Source: Monarcha castaneiventris obscurior
Taxonomy: Eukaryota > Chordata > Aves > Passeriformes > Monarchidae
Assembly (NCBI GenBank): GCA_026261815.1
Contig: JAMPIT010000885.1
Span: 62,001 to 126,000, forward strand
DNA length: 64,000 nucleotides
Direction: 5' to 3'
Of this stretch, positions 1 to 64,000 are shown one piece after another. The notes below the pieces were generated by a model. The model was not told where the DNA came from. It made no database searches and worked only from the letters and a program-made list of their open reading frames with translations. Positions within the stretch are counted from its first letter, which is position 1. Each line of letters begins with the position of its first letter. Both the position numbers and the translations under genes were made by a program.

Positions 1-346
1 ACAGAACAGAGTCCCAGGCTTCACAAGGCAGCCATAAAACACAGCACACCGGTGCCACAAAGTGACCTCACTGATGACATTGCAACTCTGCTGGGCTCTG
101 GTTGTTTATTCAGCCAGGCCTTACACATGTTTAATAATCAAATCCTCCCAAAGACCAACTCCCAATTAAAAGCTGCTGCCCAGGTCAGATGCACATGACC
201 TCAAGAGCAGGACATGGAATTGCACAGTAGTGGAAAGGAAAACACTCCCCAAATCAAGACTGACCAGGCTGGGCCAGGCAAGAGCTGCTGTCTGCAAAAC
301 GCCCCAAGGCTATGGGACAAGGCTGTCCCACCCCTCCAGGACCAGC

Positions 347-353
347 ATAAAAG
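347..353 (+). promoter_or_regulatory. FK1 TATA box
   Basis: ATAAAAG in the context CCAGCATAAAAGCC, shared by the array. Transcription should begin about 25-30 bases downstream. Exon 1 is noncoding and ends at 423 with CAG|GTGAGC. The usual GC box just upstream reads CCCACCCC here. Confidence 0.85.
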
Positions 354-636
354 CCGGCCCAGCACCTCTCTCCCTCACACACTTCTCCTCACGCCTTCTG
401 CTCCTGCTCCTGCTGACAACCAGGTGAGCCTCAAGACCCTACCCCTCATGCTCCTGAACCCCTGGACCCTCTCTGCCAGGACACTCAGCCCTGGCCTTAG
501 AAGCCCCCACGGCTCCCCGCAGCCCCACAACAGCCTCCACACCCCCTCACCCTCCTGCATCACTGCCCCTCACACCCCCACACCCCTGCAAGGCCTCAAG
601 CCCCTCTCTCTTCTAGGAACCCTCCACACCACACCC

Positions 637-963
637 ATGGCCTGCTACGATCTCTGCCGCCCCTGCGGACCCACCCCGCTGGCCAACAGCTGCAACGAGC
701 CCTGTGCCCGCCAGTGCCAGGACTCCAGCGTCATCATCAACCCTTCCCCGGTGCTCATCACCCTGCCAGGACCCATCATGACCTCCTTCCCTCAGAACAC
801 CGCCGTCGGATCCACCTCCTCGGCTGCTGTCGGCAGTGAACTCAGTGCCCAGGGACAGCCCATCTCTGGGGGATTTGGCTTCGGCCTTGGCTATGGGCTG
901 GGCTATGGCTACGGGCTGGGAGGCCTGGGCTGCTATGGCAGAAGGGGTGGCTACATCTGCTAA
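637..963 (+). CDS. FK1 feather beta-keratin
   Basis: Feather-type corneous beta-protein of 108 residues, a structural protein that polymerises into the beta-filaments of feather and other hard epidermal corneocytes. Residues 1-29 are a Cys-rich head starting MACYDLC, with Cys 3, 7, 10, 19, 23 and 27. Residues 31-66 are the Pro/Val/Ser-rich filament core ([13 protein letters not shown]). Residues 78-100 are a Gly/Tyr/Leu tail, and the end is RRGGYIC. The start is fixed by alignment with the other copies and lies 20 bases after the splice acceptor. The intron is 424-616 and the AATAAA is at 1109. Head type CARQ with DSSVII. The open frame runs upstream through intron and promoter to 214, which I read as composition, not protein. 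Confidence 0.95.
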
Positions 964-1108
964 GGGCCCTCAGCACCACTTCTAACACCACCAGCTCGGG
1001 GCTCTGGCAACTGCTCCTGCAAACAAAGCACCTTGGCAGACAGTTGCCCTTCTACCTCACACCAGATCACTTCCACTTATTTCTCTTGTCTTTCCAGCTG
1101 TTTGCCTC

Positions 1109-1114
1109 AATAAA
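1109..1114 (+). terminator. FK1 polyadenylation signal
   Basis: AATAAA in GCCTCAATAAAGTTTTC, 146 bases after the FK1 stop codon. Confidence 0.8.
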
Positions 1115-1689
1115 GTTTTCCTGCATCAAACCTGAAATGTCTCCTCATCTTTCTGAATTCCAATGGTCTCACCTCATCACGCAGCACAATGCCAGGAATA
1201 AGCAGACCATTGGGGTGAATGGAAAAGGGGCTCAACACCTTTCTTAGAAAATATGAGACCATGAATAACAATCAACACTGGCATGGGAAGCAGGGTTTGA
1301 GGGGTGACACAAGCCCATCACCTACTGCACCAAAGTCTTTGACACAAGAAATTTCTCTTGCTCACGGCTCTCTCTGTGCCAGGACACACTTGACAAACTC
1401 TCTTCCCAGCAGGACACTCTAACCATCCCAAAAAATAAAATAGGAACATCATCCACTTAGGCAGCAACTCTGGAGTTCAATTGGTCCATTCTCTTCTGTT
1501 CGATCAGAGTCAGCACAAGCCAGATTTCCAGCACCTTGGACAGTTCAGTGTTGGATCTTCCAGGACAGACTCCACCACCTCTTTTATTCTGGGACAAACC
1601 TCACACTGAAAAAGGCTTTTCTGCCTTGCCCATGGAATTCCATCTCTTTTCACTTGTGCCCAAGGCCTCTTGTCCTCCACATGTGCCCT

Positions 1690-2480
1690 GCTAAGAACTT
1701 CCAGGCTCCCTCGACTTCATTCTCTGCCATCAGGAATTTGCACACACGGATGACACGCCCCTGTCCATCCTTGTCTCCAGGGAGTCCCAGCTCTCACAGC
1801 CTTTCCTCCGGGAATGATCCCCCAGCCCCTTTGGAATCTTTCTGGCCCTGAACTGGTTTTCTTTCACTAAATCCACTTCATTTACACATGGGAAGCCTGG
1901 AACTGTTCAAAACACCTCACATGGGACCTCACCAGTGTTCAGGAAACACCAAGAGTCACCTCCCACTGCCTCATCACAACACTTCTCCCTAATCTGATCT
2001 GATCTCTCCTGATCTGGAAACTGGGGGTCCCTTTTCCCACAATAGTAAAGGGACAACTCCTGCTCCATTTTTTCTCACCCAGAAACACAAGGGCTATTTC
2101 CCAGAAGAAAACAGTTCTTACATCTGATACTCAGACATTCCTTCCCACCTGAGATGATTCCTCCCAAGAAACAGCCATTGGCAGCTGCCCTTGCTGAGCT
2201 CCAGCAAATGTCCAGCACCTGTCAGATTTTCAGGGTTGGCCCAATGGATCCAACTCCTGGGCTACAGCTCTGGGGACTTGCTGCCATCTGGACTTTGGGA
2301 CATTGACCACGAGCCTCCAGGTCCAGCCCTTCAGACCTTTCTCAGGCCACCATGCTGGGCACTGACAGAATGCACACTTGCCTGGGTTGTTGTCAAGGAT
2401 CATGCAGTGCTGGCCTCCAACAACTCTGGGCAATTTCCAAATCCTCTTTCTGACAATCACAAGTGTCCTCAGCCCAAGTA
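1690..2480 (-). repeat. CR1 LINE remnant (spacer 1)
   Basis: Degenerate antisense CR1 3' region. Recognisable phrases include 'ctggccctgaactgg', 'acctcaccagtgttcagg' and, on the minus strand, 'ctggaggctcgtggtcaatg'. Boundaries are approximate. No coding capacity remains. Confidence 0.55.
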
Positions 2481-2726
2481 GAGACCTATATCACCCTGGA
2501 TATCAAAACCTTAAAAGCAAGAGGGGCACCAAGATATCCACAGAACACAGTGAACAGGAAAAGTTATGTCTAATGTAAGGCTTAGCCAGGTGGGATCAAG
2601 GAGGGGAGCGATGAAATGTGAGGGAAGGGGCAACACCTCCAGCACAGCTGCAAATCCCAGAGCAGCCTGACAGGGCTGGGAGGGAATGGGGCCTCCCTCT
2701 TCACTACACAACCCACAAATCACAGC

Positions 2727-2890
2727 ATGCGAGTGCCACAGGGTGATCTCACTGATGACACCACACCTCTCCTAAGTTTTGGTTGTTTATTGGGCCCAGC
2801 CTAACACCCATCTTCCATACAAACCCTCCCAAATACCAACTCCCACTTAAAAGCAGCCATCAAGGTTAGATGGACAAGGCCTCAAGACAA
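2727..2890 (+). repeat. Distal copy of keratin promoter-upstream block (FK2 unit)
   Basis: Repeats the block that lies upstream of each keratin TATA box (CACTGATGACA, TTGTTTATT, CACTTAAAAGC, GGACA.GGCCTCAAGA), but stops before the core promoter. It is about 0.74 kb upstream of the FK2 TATA box. Confidence 0.6.
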
Positions 2891-3240
2891 TGAGATTAAA
2901 TCATAGGATTTTATGAAGAAATGCCCATAACATGACACAAAAGAAAAGAGGAGCACACTGACCATCAGATAGTAATTACTGGTAGTAATTGCTAACAGGA
3001 ACACAGCATTAATATTTAGAGGACATAAGATATGAAACCTTGTGGCTTGAATGAAGAATAAGTGTATTGAAGTCACAGACCAGCCTTGGTAAAAAAGGGA
3101 TCGGATGCCATTTGTAGTTAGTTTCTTTGATTTCCTAATGATGTCAAGAAATATACTCAAAATGAAAAACTTCATTGTCATGTAATTTTCCCAAATCCAA
3201 ATGGACCATAAAAACGAAACAAATCCATCCTGACCAGTAC
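2887..3240 (+). other. AT-rich single-copy insert
   Basis: About 350 bases, much richer in A/T than the rest of the array and absent from the other spacers. It contains short TAGTAATTACTGGTAGTAATTGC repeats and a 99-codon antisense open frame that I do not recognise. The proximal FK2 promoter block resumes after it. Origin unknown. Confidence 0.5.
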
Positions 3241-3626
3241 CTGGTTTTCCAGTTCCTCTCTCTTGATCTCATTCAAGACAAAAGGGCATGAGCCGACTCT
3301 TCAAAAGGCACCCACAAAACACAGCACACGAATGCCACAAAATGACCTCACAGAAGACATGGCACCTCTCCTGGGCTCTGGTTGTTTATTCAGCCTTCCC
3401 TGACACACATTAAACAATCAAAACCTCCCAAAGATGAACTCTCACTTTAAAGCTGCCACCAAGGACAGATGGACATGTCTTCAAGAATAGGACATGAAAC
3501 TGCCAAATTGTGGGATGGAAAACACTCCCAAACTCATGACTCACCAGACTGGGCCAGGCGAGAGCTGCTGCCTAAAAAATGCCCCAAGGTCATGTGACAA
3601 GGCTGTCCTGCCCCTCCACAACCAGC

Positions 3627-3633
3627 ATAAAAG
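3627..3633 (+). promoter_or_regulatory. FK2 TATA box
   Basis: ATAAAAG in CCAGCATAAAAGCC. Noncoding exon 1 ends at 3705 (CAG|GTGAGC). The GC box is changed to CCTGCCCC. Confidence 0.85.
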
Positions 3634-3920
3634 CCAGCCCAGAGCCTCTCTCCCTCACACACACTTCCTCTCACACCTTGTCCTTTTGCTCCTGCTGACA
3701 ACCAGGTGAGCCTCAAGCCCCTGACCCTCCTCCTCCTGCACCCCAGGTCCCTCTCTTCCAGCACCCTCAGCCCCAGTCACAGCAGCGCTCACACCTCCCC
3801 ACAGCCCCACAACAGCCTCCACACTCCCTCACCCTCCTGCGTCACTATCCCTCGCACCCCCCGATGCCCCTGCCCTGCCTCACACCCCTCTCTCTTCCAG
3901 GGACCCTCCACATCACACCC

Positions 3921-4274
3921 ATGGCCTGCTACGACCTCTGCCGTCCCTGCGGACCCACCCCGCTGGCCAACAGCTGCAACGAGCCCTGTGCACGCCAGTG
4001 CCAGGACTCCAGCGTCATCATCAACCCTTCCCCCGTGCTGGTCACCCTGCCAGGACCCATCATGACCTCCTTCCCCCAGAACACCGCCGTCGGATCCACC
4101 TCCTCGGCTGCCGTGGGCACTGAACTCAGTGTGCAGGGACAGCCCATCTCGGGAGGATTTGGTGGCTTTGGCTATGGCCTTGGCTATGGCCGTGGATTTG
4201 GCTATGGGCTGGGCTATGGCTATGGGCTGGGAGGCCTGGGCTGCTATGGCAGAAGGGGTGGCTACATCTGCTAA
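3921..4274 (+). CDS. FK2 feather beta-keratin, long-tail variant
   Basis: 117-residue feather beta-keratin, the longest in the array. The head (MACYDLC, CARQ, DSSVII) and core match FK1 except LVTLPG and the changes TELSVQ near residue 67. The Gly/Tyr tail carries nine extra residues ([16 protein letters not shown]), including an Arg found in no other copy. This suggests slippage within the Gly/Tyr codon repeat. Intron 3706-3900; AATAAA at 4423. The start follows the acceptor by 20 bases as in FK1. The frame is intact, so it is probably functional. Confidence 0.95.
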
Positions 4275-4422
4275 GGGCCCTCAGCACGACTTCTGACACC
4301 ACCAGCTTTGGGCTCTGGGAACATCTCCTGAAAGCAAAGTACCTTGACTGATGGTCACCCTTATTGTACCTCACACCATCTCCCTTCCACTTGTTTCTCC
4401 TGCCTTATACTTCTTTTGCCTC

Positions 4423-4428
4423 AATAAA
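4423..4428 (+). terminator. FK2 polyadenylation signal
   Basis: AATAAA followed by GTTTTCC, 149 bases after the stop codon. Confidence 0.8.
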
Positions 4429-4799
4429 GTTTTCCTGTAACATAGACTGGGATGTCTCCTCCTCCTTTGTTCTACCAGAGCTCTTGCAACTTCACCCAGC
4501 ACAAAGTCAGGGGTCAATAGCCCAGCAGTATGGGTGGAAAAGAGGCCACAAGACCTGTCCTGGGGTATCTGCCAACAGCAGAACCATCCACTGGGTCTCC
4601 AGAATGGAGCTTAAGCCCTTCCTTTTCCCAAAGCCTTGGACACATCAATGCCCTTGTGCCCATATCTCCAACAAAACCTCTCAATGGCAGCACACATTTG
4701 TCCAACTCTTCCCCACCAGGACTCTCTGAACACCTCAGCACTAGAATCCAGGAGTGCACAAGAAACTTGGGGGAATCAATTAGTTCAAGCTAACCTGGT

Positions 4800-5590
4800 G
4801 CCCAGATGAAGCAACCACCTCACCTGCTCTTCACAGTTCTGTAGATTTTTCACCAACATCCTTGTTCTTCTTTGGACATCCTTGAGCTCCTCAATGTCTT
4901 TCTTGCTGGGAGGAGCCTAAAACTGAACTCAGATTCAGGGTGTGGCCGCACCAGTACCCAACACAGTGGGACAGTCACTGCCATGATCTTGCTGGCCCCA
5001 CTATAGGCAATAAAAGCCAGGATGCTATTGGTTTTCGTGGCCATTTGGGGACACATTGGGTCATGTTCAGCGACCTGTTGACCAGCCCCCTAGACCCTTT
5101 CCCCACAGGCAGCTTTCTAGTCACTCCTTCCCAAGCCTGGAGATTTAAGTGTTTATTAAATTCCAAGTAAAAATCATCCACAGCCTTTTCCTCATTTATT
5201 AAGGAGGTCACATTGCCACCTCAGGTGATGAGGTTGGTCAAGAAGGATCTGACTTTGCAAAACTCAGGCTGGCTGGGCCTGATCACCTGGTTGTCCTGCA
5301 GGGGCCATTAAATACTCTCAAGATGATCTGCTCCAGCAGCTTCTGCAGCACCAGGCTCAGACTGCCAGGCTTGGAGTTGTCCAGACTCCTCTTTTGGCCC
5401 TTCTTCTAGGGAAGAATCCCATTTGCAAACCTCCATCAACTGGGACCTCCCCAGTCAGCCAGGACTGCTGGCAAAGAATAGCAAGTCGCTTGGGAGCACT
5501 TCCACCAGCTCCCTCAGAGCCCTTGGGTACATCCATTCAGTGCCACAGATAAGTCTGTCACCGACCATTCTCACTGGATTGTGAGGGCTT
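4800..5590 (-). repeat. CR1 LINE, 3' region, antisense
   Basis: The best preserved internal CR1 piece in the array. On the + strand it reads the inverse of the CR1 3' region, with phrases such as 'cctcaatgtctttcttg', 'ggccgcaccagtacccaa', 'gccaggatgctattgg' and 'tcatgttcagcgacctg'. Ends are approximate. Confidence 0.75.
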
Positions 5591-5699
5591 CATTCTGCTC
5601 CCCGATGAGGAACTTTCTCCCTCAGCAGGACCTTGTGCCCATCCCAGGAAGCAGAGAGAATCACTAGTGCTCAAGGAACCTCTCAGAGGTGATCAAAGG

Positions 5700-6180
5700 C
5701 TCATTGTAGAATGGTTTGGCTTGGAAAGGAACTTGAAGACTCTCTCATTCCAACCCCTCCCATGGACAAAGATATCTTCCACTATCCCAGGTTGCTCCAA
5801 GCCCTGGCCAACCCGGCCTCGAACACTACCGGGGTTGTGGCAGTCACAGCTTCTCTGGGCAACCTGTGCCAGGGGGTCATCCCCCACACAGGGAAGAATT
5901 GCTTCCCAGCATCCCATCTAACCCAACCCTCCTGCAGTGGGAAGAAATTTCCCCTTGTCCTATCACTCTCTGTTTGTGTAGGAGATCATGGAGTCCAACC
6001 CAACCTGCTCAAGCAGGGGCTGCTCAACAAGGCTGCCCATGACCATGTAAACTCAAGGTTTAGTAACTTGAGGCCGTTTCCACTTGTCCCATCACTTCCT
6101 AAAAGGATGAAAAGAGCATCAAGAGTCTCACAACAAAACTCTTCAGACAGCTGTGGAGAGGGAGAAAATCTCTCCTCTGG
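5700..6180 (-). repeat. CR1 LINE 3' end, antisense
   Basis: 'agaatggtttggcttggaa', 'caggttgctccaagccc', 'tctctgggcaacctgtgcc' and 'ccccttgtcctatcact' are the inverse of the CR1 3' terminus. It follows 4800-5590 in the order expected if more than one CR1 copy inserted. Confidence 0.75.
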
Positions 6181-6794
6181 CTGCCTTGTGTGTATCTGAA
6201 AATCCGGAGATCATATAACCACTACTCAGAAGTCTTGTTCTCCAGATCCCTCAGCAGCTGTTCTTTGGACGTGCTGCACCAGAATAGAACCATTGTAACA
6301 CCAGGGTGTCAAAGCCAGAGCAGAACCAACGAGAAAGGCCAGTCAGAAGGACAGATCTGGTGACCTGGCCAGTGGTGATGTCGGGAGGAATGGCCGTGAT
6401 GGAAGGGTCAACCCCTCACACATGGCAGAGCTGCAAAGCCCAGACACACCTGACAAGGCTGCAGTAGAATGGGATCCATTTACACAACACACCCAAAAAC
6501 CAAACCACACAAGAGAAATAGGGTGGCCACTCTGATGACACTCCTAAGTTATTGTTGTCTATTCTTTATTCTCTGACATGCATCTTCCATGCAAATCCAG
6601 CCAAATAAAAACTTTCATTTCAAAGCTACTGTGAAGGTCATATGGACACGGCCTCAAGAGTAGGACACTGCTGAATTGCAGGGAGAAAAACACTCCCCAC
6701 CTCATGACTCACCAGACTCAGCTAGGTAAGAGCTGCTGCCTCCAAAATGCCCAAAGGCCATGGGACAAGGCTGTCCCGCCCCTCCACAACCAGC

Positions 6795-6801
6795 ATAAAA
6801 G
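6795..6801 (+). promoter_or_regulatory. FK3 TATA box
   Basis: ATAAAAG, with a GC box (CCCGCCCC) about 20 bases upstream. Exon 1 is shorter than in FK1 (one CTCCTG unit is missing) and ends at 6865, CAG|GTGAGT. Confidence 0.85.
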
Positions 6802-7076
6802 CCGGCCCAGTGCCTCTCTCCCTCACACACTTCTCCTCACACCTTCTCCTTCTGCTGACAACCAGGTGAGTCTCAAGCCCCTGACCCTCCTGCTCCTGCC
6901 ACCCTTCCCTCTCTCTTCCAGCTCACTGAGCCCCAGCCTCAGCAGCCCTCACACCTCCCCACAGCCCCACAACAACCTCCACACTCCTGAGCCCTCCTGC
7001 ATCACCGTCCTAACCACCCCCACACCCCTGCACGGCCTCACTCCCCTCTCTTCTAGGGACCCTCCACAACACACCC

Positions 7077-7403
7077 ATGGCCTGCTACGATCTCTGCCGA
7101 CCCTGCGGACCCACCCCGCTGGCCAACAGCTGCAACGAGCCCTGTGTCCGACAGTGCCAGGACTCCAGCGTCATCATCAACCCTTCCCCTGTGCTGGTCA
7201 CCCTGCCAGGACCCATCATGACCTCCTTCCCCCAGAACACCGCCGTCGGATCCACCTCCTCGGCTGCTGTCGGCAGTGAACTCAGTGCCCAGGGACAGCC
7301 CATCTCTGGGGGATTTGGCTTCGGCCTTGGCTATGGGCTGGGCTATGGCTACGGGCTGGGAGGCCTGGGCTGCTATGGCAGAAGGGGCTGCTACACCTGC
7401 TAA
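7077..7403 (+). CDS. FK3 feather beta-keratin
   Basis: 108-residue feather beta-keratin. Head MACYDLC with CVRQ at residues 23-26, core DSSVII/LVTLPG, standard 108-residue Gly/Tyr tail, C-terminus RRGCYTC. The Cys at 105 gives one more disulfide partner than FK1. Intron 6866-7056; AATAAA at 7573, preceded by an uninterrupted T tract of about 18 bases not seen in other copies. Intact. Confidence 0.95.
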
Positions 7404-7572
7404 GGGCCCTCAGCACCATCCCTGACACCACCAGCTCGGGCCTCTGGCAACAGCTCCTGCAAGCAGAGTACCTCGGCTGATGGTTGTCCTACCTGCACCA
7501 CTGATCAGCTCCCTTAAAATTCTTTATCCCTTCTCTTCAGGGTTTTGTTGTTTTTTTTTTTTTTTTTGCCTC

Positions 7573-7578
7573 AATAAA
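7573..7578 (+). terminator. FK3 polyadenylation signal
   Basis: AATAAA directly after a long T tract (about 7550-7567) and GCCTC. Confidence 0.8.
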
Positions 7579-8129
7579 GTTCTGTTGCATCAAAGCCTGA
7601 GATGCCTCCTCTTGTTTTTGAATTCCAGTGGTCTCACATCCTTACCCAGCACAATGCCAGGAATGAACAGGCCATTGGGGTAGATGGAAAAGGGGCAAAA
7701 CACCTTTCTTAGCAAAGATGTCACCATCAGTACCAACCAAGACCAGAAAGGGATGTAAGGGAGGAGTGGGACGACCTTCCAGAACATGACACAAGCCCAT
7801 CACCTAATACATCAAAGGCTTTGACACATCAATACTCTCCTGTGCGTGTCTCTGGCAAAGCCACTCCATGGAAGCCCATACTTGACAAAGTCTCCTCCCA
7901 GCAAGACTCTCTAACCCTCACCGCAAACAGAAAAACAACATCATCCACTTGGACAGGAACCCTGGGGAACCCTCAAGCAAGACAAGAATTTCCAGAACCA
8001 TGGACAGTTCAGGTTTGGATCGGCAAGGACAGACTCCACGACCTCTTCCCCTCTCTGACTACCCTCACAATGAAAAGTTCTTGCCTTTTTTGCCCATGGA
8101 ATTCCATCTGTTTTCACTTTCTGCCCTTG

Positions 8130-8720
8130 CCCTCTTTTCTCTCATGGTTGCACTGCTGAGATCAGCCAGGCTCCCTCGACTTCATTCCCTGCAAACAGGA
8201 ATTTACACACACTGATGACACCCCCCGGTCCATCCTTGTCTCCTGGGAGTCCCAGGTATCTCAATCCTCTGTGAAAGATTCTCCAGCCCTTATATTATCT
8301 TGGTGGCCTTGCACTGGTCTTGCTTCACTAAGTCCATGTGCTTCTTCCCCTGGGGAGCCCAGAAGTGCCTGCACCAACCCACCTAAATATTGAGATGTTG
8401 ATCAGTGTTGGCTCCATGGATATGACTGTTGACCTACTTCCCTTGAGACTTGATTTCACCTGGACTTCGGATCGCAAGGCTCTTGCCCCAGAATGTTACG
8501 TATTAGATAAACATAGCAGTTGACTTCAATGATCATTTACATGACCTGTACATTCTGGGATAGTCTGGGATGATGCCACAGGAGACACTGTAAAAACCTT
8601 GGTAAAAGCTGAAGGTTAACACCAGCCATGTCTCTCTCATCCTCCACGGTTAGCTGTTCTTCTCTGTAGGTAACACAGAGGTCACTAATGCAGGATTTTG
8701 CCCTCCAAAATTCATGCTAA
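8130..8720 (-). repeat. CR1 LINE remnant (spacer 3)
   Basis: Degenerate antisense CR1: 'gattctccagccctt', 'cttggtggcct', 'gatgttgatcagtgttgg', then a stretch corresponding to the CR1 segment that ends in 'gagacactgt...aaaaccttggtaaa'. Confidence 0.6.
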
Positions 8721-8934
8721 CTTCTCATTATCTTCTTCTCTGACCTGCTCTTGGCAGTGCTTTACAGAAGAAAAAATTGTCCCATCCTTGTCTGCAGGAA
8801 CAAGGTCCCTGGAAAGCCATGGGCAAGGTGGGAGGGAGTAAATGCACTGGAAGGGACAGGTCCTAATGTCTGGCACAGCAGCAAAGCCCAGACCAGCCTG
8901 ACAGGGTTCATCTTCACAACACACCCACAAACTA

Positions 8935-9180
8935 AACCACACAGGTGCCATGGGGTGACCTCACTGATGATACCCATATTTTTCCTAAACTTTTGTTGTT
9001 TATTCTGGTTTCCCTGACACACATTTTCAAGGAAAATCTTCCCTAACAACAACTCTCACTTTAAAGCTGCCACCAAGGTCAGATGGATCCAGACTCAAGG
9101 GCAGGACATAGAGCTGTAAAGTTGCTAGAAGGAAAACATTCCCCACCTCGTGACTCGCAAGGCTGGGCCATGAAAAACTG
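8935..9180 (+). repeat. Distal promoter-upstream block (FK4 unit)
   Basis: TGACCTCACTGATGATACCC through AAGGAAAACATTCCCCACC and GACTCGCAAGGCTGGGCC, matching the block next to keratin TATA boxes but ending before the core promoter and running into a CR1-like piece. About 0.67 kb upstream of the FK4 TATA box. Confidence 0.6.
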
Positions 9181-9846
9181 ATGTTATGATTTCATTTCAG
9201 GTACCTTGAAAGAGTAATAAGATTACTCTCTTTTTCTGAAAATTTAACATCTCCAGTTCCTTCAACTGCTCCTCACACGTCTTGTTCTTCTTATCCTTCA
9301 CTGGCTACCATGAATGAGCACAAGACTTTGGGGAGCATGGGAGGCATCCCTAAATACCTAAATGGGATTGCCTGCCCATCTCCAGTGGGAAAAGCCTGGT
9401 ATATAGACAAGTTTGGGAAACTGGAAACATGGTAAGGAGGGAGAGAATGCAAAGGAAGGGGACGCCCCTCATCCCCAGAAGAGCTGCAAGGCCCAGACCG
9501 GTCTGATGTGGCTCTGAGGGAATGAGGCAACTCTTCACAAGGCACCAACAAACCACGGAACGCAGGGTGACCTCATTGATGACACTGCATTTATGCAAAG
9601 CTTTGGTCGTGACTTCAACCCTCCTTGAAAAACATCATCACCAGCTTTTGGCCACTGAAACACACATTAAAGTTGCCACCAAGGTCAAATGGACACAGCC
9701 TCAAGAGAAGGACATGACACTGCAGAGTTGCCAGAAGGAAAACACTCCCCACCGCATGACTGGTCAGGCTGGGCCAGGAAAGAGTTGCTGCCTAAAAAAT
9801 GCCCCAAGGCCATAGGACAAAGCTGTCCCGCCCCTCCACAACCAGA

Positions 9847-9853
9847 ATAAAAG
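9847..9853 (+). promoter_or_regulatory. FK4 TATA box (variant context)
   Basis: ATAAAAG with a preceding A instead of C (CCAGAATAAAAGCC). Exon 1 ends at 9917 with the divergent donor AAGACAAG|GTGAGA, unlike the GACAACCAG|GTGAG of most copies. Confidence 0.85.
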
Positions 9854-10132
9854 CCGACCCAGTGCCTCTCTCCCTCACACGCTTCTCCTCACGCCTTCTG
9901 CTCCTGCTGAAGACAAGGTGAGACCCAAGCCTCTGACCCTCCTGCTCCTGCAGCCCTGGACCCTCTCTGCCAGCACACTCGGCCCCAGCCTCAGCAGCTC
10001 TCATGCCTCCCCACAGCCCCACAACAGCCTCCACACTCCCTCACCCTCCTGCATCACTGTCCCTTCCACCCACACGCCCCACAGCCCTGTCTCAACCCCC
10101 TCTCTCTTCCAGGGACCCTCCACATCACACCC

Positions 10133-10462
10133 ATGGCCTGCTACGACCTCTGCCGCCCCTGCGGACCCACCCCGCTGGCCAACAGCTGCAACGAGCCCTG
10201 TGTCCGACAGTGCCAGGACTCCAGCGTTGTCATCAACCCTTCCCCTGTGCTGGTCACCCTGCCAGGACCCATCATGACCTCCTTCCCCCAGAACACCGCC
10301 GTCGGATCCACCTCCTCGGCTGCTGTTGGTAGTGAACTCAGTGCCCAGGGACAGCCCATCTCTGGGGGCTTTGGCTTTGGCCTTGGCTATGGCCTGGGCT
10401 ATGGCTATGGGCTGGGAGGCCTGGGCTGCTATGGCAGCAGAAGGGGCTGCTACACCTGCTAA
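10133..10462 (+). CDS. FK4 feather beta-keratin
   Basis: 109-residue feather beta-keratin. Head MACYDLC/CVRQ, core DSSVV/LVTLPG, regular Gly/Tyr tail. An extra Ser before the basic pair ([11 protein letters not shown]) accounts for the added residue; it looks like a one-codon AGC insertion. Intron 9918-10112; AATAAA at 10608. The start is in the same context as in FK1 (CACACCCATGG). Intact. Confidence 0.95.
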
Positions 10463-10607
10463 GGGCCCTCAGCACCATCCCTGACACAGGGAATTTGATG
10501 CTCTGGCAACAGCTTCTGCAAGCAAAGCACATCAGCTGATTGTCGCCCTACTTGCAGCTCACACCAATCCCTTCCACTTGTTTCTCGTCTTTTCATTCTT
10601 TTGCCTC

Positions 10608-10613
10608 AATAAA
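10608..10613 (+). terminator. FK4 polyadenylation signal
   Basis: AATAAA in GCCTCAATAAAGTTCTGC, 146 bases after the stop codon. Confidence 0.8.
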
Positions 10614-11199
10614 GTTCTGCTGCATCAAAGTCTGAGACTCCTCTTTGTCTTTTTGAGTTTCAGTGCTCTCACACCCTCACCCAGCACAGTGCCAGGAATG
10701 AAGAGGCCATTGGGGTAGATAGAAAAGGGGCACAAAACCTTCCTTAGAAAATAGATCACCACCAGTAACCACCAAGACTGGCATGGGAAGCAGGGACTGG
10801 GGGAGACACCTTCCAAAGCATGACACAAGCAAAGCCCATTCCCTGATACTCCAAAGGCTTTGATTCAATTCTCTCCTGGGCATAAAACTGGAAAAGTCAC
10901 TCCATGCCAGAACACACTTGACAAAATCTCTTCCCAGCAGGACTCCTCAACCCTCACTGCAAACAGAGAAACAACATCATCCACTTCGGCACAAACTCTG
11001 GATTGCAAGTGCTTCCACCCCACTGCTCAAGGAGGGTCAACAAGAGATGGATTTCCAGCACGACGGAAAGTTCAGTATTTCATCTCCCAAGACAGAGACC
11101 CCATGACCTCTTCCACTCTCTGACCACTCTCAAAATGAAAAATTCTTGCCTTCTTTTCCCATAGGATTTAATCCACTTTCACTTACGCCCTTCCCCCTT

Positions 11200-12420
11200 T
11201 TCCTACACTGCGGAGAATAGCCGGGCTCCCTCAACTTCATTCACTGCCATCAGGAACTTACACGAACTCATGACACCACCCTGTCCAACCTTGTCTCCTA
11301 GGAGTCCCAGCTCTCCCAGCCTCCCCACTACAAAAGATTCACCAGCCCATTCAGAATCCTGCTGGTCCTGACCTGGTCTTTCACAGTCCCACTGCCCACA
11401 TCATTGTTGAGGATGTTGAACAGGGCTGGCCTCATGGAATCAGTTGGGGATTCTTCACCTACTTCCCTTGAGACTTGACTCCCTCTGCACTTTATGCCCC
11501 TGATCACCAGCCTCTGGCCACAGCCCCTCAGCCACTCGCAGTCCACTCACTGACCTCTCAGGAAACCCAGACTTACTCGGATGCTCTGGGAGTGTTGCAT
11601 GGAAAGGAGCCTCAAAGTCTTCAAAAAAGGGTGGAGTATAACCCCAGCCACAGCTCTCTTCTCATGCCCACGCCGAGTCACTGGGACAGAGCTCACACAG
11701 AGCTCAGACAAATACCATTTCCTCCAGGGAAATCCTCCAAGACAAGTGGCCACAGACCTGGGCACTCGACAAAACTCAACACACCAAAGACCTGGCTCAG
11801 CTCTCCAATTCTGCTGATCCCATCTACCCTCTCCTCCCTTGCACACCTGACACCAACATCCATGGAATCCATTCAGCTGAAAAAGACTCGACATTGAGTC
11901 CAACTGCAAACCAAGCTCTGTGGAGGACACCAAACCTAGAAATGTTTTATTTGTAGAACATCGAAATGTAAAATATCATCAACTCAAACCCTTCCCCAAC
12001 ACCTTCCAAGTCCACATTGAAACATATCCCCAAAGGCCACATCTGCACAGCTTCTAAATTCCTCCAGCAATGGCAATTACAATACTGTCCTGGGCAGCCA
12101 ATGACAGGACTTGACAACGCTATTCATGAAGTAATTTTCCCTAATAAAACTCAACCTCTGCTGGGGAAATGCCATTCCCAGTCCTCCTTTGGTTCAGTAA
12201 AAGGGAGACAAGACTAACATCAAAGGATTTCCATTCAGGTCGCTCTAGAGAGCAGAAGGCCAACCCTCTTTTTCTCAAACTTGAACATCCCCAGTCCTTT
12301 GAGCTGCTCCTCCTAATGTGTCTTGTTCTCCTTATACTTCACCAGTTTTCCTTTCCATGTGTAAGAGCCCAGCTCTTGGACCATACAGTGTGACCTTGCT
12401 GGGCCCAGGTAAAATGAGCA
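11200..12420 (-). repeat. CR1 LINE remnants (spacer 4)
   Basis: Antisense CR1 in several blocks: 'ttgaggatgttgaacagggctgg', 'ccctgatcaccagcctctgg', 'cacagcttctaaattcctccag', 'ctctagagagcagaaggcc' and 'cttgttctccttatacttcacc'. The same layout recurs in spacers 5-9, so insertion preceded duplication of the units. Confidence 0.6.
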
Positions 12421-12978
12421 CTAAGGAATGAACCAACACAAGACCGTGGTGAGCATGGGAGGCCTCCCTAAATCCCACGAATTTCTTTCTCATGTCCAAC
12501 AGGAAAGGAAAAGCATATAGACATGCCTGGAGACATGAAGCCAAGGTGGGGAGGGAGAGAACATGATGAAAGCTTCCACATCCCTCACCCTGACTACACC
12601 TGCAAATCCCAGAACATCCTGACAGAGCTGCGAGGGAATGGGGACGCTCTTCCCAAAACACAACCACAAACCCAAAAACATCAGGTCCACAGGCTGACCT
12701 CACTGATGACATCCCACTCTCCAAAGCTCCTGTCACGTCTCCTGCCCTCCCAGAAAAAACATCATCATCACCAAACTTTGCTCTCTATTCCTTGCACTTA
12801 AAAGCTGCCGCCAAGGTGACATGGACACTAATTTAAGAGCAGGACATGACAATACCGAATTTTGGGAAGGAAAACACTCTCCAGCTCATGACTAGCCAGG
12901 CTGGGCAGGCCAACAGCTGGTGCCTGCAAAATGCCCCAAGGCCATGGGACAAGACTGTCCCACCCCTCCACGACCAGC

Positions 12979-12985
12979 ATAAAAG
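12979..12985 (+). promoter_or_regulatory. FK5 TATA box
   Basis: ATAAAAG. The upstream GC box reads CCCACCCC. Exon 1 ends at 13055 (CAG|GTGAGC). Confidence 0.85.
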
Positions 12986-13265
12986 CCGGACCAGTGCCTC
13001 TCTCCCTCACACGCTTCTCCTCACACCTTCTCCTTTTGCTCCTGCCGACAACCAGGTGAGCTTCAAGCCCCTACCCCTCATGCTACTGCACCCCTTGACC
13101 CTCTCTGCCAGGATGCTCAGCCCCAGACTCAGCAGCCCACATGCCTCCCACAGTCTCTTAATATCCTGCACACTCCCTCGCTCTCCTGCATCGCCGCCCC
13201 AACCACCCCTTGCACTCTGCCCTGCCTCACCCCTCTCTCATCCAGGAACCCTCCACACCACACCC

Positions 13266-13592
13266 ATGGCCTGCTGCCGACCCTGCGGGTCCTGCGGACC
13301 CACCCCACTGGCCAACAGCTGCAACGAGCCCTGTGCCCTGCAATGCCAGGACTCCCACGTTGTCATCAACCCTTCCCCGGTGCTCATCACCATGCCAGGA
13401 CCCATCATGACCTCCTTCCCCCAGAACACCGCCGTCGGATCCACCTCCTCGGCTGCTGTCGGCAGTGAACTCAGTGCCCAGGGACAGCCCATCTCTGGGG
13501 GCTTTGGCTTCGGCCTTGGCTACGGCCTGGGCTACGGCTATGGGCTGGGAGGCCTGGGCTGCTATGGCAGAAGGGGCTGCTACACCTGCTAA
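13266..13592 (+). CDS. FK5 feather beta-keratin, MACCRPC class
   Basis: 108 residues; first member of the second head class. The head is [12 protein letters not shown], with Cys at 3, 4, 7, 10, 19, 23 and 27, followed by CALQ and DSHVV (His at 31). Core LITMPG; tail as in FK1; end RRGCYTC. It encodes the same protein as FK7. Intron 13056-13245; AATAAA at 13741. The extra head Cys and the Tyr-Asp-Leu to Cys-Arg-Pro change mean different cross-linking chemistry from the MACYDLC class (inference). Confidence 0.95.
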
Positions 13593-13740
13593 GGGCCCTC
13601 AGCACCATCCCTGACACCACCAGCTCGGGCCTCTGGCAACAGCTCCTGCAAGCAAAGCACCTCAGCTGATGGCTGCTGCACTTGCACCTCAGATCAGCTC
13701 TTTCCAAATTCTCTCCTCTCCCTCTCCATTCCTTTGTCTC

Positions 13741-13746
13741 AATAAA
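13741..13746 (+). terminator. FK5 polyadenylation signal
   Basis: AATAAA in TTTGTCTCAATAAAGTTCTG, the form shared by FK5-FK9. Confidence 0.8.
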
Positions 13747-14229
13747 GTTCTGTTGCATCAAAGCCTTACATGCCTCCTCTTCTTTTGGAATTCTGCCTCA
13801 CATCCTCAAACAGCACAGTGCCACAAATGAACAGGCCATTGGGGTAGATCGAAAAGAGCACAACACATATCTTAGGAAATATATCCCTAATAGTAACAAC
13901 CAAGACAGGCACTGGAAAAAGGGGAGAGGGGCGACCTTCCAGAACATGACCCAAGACCATGACTTGCTATACCAAAGGCTTTGACACATCAATGCTCTCC
14001 TGTTCATCAATGGTTCTGCTTAAATAGCTCCATGCCAGCACACACTTGACAGAATCTCTTCCCAGCAGCAATCTCAAGCCCCTCCAGCAAAGAAGGAAAT
14101 TATATCATCCACTTAGGCAGGAACTCTGGAGCGCGAGTTCCTCCATGCCCTCTGCTCAAGCAGGCTCAGCAAGAGCAGGATTTCCAGAACCATGGACTGT
14201 TCAGGTTTGGATCTCCCAGGACAGACACC

Positions 14230-15640
14230 TTTTTGGAATCTTCGCGGCCCTGAACTGGTCTTGTTTCAACAAGCCCATGGGCTTCTTCCAAGAATTTTAT
14301 GAAAACTCTCTTTAACACTGGTGACGCCATCTTATGTAAGGGTTGATTGAGACCTTGTGGACCCTTTGTTTTCCACCAGTACCACAGCACCCTGCTCAGC
14401 AAAGCTGCTACCCAGTCTCTCAGCCCATGGCATGACCTGGAGCCCTGTGCTGTTCCTGATCAGATGCAGAACTTCACATTTCCTCCTCCTGAACTTCAGG
14501 AGATTCCTTTATCCCTCAGTCTCCAGGTCCCTCTGACTTGTGGCACAACCATCCATTGGCTCAGCCACTCCATCATCTGCCAACTCTCTGAGGGGCCAAC
14601 AGTCCCACTGCCCATGTCATTGGTGAGGATGTTGAACAGGGCTGGCCTCATGGAATCAGTTGGGGATTCTTCACCTACTTCCCTTGAGACTTGACTCCCT
14701 CTGGACTTTATGCCCCTGATCACCAGCCTCTGGCCACAGCACCTCAGCCACTCACAGGCCACTCACTGACCTCTCAGGAAACTCAGACTTACTCGGATGC
14801 TCTGGGAGCGTGGCATGGAAAGGAGCCTCAAGGTCATCACAAAAGGGTGGATTATAACGCCAGCCACAGCTCTCTTCTCATGCCCACGCCGAGTCACTGG
14901 GACAGAGCTGACACAGAGCTCAGACAGCCACCATTTCCTCCACGGAAATCATCCAAGACAAGTGGCCTCAGACCTGGGCACTTGACACAACTCCACACAC
15001 CAAAGACCTGGCTCAGCTCTCCCCTTCTGCTGATCCCATCTACCCTCTCCTCCCTTGCACAGCTGACACCAACATCCATGGAATACGTTCAGCTGAAAAA
15101 GATTCTTGACATTGAGTCCAACTGCAAACCAAGCTCTGTGGAGGTCACAAACCCTCGAAATGTTTGATTTGTAGAAGACCTAAATGTAAAATATCATCAA
15201 CTCAAACCCTTCCCCAACACCTTCCAAGTCCACATTGAAACATATCCCCAAAGGCCACATATGCACAGCTTCTAAATTCCTCCAGCAATGGCGATTGCAC
15301 TACTGTCCTGGGCAGCCAGTGACAAGGCTTGAAAACGCTATTCATGAAGTAATTTTCCCGAAGAAAAACACAACCTCTGCCGAGGAAACTCCATTCCCAC
15401 TCCTCCTATGGTTCAGTAAAAGGGAGACAAGACTAACATGAAAGGATTTCCATTCAGGAACCTCTAGAGAGCAGAAGGCCAGCCCTCTATTACTCAAAAT
15501 TGAACATCCCCAGTCCCTTCAGCAGCTCCTCCTCCTCATGTGTCTTGTTCTCCTTATCCTTCACCAGTTTTCATTTCCACGTGTAAGGGCCCAGCTCTGG
15601 GACCCCACAGTGGGACCTTGCTGGGCCCAGGTAAGCTGAG
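14230..15640 (-). repeat. CR1 LINE remnants (spacer 5)
   Basis: Fuller version of the same antisense CR1 blocks, including 'accctgctcagcaaagctgctaccc', 'gatgcagaacttcacatttcc', 'ggtccctctgacttgtggca' and 'gtcattggtgaggatgttgaac'. These are the inverse of the CR1 3' region. No intact CR1 reading frame. Confidence 0.65.
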
Positions 15641-16196
15641 CACGAGGGATGAACCAGCACAAGACCGTGGGGAGCATGGGAGGCCTCCCTAAATCCCAGG
15701 AATTTCTTTCTCATGGCCAACAGGAAAGGAAAACCATATAGACATGCCTGGAGACATGAAGCCAAGGTGGGGAGGGAGAGACCATGATGAAAGGTTGCAG
15801 ATTTCTCACCCTGACTATACCTGCAAATCCCAGACCATCCTGACAGGGCTGTGAGGGAATGGGGATGCTCTTCCCAACACAACCACAAACCCAAAAACAT
15901 CATGTCCACAGGCTGACCTCACTGATGACATCCCACTCTCCAAAGCTCCTGTCACGTCTCCAGCCCTCCCGGAAAAACATGATCAACTCCAAACTTTGCT
16001 CTTTATGACTTGCATTTCAAAGCTGCCGCCAAGGTGACATGGACAGAGATTTAAGAGCAGGACATGACAGTACCGAATTTTGGGAAGGAAAACACTCTCC
16101 AGCTCATGACTCACCTGAATGGGCAGGCCCACACCTGGTGCCTGCAAAATGCCCCAAGGCCATGGGACAAGGCTGTCCCGCCCCTCCACGACCAGC

Positions 16197-16203
16197 ATAA
16201 AAG
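16197..16203 (+). promoter_or_regulatory. FK6 TATA box
   Basis: ATAAAAG with an intact upstream GC box CCCGCCCC. Exon 1 ends at 16273 (CAG|GTGAGC). Confidence 0.85.
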
Positions 16204-16485
16204 CCGGCCCAGTGCCTCTCTCCCTCACACGCTTCTCCTCACACCTTCTCCTTCTGCTCTTGCCGACAACCAGGTGAGCCTCAAGCCCCTCATGCTGCTG
16301 CACTCCGTGGACCCTCAATGCCAGAATGCTCAGCCCCAGCCTCAGCCTCAGTAGCCCTCACGCCACCCACAGCTCCAAAACATCCCCCACACTCCCTCAC
16401 CCTCCTGCATCACTGCCCCTCGCACTCCCATGTCCCTGCCCTTCCTCACACCCCTCTCTCTTCCAGGAACCCTCCACACCACACT

Positions 16486-16812
16486 ATGGCCTGCTGCCGA
16501 CCCTGCGGATCCTGCGGACCCACCCCGCTGGCCAACAGCTGCAACGAGCCCTGTGCCCTGCAATGCCAGGACTCCCACGTTGTCATCAACCCTTCCCCGG
16601 TGCTCATCACCATGCCAGGACCCATCATGACCTCCTTCCCCCAGAACACCGCCGTCGGATCCACCTCCTCGGCTGCTGTCGGCAGTGAACTCAGTGCCCA
16701 GGGACAGCCCATCTCTGGGGGATTTGGCTTTGGCCTTGGCTATGGCCTGGGCTATGGCTATGGGCTGGGAGGCCTGGGCTGCTATGGCAGAAGGGGCGGC
16801 TACATCTGCTAA
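16486..16812 (+). CDS. FK6 feather beta-keratin, MACCRPC class
   Basis: 108 residues, identical to FK5 through the head, DSHVV core and tail, but ending RRGGYIC (the C-terminus of FK1) instead of RRGCYTC. The leader before the ATG has lost two bases (CACACTATGG against CACACCCATGG), which puts A at -3. Intron 16274-16466; AATAAA at 16961. Intact; the swapped C-terminus fits exchange between array members. Confidence 0.95.
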
Positions 16813-16960
16813 GGTCCCCCAGCACCATCCCTGACACCACCAGCTCAGGGCTCTGGCAACAGCTCCTGCAAGCAAAGCACATCAGCTGATGGCTGCTGCA
16901 CTTGCACCTCAGACCAGCTCTTTCTGAATTCTCTCCTCTCTCTCTCCATTCCTTTGTCTC

Positions 16961-16966
16961 AATAAA
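16961..16966 (+). terminator. FK6 polyadenylation signal
   Basis: AATAAA in GTCTCAATAAAGTTC, 148 bases after the stop codon. Confidence 0.8.
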
Positions 16967-17529
16967 GTTCTGTTGCATCAAACCTTGCATGCTTCCTCTT
17001 CTTTTGGAATTTTTCCTCACATCCTCACCCAGCACAGTGATGGAAATGAACAGGCCATTGGAGTACATGGAAAAGAGCACAACACATTTCTTAGGAAATA
17101 TATTCCTAATAATAACAACCAAGACAGGCACGGGAAACAGGGGAGAGGGGCGACCATCCAGAACATGGCCCAAGACCATGACTTGCTATACCAAAGGCTT
17201 TCACACATCAATGTTCTTCTGCTCATCAATGGTTCTGGTTAAATCGCTCCATGCCAGCACACACTTGACAGAATCTCTTCCCAGCAGCAATCTCAAGCCC
17301 TTCCAGCAAAGAGCGGAATTATATCATCCACTTAGGCAAGAACTCTGGAGTGTGAGTGCCTCCATCCTCTCTGCTCAAGCAGGCCCAGCAAGAGCACGAT
17401 TTCCAGAAAGAGGGAGTCATCAGGTTTGGATCTCCCAGGACAGACACCTCTTCCCCTCTGGGACCACCATTGAAAAATTCTTCCATTCTTCACCCAGGGA
17501 ATTCCACCTGTTCTCCCTTGAGCCCTTGT

Positions 17530-18730
17530 GCTCTTGTCTGTCCTGGTTGCCCTGCTGAGAACAGCTGGGCTCCTTCACTGCATTCTCTGCCATCAGGGAT
17601 TTGCACACACTGATGACACCCCCATCCATTCTCATCTCCTGGAATTCCCTGCCTTCTCAGCAACTCCTCTAGGAAAGATTCTCCAGCCCTTTTAGAATCT
17701 TGGTGGCCCTGAATGCTCTTGTTTCAATAAGTCCATGGGCTTCTTCCAAGAATTTTCTGAAAACTCTCTTTAACACTGGTGACACCATCTTAAGTAAGGG
17801 TTGATCGAGACCTTGTGGTCCCTTTGTTCTCCACCAGCACCACAGGGTCCTGCTCAGCAAAGCTGCTACCCAGTCTCTCAGCCCACGGCATCACCTGGAG
17901 CCCTGTGCTATTCCTGCCCAGATGCAGAACTTCACATTTCCTCCTCCTGAACTTCAGGAGATTCCTTTAACCCTCAGTCTCCAGGTCCCTCTGACTCGTG
18001 GCACAACCATCCATTGCCTCAGCCACTTCATCATCTGCCAACTCTCTGAGGGGCCAACAGTCCCACTGCCCATGTCATTGGTGAGGCTGTTGAACAGGGT
18101 TGGCCTCATGGAATCAGTTGGGGATTCTTCACCTACTTCCCTAGAGGTTGACTCCCTCTGCACTTTATGCCCCTGATCACCAGCCTCTGGCCACAGCCCC
18201 TCAGCCACTCGCAGGCCACTCATTTACCTCTCAGGAAACCCAGACTTGCTTGGATGCTCTGGGAGTGTTGCATGGAAAGGAGCCTCAAAGTCTTCACAAA
18301 AGGGTGGAGTATAACGCCAGCATCGCAGAATCACCAGGTTGGAAGAGACCTCTAAGATCATCGAGTCCACCCTATGCCCTAACACCTCAAGTAAACTATG
18401 GCAGCAAGTGGCACACCCAATCTATTTTTAAACACAGCCACGAATGGTGATTCCACCACCTCCCCAGGCAGACAATTCCAGTACTTCACCACTCTTTCCT
18501 TGAAAAATATCTTCCTAATATCCAACCTTTATTTCCCTTGGAACGGCTTAAGACTGGGTCCTCTCGTTCTATCAGTTGATGTCTGCAGAACGAGATCAAT
18601 CCCCACCTGACTACAACCACCTTTCAGGAAGAGCCACAGCTTCCTCATGTGTCTTGTTCTTATCCTTCACCAGTTTTCCTTTCCATGTGGAAGAGCCCAG
18701 CTCTGGGACTCCACAGTGGGACCTTGCTGG
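17530..18730 (-). repeat. CR1 LINE remnants (spacer 6)
   Basis: The shared spacer CR1 blocks, with a better preserved CR1 3' end at about 18321-18625: 'cagaatcaccaggttggaa', 'atcatcgagtccac', 'ggtgattccaccacctcccc' and 'ttcctaatatccaaccttta'. Homologous pieces sit at the same place in spacers 7 and 8. Confidence 0.7.
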
Positions 18731-19305
18731 GCCCAGGCAAGCTGAGCACTAAGGAATGAACCAACACAAGACTGTGGTGAGCATGGGAGGCCTCCCTAAA
18801 TCCCAGGAATTTCTTTCTCATGGCCAACAGGAAAGGAAAACCATATACACACGCCTGGAGACATGGAGCCAAGGTGGGGAGGGAGAGAACATGATGAAAG
18901 CTTCCAGATCTCTCACCCTGACTACACCTGCAAATCCCAGACCATCCTGACAGAGCTGTGAGGGAATGGGGATGCTCTTCCCAAAACACAACCACAAACC
19001 CAAAAATATCATGTCCACAGGCTGACCTCACTGATGACATCCCACTGTCCAAAGCTCCTGTCACGTCTCCAGCCCTCCCTGAAAAAACATCATCATCACC
19101 AAATTTGCTCTTTATTACTTGCATTTAAAAGCTGCCGCCAAAGTGACATGGACACAGCTTTAAGAGCAGGACATGACACTACCGAATTGTGGGAAGGAAA
19201 ACACTCTCCAGCTCATGACTCGCCAGGCTGGGCAGGCCAACAGCTGGTGCCTGCAAAATGCCCCAAGGCCATGGGAAAAGGCTGTCCCACCCGTCCCCAA
19301 CCAGC

Positions 19306-19312
19306 ATAAAAG
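19306..19312 (+). promoter_or_regulatory. FK7 TATA box
   Basis: ATAAAAG. The GC-box position reads CCCACCCGTCC. Exon 1 ends at 19382 (CAG|GTGAGT). Confidence 0.85.
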
Positions 19313-19590
19313 CCGGCCCAGTGCCTCTCTCCCTCACACACTTCTCCTCACACCTTCTCCTTCTGCTCCTGCCAACAACCAGGTGAGTCTCAACCCCTAC
19401 CCCTCATGCTACTGCACCCCTTGACCCTCTCTGCCAGAATGCTCAGCCCCAGCCTCAGCAGCCCTCACGCCTCCCACAGCCTCTCAACATCCTCCACACT
19501 CACTCCCCCTCCTGCATCACTGCCCCAACCACCCCTTGCACCCTACCCTGCCTATTTGCTCTCTCTTCCAGGAACCCTCCACACCACACC

Positions 19591-19917
19591 ATGGCCTGCT
19601 GCCGACCCTGCGGATCCTGCGGACCCACCCCGCTGGCCAACAGCTGCAACGAGCCCTGTGCCCTGCAATGCCAGGACTCCCACGTTGTCATCAACCCTTC
19701 CCCGGTGCTCATCACCATGCCAGGACCCATCATGACCTCCTTCCCCCAGAACACCGCCGTCGGATCCACCTCCTCGGCTGCTGTCGGCAGTGAACTCAGT
19801 GCCCAGGGACAGCCCATCTCTGGGGGCTTTGGCTTCGGCCTTGGCTATGGCCTGGGCTATGGCTACGGGCTGGGAGGCCTGGGCTGCTATGGCAGAAGGG
19901 GCTGCTACACCTGCTAA
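19591..19917 (+). CDS. FK7 feather beta-keratin, MACCRPC class
   Basis: 108 residues, same predicted protein as FK5 ([10 protein letters not shown] head, [18 protein letters not shown] end). The context before the start is CACACCATGG, with A at -3 and G at +4, stronger than in the MACYDLC copies. Intron 19383-19571; AATAAA at 20066. Two identical proteins 6.3 kb apart within an array that also holds variants points to recent duplication or conversion. Confidence 0.95.
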
Positions 19918-20065
19918 GGGCCCTCAGCACCATCCCTGACACCACCCTCTTGGGACTCTGACAAGACCTCCTGCAAGCAAAGCACCTCAGCTGATGGTTG
20001 CTGCACTTGCACCTCAGACCAGCTCTTTCCAAATTCTCTCCCTTCTCTCTCCATTCCTTTGTCTC

Positions 20066-20071
20066 AATAAA
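20066..20071 (+). terminator. FK7 polyadenylation signal
   Basis: AATAAA in GTCTCAATAAAGTTCTG, 148 bases after the stop codon. Confidence 0.8.
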
Positions 20072-20669
20072 GTTCTGTTGCATCAAAGCCTTACATGCCT
20101 CCTCTTCTTTTGGAATTCTGCCTCACATCCTCACCCAGCACAGTGTTGGAAATGAACAGGCCATTGGGGTAGGTGGAAAAGAGCACAGCACATTTCTTAA
20201 GAAATATATTCCTAATAGTAACAACCAAGACTTGCACAGGAAACAGGAAACAGTGGCGACCTTCCAGAACATGACCCAAGACCATGACTTGCTCTCCTCA
20301 TACCAATCATATTCACGTCATACACATCAATGCTCTCCTGCTCATCAATGGTTCTGGTTAAATCGCTCCATGCCAGCACACACTTGACAGAATCTCTTCC
20401 CAGCAGCAATCTCAAGCCCTTCCAGCAAAGAGCAGAATTATATCATCCACTTAGGCAGGAACTCTGGAGCGTGAGTGCCTCCACGCCCTCTGCTCAAGCA
20501 GGCCCAGCAAGAGCAGGATTTCCAGAACCATGGACTGTTCACGTTTGGATCTCCCAGGACAGACACCTCTTCCCCTCTGGGAACACCACAGAAAAATTCT
20601 TGCATCCTTTGCCCAGGGAATTCCACCTCGGTTCCATTGAGCCCTTGCACTCTTGTCCTTGACGCTTGC

Positions 20670-21900
20670 ACTGCTGAGAACAGCTGGGCTCCTTCACTGC
20701 ATTCTCTGCCATCAGGGATTTGCACACACTGATGACACCCCCATCCATCCTCATCTCCTGGGATTCCCAGCTTCCTCAGAATCCCCTCTAGGAAAGATTC
20801 TCCAGCTTATTTAGAAACATTGTGGCCCTGAACTGGTCTTGTTTCAATAAGTCCATGGGCTTCTTCCAAGAATTTTCTGAAAACTCTCTTTAACACTGGT
20901 GACGCCATCTTAAGTAAGGGTTGATCGAGACCTTGTGGTCCCTTTGTTTTCCACCAGCACCACAGGGTCCTGCTCAGCAAAGCTGCTACCCTGTCTCTCA
21001 GCCCACGGCATGACCTGGAGCCCTGTGCTATTCCCGCCCAGATGCAGAACTTCACATTTCCTCCTCCTGAACTTCAGGAGATTCATTTAACCCTCACCCT
21101 CCAGGTCCCTCTGACTTATGGCACAACAATCCATTGCCTCAGCCACTCCATCATCTGCCAACTCTCTGAGGGGCCAACAGTCCCACTGCCCATGTCATTG
21201 GTGAGGCTGTTGAACAGGGTTGGCCTCATGGAATCACTTGGGGATTCTTCACCTACTTCCCTTGAGACTTGACTCCCTCTGGACTTTATGCCACTGATCA
21301 CCAGCCTCTGGCCACAGCCCCTCAGCCACTCACAGGCCACTCACTGCCCTCTCAGGAAACCCAGACTTACTCGGATGCTCTGGGAGTTCTGCATGAAAAG
21401 GAGCCTCAAAGGCTTCACAAAAGGGTGGAGAATAACACCAGCCACAGCCTCACCACGTGGAAGAGCTCACACTGCAAACCAAGCTTGGAAGACACCACTA
21501 AGATCATCGAGTCCACCCCATGCCCTAAAACCTCACACATAAACCATGGCAGCAAGTGGCACATCCAATCTATTTTTAAACACATCCAGGGATGGTGAAT
21601 CCACCACCTCCCCAGGCAGACAATTCCAGTACTTCACCACTCTTTCCTTGAAAAATTCTTCCTAATATCCAACCTTTATTTCCCTTGGTGCAGTAAAACG
21701 GAGACAAGACTAACACCGATTTCTATCAGGTCGCTCTAGAGAGCAGAAGGCCAACCCCTCCACCTGACTACCCCACTCCTTTCAGGAAGAGCCACAGCTT
21801 CCTCATGTGTCTTGCTCTCCTTATCCTTCACCAGTTTTCCTTTCCATGTGGAAGAGCCCAGCTCTGGGACCCCACAGTGTGACCTTGCTGGGCCCAGGTA
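20670..21900 (-). repeat. CR1 LINE remnants (spacer 7)
   Basis: Same antisense CR1 series as spacer 6, with the CR1 3'-end piece at about 21480-21700 shortened. Approximate limits. Confidence 0.65.
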
Positions 21901-22466
21901 AGAGGAGCACGAGGGATGAACCAACACAAGACTGTGGGGAGCATGGGAGGCCTCCCTTAATCCCACGAATTTCTTTCTCATGGCCAACAGGAAAGGAAAA
22001 CCATATAGAAACGCCTGGAGACATGAAGCCAAGGTGGGGAGGGAGAGAACATGATGAAAGCTTCCAGATCTCTCACCCTGACTGCACTTGCAAATCCCAG
22101 ACCATCCTGACAGAGCTGTGAGGGAATGGGGATGCTCTTCCCAAAACACAACCACAAACCCAAAAACATCACGGCCACAGGCTGACCTCACTGATGACAT
22201 CCCACTCTCCAAAGCTCCTGTCACGTCTCCTGCCCTCCCAGGAAAAACATCATCATCACCAAACTTTGCTCTCTATTCCTTGCACTTAAAAGCTGCCGCC
22301 AAAGTGACATGGACACAGATTTAAGAGCAGGACATGACACTACCGAGTTGTGGGAAGGAAAACACTCTCCAGCTCATGACTCGCCAGGCCGGGCAGGCCA
22401 ACAGCTGGTGCCTGCAAAATGCCCCAAGGCCATGGGAAAAGGCTGTCCCGCCCCTCCACAACCAGC

Positions 22467-22473
22467 ATAAAAG
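22467..22473 (+). promoter_or_regulatory. FK8 TATA box
   Basis: ATAAAAG with GC box CCCGCCCC upstream. Exon 1 ends at 22543 (CAG|GTGAGT). Confidence 0.85.
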
Positions 22474-22756
22474 CCGGCCCAGTGCCTCTCTCCCTCACAC
22501 GCTTCTCCTCACTCCTTCTCCTTCTGCTCCTGCCGACAACCAGGTGAGTCTCAAGCCCCTACCCCTCATCCTGCTGCACTCCATGGACCCTCAATGCCAG
22601 AATGCTCAGCCCCAGCCTCAGCAGCCCTCACGCCTCCCCACAGACCCACAACATCCTACACACTCCCTCACCCTCCTGCATCACTGCCCCTTGCAACCCC
22701 AGGCCCCTGCCCTGCCTCACACCCCTCTATCCTCCAGGAACCCTCCACACCACACC

Positions 22757-23083
22757 ATGGCCTGCTGCCGACCCTGCGGATCCTGCGGACCCACCCCGCT
22801 GGCCAACAGCTGCAACGAGCCCTGTGCCCTGCAATGCCAGGACTCCCACGTTGTCATCAACCCTTCCCCGGTGCTCATCACCATGCCAGGACCCATCATG
22901 ACCTCCTTCCCCCAGAACACCGCCGTCGGATCCACCTCCTCGGCTGCTGTCGGCAGTGAACTCAGTGCCCAGGGACAGCCCATCTCTGGGGGCTTTGGCT
23001 TCGGCCTTGGCTATGGGCTGGGCTGTGGCTATGGGCTGGGAGGCCTGGGCTGCTATGGCAGAAGGGGCTGCTACATCTGCTAA
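22757..23083 (+). CDS. FK8 feather beta-keratin with Cys in the glycine tail
   Basis: 108 residues, MACCRPC class (DSHVV, LITMPG). One Tyr of the tail repeat is replaced by Cys ([12 protein letters not shown], residue 90), and the end is RRGCYIC, a hybrid of the GCYTC and GGYIC forms. With Cys 90, 99, 105 and 108 it has the most cysteine-rich tail here. Intron 22544-22737; AATAAA at 23232. Intact frame, good start context CACACCATGG. Confidence 0.95.
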
Positions 23084-23231
23084 GGGCCCTCAGCACCATC
23101 CCTGACACCACCAGCTCGGGGCTCTGCCAACAGCTCCTGCAAGCAAAGCACATAAGCTGATGGTTGCTGGATTTGCACCTCAGACCAGCTCTTTCCAAAT
23201 TCTCTCCTCTCCCTCTCCATTCCTTCGTCTC

Positions 23232-23237
23232 AATAAA
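23232..23237 (+). terminator. FK8 polyadenylation signal
   Basis: AATAAA in CGTCTCAATAAAGTTCTG. Confidence 0.8.
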
Positions 23238-23719
23238 GTTCTGTTGCATCAAAGCCTTACATGCCTCCTCTTCTTTTGGAATTCTGCCTCACATCCTCAC
23301 CCAGCACAGTGCCACAAATGAACAGGCCATTGGGGTAGGTGGAAAAGAGCACAACACATATCTTAGGAAATATATCCCTAATAGTAACAACCAAGACAGG
23401 CACTGGAAAAAGGGGAGAGGGGCGACCTTCCAGAACATGACCCAAGACCATGACTTGCTATACCAAAGGCTTTGACACATCAGTGCTCTCCTGCTCATCA
23501 ATGGTTCTGGTTAAATCGCTCCATGCCAGCACACACTTGACAGAATCTCTTCCCAGCAGCAATCTCAAGCCCTTCCAGCAAAGAAGGAAATTATATCATC
23601 CACTTAGGCAGGAACTCTGGAGCGCGAGTTCCTCCACGCCCTCTGCTCAAGCAGGTTCAGCAAGAGCAGGATTTCCAGAACCATGGACTGTTCACGTTTG
23701 GATCTCCCAGGACAGACAC

Positions 23720-24770
23720 CTTTTTGGAATCTTCGCGGCCCTGAACTGGTCTTGTTTCAACAAGTCCATGGGCTTCTTCCAAGAATTTTCTGAAAACTCT
23801 CTTTAAACTCTGCCTTAAGTAAGGGTTGATTGAGACCTTGCGGTCCCTTTGTTTTCCACCAGTACCACAGCACCCTGCTCAGCAAAGCTGCTACCCAGTC
23901 TCTCAGCCCATGGCATGACCTGGAGCCCTGTGCTATTCCCTCCCAGATGCAGAACTTCACATTTCCTCCTCCTGAACTTCAGGAGAGTCATTTAACCTTC
24001 AGCCTCCACGTCCCTCTGACTTATGGCACAACAATCCATTGCCTCAGCCACTTCATCATCTGCCAACTCTCTGAGGGCCCAACAGTCCCACTGCCCATGT
24101 CATTGGTGAGGCTGTTGAACAGGGTTGGCCTCATGGAATCAGCTGGGGATTCTTCACCTACTTCCCTTGAGACTTGACTCCCTCTGCACTTTATGCCCCT
24201 GATCACCAGCCTCTGGGCACAGCCTGTCAGCCACTCGCAGGCCACTCACTGCCCTCTCAGGAAACCCAGACTTGCTTGGAAGCTCTGGGAGTGTTGCATG
24301 GAAAGGATCCTCTAAGGCCTCACAAAAGGGTGGAGTATAACCCCAGCAACAGAGAATCACCCGATTTGAAGAGACCGCTATGATCATCGAGTCCACCTCA
24401 TGCCCTAACACCTCAACTAAACCATGGCAGCGAGTGGCATATCCAATCTATTTGTAAACACACCCAGTGATGGTGAATCCACCACCTCCCCAGGCAGACA
24501 AGTCCAGTACTTCACCACTCCTTCCTTGAAAAATGTCTTCCTATTATCCAACCTTTATTTCCTTTGGCGCGGCTTAAGATTAGGTGCCCTCTTTCTGTCA
24601 GTTGATGTCTGCAGAAAGAGACCAACCTCCACCTGACTACTGCCACCTTTCAGGAAGAGCCACAGCTTCCTCATGTGTCTTGCTCTCCTTATCCTTCACC
24701 AGTTTTCCTTTCCATGTGGAAGAGCCCAGCTCTGGGACCCCACAGTGTGACCTTGCTGGGCCCAGGTAAG
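23720..24770 (-). repeat. CR1 LINE remnants (spacer 8)
   Basis: Same antisense CR1 series, missing the 'ccaggctcccttcactgcattctctg' section present in spacers 6 and 7. A CR1 3'-end piece lies at about 24350-24650. Confidence 0.65.
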
Positions 24771-25334
24771 CGGAGCACGAGGGATGAACCAGCACAAGAC
24801 TGTGGGGAGCATGGGAGGCCTCCCTTAATACCAGGAATTTCTTTCTCATGGCCAACAGGAAAGGAAAACCATATAGAAATGCCTGGAGACATGAAGCCAA
24901 GGTGGGGAGGGAGAGAACATGATGAAAGCTTCCAGATCTCTCACCCTGACTGCACTTGCAAATCCCAGACCATCCTGACAGAGCTGCGAGGGAATGGGGA
25001 TGCCCTTCACAAAACACAACCACAAACCCAAAAACATCAGGTCCGCAGGCTGACCTCACTGATGACATCCCACTCTCCAAAGCTCCTGTCACATCTCCTG
25101 CCCTTCCTGAAAAAACATAATCATCATCAAACATTATACTTCATTACTTGCATTTAAAAGCTGCCGCCAAGGTGACATGGGGACACATTTAAGAGCAGGA
25201 CATGACACTACCGAATTGTGGGAAGGAAAACACTCTCCAGCTCATGACTCGCCAGGCTGGGCAGGCCAACAGCTGGTGACTGCAAAATGCCCCAAGGCCA
25301 TGGCAAAAGGCTGTCCCACCCCTCCCCAACCAGC

Positions 25335-25341
25335 ATAAAAG
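25335..25341 (+). promoter_or_regulatory. FK9 TATA box
   Basis: ATAAAAG. The GC-box position is CCCACCCC. Exon 1 ends at 25411 (CAG|GTGAGT). Confidence 0.85.
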
Positions 25342-25620
25342 CCGGCCCAGTGCCTCTCTCCCTCACACGCTTCTCCTCACTCCTTCTCCTTCTGCTCCTG
25401 CCGACAACCAGGTGAGTCTCAAGCCCCTGCCCCTCATGTTACTGCACCCCTTGACCCTCTATGCCATAATGCTCAGCCCCAGCCTCAGCAGCCCTCACGC
25501 CTCCCACAGCCTCTCAACATCCCCCACACTCCCTCCCCCTCCTGCATCACTGCCCAAACAACCCCTATGACCCTGCCCTGCCTCACTCCTCTCTCTTCCA
25601 GGAACCCTCCGCACCACACC

Positions 25621-25947
25621 ATGGCCTGCTGCCGACCCTGCGGATCCTGCGGACCCACCCCGCTGGCCAACAGCTGCAACGAGCCCTGTGCCCTGCAATG
25701 CCAGGACTCCCACGTTGTCATCAACCCCTCCCCTGTGCTGGTCACCCTGCCAGGACCCATCATGACCTCCTTCCCCCAGAACACCGCCGTCGGATCCACC
25801 TCCTCGGCTGCTGTCGGCAGTGAACTCAGTGCCCAGGGACAGCCCATCTCTGGGGGCTTTGGCTTTGGCCTTGGCTATGGCCTGGGCTATGGCTACGGGC
25901 TGGGAGGCCTGGGCTGCTATGGCAGAAGGGGCGGCTACATCTGCTAA
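25621..25947 (+). CDS. FK9 feather beta-keratin, mosaic
   Basis: 108 residues. The head and DSHVV are MACCRPC class, but the next block reads LVTLPG, with CTGGTCACCCTG, as in FK2-FK4 of the other class, and the end is RRGGYIC. The short class-switch inside one exon is the pattern left by gene conversion. Intron 25412-25601; AATAAA at 26096. Intact. Confidence 0.95.
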
Positions 25948-26095
25948 GGGCCCTCAGCACCATCCCTGACACCACCAGCTCGGGGCTCTGGCAACAGCTC
26001 CTGCAAGCAAAGCACATCAGCTGATGGCTGCTGCACTTGCACCTCAGACCAGCTCTTTCCAAATTCTCTCTCTTTCTTCTCCATTCTTTTGTCTC

Positions 26096-26101
26096 AATAA
26101 A
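26096..26101 (+). terminator. FK9 polyadenylation signal
   Basis: AATAAA in GTCTCAATAAAGTTATG. Confidence 0.8.
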
Positions 26102-26689
26102 GTTATGTTGCATCAAAGCCTTGCACGCCTCCTCTTCTTTTGGAATTCTGCCTCACATCCTCCCCCAGCACAGTGACGGAAATGAACAGGCCGTTGGGGT
26201 AGATGGAAAAGAGCACAGCACATTTCTTAAGAAATATATTCCTAATCGTAACAACCAAGACTGGCATGGAAAACAGGGGAGAGGGGCGACCTTCCAGAAC
26301 ATGACCCAAGACCATGACTTGCTATACCAAAGGCTTTCACACACCAATGCTCTCCTGCTCATCAATGGTTCTGCTTAAATCGCTCCATGCCAGCACACAC
26401 TTGACAGAATCTTTTCCCAGCAGCAATCTCAAGCCCTTCCAGCTAAGAGCGGAATTACATCATCCTCTTAGGCAGGAACTCTGGAGTGTGAGTGCCTCCA
26501 TGCCCTCTGCTCAAGCAGGCCCAGCAAGAGCAGGATTTCCAGAACCATGGACTGTTCACGTTTGGATCTCCCAGCACAGACACTTCTTCCCCTCTGTGAC
26601 CACCCTCACATTGAAACATTCTTGCGATCTTTGCCCAGGGAATTCCATCTCGTTTCTCTTGCGTGCTTGTCCTTCATGGTTGCACTGCT

Positions 26690-28230
26690 AAGAACAGCTG
26701 GGCTCCTTCACTGCATTCTCTGACATCAGGGATTTGCACACACTGATGACACTCTCATCCATCCTCATCTCCTGGGATTCCCTGCCTTCTCAGGATCTCC
26801 TCTAGGAAAGATTCTCCAGCCCTTTTGGAATCTTGGTGGCCCTGAATGGTCTTGTTTCAAAAAGTCCATGGGCTTCTTCCAAGAATTTTCTGAAAACTCT
26901 CTTGAACACTGGTGACGCCTACCTAAATAAGGGTTGATTGACACCTTGTGGACCCTTTGTGGTGCTCCACCAGCACCACAGGGTCCTGATCAGACAAAGC
27001 TGCTACTCAGTCTCTCAGCCCACAGCATGACCTGGAGCCTGGTGCTATTCCTGCCCAGATGAAGAACTTCACATTTCCTCCTCCTCAACATCAGGAGATT
27101 CCTTGAACCCTCAGTCTCCAGGTCCCTCTGACTCGTGGCACAACCATCCATTGCCTCAGCCACTCCATCATCTGACAACTCTCTGAGGGCCCAACAGTCC
27201 CACTGCCCATGTCATTGGTGAGGCTGTTGAACAGGATTGGCCTCATGGAATCAGTTGGGGATTCTTCACCTCCTTCCCTCTAGACTTGACTCCCTCTGCA
27301 CTTTATGTTACTGATCACCAGCCTCTGGCCACAGCCCCTCAGCCACTCGCAGGCCACTCACTGCCCTCTCAGGAAACCCAGATTTACTCAAATGCTCTGG
27401 GAGCATGGCATGGAAAGGAGCTGCAAAGTCTTCACAGAAGGGTGGATTATAACTCCAGCCACAGCTCTCTCCTCATGCCCCGGCCGTGTCACTGAGACAG
27501 AGCTGAAACAGAGCTCACACAAGCACCATTTCCCCAGGGAAATCATCCAAGACCAGTGGCCTCAGACCTGGGCACTTGACACAACTCCACACACCAAAGA
27601 CCTGGCTCAGCTCTCCACTTCTGCTGATCCCATCTACCCTCTCCTCCCTTGCACAGGTGACACCAGCATCCATGGAATCCGTTCAGCTGAAAAAGACTCT
27701 TGACATTGAGTCCAACTGCAAACCAAGCTTTGTGGAGGCCAACAATCCTAGAAATGTTTTATTTGTAGAAGACAGAAACGTAAAATATCATCAAGTCCAA
27801 CCCTTCCCCAACACCACTTCCAAGTCCACCATGAAACATATCCCCAAAGGCCACATCTCCACAGCTTCTAAATTCCTCCAGCAATGGTGACGGCACTACT
27901 GTCCTGGGCAGCCATTGACAGGGGTGACAACACTATCCACAAAGTAATTTTCCCTAATAAAAACTCAACCTCTGCTGAGAAAATTCCATTCCCTGTTCTC
28001 CTATGGCTCAGTAAAAGGGAGACAAGACTAACATCAAAGGATTTCCATTCAGGTACCTCTAGAGAGCAGAAGGCCAACCCTCTTTTACTCAAAATTAAAC
28101 ATCCCCAGTCCCTTCAGCTTCTCCTCCTCATGTATCTTGTTCTCCTTATTCTCCACCAATTTTGCTTTCCATGTGGAAGTGCCCTGCAATGGGAGCCCAC
28201 AGTGCCATCTTGCTGGGCCCAGGTAAGCTG
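26690..28230 (-). repeat. CR1 LINE remnants (spacer 9)
   Basis: Longest antisense CR1 stretch in the array, resembling spacer 5 more than 6-8: 'ccatgtcattggtgaggctgttg', 'cacatctccacagcttctaaattcc', 'ctctagagagcagaaggcc', 'cttgttctccttattctcc'. Confidence 0.65.
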
Positions 28231-28793
28231 AGCACTTAGGAAGGAACAAACACAAGACTGTGGTGACCATGGGAAGACTTCCTAAATCCCGGGAATTTCT
28301 TTTTCATGTCCAAAAGGAAAGGAATAGCATATAGACATGCCTGCAGACATGGAGCCAAGGTGGGGAGGGAGAGAACATCATGAAAGCTTCCAGATCTCTC
28401 ACCCTGACTACACCTGCAAATCCCAGACCATCCTGACAGAGCTGTGAGGGAATGGGGATGCTCTTCCCAAAACACAACCACAAACCCAAAAATATCAAGT
28501 CCACAGGCTGACCTCACTGATGACATCCCACTGTCCAAAGCTCCTGTCACGTCTCCAGCCCTCCTTGGAAAAACATCATCATCACCAAATTTGGTCTCTA
28601 TTCCTTGCATTTCAAAGCTGCCGCCAAGGTGACATGGGGACACAGATTTAAGAGCAGGACATGACTCTCCCGAATTTTGGGAAGCAAAACACTCTCCAGC
28701 TCATGACTCACCCGGATGGGCAGGCCAACAGCTGGTGCCTGCAAAATGCCCCAAGGCCATGGGACAAGGCGGTCCCGCCCCTCCACGACCAGC

Positions 28794-28800
28794 ATAAAAG
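28794..28800 (+). promoter_or_regulatory. FK10 TATA box
   Basis: ATAAAAG with GC box CCCGCCCC upstream. Exon 1 ends at 28870 (CAG|GTGAGT). Confidence 0.85.
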
Positions 28801-29079
28801 CCGGCCCAGTGCCTCTCTCCCTCACACGCTTCTCCTCACTCCTTCTCCTTCTGCTCCTGCCGACAACCAGGTGAGTCTCAAGCCCCTACCCCTCATGCTA
28901 CTGCACCCCTTGACCCTCTATGCCAGGACATGCAGTCCCAGCCTCAGCAGCCCTCACGCCTCCCACAGCCTCTCAACATCCCCCACACTCCCTCGCTCTC
29001 CTGCATCACTGCCCCAACAACCCCTATGACACTGCCCTGCCTCACTCCTCTCTCTTCCAGGAACCCTCCACACCACACC

Positions 29080-29385
29080 ATGGCCTGCTGCCGTCCCTGC
29101 GGACCCACCCCGCTGGCCAACAGCTGCAACGAGCCCTGTGCCCTGCAATGCCAGGACTCCCACGTTGTCATCAACCCTTCCCCGGTGCTCATCACCATGC
29201 CAGGACCCATCATGACCTCCTTCCCCCAGAACACCGCCGTCGGATCCACCTCCTCAGCTGCTGTGGGGAGTGAACTCAGTGCCCAGGGACAGCCCATCTC
29301 TGGGGGCTTTGGCTTCGGCCTTGGCCTTGGCTATGGGCTGGGAGGCCTGGGCTGCTATGGCAGAAGGGGTGGCTACATCTGCTAA
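29080..29385 (+). CDS. FK10 feather beta-keratin, short variant
   Basis: 101 residues, the shortest copy. The head is [11 protein letters not shown]: the three-residue GSC insert of FK5-FK9 is missing, leaving Cys 3, 4 and 7. The Gly/Tyr tail is four residues shorter ([14 protein letters not shown]). DSHVV, LITMPG, end RRGGYIC. It may be the form from which the nine-base GSC duplication arose, or a later loss. Intron 28871-29060; AATAAA at 29526 in the unusual context GCTTAATAAAGTTTTC. Confidence 0.95.
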
Positions 29386-29525
29386 GGGCCCTCAGCACCA
29401 TCCCTGACACCACCGGCTCTGACAACAGCCCCTGCAAACAAAGGACCTCAGCTTATGGCCACTCTCCTTTCACGTCACAGTAGATTCCTTCATCTTCTTT
29501 CCCTTGGCTTTTAGATCTTTTGCTT

Positions 29526-29531
29526 AATAAA
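29526..29531 (+). terminator. FK10 polyadenylation signal
   Basis: AATAAA; the 3' flank (CTTGCATCAAAGCCTAAGA) is closer to FK11-FK15 than to FK5-FK9. Confidence 0.8.
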
Positions 29532-30109
29532 GTTTTCTTGCATCAAAGCCTAAGATTTGTCCTCTTTTTTGAACTCCAACAATCTCTCATTCTCACCTGG
29601 AACAGAGCTACGGTGTTGGTAGCAGAGGGGCACAACACCTTTCTAAGGAATTATGCCCCCACCAGTAGCAGCCAAGTTTGGCATGGAAAGCAGGTTTGAA
29701 GGGTGATCTTCCAGTATATGACCAAAACACATCACCTGCCATACCAAAGGGTTTGACACAGCAATGCTCTCCTGCTCATTGCTCTGGGAAAGTCTGTCCA
29801 TGCCAGCATACCTGTGACCATCTCTCTTTCCAGCAGAACTCTCAAACCATCCAAACAGTCACAAAATCATCCAGTTTTGGAGAAACTCAGAAGTGCAAAT
29901 GCTTCCATCCCCTCTGCTTGAGTAAGGCTGCCCAGAGAAGGACTTCCAGGACCATGGACAGTTCAGGTTTTGATCTCCCAGGACAGACTCCTGCACCTCT
30001 TCCACTCTGTGATCACCCTCACTAAAAAAGGATTCTCTGCTCTGCCCATGGAATTCCATCTGTTTTTACTTGTGCTATTGACCTGTTGTCCTTCACACGT
30101 GCAGCACGT

Positions 30110-30660
30110 GATCCCTTGGCTTCATTCCCTGCCATCAGGGATTTACACACACTGGTAACAATCCCTCCATCCAGCCTTGTCTCCTGGGTGTCCCAGCTCT
30201 CTCAGTCCTCTATGAAAGATCCTCCAGCCCTTTAGGTATCTTGGTAGCCCTGAACTGGCCTTGTTTCACTAAGCCTGTGGGCTTTTTCCCCTGGGGAGCC
30301 CAGAACTTCCCACACCAACTCACTTCATTGTTGAGGATGTTGAACAGTGTTGGCCCCATGGATATGACTCTTGAGCTACTTCATTTGAGATTTGACTCCA
30401 GCTTGGCTTTGGATCACAAGGCTCTGGGCCATGTTGTCTAAATGTTGTATAAACATAGCAGTCCACCTCACTGACTGTTTACACCACCTGTACATCCTTG
30501 CATAGTCTGGGATGATTCAGTAGGAGACAGTGTCAAAGACTTTAGTGAGAGGTAGAGGTGAACACCAGCCATGGCTCTCTCATCATCCACAGTAAGGTTT
30601 TTTTCTCTGTAGGTAACACAAAAGTCACTAAGACACAATTTTGCCCTACAGAATCAACTC
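30110..30660 (-). repeat. CR1 LINE remnant (spacer 10)
   Basis: Antisense CR1 in the same form as spacer 3 ('gaggatgttgaacagtgttgg', 'ggatcacaaggctctgggcc', 'gagacagtgtcaaagacttt'). Degenerate. Confidence 0.65.
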
Positions 30661-30889
30661 TAACTGCTCCTCATCACCTTGTACGACCTGCACGTGGAAA
30701 TGCTTTGTAGGGGAAAAAAATTGTTCCATCCTTGTCTGCAGGAACAAGGTCCCTGGAAAGCCATGGGCAAGGTGGGAGGGAGTAAATGCACTGGAAGGGG
30801 CAGGTCCCAATGCCCAGCACAGCAACAAAGCCCAGATCAGCCTGACAGGGCTGGAAAGGAATGGGGTCCCTCTCTAAAATGCAACCACA

Positions 30890-31130
30890 AACCAAAGTGC
30901 ACCAGTCCCATGGGTTGACCTCACTAATGACATGCCAGTTTTCCTAGGCATTTGTGGTTTATTCTGCATGTATATCCATGTAAATCCTCCCAAATAACAA
31001 CTCTCACTTTAAAGCTGCCCCCAAGGTCAGGTGGATACGGCCTCAAGAGCGGGACACGGAATTGTAGAGTTGCAGAAAGGGAAACACTCCCCACCTCATG
31101 ACTCGCCAGGCTGGCTCAGGAAAAGCTGAT
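30890..31130 (+). repeat. Distal promoter-upstream block (FK11 unit)
   Basis: TGACCTCACTAATGACATGCC through CACTCCCCACCTCATGACTCGCC, then a switch into a CR1-like piece. The block lacks the TATA box and exon 1 and is about 0.74 kb upstream of the FK11 TATA box. Confidence 0.6.
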
Positions 31131-31866
31131 GTTACAATTTCCATTCAGGCACCTTGAGAGAGTAAAAAGGTCAGCCCTCTTCTTCTGAAAATTGAACGTC
31201 CCCAGTTCCTTCAACTGCTCCTCGTGTCTTCTTCTTATCCTTCACCAGTTGTCCTTCTCAGGTGTCACTCAGACCCCACAGTGCAATCTTGCAGGGCTCA
31301 GCTGAAATGAGAGCTACAAATGAACGAACACAAGACATTGGAGAGCATGGAGGCCTCCCTAAACCACAGGGATTGGTTTCCCATATCCAGCAGGAGACGC
31401 CTGGTATATAGACAGGTTTAGAAAGTTGGCAACACAGTAAAGAAAGACAGAATGAGATGGAAGGGGTCACCCCACACCCAGAGAAAAGCTGCAAAGCCCA
31501 GATGGGCCTGATGTGGCTGTTGGGGATTGAGGTCCCTCTTCATCACACACTGACAAAACCACAGCACACCAGGGCCATGGGGTGACCTCGCTGATGACAC
31601 CATACCTCTCCAAAACTCTGGTCATGTCTCCAGCCCTTCCTGACAAACATCAGCAGCAGCAGCCTTTGATCTCTAATACTTGCATTTAAAATCTGCTGCC
31701 AAGGTCAGATGGACACGGTCTCAAGAGTAGGACATGACTCTGCAGAGTAGAGCAATAGAAAACACGCCCCACCCCATGACTTGCCATTCTGGGCCACCCA
31801 AGAACTCCTGCCCGCAAAATGCCCCAAGGCAATGGGACAAGGCTGTCCCGCCCCTCCATGACCAGC

Positions 31867-31873
31867 ATAAAAG
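31867..31873 (+). promoter_or_regulatory. FK11 TATA box
   Basis: ATAAAAG with GC box CCCGCCCC upstream. Exon 1 ends at 31937 (CAG|GTGAGC); intron 31938-32129. Everything needed for initiation and splicing is present, although the gene is interrupted just downstream. Confidence 0.8.
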
Positions 31874-32141
31874 CCAGCCCAGAGCCTGTCTCCTTCACAC
31901 ACTTCTCCTCACGCCTTCTGCTCCAGCTGACAACCAGGTGAGCCTCAAGCCCCTGATCCTCCTGCTCCTGCACCCTGGTCCCTCTCTTCCAGGACACTCA
32001 GCCCCAGCCTCAGCAGCCCTCACACCTCCCCACAGCCCCACAGCAGCCTCCACACTCACTCACCGTCCTACAGCACTGCCCCTCACACCCCCACATCCCT
32101 GCCTTGCCTCAAGCCCCTCTCTCTTCCAGGGACCCTCCACA

Positions 32142-32147
32142 CCACAC
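32142..32147 (+). repeat. Target-site duplication, left copy
   Basis: CCACAC. With 34578-34583 it forms a 6-bp duplication flanking the retroviral insert. The empty-site sequence CACACCACACCATGG is preserved in other copies such as FK7. Confidence 0.9.
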
Positions 32148-32354
32148 TGTTGTATCGCGGCGGGTCAGTGTTGCTGCTGTTGTGGGTCGGTGTTGCTGCA
32201 CACCTCCTCAAGGGACGCCGACCAGGTGAGCCTGCACCTGAGGATCCTTCAGGATGCCGAGGCTATGGGGCTGGATCCCACTGAGGGTGGTCGCTCCCCA
32301 GGAGGGAATGCAGAACAGCAATGAAGACGCAGGAGGCAAGAGGCTTGCGGGAGG
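32148..32354 (-). repeat. Inverted U5 copy forming the left terminus
   Basis: Exact reverse complement, by eye, of 34371-34577. It starts TGTTGTATCG, the complement of the CGATACAACA end of U5. Its inner limit coincides with the expected R/U5 border, about 20 bases after the LTR AATAAA. It includes CCAG|GTGAGC at 32225/32226, a good splice-donor match. Confidence 0.93.
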
Positions 32355-32409
32355 TGTGCAGCAACACCGACCCACAACAGCAGCAACACTGACCCGCCGC
32401 GATACAACA
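32350..32409 (+). repeat. Forward copy of the last 60 bp of U5
   Basis: Identical to 34518-34577 and directly followed by AT and the primer-binding site, as in a normal 5' LTR end. It overlaps the inverted copy by GGAGG (32350-32354), the junction microhomology. Confidence 0.93.
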
Positions 32410-32411
32410 AT

Positions 32412-32429
32412 TGGCGCACCAACGTGAGG
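32412..32429 (+). other. Retroviral primer-binding site
   Basis: TGGCGCACCAACGTGAGG, two bases after the U5 end. It resembles the lysine (Lys1,2) primer-binding site used by betaretroviruses, apart from one inserted base and one substitution. The tRNA assignment is tentative. Confidence 0.65.
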
Positions 32430-33613
32430 CTTGAGATCTACACCCTGTGTTCGTCAGTGTTGCTAGTCCCTGCGCGTTAGCACGCTTGGTTTTACAAGCG
32501 GTGCTCCCGGGGCCGGATCCCTGTCGTCTCATCAAGAAGTCAAAGAGCCCCCGAGCCGCTCGGTGGTGGCCAACATCGAGCGTACTCGAGCTCCTGGAGA
32601 GAGACCTGAGGATCCTGGTCGGAGGAGGACTCAGTGCTTCTTTTTGTTCTTATTCCTCTCGTGGACCCGGAAAAAGGGTAAGAAAAAAGACGCCCCCTCC
32701 CTCGTTTTCTCTTAAGTTGTACATTTTGAAGCACTGAGGCAGGTGTTTTGTAGAATAGGCAACAGCCTATCTGCAGAACAGCGGGAGTTTTTTATTTCTC
32801 CAAGTTTTAGATTCCCCTTTTAATAAAAAGCTAGAATTTGTTTTTGTTGTATATCTTTTAAGTTAGAGCCCAAGACTACTTGGACGCATTTTGTTTGTAA
32901 TATCTGAGTTATACACAGTATTTAGTTTGTGCAGTGTGACGTCTTTTCTTTTCAACTTTTGAGTAAGACCCCAGTTCACCCTTCCCCATTGCCCGTCCCC
33001 CGTCTCTCCCATTCCCCCAGCCTTGCCAGAAGGAACGCTGCGGGTGTAAAAAGCCAAAGTGCCCAGGGCTGCCACCTGCTCCCTGACACTCCCGGCGCTT
33101 CTCCTTGCCCCGCTCGGGGGGGACCGGCCAGCCCTCTCCGAGCACCCCTAAGAAATCTTCCCTCAAACCCGCTTCCCCAGTTTGCACTCCCAAAGTTAAT
33201 TCCCCTAAAAACAGTGGGAGAGTTTCCCTGTGTGCTCCTTCTCCAGCTGAATCCCTAGTTAATCCCCCGACTTTTGTTTTTTAAAATGGAGAGGAGAGCC
33301 TGCCCCAGCCACAAAATGGCTGCGGCAGAAGCTCTCCCTCACAGCCCCCTTCTTCTCCCCGCAATTCCCCTTTTCCCGCCTTTCCAACCTCCCGCTTTCC
33401 CGCCTTGAACAGTCTGCTACACCCCTAGAAGTGATCCTGTTTCGTCCTACCCCCCCGATCCTACCTCTACTTCTACTACCCCTAATCCCTCTTCCCTTTA
33501 AAAGTCTTTCAGGTTCCCCTTTCCCTCCTCATCCCTTCTCCCCTCCAAAGTCAATTAATTTTGGTACGGTCACCTGTTTATGTTTATTTTTGAGTTCCCA
33601 ATGAATCGCTTGA
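32430..33613 (+). other. ERV leader and noncoding remnant
   Basis: About 1.2 kb between the primer-binding site and env. AAAAAGG|GTAAGAAA at 32678 resembles a retroviral major splice donor. No gag- or pol-like reading frame of meaningful length was seen. A 39-codon frame starts at 33286 (MERRACP) and is not recognised. Confidence 0.5.
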
Positions 33614-33960
33614 GGCTGTCTGTGCTGCTTCAATTTGTCCAGTAAATCCCAAAGCATCCACGCATCAATCAACCAGATGAAGGCACTGATCAATGACATC
33701 AGGTCAGAGTCACGAGAATGGATGCAGCAGGCACAGAACAGGACTGTCCACCAACTCTCCCACTCCATTGGAGAGGTTGCAAAGGTCTCAAGAAGCTGGC
33801 TAAAGCAGTTCCTGAAAAGGCTCGGACTCTCAGAATAGAGAACATCCCTATTGCGTGACATTGGACTTGTCGTTTTGTTTTTACTTATCATAATTGTCTG
33901 TTTTGTTGTTCCGGAGAAGGTTTTAATCAATCACATTCTCCATCAAATTAATAAAGACGA
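33614..33960 (+). pseudogene. ERV env fragment (transmembrane subunit, C-terminal part)
   Basis: An open stretch to 33835 encodes a helical, charged and amphipathic segment like the end of a transmembrane-subunit ectodomain, with one NRT glycosylation sequon. An in-frame TAG at 33836-33838 interrupts it. The same frame then continues with a strongly hydrophobic 15-17-residue anchor and a short basic tail, up to the purine tract. The upstream part (surface subunit, fusion region) is missing. It is non-functional: truncated 5' and carrying a stop before the anchor. Identification rests on position directly upstream of the 3' LTR and on the anchor, not on a named match. Confidence 0.6.
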
Positions 33961-33968
33961 GGGAGGTG
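33954..33968 (+). other. Polypurine tract
   Basis: Purine-rich AAAGACGAGGGAGG immediately before the LTR start TGTGGAGG, the expected plus-strand primer position. Confidence 0.65.
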
Positions 33969-34577
33969 TGGAGGGGCAGGCTCCAAATGTGGCAGCTGTC
34001 TGTCACTCCGACACCGCCTCCGACTCCGCCTCTGGGGATGGAGACTCCTCCTGGGAGGAGGACTCCATGGGCTGCACCACCGTGCAAACCCAGCCCAGGT
34101 TCCAGAAGATTCCCCAGAGTGCGTCGAGTGATTGGTCCCCAGTTGATTGATTTGTGTGTACCACCCCCTTGTAAAATTTTGATTTGCCCTCGGACCCTGT
34201 ACCCTCCTACCCTCTGATGCCCTATTGGTTTGTTATCCGGCGCCCCTCCCATATCTGTACCCCTTAAAACGTCGTGCACCCCCGTCTCCGACGGGGATTT
34301 CTCCTCCGTCGGCTCTCCCTCCCGGATCCCTCAGCCCACCCCTCAATAAAGGAGACCTTGAGGAGACCCCCCTCCCGCAAGCCTCTTGCCTCCTGCGTCT
34401 TCATTGCTGTTCTGCATTCCCTCCTGGGGAGCGACCACCCTCAGTGGGATCCAGCCCCATAGCCTCGGCATCCTGAAGGATCCTCAGGTGCAGGCTCACC
34501 TGGTCGGCGTCCCTTGAGGAGGTGTGCAGCAACACCGACCCACAACAGCAGCAACACTGACCCGCCGCGATACAACA
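33969..34577 (+). repeat. 3' LTR of the ERV (609 bp)
   Basis: Starts TGT after the purine tract and ends ACA at the target duplication. U3 is about 33969-34290, with a TTAAAA at about 34264 as possible TATA equivalent. R contains AATAAA at 34345. U5 is about 34371-34577. No ATG occurs between about 34270 and the FK11 start at 34585. Confidence 0.8.
34345..34350 (+). terminator. LTR polyadenylation signal
   Basis: AATAAA in CCCCTCAATAAAGGAGACC. In a transcript started at the FK11 TATA box it would lie upstream of the keratin coding sequence and could end the RNA early. Confidence 0.75.
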
Positions 34578-34583
34578 CCACAC
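34578..34583 (+). repeat. Target-site duplication, right copy
   Basis: CCACAC, directly followed by CATGG of the FK11 start. Confidence 0.9.
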
Positions 34584-34584
34584 C

Positions 34585-34911
34585 ATGGCCTGCTACGATC
34601 TCTGCCGACCCTGCGGACCCACCCCGCTGGCCAACAGCTGCAACGAGCCCTGTGTCCGACAGTGCCAGGACTCCCACGTTGTCATCAACCCTTCCCCGGT
34701 GCTCGTCACCATGCCAGGACCCATCATGACCTCCTTCCCCCAGAACACCGCCGTCGGATCCACCTCCTCGGCTGCTGTCGGCAGTGAACTCAGTGCCCAG
34801 GGACAGCCCATCTCTGGGGGATTTGGCTTCGGCCTTGGCTATGGCCTGGGCTATGGCTACGGGCTGGGAGGCCTGGGCTGCTATGGCAGAAGGGGCGGCT
34901 ACATCTGCTAA
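34585..34911 (+). CDS. FK11 feather beta-keratin, leader split by ERV
   Basis: 108 residues, intact. Head MACYDLC/CVRQ, but the following block is DSHVV, the mark of the MACCRPC class, and the core reads LVTMPG, a combination unique here. End RRGGYIC. The promoter, exon 1, intron and acceptor (32128-32129) are 2.4 kb away because the ERV sits between acceptor and ATG, leaving only CCACACC as native leader. AATAAA at 35056. Expression from its own promoter would have to pass an LTR poly(A) signal and upstream ATGs; the LTR could drive it directly. Confidence 0.93.
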
Positions 34912-35055
34912 GGGCCCTCAGCACCATCCCTGACACCACCAACTCGGGGCTCTGGCAACAGCTCCTGCAAGCAAAGCACCTCGGGTGATGGTCGCCCTGC
35001 TTGCACCTCTCACCTTATCCCATCAGCTTCCTCTTCCGAGTCATTTTTTCACCTC

Positions 35056-35061
35056 AATAAA
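35056..35061 (+). terminator. FK11 polyadenylation signal
   Basis: AATAAA in CACCTCAATAAATTTTTC, the form shared with FK12-FK15. Confidence 0.8.
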
Positions 35062-35667
35062 TTTTTCTTGCATCAAAGCCTGAGATGCCTCCTCTTGTTT
35101 TTGAATTCCAGTGGTCTCCTATCCTTACCTAGCAGGGTGCCAGCACTCAGCAGGCCATTATGTCCGATGGGAAAGGAGCCAAGAACCCTTCTTAGCTAAT
35201 ATGTCCCCACCAGAAATAACCAAGGCTAACACGGGAAACAGGGAAGAGGGGCGACCTTCCAGAACATGACACAAGCCCATCACCTCATACACCAAAGGTT
35301 TTGACACAACAATTCTCTCCAGGGCACTGCTCTGCCCAAGTCTCTTCATGCCAGCGCACACCTGAAAAATTCTCTTCCCAGAAGGACTCTGGAATCCTCC
35401 CAGCCAACAGAGGAACAAGAGCATCCACATAGACAAATTCTGCAGTGCAAGTGCTTCCATCCCCTCTGCTCAAGCAGGCCCAGCAAGAGCAGGATTTGCC
35501 TGACTAGGGTCAGTGCGGTTTTGGAGCTCCCAGGAGATGGACCCCATCATCTCCTACATTCTGGGACCACCCACACCCACAGAAAAATGCTTGCTTCCTT
35601 TGCCCATGAAAATCCATCTGTTTTCACTTGTGCACTTGCCCATTTTTCCTTCATCTGTGCAGTGCTG

Positions 35668-36245
35668 AGAGCAGCTGGGCTCCCACACACTTGGGACAGC
35701 CCCCTGAACATCCTTGTCTTCTGGGAGCACCAGGTCTCTCAGTTTTGCCTCTAGGAAAGGTTCTCCAGCCCTTGCAGTATCTGGTGGTCCTCAACTGGTC
35801 TTTGTTCACTACCCCTTTGGGCTTCTTCACCTGTGGAGACCAGAACTGTCCACACTACCTCACATGGGATCCCACCAGTGCTCTAAAGAGAGGAAGGGCC
35901 ACCTCTCCAGGCTTCAAAGCAACAACTCTCTGAAATCCATCACGGACACTGGTGACACCCTTTGAAGGAAAGCTCCACTGTGATCTTGGGGTCTCTTTGC
36001 TCTCCACCAGCACTAGAGGGTCACGTTCAGCAAAGCTGCTTTCCAGACTCTCAGCCCACAGCATCACCCGGGGCCAAGTTCAATCCCTGTCCAGAGGCAG
36101 AACTTCACATTTCCCACTCTGGAAATGCAGGAGATCCCTTTAACCCACTGACTCCAGGTCTCTCTGACTGGTAGAACAACCAAGTGCTGCCTCAGCCACT
36201 CCACCATCTCCCAACTCACTGAGGGGCTAACAGTCCCACTGCCCA
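35668..36245 (-). repeat. CR1 LINE remnant (spacer 11)
   Basis: Antisense CR1: 'ggttctccagcccttgcag', 'cacattcagcaaagctgctttcc'-like and 'aggcagaacttcacatttcc'. The open frames seen in spacers 12, 13 and 15 are broken here. Confidence 0.6.
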
Positions 36246-36589
36246 CGTGGAATGGAAGAGTCCAGGCACTCACACCTGGAAAAGATGCAAAGCCCAGACC
36301 AGCCTGATGGAGCTGGGAGAGTTTGGGGCCCCTCTTCACAACACACCCGCAAACCCAAATCCATGAGCTCCACAGGCTGACCTCATTGATGACATCCCAC
36401 ATCGCCAAAGTATTGGCCAAGTCTTCAGCCCTCTTTAACACACTCCATCGAGACCACCCTTTGGTCTCAAATACTCACACTTTAAAGGAGGAATGACCAC
36501 AATGGAAGGGTCAGCTCCTCACACAGGGCACTGCTGCAAAGGCCAGAGCAGCCTGACCGGGCTGTGATGGAACGGGGCTCCTCTTCCCA

Positions 36590-36850
36590 AGACATCCGCA
36601 AACTAAACCCCACAAGTGCCACAAAATGACCTCACTGATGACACCCATGTTTTTCCTAGGCTTCTGTTGTATATTCTGGTTTCTCTGACACACAACTCCC
36701 AAGCAAATCCTCCCAAATACCAACTCTCACTTTAAAGCTGCCGCCAAGGGCAAATGGACACGGCCTCAATAGCAGCACATGGCACTGCAGAATTCTTGGA
36801 AGGAAAACACTCCCAACTTCATGACTCGCCAGCCTGGGCCAGACAAAACT
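36590..36850 (+). repeat. Distal promoter-upstream block (FK12 unit)
   Basis: TGACCTCACTGATGACACCC through GGAAGGAAAACACTCCC and GACTCGCCAGCCTGGGCC, then a switch to a CR1-like piece (TTTCCATTCAGCACC). No TATA box. About 0.64 kb upstream of the FK12 core promoter. Confidence 0.6.
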
Positions 36851-37486
36851 AATGTTAAGATTTCCATTCAGCACCTCTAGAGAGAATAACGAGGTCAACC
36901 CTCTTTTTCTGAAAATTGAACGTCCCCAGTTTCTTCAATGTCTCTGCAGACATCTTGTTCTCCTTACCATTCTCCATCAACCAATGAACCAATAGAAGAC
37001 CTTAAGGAGTATGGCAGGCATCCCTAAATCACAGGAATTGCTTTCCCATCTCCAGTGGGAAAGGCCTGGCATATAGACAGGTTTAGAAAGTTGGCAACAC
37101 GGTACAGAGAGGGAGAATGTGGTGGAAAAGGATAGCCGTCACCCCCAGAAGAGCTGCAAAGCCCAAATGAGTTTGACGTGGCTGTGGGGGAATGAGGTCC
37201 CTCTTCATCACACACCCACAAAACCACAGCACACCACTGACACCCTGATGACATCTCACCTCTCCAAAGCTCTGGTCACATCTTCAGCTCCCCCGACAAA
37301 CATCAACAACAGCCTTTAGTCTCTAATACTCGCACTTAAAAGCTAGTGCCAAGGTCATGGCCTCAAGAGCAGGACATGACACTGAAGAGTTGTGGGAAGC
37401 AAAATACTCCCCACCAAAGGACTTGCCAGGCCTGCAAAATGCCCCAAGGCCATGGGACAAGACAGTCCCGCCCATCCACGACCAGC

Positions 37487-37493
37487 ACAAAAG
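37487..37493 (+). promoter_or_regulatory. FK12 TATA position, mutated (ACAAAAG)
   Basis: At the TATA position the sequence is CCAGCACAAAAGCT: a T-to-C change destroys ATAAAAG. The same change is found only in FK15. Exon 1 ends at 37563 with AACAGCAAG|GTGAGC. Confidence 0.8.
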
Positions 37494-37766
37494 CTGGCCC
37501 AGAGCCTCTCTCCCTCACACACTTCTCCTCACACCTTCTCCTCCTGCTCCTGCCAACAGCAAGGTGAGCCTCAAGCCCCTGACCCTCCTGCTCCTGCCCT
37601 CTGGCCCCTCTCGTCCAGGACACTCAGCCCCAGCCTCAGCAGCCCTCAGACCTCCCAAAAACCCCACCACAGCCTCCACAATCCCTCACCCTCCCGCATC
37701 ACTGCCCCTTGCATCCCCACTCCCCTGCCATGCCTCTCTCTTCCAGGGACACCCCACACCGCATCC

Positions 37767-38093
37767 ATGGCCTGCTACGACCTCTGCCGTCCCTGCGGAC
37801 CCACCCCGCTGGCCAACAGCTGCAACGAGCCCTGTGTCCGACAGTGCCAGGACTCCCACGTTGTCATCAACCCTTCCCCGGTGCTCATCACCATGCCAGG
37901 ACCCATCATGACCTCCTTCCCCCAGAACACCGCCGTCGGATCCACCTCCTCAGCTGCTGTTGGTAGTGAACTCAGTGCCCAGGGACAGCCCATCTCTGGG
38001 GGCTTTGGCTTCGGCCTTGGCTACGGCCTGGGCTATGGCTACGGGCTGGGAGGCCTGGGCTGCTATGGCAGAAGGGGCGGCTACATCTGCTAA
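37767..38093 (+). CDS. FK12 feather beta-keratin
   Basis: 108 residues. Head MACYDLC/CVRQ with DSHVV and LITMPG, a block taken from the FK5-FK8 type. End RRGGYIC. The leader before the ATG is CCGCATCC, specific to FK12-FK15. Intron 37564-37746; AATAAA at 38238. The coding exon is intact, but the TATA substitution may lower expression (inference). Confidence 0.95.
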
Positions 38094-38237
38094 GGGCCCT
38101 CAGCACCATCCCTGACACCACCAACTCGGGGCTCTGGCAACAGCTCCTGCAAGCAAAGCACCTCAGGTGATGGGCACCCTGCTTGCACCTCTCACCTTAT
38201 CCCATCAGCTTCCTCTTCCGAGTCATTTTTTCACCTC

Positions 38238-38243
38238 AATAAA
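38238..38243 (+). terminator. FK12 polyadenylation signal
   Basis: AATAAA in CACCTCAATAAATTTTTC. Confidence 0.8.
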
Positions 38244-38849
38244 TTTTTCTTGCATCAAAGCCTGAGATGCCTCCTCTTGTTTTTCAATTCCAGTGGTCTC
38301 ACATCATTACCCAGCACAATGTCAGCACTCAGCTGGACATTATGTCCGATGGGAAAAGGAGCCAAGAACCCTTCTTAGCTAATATGTCCCCACCAGAAAT
38401 AACCAAGGCTTACATGGGAAAAAAGAAAGAGCGGGGACCTTCCAGAACATGACACAAGCCCATCACCTAAACACCAATGGCATTGATACAACAATTCTCT
38501 ACAGGGCACTGCTCTGCCCAAGTCTCTCTATGCCAGCACACACCTGAAAAATTCTCTTCCCAGAAGGCCTCTGGAATCCTCCCAGCCAACAGAGGAACAA
38601 GAGCATCCACATAGGCAGGAACTCTGCAGTGTAAGTGCTTCCATCCCCTCTGCTCAAAGAGGCCCAGGAAGAGCAGGATTTCCTGGACTCGGGTCAGTGC
38701 GGTTTTGGAGCTCCCAGGAGATGAACCCCATGATCTCCTACATTCTGTGACCACCCACACCCACAGAAAAATTCTTGCCTCCTTTGCCCATGGAATTCCA
38801 CCTGTTTTCACTTGTGCACTTGTCCCCTTTTCCTTCATCGGTGCAGTGC

Positions 38850-39430
38850 TGAGAACACCTGGGCTCCCACACACTCGTGACAACCCCCTGAACATCCTTG
38901 TCTCCTGAGAGACCCAGCTCTCAGTTTCTCCTCTAGGAAAGGTTCTCCAGCCCATGCAGTATCTGGGGGTCCTCAGCTGGTCTTTGTTCAGTACCCCCTT
39001 GGGCTTCTTCACCTGTGGAGACCAGAACTGTCCACTCCACCCTACATGGAATCCCACCAGTGCTCTAAAGAGAGGAAGGGCCACCTCTCCAGGCTTCAAA
39101 GCAACAACTCTCTGAAATCCATCGCGGACACTGGTGACACCCTTTGAAGGAAAGCTCCACTGTGATCTTGGGGTCTCTTTGCTCTCCACCAGCACTAGAG
39201 GGTCACGTTCAGCAAAGCTGCTTTCCAGACGCTCAGCCCACAGCAACACCTGGGGCCAAGTTCTATCCGTGCCCCGATGCAGAACTTCACATTTCCCACT
39301 CTGGAAATGCAGGAGATCCCTTTAACCCGCTGACTCCAGGTCTCTCTGACTGGTAGAACAACCAAGTGCTGCCTCAGCCACTCCACCATCTCCCAACTCA
39401 CTGAGGGGCTAACAGTCCCACTGCCCATGT
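38850..39430 (-). repeat. CR1 LINE remnant (spacer 12)
   Basis: Antisense CR1, nearly identical to spacers 13 and 15, because the units duplicated recently. It contains part of a 260-codon minus-strand open frame (38467-39249) that I do not consider a gene. Confidence 0.6.
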
Positions 39431-39774
39431 GGAATGGAAGAGTCCAGGCACTCACACCTGGAAAAGATGCAAAACCCAGACCAGCCTGACGGAGCTGGGA
39501 TAGTTTGGAGCCCCTCTTCACAACACACCCGCAAACCCAAATCCATGAGTTCCACAGGCTGACCTCACTGATGACACCACACATCGCCAAAGTATTGGTC
39601 ATGTCTTCAGCTCTCTTTGATTCATGCCATCAAGACCACCCCTTGGTCTCAAATACTCACACTTTAAAGGAGGAATGACCACAATGGAAGGGTCAGCTCC
39701 TCACACAGGGCACTGCTGCAAAGGCCAGAGCAGCCTGACTGGGCTGTGATGGAACAGGGCTCCTCTTCCCAACA

Positions 39775-40035
39775 CACCCACAAACTAAACCCCACAAGTG
39801 ACACAAAATTATCCCACTGATGACACCCATATTTTTCCTAGGCTTCTGTTGTATATTCTGGTTTCTCTGACACACAACTCCCAAGCAAATCCTCCCAAAC
39901 AGCAACTCTCACTTTAAAGCTGCCGCCAAGGGCAGAGGGACATGGCCTCAAGAGCAGCACATGACACTGCAGAATTCTTGGAAGGAAAACACTCCCAACT
40001 TCATGACTCGCCAGCCTGGGCCAGACAAAACTGAT
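39775..40035 (+). repeat. Distal promoter-upstream block (FK13 unit)
   Basis: Copy of the block at 36590-36850, with TTATCCCACTGATGACACCC replacing the usual TGACCTCACTGATGACA, a change shared with the FK15 copy. Confidence 0.6.
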
Positions 40036-40668
40036 GTTACGATTTCCATTCAGCACCTCTAGAGAGAATAACGAGGTCAACCCTCTTTTTCTGAAAATTG
40101 AACGTCCCCAGTTTCTTCAATGTCTCTGCAGACATCTTGTTCTCCTTACCATTCTCCATCAACCAATGAACCAATAGAAGACCTTAAGGAGTACGGCAGG
40201 CATCCCTAAATCACAGGAATTGCTTTCCCATCTCCAGTGGGAAAGGCCTGGCATATAGACAGGTTTAGAAAGTTGGCAACACGGTACGGAGAGGGAGAAT
40301 GTGGTGGAAAAGGATAGCCGTCACCCCCAGAAGAGCTGCAAAGCCCAAATGAGTTTGACGTGGCTGTGGGGGAATGAGGTCCCTCTTCATCACACACCCA
40401 CAAAACCTCAGCACACCACTGACACCCTGATGACATCTCACCTCTCCAAAGCTCTGGTCACATCTTCAGCTCCCCCGACAAACATCAACAACAGCCTTTA
40501 GTCTCTAATACTCGCACTTAAAAGCTAGTGCCAAGGTCATGGCCTCAAGAGCAGGACATGACACTGAAGAGTTGTGGGAAGCAAAATACTCCCCACCATA
40601 GGACTCGCCAGGCCTGCAAAATGCCCCAAGGCCATGGGACAAGACAGTCCCGCCCATCCACGACCAGC

Positions 40669-40675
40669 ATAAAAG
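40669..40675 (+). promoter_or_regulatory. FK13 TATA box
   Basis: ATAAAAG; GC-box position CCCGCCCATCC. Exon 1 ends at 40745 (CAAG|GTGAGC). Confidence 0.85.
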
Positions 40676-40948
40676 CCAGCCCAGAGCCTCTCTCCCTCAC
40701 ACACTTCTCCTCACACCTTCTCCTCCTGCTCCTGCCAACAGCAAGGTGAGCCTCAAGCCCCTGACCCTCCTGCTCCTGCCCTCTGGCCCCTCTCTTCCAG
40801 GACACTCAGCCCCAGCCTCAGCAGCCCTCAGACCTCCCAAAACCCCCACCACAGCCTCCACAATCCCTCACCCTCCCGCATCACTGCCCCTTGCATCCCC
40901 ACTCCCCTGCCATGCCTCTCTCTTCCAGGGACACCCCACACCGCATCC

Positions 40949-41275
40949 ATGGCCTGCTACGACCTCTGCCGTCCCTGCGGACCCACCCCGCTGGCCAACA
41001 GCTGCAACGAGCCCTGTGTCCGACAGTGCCAGGACTCCAGCGTTGTCATCAACCCTTCCCCTGTGCTCATCACCCTGCCAGGACCCATCATGACCTCCTT
41101 CCCCCAGAACACCGCTGTCGGATCCACCTCCTCAGCTGCTGTTGGTAGTGAACTCAGTGCCCAGGGACAGCCCATCTCTGGGGGATTTGGCTTCGGCCTT
41201 GGCTACGGCCTGGGCTATGGCTACGGGCTGGGAGGCCTGGGCTGCTATGGCAGAAGGGGTGGCTACACCTGCTAA
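40949..41275 (+). CDS. FK13 feather beta-keratin
   Basis: 108 residues: MACYDLC, CVRQ, DSSVV, LITLPG, end RRGGYTC. Same predicted protein as FK14, which begins exactly 3,182 bases downstream. The two also share the intact TATA box, the CCATAGGACTCGCC upstream variant and the CAAGAGCTCCAGC variant in the 3' UTR, so they look like sister duplicates. Intron 40746-40928; AATAAA at 41420. Confidence 0.95.
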
Positions 41276-41419
41276 GGGCCCTCAGCACCATCCCTGACAC
41301 CACCAGCTCGGGGCTCTGGCAAGAGCTCCAGCAAGCAAAGCACCTCAGGTGATGGGCACCCTGCTTGCACCTCTCACCTTATCCAATCAGCTTCCTCTTC
41401 CGAGTCATTTTTTCACCTC

Positions 41420-41425
41420 AATAAA
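41420..41425 (+). terminator. FK13 polyadenylation signal
   Basis: AATAAA in CACCTCAATAAATTTTTC. Confidence 0.8.
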
Positions 41426-42029
41426 TTTTTCTTGCATCAAAGCCTGAGATGCCTCCTCTTGTTTTTCAATTCCAGTGGTCTCACATCATTACCCAGCACA
41501 ATGTCAGCACTCAGCTGGACATTATGTCCGATGGGAAAAGGAGCCAAGAACCCTTCTTAGCTAATATGTCCCCACCAGAAATAACCAAGGCTTACATGGG
41601 AAAAAAGAAAGAGCGGGGACCTTCCAGAACATGACACAAGCCCATCACCTAAACACCAATGGCATTGACACAACAATTCTCTCCAGGGCACTGCTCTGCC
41701 CAAGTCTCTCTATGCCAGCGCACACCTGAAAAATTCTCTTCCCAGAAGGCCTCTGGAATCCTCCCAGCCAACAGAGGAACAAGAGCATCCACATAGGCAG
41801 GAACTCTGCAGTGTAAGTGCTTCCATCCCCTCTGCTCAAAGAGGCCCAGCAAGAGCAGGATTTCCTGGACTCGGGTCAGTGTGGTTTTGGAGCTCCCAGG
41901 AGATGAACCCCATGATCTCCTACATTCTGTGACCACCCACACCCACAGAAAAATGCTTGCCTCCTTTGCCCATGGAATTCCACCTGTTTTTACTTGTGCA
42001 CTTGTCCCCTTTTCCTTCATCGGTGCAGT

Positions 42030-42610
42030 GCTGAGAACACCTGGGCTCCCACACACTCGTGACAACCCCCTGAACATCCTTGTCTCCTGAGAGACCCAGC
42101 TCTCAGTTTCTCCTCTAGGAAAGGTTCTCCAGCCCATGCAGTATCTGGGGGTCCTCAGCTGGTCTTTGTTCAGTACCCCCTTGGGCTTCTTCACCTGTGG
42201 AGACCAGAACTGTCCACTCCACCCTACATGGAATCCCACCAGTGCTCTAAAGAGAGGAAGGGCCACCTCTCCAGGCTTCAAAGCAACAACTCTCTGAAAT
42301 CCATCGCGGACACTGGTGACACCCTTTGAAGGAAAGCTCCACTGTGATCTTGGGGTCTCTTTGCTCTCCACCAGCACTAGAGGGTCACGTTCAGCAAAGC
42401 TGCTTTCCAGACGCTCAGCCCACAGCAACACCTGGGGCCAAGTTCTATCCGTGCCCCGATGCAGAACTTCACATTTCCCACTCTGGAAATGCAGGAGATC
42501 CCTTTAACCCGCTGACTCCAGGTCTCTCTGACTGGTAGAACAACCAAGTGCTGCCTCAGCCACTCCACCATCTCCCAGCTCACTGAGGGGCTAACAGTCC
42601 CACTGCCCAC
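42030..42610 (-). repeat. CR1 LINE remnant (spacer 13)
   Basis: Near-identical to spacer 12, including the 260-codon antisense frame (41649-42431). Confidence 0.6.
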
Positions 42611-42954
42611 GTGGAATGGAAGAGTCCAGGCACTCACACCTGGAAAAGATGCAAAACCCAGACCAGCCTGATGGAGCTGGGATAGTTTGGAGCCCCTCTT
42701 CACAACACACCCGCAAACCCAAATCCATGAGTTCCACAGGCTGACCTCACTGATGACACCACACATCGCCAAAGTATTGGTCATGTCTTCAGCCCTCTTT
42801 AACACACTCCATCGAGACCACCCTTTGGTCTCAAATACTCACACTTTAAAGGAGGAATGACCACAATGGAAGGGTCAGCTCCTCACACAGGGCACTGCTG
42901 CAAAGGCCAGAGCAGCCTGACCAGGCTGTGATGGAACAGGGCTCCTCTTCCCAA

Positions 42955-43215
42955 GACATCCGCAAACTAAACCCCACAAGTGCCACAAAATGACCTCACT
43001 GATGACACCCATGTTTTTCCTAGGCTTCTGTTGTATATTCTGGTTTCTCTGACACACAACTCCCAAGCAAATCCTCCCAAATACCAACTCTCACTTTAAA
43101 GCTGCCGCCAAGGGCAAATGGACACGGCCTCAATAGCAGCACATGGCACTGCAGAATTCTTGGAAGGAAAACACTCCCAACTTTATGACTCGCCAGGCTG
43201 GGCCAGACAAAACTA
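42955..43215 (+). repeat. Distal promoter-upstream block (FK14 unit)
   Basis: Copy in the FK12-unit form (TGACCTCACTGATGACACCCATG), not the FK13/FK15 form. Confidence 0.6.
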
Positions 43216-43850
43216 ATGTTAAGATTTCCATTCAGCACCTCTAGAGAGAATAACGAGGTCAACCCTCTTTTTCTGAAAATTGAACGTCCCCAGTTTCTTC
43301 AATGTCTCTGCAGACATCTTGTTCTCCTTACCATTCTCCATCAACCAATGAACCAATAGAAGACCTTAAGGAGTACGGCAGGCATCCCTAAATCACAGGA
43401 ATTGCTTTCCCATCTCCAGTGGGAAAGGCCTGGCATATAGACAGGTTTAGAAAGTTGGCAACACGGTACAGAGAGGGAGAATGTGGTGGAAAAGGATAGC
43501 CGTCACCCCCAGAAGAGCTGCAAAGCCCAAATGAGTTTGACGTGGCTGTGGGGGAATGAGGTCCCTCTTCATCACACACCCACAAAACCTCAGCACACCA
43601 CTGACACCCTGATGACATCTCACCTCTCCAAAGCTCTGGTCACATCTTCAGCTCCCCCGACAAACATCAACAACAGCCTTTAGTCTCTAATACTCGCACT
43701 TAAAAGCTAGTGCCAAGGTCATGGCCTCAAGAGCAGGACATGACACTGAAGAGTTGTGGGAAGCAAAATACTCCCCACCATAGGACTCGCCAGGCCTGCA
43801 AAATGCCCCAAGGCCATGGGACAAGACAGTCCCGCCCATCCACGACCAGC

Positions 43851-43857
43851 ATAAAAG
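43851..43857 (+). promoter_or_regulatory. FK14 TATA box
   Basis: ATAAAAG; exon 1 ends at 43927 (CAAG|GTGAGC). Confidence 0.85.
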
Positions 43858-44130
43858 CCAGCCCAGAGCCTCTCTCCCTCACACACTTCTCCTCACACCT
43901 TCACCTCCTGCTCCTGCCAACAGCAAGGTGAGCCTCAAGCCCCTGACCCTCCTGCTCCTGCCCTCTGGCCCCTCTCTTCCAGGACACTCAGCCCCAGCCT
44001 CAGCAGCCCTCAGACCTCCCAAAAACCCCACCACAGCCTCCACAATCCCTCACCCTCCCGCATCACTGCCCCTTGCATCCCCACTCCCCTGCCATGCCTC
44101 TCTCTTCCAGGGACACCCCACACCGCATCC

Positions 44131-44457
44131 ATGGCCTGCTACGACCTCTGCCGTCCCTGCGGACCCACCCCGCTGGCCAACAGCTGCAACGAGCCCTGTG
44201 TCCGACAGTGCCAGGACTCCAGCGTTGTCATCAACCCTTCCCCGGTGCTCATCACCCTGCCAGGACCCATCATGACCTCCTTCCCCCAGAACACCGCCGT
44301 CGGATCCACCTCCTCAGCTGCTGTTGGTAGTGAACTCAGTGCCCAGGGACAGCCCATCTCTGGGGGCTTTGGCTTCGGCCTTGGCTACGGCCTGGGCTAT
44401 GGCTACGGGCTGGGAGGCCTGGGCTGCTATGGCAGAAGGGGCGGCTACACCTGCTAA
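44131..44457 (+). CDS. FK14 feather beta-keratin
   Basis: 108 residues, predicted protein identical to FK13; the coding exons differ by a few silent changes (for example GGGGGCTTTGGC against GGGGGATTTGGC). Intron 43928-44110, the same 183-bp length as FK12, FK13 and FK15. AATAAA at 44602. The downstream spacer differs from those after FK12, FK13 and FK15, so gene and spacer histories are not the same. Confidence 0.95.
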
Positions 44458-44601
44458 GGGCCCTCAGCACCATCCCTGACACCACCAGCTCGGGGCTCTG
44501 GCAAGAGCTCCAGCAAGCAAAGCACCTCAGGTGATGGGCACCCTGCTTGCACCTCTCACCTTATCCCATCAGCTTCCTCTTCCGAGTCATTTTTTCACCT
44601 C

Positions 44602-44607
44602 AATAAA
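44602..44607 (+). terminator. FK14 polyadenylation signal
   Basis: AATAAA in CACCTCAATAAATTTTTC. Confidence 0.8.
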
Positions 44608-45214
44608 TTTTTCTTGCATCAAAGCCTGAGATGCCTCCTCTTGTTTTTCAATTCCAGTGGTCTCACATCATTACCCAGCACAATGTCAGCACTCAGCTGG
44701 ACATTATGTCCGATGGGAAAAGGAGCCAAGAACCCTTCTTAGCTAATATGTCCCCACCAGAAATAACCAAGGCTTACATGGGAAAAAAGAAAGAGCAGGG
44801 ACCTTCCAGAACATGACACAAGCCCATCACCTAAACACCAATGGCATTGACACAACAATTCTCTCCAGGGCACTGCTCTGCCCAAGTCTCTCCATGCCAG
44901 CGCACACCTGAAAAATTCTCTTCCCAGAAGGACTCTTGAATCCTCCCAGCCAACAGAGGAACAAGAGCATCCACATAGGCAGGAACTCTGCAGTGTAAGT
45001 GCTTCCATCCCCTCTGCTCAAAGAGGCCCAGGAAGAGCAGGATTTGCCTGACTAGGGTCAGTGCGGTTTTGGAGCTCCCAGGAGATGGACCCCATGATCT
45101 CCTACATTCTGTGACCACCCACACCCACTGGAAAATGCTTGCCTCCTTTGCCCATGGAATTCCATCTGTTTTCACTTGTGCACTTGTCCCCTTTTCCTTC
45201 ATCTGTGCAGTGCG

Positions 45215-45795
45215 GAGAACAGCTGGGCTCCCACACACTCGTGACATCCCCCTGAACATCCTTGTCTCCTGAGAGACCCAGGTCTCTCAGTTTCTCTCCT
45301 AGGAAAGAGTCTCCAGCCCTTGCAGTATCTGGTGCACACTCAACTGGTCTTTGTGCACTACCCCCTTGGGCTTCTTCACCTGTGGAGACCAGAACTGTCC
45401 ACACCACCCCACATGGGATCCCACCAGTGCTCTAAAGAGAGGAAGGGCCACCTCTCCAGGCTTCAAAGCAACAACTCTCTGAAATCCATCGCGGACACTG
45501 GTGACACCCTTTGAAGTAAAGCTCCACTGTGATCTTGGGGTCTCTTTGCTCTCCACCAGCACTAGAGGGTCACGTTCAGCAAAGCTGCTTTCCAGACTCT
45601 CAGCCCACAGCAACACCCGGGACCAAGTTCAATCCCTGCCCAGATGCAGAACTTCACATTTCCCACTCTGGAAATGCAGGAGATCCCTTTAACCCGCTGA
45701 CTCCAGGTCTCACCGACTGGTAGAACAACCAAGTGCTGCCTCAGCCACTCCACCATCTCCCAACTCACTGAGGGGCTAACAGTCCCACTGCCCAC
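45215..45795 (-). repeat. CR1 LINE remnant (spacer 14)
   Basis: Same element as in spacers 12, 13 and 15, with its own changes (TTGCAGTATCTGGTGCACAC), which break the long antisense frame. Confidence 0.6.
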
Positions 45796-46139
45796 GTGGA
45801 ATGGAAGAGTCCAGGCACTCACACCTGGAAAAGATGCAAAGCCCAGACCAGCCTGACGGAGCTGGGAGAGTTTGGGACCCCTCATCACAACACACCCGCA
45901 AACCCAAAACCATGAGTTTCATAGGCTGACCTCACTGATGACATCCCACATCGCCAAAGTATTGGTCATGTCTTCAGCCCTCTTTAACACATTCCATCGA
46001 GACCACCCTTTGGTCTCAAATACTCACACTTTAAAGGAGGAATGACCACAATGGAAGGGTCAGCTCCTCACACAGGGCACTGCTGCAAAGGCCAGAGCAG
46101 CCTGACCGGGCTGTGATGGAACAGGGCTCCTCTTCCCAA

Positions 46140-46400
46140 GACATCCGCAAACTAAACCCCACAAGTGCCACAAAATTATCCCACTGATGACACCCGTATT
46201 TTTCCTAGGCTTCTGTTGTATATTCTGGTTTCTCTGACACACAACTCCCAAGCAAATCCCCCCAAATAGCAACTCTCACTTTAAAGCTGCTGCCAAGGGC
46301 AGAGGGACATGGCCTCAAGAGCAGCACATGACACTGCAGAATTCTTGGAAGGAAAACACTCCCAACTTCATGACTCGCCAGCCTGGGCCAGACAAAACTG
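46140..46400 (+). repeat. Distal promoter-upstream block (FK15 unit)
   Basis: Copy in the TTATCCCACTGATGACACCCG form. The following sequence (GTCCCCACTTCCATCAGCTG) matches the FK16 unit rather than FK12-FK14. Confidence 0.6.
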
Positions 46401-47035
46401 ATGTTACAATTTCCATTCAGCACCTCTAGAGAGAATAATGAGGTCAACCCTCTTTGTCTGAGAAGCGAATGTCCCCACTTCCATCAGCTGCTTCTCACAC
46501 ATCTTGTTCTCCTTGTCCTTCACCAGCTATGGATGAACCAACACAAGACCATGGGAGGTATGGGAGGCATCCCTAAATCACAGGAATTGCTTTCCCATCT
46601 CCAGTGGGAAAGGCCTGGCATACAGACAGGTTTAGAAAGTTGGCAACACGGTACGGAGAGGGAGAAGGTAATGGAAGAGGACACCAGTCACGCCCAGAAG
46701 AGCTGCAAAGCCCAAATGAGTTTGACGTGGCTGAGGGGGAATGAGGTCCCTCTTCATCACACACCCACAAAACCACAGTACACCACTGACACCCTGATGT
46801 CATCCCACCTCTCCAAAGCTCTGGTCACATCTTCACCTCCCCCGACAAACATCAACAACACCCTTTAGTCTCTAATACTCACACTTAAAAGCTAGTGCCA
46901 AGGTCATGGCCTCAAGAGCAGGACATGACACTGAAGAGTTGTGGGAAGCAAAACACTCCCCACCAAAGGACTTGCCAGGCCTGCAAAATGCCCCAAGGCC
47001 ATGGGACAAGACAGTCCCGCCCATCCACGACCAGC

Positions 47036-47042
47036 ACAAAAG
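47036..47042 (+). promoter_or_regulatory. FK15 TATA position, mutated (ACAAAAG)
   Basis: CCAGCACAAAAGCC: same T-to-C loss of the TATA box as FK12. Exon 1 ends at 47112 (CAAG|GTGAGC). Confidence 0.8.
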
Positions 47043-47315
47043 CCGGCCCAGAGCCTCTCTCCCTCACACACTTCTCCTCACACCTTCTCCTCCTGCTCCT
47101 GCCAACAGCAAGGTGAGCCTCAAGCCCCTGACCCTCCTGCTCCTGCCCTCTGGCCCCTCTCTTCCAGGACACTCAGCCCCAGCCTCAGCAGCCCTCAGAG
47201 CTCCCAAAAACCCCACCACAGCCTCCACAATCCCTCACCCTCCCGCATCACTGCCCCTTGCATCCCCACTCCCCTGCCATGCCTCTCTCTTCCAGGGACA
47301 CCCCACACCGCATCC

Positions 47316-47642
47316 ATGGCCTGCTACGACCTCTGCCGCCCCTGCGGACCCACCCCGCTGGCCAACAGCTGCAACGAGCCCTGTGCCCGCCAGTGCCAGG
47401 ACTCCAGCGTCGTCATCAACCCTTCCCCTGTGCTCATCACCATGCCAGGACCCATCATGACCTCCTTCCCCCAGAACACCGCCGTCGGATCCACCTCCTC
47501 GGCTGCTGTTGGTAGTGAACTCAGTGCCCAGGGACAGCCCATCTCTGGGGGCTTTGGCTTCGGCCTTGGCTATGGGCTGGGCTATGGCTACGGGCTGGGA
47601 GGCCTGGGCTGCTATGGCAGAAGGGGCGGCTACACCTGCTAA
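47316..47642 (+). CDS. FK15 feather beta-keratin
   Basis: 108 residues: MACYDLC with CARQ (as FK1 and FK2, unlike its neighbours' CVRQ), DSSVV, LITMPG, end RRGGYTC. The leader, intron length and mutated TATA match FK12, but the head codons (CCCGCCAG) match FK1/FK2. Intron 47113-47295; AATAAA at 47787. Intact frame. Confidence 0.95.
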
Positions 47643-47786
47643 GGGCCCTCGGCACCATCCCTGACACCACCAGCTTCGGGCTCTGGCAAGAGCTCCTGCA
47701 AGCAAAGCACCTCAGGTGATGGGAACCCTGCTTGCACCTCTCACCTTATCCCATCAGCTTCCTCTTCCGAGTCATTTTTTCACCTC

Positions 47787-47792
47787 AATAAA
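47787..47792 (+). terminator. FK15 polyadenylation signal
   Basis: AATAAA in CACCTCAATAAATTTTTC. Confidence 0.8.
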
Positions 47793-48399
47793 TTTTTCTT
47801 GCATCAAAGCCTGAGATGCCTCCTCTTGTTTTTCAATTCCAGTGGTCTCACATCATTACCCAGCACAATGTCAGCACTCAGCTGGACATTATGTCCGATG
47901 GGAAAAGGAGCCAAGAACCCTTCTTAGCTAATATGTCCCCACCAGAAATAACCAAGGCTTACATGGGAAAAAAGAAAGAGCGGGGACCTTCCAGAACATG
48001 ACACAAGCCCATCACCTAAACACCAATGGCATTGACACAACAATTCTCTCCAGGGCACTGCTCTGCCCAAGTCTCTCTATGCCAGCGCACACCTGAAAAA
48101 TTCTCTTCCCAGAAGGCCTCTGGAATCCTCCCAGCCAACAGAGGAACAAGAGCATCCACATAGGCAGGAACTCTGCAGTGTAAGTGCTTCCATCCCCTCT
48201 GCTCAAAGAGGCCCAGCAAGAGCAGGATTTCCTGGACTAGGGTCAGTGCGGTTTTGGAGCTCCCAGGAGATGAACCCCATGATCTCCTACATTCTGTGAC
48301 CACCCACACCCACAGAAAAATGCTTGCCTCCTTTGCCCATGGAATTCCACCTGTTTTCACTTGTGCACTTGTCCCCTTTTCCTTCATCGGTGCAGTGCT

Positions 48400-48980
48400 G
48401 AGAACACCTGGGCTCCCACACACTCGTGACAACCCCCTGAACATCCTTGTCTCCTGAGAGACCCAGCTCTCAGTTTCTCCTCTAGGAAAGGTTCTCCAGC
48501 CCATGCAGTATCTGGGGGTCCTCAGCTGGTCTTTGTTCAGTACCCCCTTGGGCTTCTTCACCTGTGGAGACCAGAACTGTCCACTCCACCCTACATGGAA
48601 TCCCACCAGTGCTCTAAAGAGAGGAAGGGCCACCTCTCCAGGCTTCAAAGCAACAACTCTCTGAAATCCATCGCGGACACTGGTGACACCCTTTGAAGGA
48701 AAGCTCCACTGTGATCTTGGGGTCTCTTTGCTCTCCACCAGCACTAGAGGGTCACGTTCAGCAAAGCTGCTTTCCAGACGCTCAGCCCACAGCAACACCT
48801 GGGGCCAAGTTCTATCCGTGCCCCGATGCAGAACTTCACATTTCCCACTCTGGAAATGCAGGAGATCCCTTTAACCCGCTGACTCCAGGTCTCTCTGACT
48901 GGTAGAACAACCAAGTGCTGCCTCAGCCACTCCACCATCTCCCAGCTCACTGAGGGGCTAACAGTCCCACTGCCCACGTG
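48400..48980 (-). repeat. CR1 LINE remnant (spacer 15)
   Basis: Near-identical to spacers 12 and 13, with the third copy of the 260-codon antisense frame (48016-48798). Confidence 0.6.
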
Positions 48981-49319
48981 GAATGGAAGAGTCCAGGCAC
49001 TCACACCTGGAAAAGATGCAAAGCCCAGACCAGCCTGACGGAGCTGGGATAGTTTGGGACCCCTCTTCACAACACACCCGCAAACCCAAATCCATGAGTT
49101 CCACAGGCTGACCTCACTGATGACATCCCACATCGCCAAAGTATTGGTCATGTCTTCAGCCCTCTTTAACACATTCCATCAAGACCACCCTTTGGTCTCA
49201 AATACTCACACTTTAAAGGAGGAATGACCACAATGGAAGGGTCAGCTCCTCACACAGGGCACTGCTGCAAAGGCCAGAGCAGCCTGACCGGGCTGTGATG
49301 GAACAGGGCTCCTCTTCCC

Positions 49320-49580
49320 AACACACCCACAAACTAAACCCCACAAGTGCCACAAAATTACCCCACTGATGACACCCATGTTTTCCCTAGGCTTCTGTTG
49401 TATATTCTGGTTTCTCTGACACACAACTCCCAAGCAAATCCTCCCAAATAGCAACTCTCACTTTAAAGCTGCTGCCAAGGGCAGAGGGACATGGCCTCAA
49501 GAGCAGCACATGACACTGCAGAATTCTTGGAAGAAAAACACTCCCAACTTCATGACTCGCCAGCCTGGGCCAGACAAAAC
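49320..49580 (+). repeat. Distal promoter-upstream block (FK16 unit)
   Basis: TTACCCCACTGATGACACCC through GACTCGCCAGCCTGGGCC; same truncation point as the other distal copies. Confidence 0.6.
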
Positions 49581-50220
49581 TGATGCTACAATTTCCATTC
49601 AGCACCTCTAGAGAGAATAATGAGGTCAACCCTCTTTGTCTGAGAAGTGAATGTCCCCACTTCCATCAGCTGCTTCTCACACATCTTGCTCTCCTTGTCC
49701 TTCACCAGCTATGGATGAACCAACACAAGACCATGGGAGGTATGGGAGGCATCCCTAAATCACAGGAATTGCTTTCCCATCTCCAGTGGGAAAGGCCTGG
49801 CATACAGACAGGTTCAGAAAGTTGGCAACACGGTACGGAGAGGGAGAAGGTAATGGAAGAGGATACCTGTCACCCCCAGAAGAGCTGCAATGCCCAGACG
49901 GGCCTGATGTGGCTGTGGGGGAATGAGGTCCTTCTTCATCCCACACCAACAAAACCACAGCACATCACTGACACACTGATGACATCCCACCTCTCCAAAG
50001 CTCTGGTCACGGCTTCAGTCCTTCTTGACAAGCATCATCATCACCAAGCTTTGGCCTTTATTACTTACATTTAAAAGCTGCCGCCAAGGTCATGGCCTCA
50101 AGAGCAGGACATGACACTGAAGAGTTGTGGGAAGGAAACACTCTCCACCACAGGACTGGCCAGGCCTGAAGAATGCCCCAAGGCCATGGGACAAAGTTGT
50201 CCCGCCCATCCAGGACCAGC

Positions 50221-50227
50221 ATAAAAG
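50221..50227 (+). promoter_or_regulatory. FK16 TATA box
   Basis: ATAAAAG; GC-box position CCCGCCCATCC. Exon 1 ends at 50297 (CAG|GTGAGT), the donor form of FK7-FK10. Confidence 0.85.
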
Positions 50228-50493
50228 CCAGCCCAGAGCCTCTCTCCCTCACACACTTCTCCTGACGCCTTCTCCTTCTGCTCCTGTCAACAACCAGGTG
50301 AGTCTCAAGCCCCTACCCCTCCTGCTCCTGCACCCCTGGACCCTCTCTGCCAGCATGCTCAGCCCTCACACCTCCCCACAGCCCCACAACAGCCTCCACA
50401 ATCCCTCACCCTCCTGCATCACTGACCCTTGCACCCTCACACCCCTGCCCTGCCTCACACCCTTCTCTTCCAGGGACCCTCCACACCACACCC

Positions 50494-50820
50494 ATGGCCT
50501 GCTACGACCTCTGCCGCCCCTGTGGACCCACCCCGCTGGCCAACAGCTGCAACGAGCCCTGTGTCCGACAGTGCCAGGACTCCAGTGTCGTCATCAACCC
50601 TTCCCCGGTGCTCATCACCATGCCAGGACCCATCATGACCTCCTTCCCCCAGAACACCGCCGTCGGATCCACCTCCTCGGCTGCTGTCGGCACTGAACTC
50701 AGTGCCCAGGGACAGCCCATCTCTGGGGGCTTTGGCTTCGGCCTTGGCTATGGCCTGGGCTATGGCTATGGGCTGGGAGGCCTGGGCTGCTATGGCAGAA
50801 GGGGCGGCTACATCTGCTAA
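50494..50820 (+). CDS. FK16 feather beta-keratin (last of array)
   Basis: 108 residues: MACYDLC/CVRQ, DSSVV, LITMPG, Thr at 67 (TELSAQ, otherwise only in FK2), end RRGGYIC. It has the shortest intron (50298-50473, 176 bp), with a deletion of the CCCCAGCCTCAGCAG segment. AATAAA at 50969. Intact. No keratin sequence follows downstream apart from a short intron-like piece inside GFUS. Confidence 0.95.
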
Positions 50821-50968
50821 GGGCCCTCAGCACCATCCCTGACACCACCAGCTCGGGGCTCTGGCAACAGCTCCTGCAAGCAAAGCACTTTGCATGATGG
50901 TTGCCCTACCTGAACCTCCCATGGGTTCCCTTCTCCTCGTTGCTCCTGTCTGTTCATTCTTTTGCCTC

Positions 50969-50974
50969 AATAAA
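50969..50974 (+). terminator. FK16 polyadenylation signal
   Basis: AATAAA in GCCTCAATAAAAGTTTTC. Confidence 0.8.
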
Positions 50975-50989
50975 AGTTTTCCTGCAGCA

Positions 50990-53670
50990 AAGCCTGAGAT
51001 GCCTCCTGTTCTTCTACCAGAGCCCCTGGAGCTACACCCAGCAACAGGTACTTTGCTCCCAGCCTAAATACCTGCAGTCTCTGGGACACCATCTTCACTG
51101 TCAGTGGGGTGCCAGGACTACCCACGGAAGGGGTGCCCATGTCCTTGTCCCTTCTTCTTGCAAGGGCCTTGGGTCCCACAGTTTCCAGATCATCACACAC
51201 CTTTCTCTGGGTTCCTCAGCTGACCCAGGTGATGGTCACTGTTGCATTGTCCATCTGGCTGGATGGTCCCCATTCCACCTCTCTGGGAGTCTCCAGGCCA
51301 GAACCTCACCTGGTTATGAGGTCTTCAACAGATCCCTGATGGAGATCCCCCTTCCCCTCCTCACTGCAGGGTCCCATTCAGGGGGTCTCTGGGCCACCCT
51401 CCTCCCTCTTCAGGCTCCCTGGATCATCTGTGACAGTGACCCCAAGCCACCAACCCTCTGCTCTGAGGTCACACAACAAGTCCCCATTATGACTCGACTC
51501 CCACCAAGTCACTGTTGATTCCTGATGGATAGCATGGAGACCTGGGAACAAGGTGCAGGAACAAGCCTGTGACCCTGCTGAGAAGATGGTGCCCCTCGTG
51601 CCACCTTCCTGCCTCTTTGCCTCCCGATTTCGACATCCCAAGATGGATTTTTGGGTCATAAAGATCTTCGCTCTCCCCAAATTGCTTCTCACCAGTGACG
51701 TTCACTGTTTCTCCTCCTTTGATGTGGTTTTTTTTCGCTGTACAAAGGCTCCCAGCAAACAGGTGAGCTCTGGGCTGACACACGAGTTCAAAGTCTCCAG
51801 GGCTATTGGCAGCACTAAAATATTCATCAAAAGCAAATTAAAATAACATCTCTGGAGCAGCTGGAGCCCAGGGAGACGGAGAACTCCATGCACAGCTGGA
51901 TTTGGTTCAAAGAGAAAGAGTTTGCTGAGGAACAAAGCCCTTCCCTAAAACCAAAACTGAACACCCCCTGCCTCTGAGCTGGGAAAGGAGACAGGGAATG
52001 GGTTTGGATCTGTTTGGCCTTTTTATTTCTTGCTTTTGTGTAAACAGTGCATTTCCCCTGGTTGGCCTTGAGGCACAAACTTCAGCTCATCTTAAAGTAA
52101 AGTCTATCCCATAAAAAGACAGATTCAAGTAATCCGTACTCTTATATTCATTCACCTTGGAGTTCATCCAGCTTGACATCAACCCTTGGACTGAAACAGG
52201 AGCAGAATTTCACCTTCCCAAAGTCCTGGGACATGCCCGAGCAGCCAGGCCCAGCGGGATGTCTGCCTCATCCTCCGGAGCCTGTCTCATCCCAAACCTG
52301 CGCCAGAGACGCTCTTTTTGGGCACAGTCAGCTCACGTGGGCTCCAGGGAGCACTGGGAGGAGGCTCAGATCCACATTGCCCTGTGCCCACATTCCTCTC
52401 TCCCATCCATCCACCCTGGGAAATTCAGGTCCCTTGGGTTGCCCCCTGCCCAGTTTCTCCACACCCCATCCAAGGAGACCCCCAAGCAGGTGAGATGTGC
52501 TGGAGGGAAAATACGTGGCACCACTTCCAGTGTCTCTCCCGTTGGGATTCACACCCACCCAGCCAGGATCCCACTCCCAAAATAACCCCAAACCCCCTCA
52601 TGGAGCAGTGGCAGGTTGGTCTCCCTCCTCCAGAGGTCTGGACTGGACAAGACCAAATCCAAAATGGTGACGGGAAGAACATCCTCATGCAGCAACTTTT
52701 CCCAATCCCATGAAAAGGGTTTCTTGGAATATCTGTGGCCATCGCCCCCACCTCCGTCTTCCCCCTCTGTGCTTTTGGGTAACTCCCATTGCCAAAGGGC
52801 TGCACGTTGTGGGAAGCACCTCCCAATCTCTATGGAAACAGGCACAGGCCATCCTGTGGGACAGGGCCTGGAACAGGGGTCACTGCAGCTGTACTGCTCC
52901 CTAAAAAAGAGCCACAAAGCCGGAATTTTAGCGGGAAAGGGATGCTTAGAGCTGGCGCGTCTCACCTGGGCTCCTGGAGCTTGGCTGCAGCTGTAAAGCA
53001 TCATCCATCCCCAGAGAGCTTCCACCTGGGAATCTCATTCCCATCTGCCCCACTTTCCTACGGGCATGGGGAGGGCAGAGCAGGGAGTGGGGCTGGACCC
53101 AAAACCGGGCCCGTTCCAAAGAAATAGGTCACCCACAAAGAGGCCTCGTTATGGAAACGACGCCTCACCACGAAGCAGCGGTTCTCCAACAGGATCTGGC
53201 CAAGCCACCCAAGCTTTATCCCGCCGGCTGGAAGGTCCTGGGATGTCTTCTGGATCATGTCACGCCGACGCCCTGCCCAGATGAGCTAATGGGTCTGGCT
53301 CCAGGCTTTGATCCTTAAATCCCAAGGCCTTGTTAGATAATATCAGAAGCCTGGGTGATATTTCATTAACAAACGAGTCCAATCCCATGTGGTCGCCGCA
53401 ACTTTATCCCTTTCCCCTGTGATCTTCCCTCGTGCTCCGACATTTCTCTGGTAATTAGCCCCAGAATTAGCATATTGAAGCTCCAAAATTACTACATTTA
53501 ATGCAACACCGTGGTTATTCAAGTGCTGTCACAGCAGCTCTTGGCTGCACCACCTCCCAGCAATTCCTTGGCCGAAATACGGGTTTATCCCTAATTAGTC
53601 TCCCAGAACTTGCAGGAGGCAGCAGGAAGATCTTATCCTCCCACAAGCACATGGAAAACCTTCCTTGGCT
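50990..53670 (+). other. Intergenic stretch between keratin array and GFUS
   Basis: About 2.7 kb with no recognisable gene. Open frames here have no consistent codon pattern and no plausible splice structure. An A/T-rich part at about 53320-53510 has GATAA, ATTAGC and TAATTAG motifs and looks like possible regulatory sequence. Confidence 0.5.
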
Positions 53671-53677
53671 TTTTCCC

Positions 53678-53800
53678 CCCATCCCTGGGAGTGTTCAAGG
53701 CCACGCTGGAGCAACCTGGTCTAGTGGAAGGTGTCCCTGCCCATGGTGGAGGGGTTGGAACGGGATGATTTTTATTTACAGGAATGGTTTTATTCCAACC
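53678..53800 (+). repeat. CR1 LINE 3' end, sense
   Basis: 'ccctgggagtgttcaaggcca', 'gagcaacctggtctagtgg', 'aaggtgtccctgcccatgg' and 'ggggttggaac' are the CR1 3' end on the + strand. It is better preserved than the CR1 in the array. Confidence 0.8.
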
Positions 53801-54309
53801 CAAACCCTTTTATTCCGTAATTTCACCACGAAGTGAGGTGGAAGCGTGGATGCAGCTGGATCTGACTCATCCCAACATCAACGTGAGGTTTCTTCTTGCC
53901 AAACCCCAGTGTCTCGGGGAGGATGCAGGACAGACGTGGAATTAGATGGCATGGAGAAGGAGCTTCAGTGTCCATCCCTGGCTCTTTCCCAAAGGAAAAG
54001 GGCACATTTCCAGGTCTCACCCAGGAGAAGAGGAATTAAAAACTGATATTCTACTACTCCTTGACACTGGGGCTATCCAGGGCTTTGGGGGAGGAAAGTG
54101 GGAATTCCTGGCAGGGCCTCCCTTAATTCCACTTTCAAAATTTTAATTTAGAGCAAAGCCCTGGCTTTGCCTCACAAAAATCCCGAAGGAAAATCCTGCT
54201 GGAAGTGAGGGTGGAGGGAATGCCTTCAAAACCATCCCCCACCAGCAGGAAAGCTCTGCTCATTTTTAATCTGGGCTTAAGTGCATTAAAGGTGATTAAA
54301 ACGTTTTCA

Positions 54310-54712
54310 CATCGAAATCCCTTTTGATGACCCCCCCCTTTGGAGGGGGGAGCGGAACTGGGAATCCCCTTTCCCTGCACCCCCTTCCCTTTCCTGCATC
54401 CCCTTCCCATGAATCCCCTCAAAACCCCTGCATCCCCTTCCTTTCCCCCTGCACCCTCTTTCCTGCCCTTGCACCCCCTTCCCATCCGCCCTTCCCTGTC
54501 CCTGCACCTCCATTCCCTTCCTTGCATCCCCCTTTTTCTTCCCCAATTCCTTTTCCCTGCACCTCCTTCCCTCCCCCTGCACCTCATTTCCCTACCCGCA
54601 CCCCCTTCTCTTTCCCTGCACCTCTTCCTTCCCTGCACCCCCTTCCCTTATCCCTCTTCCCTTCCCTAAATCCCTTCTCCTGCACCGCCTTCCCTTCCCT
54701 GTTCCCGGGAAG
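54310..54712 (+). repeat. Pyrimidine-rich tandem repeats upstream of GFUS
   Basis: Degenerate repeats of CCCTTCCCTGCACC-type units, nearly all C/T on the + strand. Length and degeneracy suggest a minisatellite; the strand asymmetry could favour triplex DNA. Long open frames on both strands are a by-product. Confidence 0.7.
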
Positions 54713-54713
54713 G

Positions 54714-54727
54714 ACTACATTTCCCGA
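54714..54727 (+). promoter_or_regulatory. GFUS promoter element ACTACATTTCCC
   Basis: ACTACATTTCCCGA matches the conserved ACTACAnnTCCC promoter motif bound by ZNF143-type factors, found near start sites of housekeeping genes. It marks the edge of the CpG-rich region. Confidence 0.65.
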
Positions 54728-54739
54728 CGAGCCAAGCGG

Positions 54740-55109
54740 CAGCGCCCGGTGACGGCTGCGGAAGAAGCCGAGCGCAGCCGAACCGAGACGAGCCCCCACC
54801 GGGCCGACACGAACCGAGCCGAGCGAAGCCGAACTCAGCCGAGTCCTCAACGAGCTGACCCGAGTGACCCCGAATACAGCCGAGCCGAGAGGAACCGAAC
54901 GCGAGCGAACGTAGCCGAGCCCCCACTGAGCCCCGTCGAGTAGAGCCGAGCACAGCCGAATCTAGCCGAGCCCCCACCGAGCCTCGCCGAGTAGAGCCGA
55001 ACACAGCCGAGCCTCCCCCGACCCAACCCGAACCTGCACCGAGCCGAGCGCGGCCGAACTCAGCCGAGCGCACCCGAGCGCACCCGAGTGGCCCCGACTC
55101 CAACCGAGG
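54740..55109 (+). other. GFUS noncoding exon 1 / CpG island
   Basis: CpG-rich sequence dominated by repeats of CCGAG/AGCCGA, ending in ACCGAGG|GTGAGACG, a good donor at 55109/55110. The transcription start is not determined. Intron 1 would be 55110-55961. Confidence 0.55.
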
Positions 55110-55139
55110 GTGAGACGCGCCCCTCACCCCATTCGGGGA

Positions 55140-55690
55140 TATTTGGGGGGGGACAGGAGCCCCCCCAGGCCTGGGGAGAGGAGAAGCGGGGGGTCCCCAA
55201 AGTGGGGGGACAGGTCGGAGGGGAGGGCAGGGGTGCGGGGACGTGGGAGGTTGTGGGTTGGGAGGGGGTTCGGGGAGATTGGGGTGCAGGGAGTGGGGAT
55301 TTGGGGTGTAGGGGAGGTAGGGGGGGTTAGGACTGGGTGCAGAGCTGGGATTTGGGGTGCAGTGCTGGGGTTTGAGGGGCAGGGGAGGCGTGGGATGCCA
55401 TGCTGCGTGCAGAGCTGGGATTTGGGGTGCAGGGGAGGCTTAGGTTGCAAACATAGGAATTGGGGTTCGGGGGGAGCTCTGGGGTGCAGACCCCGTTCTC
55501 AGAGGGAGATTTGGGGTACAGAAAGAAATCTGGGGCGCAGGGGGAGATCTGGGGTGCAGACACCCAGGGCTTGGGGTCCAGGAATAGATCTGGGGTGCAG
55601 CGGGAGGTTTGGGGTTTGGGAGGCGATTTGGGGTTTGGGAGGCGATTTGGGGGTGCACAGGGAGATTTGGGGCACACACCTGGGGGTGCA
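55140..55690 (+). repeat. G-rich minisatellite in GFUS intron 1
   Basis: Imperfect repeats around GATTTGGGGTGCAGGGG with many runs of four or more G on the + strand, hence G-quadruplex potential. Confidence 0.7.
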
Positions 55691-55929
55691 GGTGCCCCTC
55701 CCTTTCCAGAGGCCGGGCAGTGCCACGTGGCAGGTCCGGCCCCAGCCCAGGTAGCTTCCAAGCTGAGGAGTCTCAGCCCCGTCACAGCCAAACACGCCCC
55801 TTTTTCCACTTCCCTTTTTTTTGCCAGAAATGCAGGAATTCCCCCCCCGCCCCCCCCCCAAAAAAACCTGCTCCCACCTGCCTGGGATGTGGATGATGCC
55901 CACACCAGGGTGGGTCCATCCCGAGGTGA

Positions 55930-59713
<3,784 letters not shown>

Positions 59714-60040
59714 CGGGCACCGGGACTGGCATTGCCCGGCACCGGGATCATCCTCTTCAACTCAGGGTTGTCCTTTGCTGGGGCAGAGGACGGGGCTGGG
59801 GGGGTGACAGTGACATTTCCAAAGTAAAAATGGGAGCCTGGGGAGCAGCTCCCACATTCCTGCCCCACTGCTGGGAGCGGCGCGGGACGCCCGGGGGCAG
59901 GGGGGAGGAAGGTCGGGGCATCCCAAAACGATCCCAAATTAAGTGGTAGGAGCCAACTGGAGCCATCCCCTTGGCCGTTTCCAAGAGGGTGGTGGCTCTG
60001 AGTTGTTAACGAGTTACGCTAATTACCTGCAATTAGGCAT

Positions 60041-60046
60041 AATAAA
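60041..60046 (+). terminator. GFUS polyadenylation signal
   Basis: AATAAA in GGCATAATAAAGGG, 328 bases after the GFUS stop codon. The convergent gene's own signal is 145 bases further on. Confidence 0.75.
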
Positions 60047-60190
60047 GGGAAGGCAATCAGGATTCCAGGGCATGGAAATGGCAGCAGGGAATTTGCTGTT
60101 GGCTCTTGGCACATGGGGACGATCCCACAGCCCCCCAGTCTCAGGATAGGAGAGACCAGAATGGGAAAGACTCCAGCTGTAAATGTGGCA

Positions 60191-60196
60191 TTTATT
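60191..60196 (-). terminator. Polyadenylation signal of the minus-strand gene
   Basis: TTTATT on the + strand (AATAAA on the minus strand), about 150 bases after the minus-strand stop at 60345. The two 3' UTRs end within about 110 bases of each other. Confidence 0.65.
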
Positions 60197-60344
60197 AAAA
60201 TATATGCAAATAGCATAAAACGGGTGGGATAATGAACATCAGCCCTGTACCTACAGCTAGTGGCATCCTTAGGGTCCATGTTCTCCACCAGGATCTGGAA
60301 GGGTCATAAAAAGGGTTAAAACCCCTCTGGGAGGGGATAGAGGG

Positions 60345-63300
60345 TCAAAAATGGGGCGATGAATCCATGGCCAAGCTACTGCTGGTGCTGTGGATGTGGC
60401 AGAATTCCTGCCCGGGAATGGCTTTCTTCCGGCACCGCTGCCCAGCCCTGGTGAGCCCCTGGCACGGGGACCTACAGAGGAGACACCCATCAGCACCCCA
60501 GGAAGCCACCAGCAGCGGGGTGTCCCCCTGAGGTGACACCAAGCCCTGGACAAGGCACATTCTGGGTGGTTGCTGCTCACATGTTGGCCCTTGGTCTGCA
60601 GGGTTTGGGCTCCCAGTGCTTCCCAACATCCATGACCAGCTCTGGTGTCACCTGGTTTGGGAAAAAGAGGCTTCCTGTAGATGTCCCTTGTCCCCTGGGG
60701 TGCCTTGGCCATCCTTTGGGACACCCTCTTCCACCCCAAGTTCTTCGCTGTGTGTCACGTCCCCCAGCCCTGTCCATCTCCCCATGGGTTGTCCCACACC
60801 CAGAGGTGCCACCACGGTGAGGACACCCCAGCCTTGAAGGACCTGACCCCTCAGGGAGACCCAGCTGGCTCCCAAGAGCAGGTTTTTGGGGGACAGCACC
60901 AACTTGGGGACATCCCACCCAGCATCTCACCCCACGCGAGCTCGGCGTTTTCCTCCGGCCATCAGGGAGAGGTGACACCCGCCTTGGGAATCCAGGAATG
61001 TCCCCGGCCACCTCCTGGGGCTGCTCCAGGTTCGAGGGCTCTGAAAGAATATGGCCTAGGTGGAGACACCCTCCCAGTGCTCCTGTCCCCGGCTGCAGGA
61101 TAGGGACACTCTGGGGAGGTGGCAGGTGCCCTGGAAGAGCTTGGGGACACTCTGGGATCACACACATCCCAGCACAAGATGGGGATAGGTCAGGGTTTCA
61201 GATCCGTGTCCTACAGCCACCACACCTCCCACCTTGTGGGCGCCTCTCACCTCGCAGGCAGCTGCTCATCTCCATCTTGTCCAGCTCCTCCTGCAGCAGG
61301 TCCATATCACATTCCCTGCGTGGGAAGAAGGAAAAGAGGAGTCTCGTCACCTTGGTGGCTTCGGTGTCACCACCACCATGGAAGACGTGCGCCTCTCCAG
61401 CCTCTCCACACCCTTCTCCAAGCAGAAATAGGTCAGGGAGCTGTGATGAGGTACCCAGAAGCTGTAGGAAAGCCATCAAGATGTGTCCTGCCCTTTCCTG
61501 GGAACGTCTGCCAGATGGCTCCAGGATGGACCATGCAAGATGGGACATCCAGGATGAGGATCTGAGAATGGGACAACCAGGATGGCGGAAATAGGGGCAG
61601 GGAGTTGGAATGAGGTGCCCAAAAGCCATCAGGGTATGCCCCGTGCTTCCCTGGAGACCTCTGCCAGATGGTTCCAGGATGGAATATCCAGGATGGGAAA
61701 TCCAGGATGAGGCACCAAGGATGGGACACCCAGGATGGGACATCAGAGCAGGAACAGGGCAAGGAGCTGGGATGAGGTGCCCAAAAACCATAGGAAAACC
61801 ATCAAGACGTATCCTGTCCCTTCCTGGGGACTTCTGCCAGATAGCTCCAGGATGGAAAATCCAAGGTGGAGCACGAAGGATGGGACCCCCAAGGATGGGA
61901 GTTCCAGGATGAGACCCAGCAGCTCCCAAGGGTTCCATGCCACCTCTTCATCCATCTCCTACCTCTCCGGGGTGGAGGTGAGCCGGTACCGGGGCTCTTC
62001 CCGGGGAACCACCGGCCGGATCCTTCCGGCACCGTGGCAGGAGGATGCCACCAGCCCTGTGGGAAAACGAGGGAGTGGGAGAGGACAGAGCACCCCCAGA
62101 GTGCTGTGTCCCCAACCAGGAGTCCCCACACTCCTCCCCACCTGCCACAGCAAGGACCAGGAGAGTGGAGATTGCTGGGATGCCCAGAGTGCTGGAAGCG
62201 AGGAAGAGGAGGAGGAGGATGGTTCGGAGCGGCGCCGGCACCAGCAGGAGAACCAGGAGCATGACGTAGGAGCCGTGTGGGATGCAGGAGGAGGTGGCAC
62301 TTTGGCTCTGACCTGTGGGATGGGGGCAAGAAGAGCCTGGTGTTGGCAGCCACCAGCTCCCATCAATCCTCCAGCACCCATTCCCGCTCACCATCCGGGT
62401 CAGGGATGGCTTTGAGGTGCTCCAGGTGCTTTTCCAGCCGGCTTCGTGCATCTTCCAAGGCCATCAGCATCAGTGCCAGGCTCTGGTTGACTCTCTGCAG
62501 CTTCTCCATCACCTCCTGAAGGACCAGGTTGCTCTCTGCATGTGGGAAAGGTGGATACGGTGGTGGGATGAGTTGGGGAAGATGCACCCCGGTGTAAAAA
62601 AAACGCTGGGAATGGGATTTGCTGTGTTCCCACCTAGTTGGGGATGAACATCCTGAGTTCTTTCCCGCTCCTGATGGAGGTTGGATGGGACAACCTGGTG
62701 TCCTTCCCGGAGCTCCGCAGCCCCACGGCTGCTCACATTCCCTGTGGGGAGGGACGAGAGGCTGGATCAGTCCCAAAGTGGGATATGGGAACGTCCCAGC
62801 ATCCCAACCCTGGCTCGTACCCATCCGGTGGGTGATGTCCTCCATGAGCTGGACCACGGGGGTCTCATCCAGCGCCGACCTCACCCAGGTCTCCCACAGA
62901 TCCTCCTGAGGTGAATATTGGGGGGTGGTGACGGGGGAATGCTGGTTCTCCCCATGGACGCCCCAAAATGAACCCTCAGCACCCCTGGGTGCTCCCAGCA
63001 CAGGTTGGGGGGGACAGAGGAGTAGGTTTGGGGTGTAAAATATGGAAAAAAGGTGTGAACTCGCCCCACAATTTCACCTTCACCTGCCAAAAACAATCCC
63101 CACACCAGGCAAAGCAGCTGCCCAGGGTGGGGGATCCTGGGAACCCCCATTTCCCAGCTGGACGGTGACAGGAGTCCAGGTGTGACATCTCATGTGGCTT
63201 CTTCATCCTGCACCTGGAGATCACCCGTGGTTGTCTTGAGGGGGGGGGAATGTGCATGGGGAACCCCAGCTCTGGGGGACGGGGGGAGTCCCCACCTTCG

Positions 63301-63385
63301 CTGGGGGGGCAGCAAGGCCCCGCCACCCCAAAAACCCGGCAGCGGCACAGAGGAGCAGCACAGCCCAGGAGCTCTGGAGCAGCAT
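60345..63385 (-). CDS. Kar5/GEX1/brambleberry-like membrane protein (possibly decaying)
   Basis: Eleven exons on the minus strand. Coding parts: 63385 to about 63296 (exon 1, unsure), 63213-63084, 62905-62821, 62741-62634, 62535-62392, 62312-62142, 62056-61963, 61315-61251, 61040-60931, 60651-60581, 60471-60345. Exons 2-11 have GT-AG borders and join in phase. Visible: a hydrophobic start (LLQSSWAVLLLCAAAGF, signal-peptide-like), an LDSCH motif, helical coiled-coil segments (QLMEDITHRM; EVMEKLQRVNQSLALMLMAL), a double hydrophobic stretch (YVMLLVLLLVPAPL, TILLLLFLASS), then a tail ending in CQGLTRAGQRCRKKAIPGQE-FCHIH. That order fits the nuclear-fusion family that includes zebrafish brambleberry. 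Exon 1 does not join exon 2 in phase, and the family's long central part is not seen, so it may be truncated, damaged or misassembled. Name is inference from topology. Confidence 0.6.
61431..61920 (+). repeat. About 163-bp tandem repeats in an intron of the minus-strand gene
   Basis: Three units starting near 61431, 61592 and 61757: CAGGGAGCTG.GATGAGGTGCCCA... through CTTCTGCCAGATGGCTCCAGGATGG..., each ending in a run of short GGGACANCCAGGAT subrepeats. Confidence 0.8.
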
Positions 63386-63884
63386 GATGGGAATGTGGGG
63401 GGGATATCCTGTGGGGAAAAGAGGTGGGGTGAAGCCCCCCCCCCCTCCATACTCACGGACAAATTACAGGACCCCCCCCCCCACCCCAAATTTGGGGGAC
63501 CCACCCCACTAAGGGAACCTCCCGTAGCCCCAGGGATGCCGGTGGGTGGGGGTACTGTGGGAAGGAGACGGTGAGGAACATTCCGGAGTAGGAAGGAGCA
63601 CCCACATCCACGGCCAAATTTGGAGACACCCCCCCCCCCCAATAAAACCCGGGAATAGCGGCGGGTGGGAATCCTGTGGGGGGAGGAGAGTGAGGACCTC
63701 CCCCACTCCAAATTCAGTCCCCGCCTCCCTGGTGGGGACCCCGCCGTGGCCCCAGGGGTGCTGGGGCTCCGCTGAGCGCTGCGGGGAAGCTTTGGAAAGG
63801 TTTAGGAATAATCGGGAATGGTCGGGAACCCCCCCCCCCCCCGGGGACCCCCCACGCGTGGACCTGAGCGAACCACGTGGCGCC

Positions 63885-64000
63885 CGCGCGCCTGCGCAGT
63901 AGCCCCTTTCCCGCCCATTCCGCCCCGCCCCTTAAAGGAGGCTCAGCCAATAGGAGACAGGGGTGTGGCTACTCGCGGCCAATCAGCGCCGGGGGTGCGG
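63885..64000 (-). promoter_or_regulatory. CpG-rich promoter region
   Basis: An NRF1-like GCGCCTGCGCA at 63888-63898, several CCGCCC boxes, TTAAAGG, and CCAAT boxes at 63947 and 63979 on the + strand. It would serve the minus-strand gene; the CCAAT orientation also allows a + strand gene beyond the window. Confidence 0.6.

What the first reader, a model, noticed from the sequence alone, without database searches (positions are those of the whole stretch)
32148..32430. Provirus whose left end is an inverted U5: fossil of self-primed minus-strand strong-stop DNA
Seen: the element lies between perfect 6-bp target duplications, yet its left end is not an LTR. It is a 207-bp exact reverse complement of U5 (matching 34371-34577), joined at GGAGG (32350-32354) to the last 60 bp of U5 plus the primer-binding site. 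Both outer ends are therefore U5 att ends. Known: reverse transcription starts at the tRNA and first copies U5 then R into minus-strand strong-stop DNA; self-priming of this DNA is a known in vitro side reaction. Inference: a strong-stop strand that ended near the R/U5 border folded back, its 3' GGAGG paired with the internal CCTCC (complement of 34518-34522), and extension copied U5 and then the tRNA. That product could replace plus-strand strong-stop DNA in the second strand transfer, and integrase then used two U5 ends. The inverted copy stops where U5 should begin and the microhomology is exactly in place, both as the model predicts.
Basis: partly seen in the sequence, partly recalled or inferred. 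Interest (0 to 1): 0.88.

Follow-up and report, generated by a model that had tools for sequence, protein, structure and literature searches.

The report
Provirus with a self-primed, folded-back end
A retrovirus-like insertion just in front of a feather-keratin gene carries, where its left repeat should be, an exact upside-down copy of its own right end, likely because the first DNA strand made during reverse transcription folded back and primed its own second strand; a second insertion of the same family elsewhere in the genome has the same design with different break points.

Summary
Window 32148-32354 is a 207/207 reverse complement of U5 (34371-34577). It overlaps by GGAGG the last 60 bp of U5, which run into the primer-binding site. 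The element sits between CCACAC repeats; 3 of 15 other keratin genes show the matching empty site. The parent family has ordinary 611-bp LTRs.

A genome search found a second case, L028: a 117-nt inverted U5, a different 5-bp overlap (AGGCT), then U5 and PBS, with CATGGG on both sides and a 3' truncation. Of nine copies with PBS and leader, two are folded back; 0 of 70 other Lys-PBS sites examined are.

Best reading: minus-strand strong-stop DNA primed itself at a microhomology, copied U5 and tRNA, replaced plus-strand strong-stop DNA, and integrase used a U5 end on the left. A minority U5 allele shared by inverted copy and 3' U5 fits one virion. Folding predicts the L028 hairpin (P=0.92) but not the window one (P=0.0001).

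The side reaction is described in vitro; my paper searches listed no integrated product. New variant of a known kind.

The parts
32142..32147 (.). left target-site duplication CCACAC
   Evidence: keratin paralogues as empty-site proxy (3 of 15)
32148..32354 (-). inverted U5 (reverse complement of 34371-34577), starting with the U5 terminus TGTTGTATCG directly at the host junction
   Evidence: 207/207; the AT that stands between U5 and PBS in the family is absent at this host junction
32350..32354 (+). GGAGG, shared by the inverted and direct copies: turn-around microhomology
32350..32409 (+). last 60 bp of U5 in normal orientation
   Evidence: 60/60 with 34518-34577
32410..32429 (+). AT spacer and primer-binding site TGGCGCACCAACGTGAGG (tRNA-Lys-like; tRNA assignment recalled)
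   Evidence: variant form in 7 of 9 leader-bearing copies (L033 with one more change), canonical form in L016 and L020
32430..33966 (+). internal region of a short, apparently non-autonomous copy: 32410-33309 is 93.5% alike to the 8.4-kb relative, 33621-33966 is 72.8% alike to its 3' part; in three internal frames tested no Pfam match reached its cut-off (one weak transposase-type match below cut-off)
33967..34577 (+). ordinary 3' LTR (611 bp; U3 starts TGTGGAGG, U5 ends GATACAACA; AATAAA at 34345-34350)
34371..34577 (+). U5 stretch that is repeated inverted at the left end
34578..34583 (.). right target-site duplication CCACAC
34585..34911 (+). feather keratin gene (108 aa); 7 bp lie between the provirus end and its start codon
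   Evidence: Pfam PF02422 Keratin

Best explanation
The element is a provirus whose left end is a U5 fold-back joined to the host at the U5 terminus, and it likely arose when minus-strand strong-stop DNA primed its own copying and then stood in for plus-strand strong-stop DNA. Shown in the sequence: host 6-bp repeat, U5 terminus inverted, turn at GGAGG, U5 tail, PBS, internal region, ordinary 3' LTR, host 6-bp repeat; and a second locus (L028) with the same left-hand order and other break points. Inferred, in order: (1) tRNA-primed minus DNA that had reached 34371 (window) or 34461 (L028) annealed by its last 5 nt to a complementary pentamer in strong-stop DNA, either its own or that of the co-packaged genome; (2) reverse transcriptase extended it, copying U5 and then the tRNA 3' end into a PBS; (3) that PBS paired with the 3' end of a full-length minus strand made from the other RNA, as plus-strand strong-stop DNA normally would, and both strands were completed; (4) integrase trimmed the two terminal bases of the left U5 end and joined it. 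At the window locus both outer ends are U5 ends. At L028 the left end is a U5 end and the right, truncated end was probably joined by host repair at a 6-bp microhomology (ACTTCT).
For: Exact arms and 5-bp overlaps at two loci (P of overlap >=5 is 0.0088 each). Left host junction at the exact U5 terminus without the 2-nt AT that separates U5 from the PBS, at both loci, as integrase end-trimming predicts. 6-bp repeats: CCACAC with empty-site-like paralogues, 3 of 15; CATGGG at L028. The direct arm runs into the PBS in both. Neither left end holds LTR sequence from before 34371. Of the 9 leader-bearing copies, 7 have a normal 5' LTR, its U3 start TGTGGAGG in 5 of 7. The minority allele T34425 (C in 23 of 27 other U5 matches covering it) is in both the inverted copy and the 3' U5. 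The L028 strong-stop strand is predicted to fold with its 3' end on the observed partner, P=0.92, rank 2 of 183. Self-priming of strong-stop DNA, reduced by nucleocapsid, is stated in the opening text of PMC4668388 (passages read).
Against: For the window locus the observed pairing is not favoured in a naked fold (P=0.0001, rank 129 of 183; with the middle kept unpaired, four trials gave 0.156, 0.003, 0.000 and 0.000). The PBS of both fold-backs is the family variant, not canonical tRNA-Lys, so a tRNA-copied PBS is not visible directly. The allele test is soft: one of the T copies (L009) has C in its own 3' LTR (L010), so this site can differ within one provirus. No empty allele, raw reads or other bird genome was available. 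L028 lacks a U5 right end.
Confidence: 0.84

Rival explanations
1. Late template switch: normal plus-strand strong-stop DNA was made and transferred, but the minus strand, while copying its U5, jumped at the pentamer onto a leftover strong-stop strand and copied that to its U5 end; host repair then sealed the other strand.
For: Gives the same final sequence, including microhomology and U5 end. Would explain why the window pairing is not the preferred hairpin. PMC9278108 proposes another inter-strand transfer for asymmetric HIV LTRs (passages read).
Against: Needs a flap removal and a ligation that self-priming does not need; the L028 hairpin is predicted from its own sequence.
Confidence: 0.11
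2. Rearrangement of an ordinary provirus after integration (inverted duplication or gene conversion inside the chromosome).
For: The window lies in a tandem keratin array with recent duplications.
Against: Would leave the U3 terminus beside the left target repeat; instead the U5 terminus sits exactly there at two unrelated loci.
Confidence: 0.02
3. Assembly or library artefact (hairpin or chimeric read).
For: The assembly seems to contain faults in this family: two LTR copies read as if all G and T were dropped.
Against: A read-through palindrome would also invert host flank; here the inversion stops at the U5 terminus and 6-bp host repeats follow. Two loci with different turns agree; 0 of 70 other Lys-PBS sites examined and 0 of 7 normal copies show it.
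Confidence: 0.02
4. Autointegration or nested integration of a second copy in opposite orientation.
For: Also produces inverted viral segments (recalled).
Against: The inner junctions lie inside U5, with a 5-bp overlap and no U5 or U3 terminus and no 6-bp repeat.
Confidence: 0.01

Closest known systems
Self-priming of minus-strand strong-stop DNA in HIV-1 reverse transcription (Guo et al. 1997, seen only as cited in PMC4668388 and PMC10986323)
   Same: Strong-stop DNA primes its own extension; described as a source of aberrant DNA that nucleocapsid reduces
   Different: There it depends on the TAR hairpin of R; here it starts at or inside U5, and the product was completed and integrated into a genome that was passed on
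HIV-1 proviruses with asymmetric LTRs (PMC9278108, passages read)
   Same: Unequal proviral ends ascribed to strand-transfer errors, using the two packaged RNAs
   Different: There 24 of 26 have an intact 5' and a partly deleted 3' LTR and 2 of 26 a short deletion in the 5' LTR; a figure legend also mentions proviral inversions, whose place I did not see; none of the passages read describes an inverted U5 end
Aberrant integrations with one integrase-joined and one host-joined end (PMC5041404, passages read)
   Same: Fits L028: U5 end on the left, truncated end joined by host repair
   Different: Host duplications there are usually far larger; L028 has 6 bp, plus a 6-bp microhomology
The element's own family in this genome (611-bp LTR; short copies of about 2.8 kb and one 8.4-kb copy with RT and integrase domains)
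   Same: LTR, PBS, leader, 6-bp target repeats
   Different: 7 of 9 leader-bearing copies have an ordinary 5' LTR

Membership tests
LTR retrovirus-like element (endogenous retrovirus family) | LTRs with TG...CA ends and a tRNA PBS next to U5 | tested here: met
   (family); PBS present at 32412-32429
LTR retrovirus-like element (endogenous retrovirus family) | short fixed target duplication | tested here: met
   CCACAC. Of the 7 normal proviruses, 3 have a perfect 6-bp repeat at canonical ends (L033/L011, L018/L019, L016/L015) and 4 have a base or a few irregular at an end (L009/L010, L012/L013, L020/L029, L022/L030); solo LTRs such as L014, L021, L023 have perfect 6-bp repeats, L027 and L031 5 of 6
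LTR retrovirus-like element (endogenous retrovirus family) | reverse transcriptase and integrase in a long relative | tested here: met
   RVT_1 E 2.4e-37, rve 3e-23 in two separate pieces of L041; none detected in the three window frames tested
Betaretrovirus-like (class II) lineage | place in an RT tree | not tested
   Lys-type PBS and 6-bp repeat only suggest it (recalled)
Ordinary provirus | two direct LTRs, U3 at the left end | tested here: not met
Self-primed strong-stop product | begins at the exact tRNA-proximal end of U5 | tested here: met
   after loss of the terminal AT, both loci
Self-primed strong-stop product | microhomology at the turn | tested here: met
   GGAGG, AGGCT; P(>=5)=0.0088 each
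Self-primed strong-stop product | copies U5 and continues into the PBS | tested here: met
Self-primed strong-stop product | PBS copied from the tRNA itself | tested here: inconclusive
   both fold-backs carry the family variant PBS; a search for a matching tRNA gene did not complete
Self-primed strong-stop product | 3' end can pair with its partner in the free strand | tested here: inconclusive
   yes for L028 (P=0.92), no for the window (P=0.0001)
Autointegration product | viral terminus at the inner joint | tested here: not met

The most novel reading that the evidence does not exclude
Self-primed strong-stop DNA is not only a test-tube side product but a working alternative start for the plus strand: it bypasses the polypurine-tract primer, builds proviruses with a folded-back U5 left end, and integrase accepts them with two U5 ends (window) or with one end finished by the host (L028), often enough to make up 2 of 9 surviving leader-bearing proviruses in one family.
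Probability: 0.6. Interest if true: 0.85.

Novelty: new variant of a known kind. Interest (0 to 1): 0.74.

Why it matters
Self-priming is described as an aberrant side reaction that nucleocapsid reduces. Two integrated copies with the predicted joint would show that its product can finish reverse transcription and integrate in a living animal. That gives a fixed sequence signature (inverted U5, microhomology, U5-PBS) that can be counted in any genome or proviral data set, making the in vivo rate of self-priming measurable. It also points to integration with two U5 ends. Such copies lack paired LTRs, so they would not readily collapse to solo LTRs and may persist longer than normal ones (inference).

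Tried and rejected
Autointegration and nested insertion (inner joints are not viral termini). Post-integration inversion (left host junction is a U5 terminus). Assembly palindrome (flanks not inverted, two loci). The idea that the inverted copy must end at the R/U5 border: dropped, because L028 ends 90 nt inside U5. Folding of the free strand as proof of the hairpin: works for L028, fails for the window. Enrichment in this family: 2 of 9 against 0 of 70 gives Fisher P=0.012, but leaving out the window copy that prompted the search it is 1 of 8 against 0 of 70, P=0.10, so no enrichment is claimed. A search for a host tRNA gene matching the variant PBS did not complete. Of 102 canonical Lys-PBS sites outside this family (104 minus L016 and L020) I examined 70; by their U5-end letters these are mostly one other family; older, mutated fold-backs could be missed. 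L042/L043 (relatives about 83% alike in the LTR) gave no leader match and no second LTR in the 10 kb fetched. Paper searches; no title or abstract start listed there describes an integrated inverted-U5 product. I opened passages of PMC4668388, PMC10986323, PMC9278108, PMC5041404 and PMC13185573 and the abstract of PMC5651808, none of the other listed papers; the library lacks most subscription journals.

Full report
WHAT IS THERE. Reading 5' to 3': CCACAC | TGTTGTATCG... (32148-32354, exact reverse complement of 34371-34577) turning at GGAGG into the last 60 bp of U5 (32350-32409), then AT and the primer-binding site (32410-32429), an internal region, an ordinary 3' LTR (33967-34577) and CCACAC. 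The insertion ends 7 bp before the ATG of a feather keratin gene (Pfam Keratin). The window has 16 such frames of 101-110 aa by start motif (only this one was scanned with Pfam). Of the 15 others, three (19591, 22757, 29080) read CTCCACACCACACCATGG, which is the window flank pair with a single CCACAC, a proxy for the empty site; the rest differ there by a base or more.

THE PARENT FAMILY IS ORDINARY. The window's assembly is held (1.077 Gb, 688 contigs). The 207-bp U5 query has 36 matches; the post-PBS leader has 9. Seven of the nine leader-bearing copies have a full 5' LTR before the PBS, beginning with U3 (TGTGGAGG in 5 of 7; altered in L009 and L022). Six of these are short (U5 start-to-start 2166-2184 bp in the places, so about 2.8 kb in all); one is about 8.4 kb with identical LTRs (0 of 611 differences) and RT and integrase domains in the pieces scanned. 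So the fold-back is not the family's normal end.

A SECOND, INDEPENDENT CASE. The other two leader-bearing copies are the window element and L028 (G000:C378:10159000-10166000). In L028, 3404-3520 is the reverse complement of window 34461-34577 (117 nt), and 3516-3601 is U5 34492-34577 (86 nt). They share AGGCT, are followed by AT and the PBS, and the arms are 86/86 complementary with 26 nt between them. The host reads ACTTCTCATGGG directly before TGTTG. The element runs 98.4% alike to the window copy up to 33474, where its own ACTTCT is followed by CATGGG and host DNA. So the left joint has a U5 terminus and a 6-bp host repeat, and the right joint is a truncation at a 6-bp microhomology. The different turn points and host sites argue that neither copy derives from the other.

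WHY REVERSE TRANSCRIPTION AND NOT A LATER EVENT. Both left ends start exactly where minus-strand strong-stop DNA would start once the terminal AT is trimmed: the family has CAACA-AT-TGG at the U5-PBS border, while the host joins are CCACAC|TGTTG and CATGGG|TGTTG. A later chromosomal inversion would not place a trimmed viral terminus at the host repeat. The inner turns are 5-bp overlaps; for random junctions in this sequence 5 bp or more occurs with P=0.0088. The window's U5 has a T at 34425 where 23 of 27 other U5 matches covering the site have C; the 4 with T are L009 and L014/L017/L024, the last three with the same flanks, so two insertions. The inverted copy has the T too, so both ends fit the same or sibling RNA. 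This is soft support: L009's own 3' LTR (L010) has C.

MECHANISM. Inferred: strong-stop DNA annealed by its 3' pentamer to strong-stop DNA and was extended through U5 into the tRNA; [quoted passage not shown] integrase used the new U5 end. Folding with DNA parameters gives mixed support. L028's 117-nt strand is predicted to pair its 3' end exactly as observed (P=0.92; rank 2 of 183 junctions with 4 bp or more), while the window's 207-nt strand is not (P=0.0001; rank 129). For the window locus I therefore leave open whether the partner was its own strand or the sister strand. The point where the inverted copy ends (34371) lies 21 nt after AATAAA; whether it is the R/U5 border cannot be told here, and L028 shows it need not be.

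HOW COMMON. A tolerant test (120-nt U5 tail against up to 1.4 kb upstream, minus strand) on 79 PBS sites, 9 of this family and 70 of 102 other canonical Lys-PBS sites, flags only these two. Two of nine is notable but biased, since normal copies can turn into solo LTRs and the window copy prompted the search.

KNOWN AND NEW. PMC4668388 (passages) says that self-priming of strong-stop DNA gives heterogeneous products and is reduced by nucleocapsid. PMC9278108 (passages) ascribes asymmetric HIV LTRs to strand-transfer errors. PMC5041404 (passages) says that one end can be joined by integrase and the other by host enzymes. PMC5651808 (abstract) suggests that second-strand transfer can be within or between molecules. 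My searches listed no title or abstract start on an integrated fold-back U5. The parts are known; the completed, integrated product, seen twice in one assembly, is what I take to be new.

Noticed in passing
L039 (G000:C439:16165106-16167112) and L040 (G000:C674:6668993-6670999): Part of the LTR (69 and 166 bases) reads as the family LTR with every G and T removed (similarity 0.98 and 0.96 to a G/T-stripped LTR; for L040, 0.24-0.29 with four other base pairs stripped and 0 with A/C stripped). Looks like a base-dropout fault of the assembly.
   Followed up: partly
window 37767, 40949, 44131: Three keratin-like genes exactly 3182 bp apart with identical upstream 60-mers: very recent tandem duplication.
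   Followed up: no
window 34371-34585: The 3' LTR ends 7 bp before the keratin start codon, so an LTR-started transcript could include the keratin frame; if the gene has the usual 5' exon (recalled), it is now 2.4 kb further away.
   Followed up: no
window 32412-32429; L016, L020: 7 of 9 leader-bearing copies, both fold-backs included, carry a PBS variant with an extra A and a G-to-A change against the canonical tRNA-Lys form found in L016 and L020; no matching tRNA could be looked up.
   Followed up: partly
L034 (G000:C45:24996922-24998928): LTR with a partial tandem duplication of its U3 part.
   Followed up: no
L014, L017, L024 (contigs C299, C241, C337): LTR insertion with the same near flanks on three small contigs, LTRs differing by 2-9 bases: possibly duplicated or unplaced haplotypes.
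   Followed up: no
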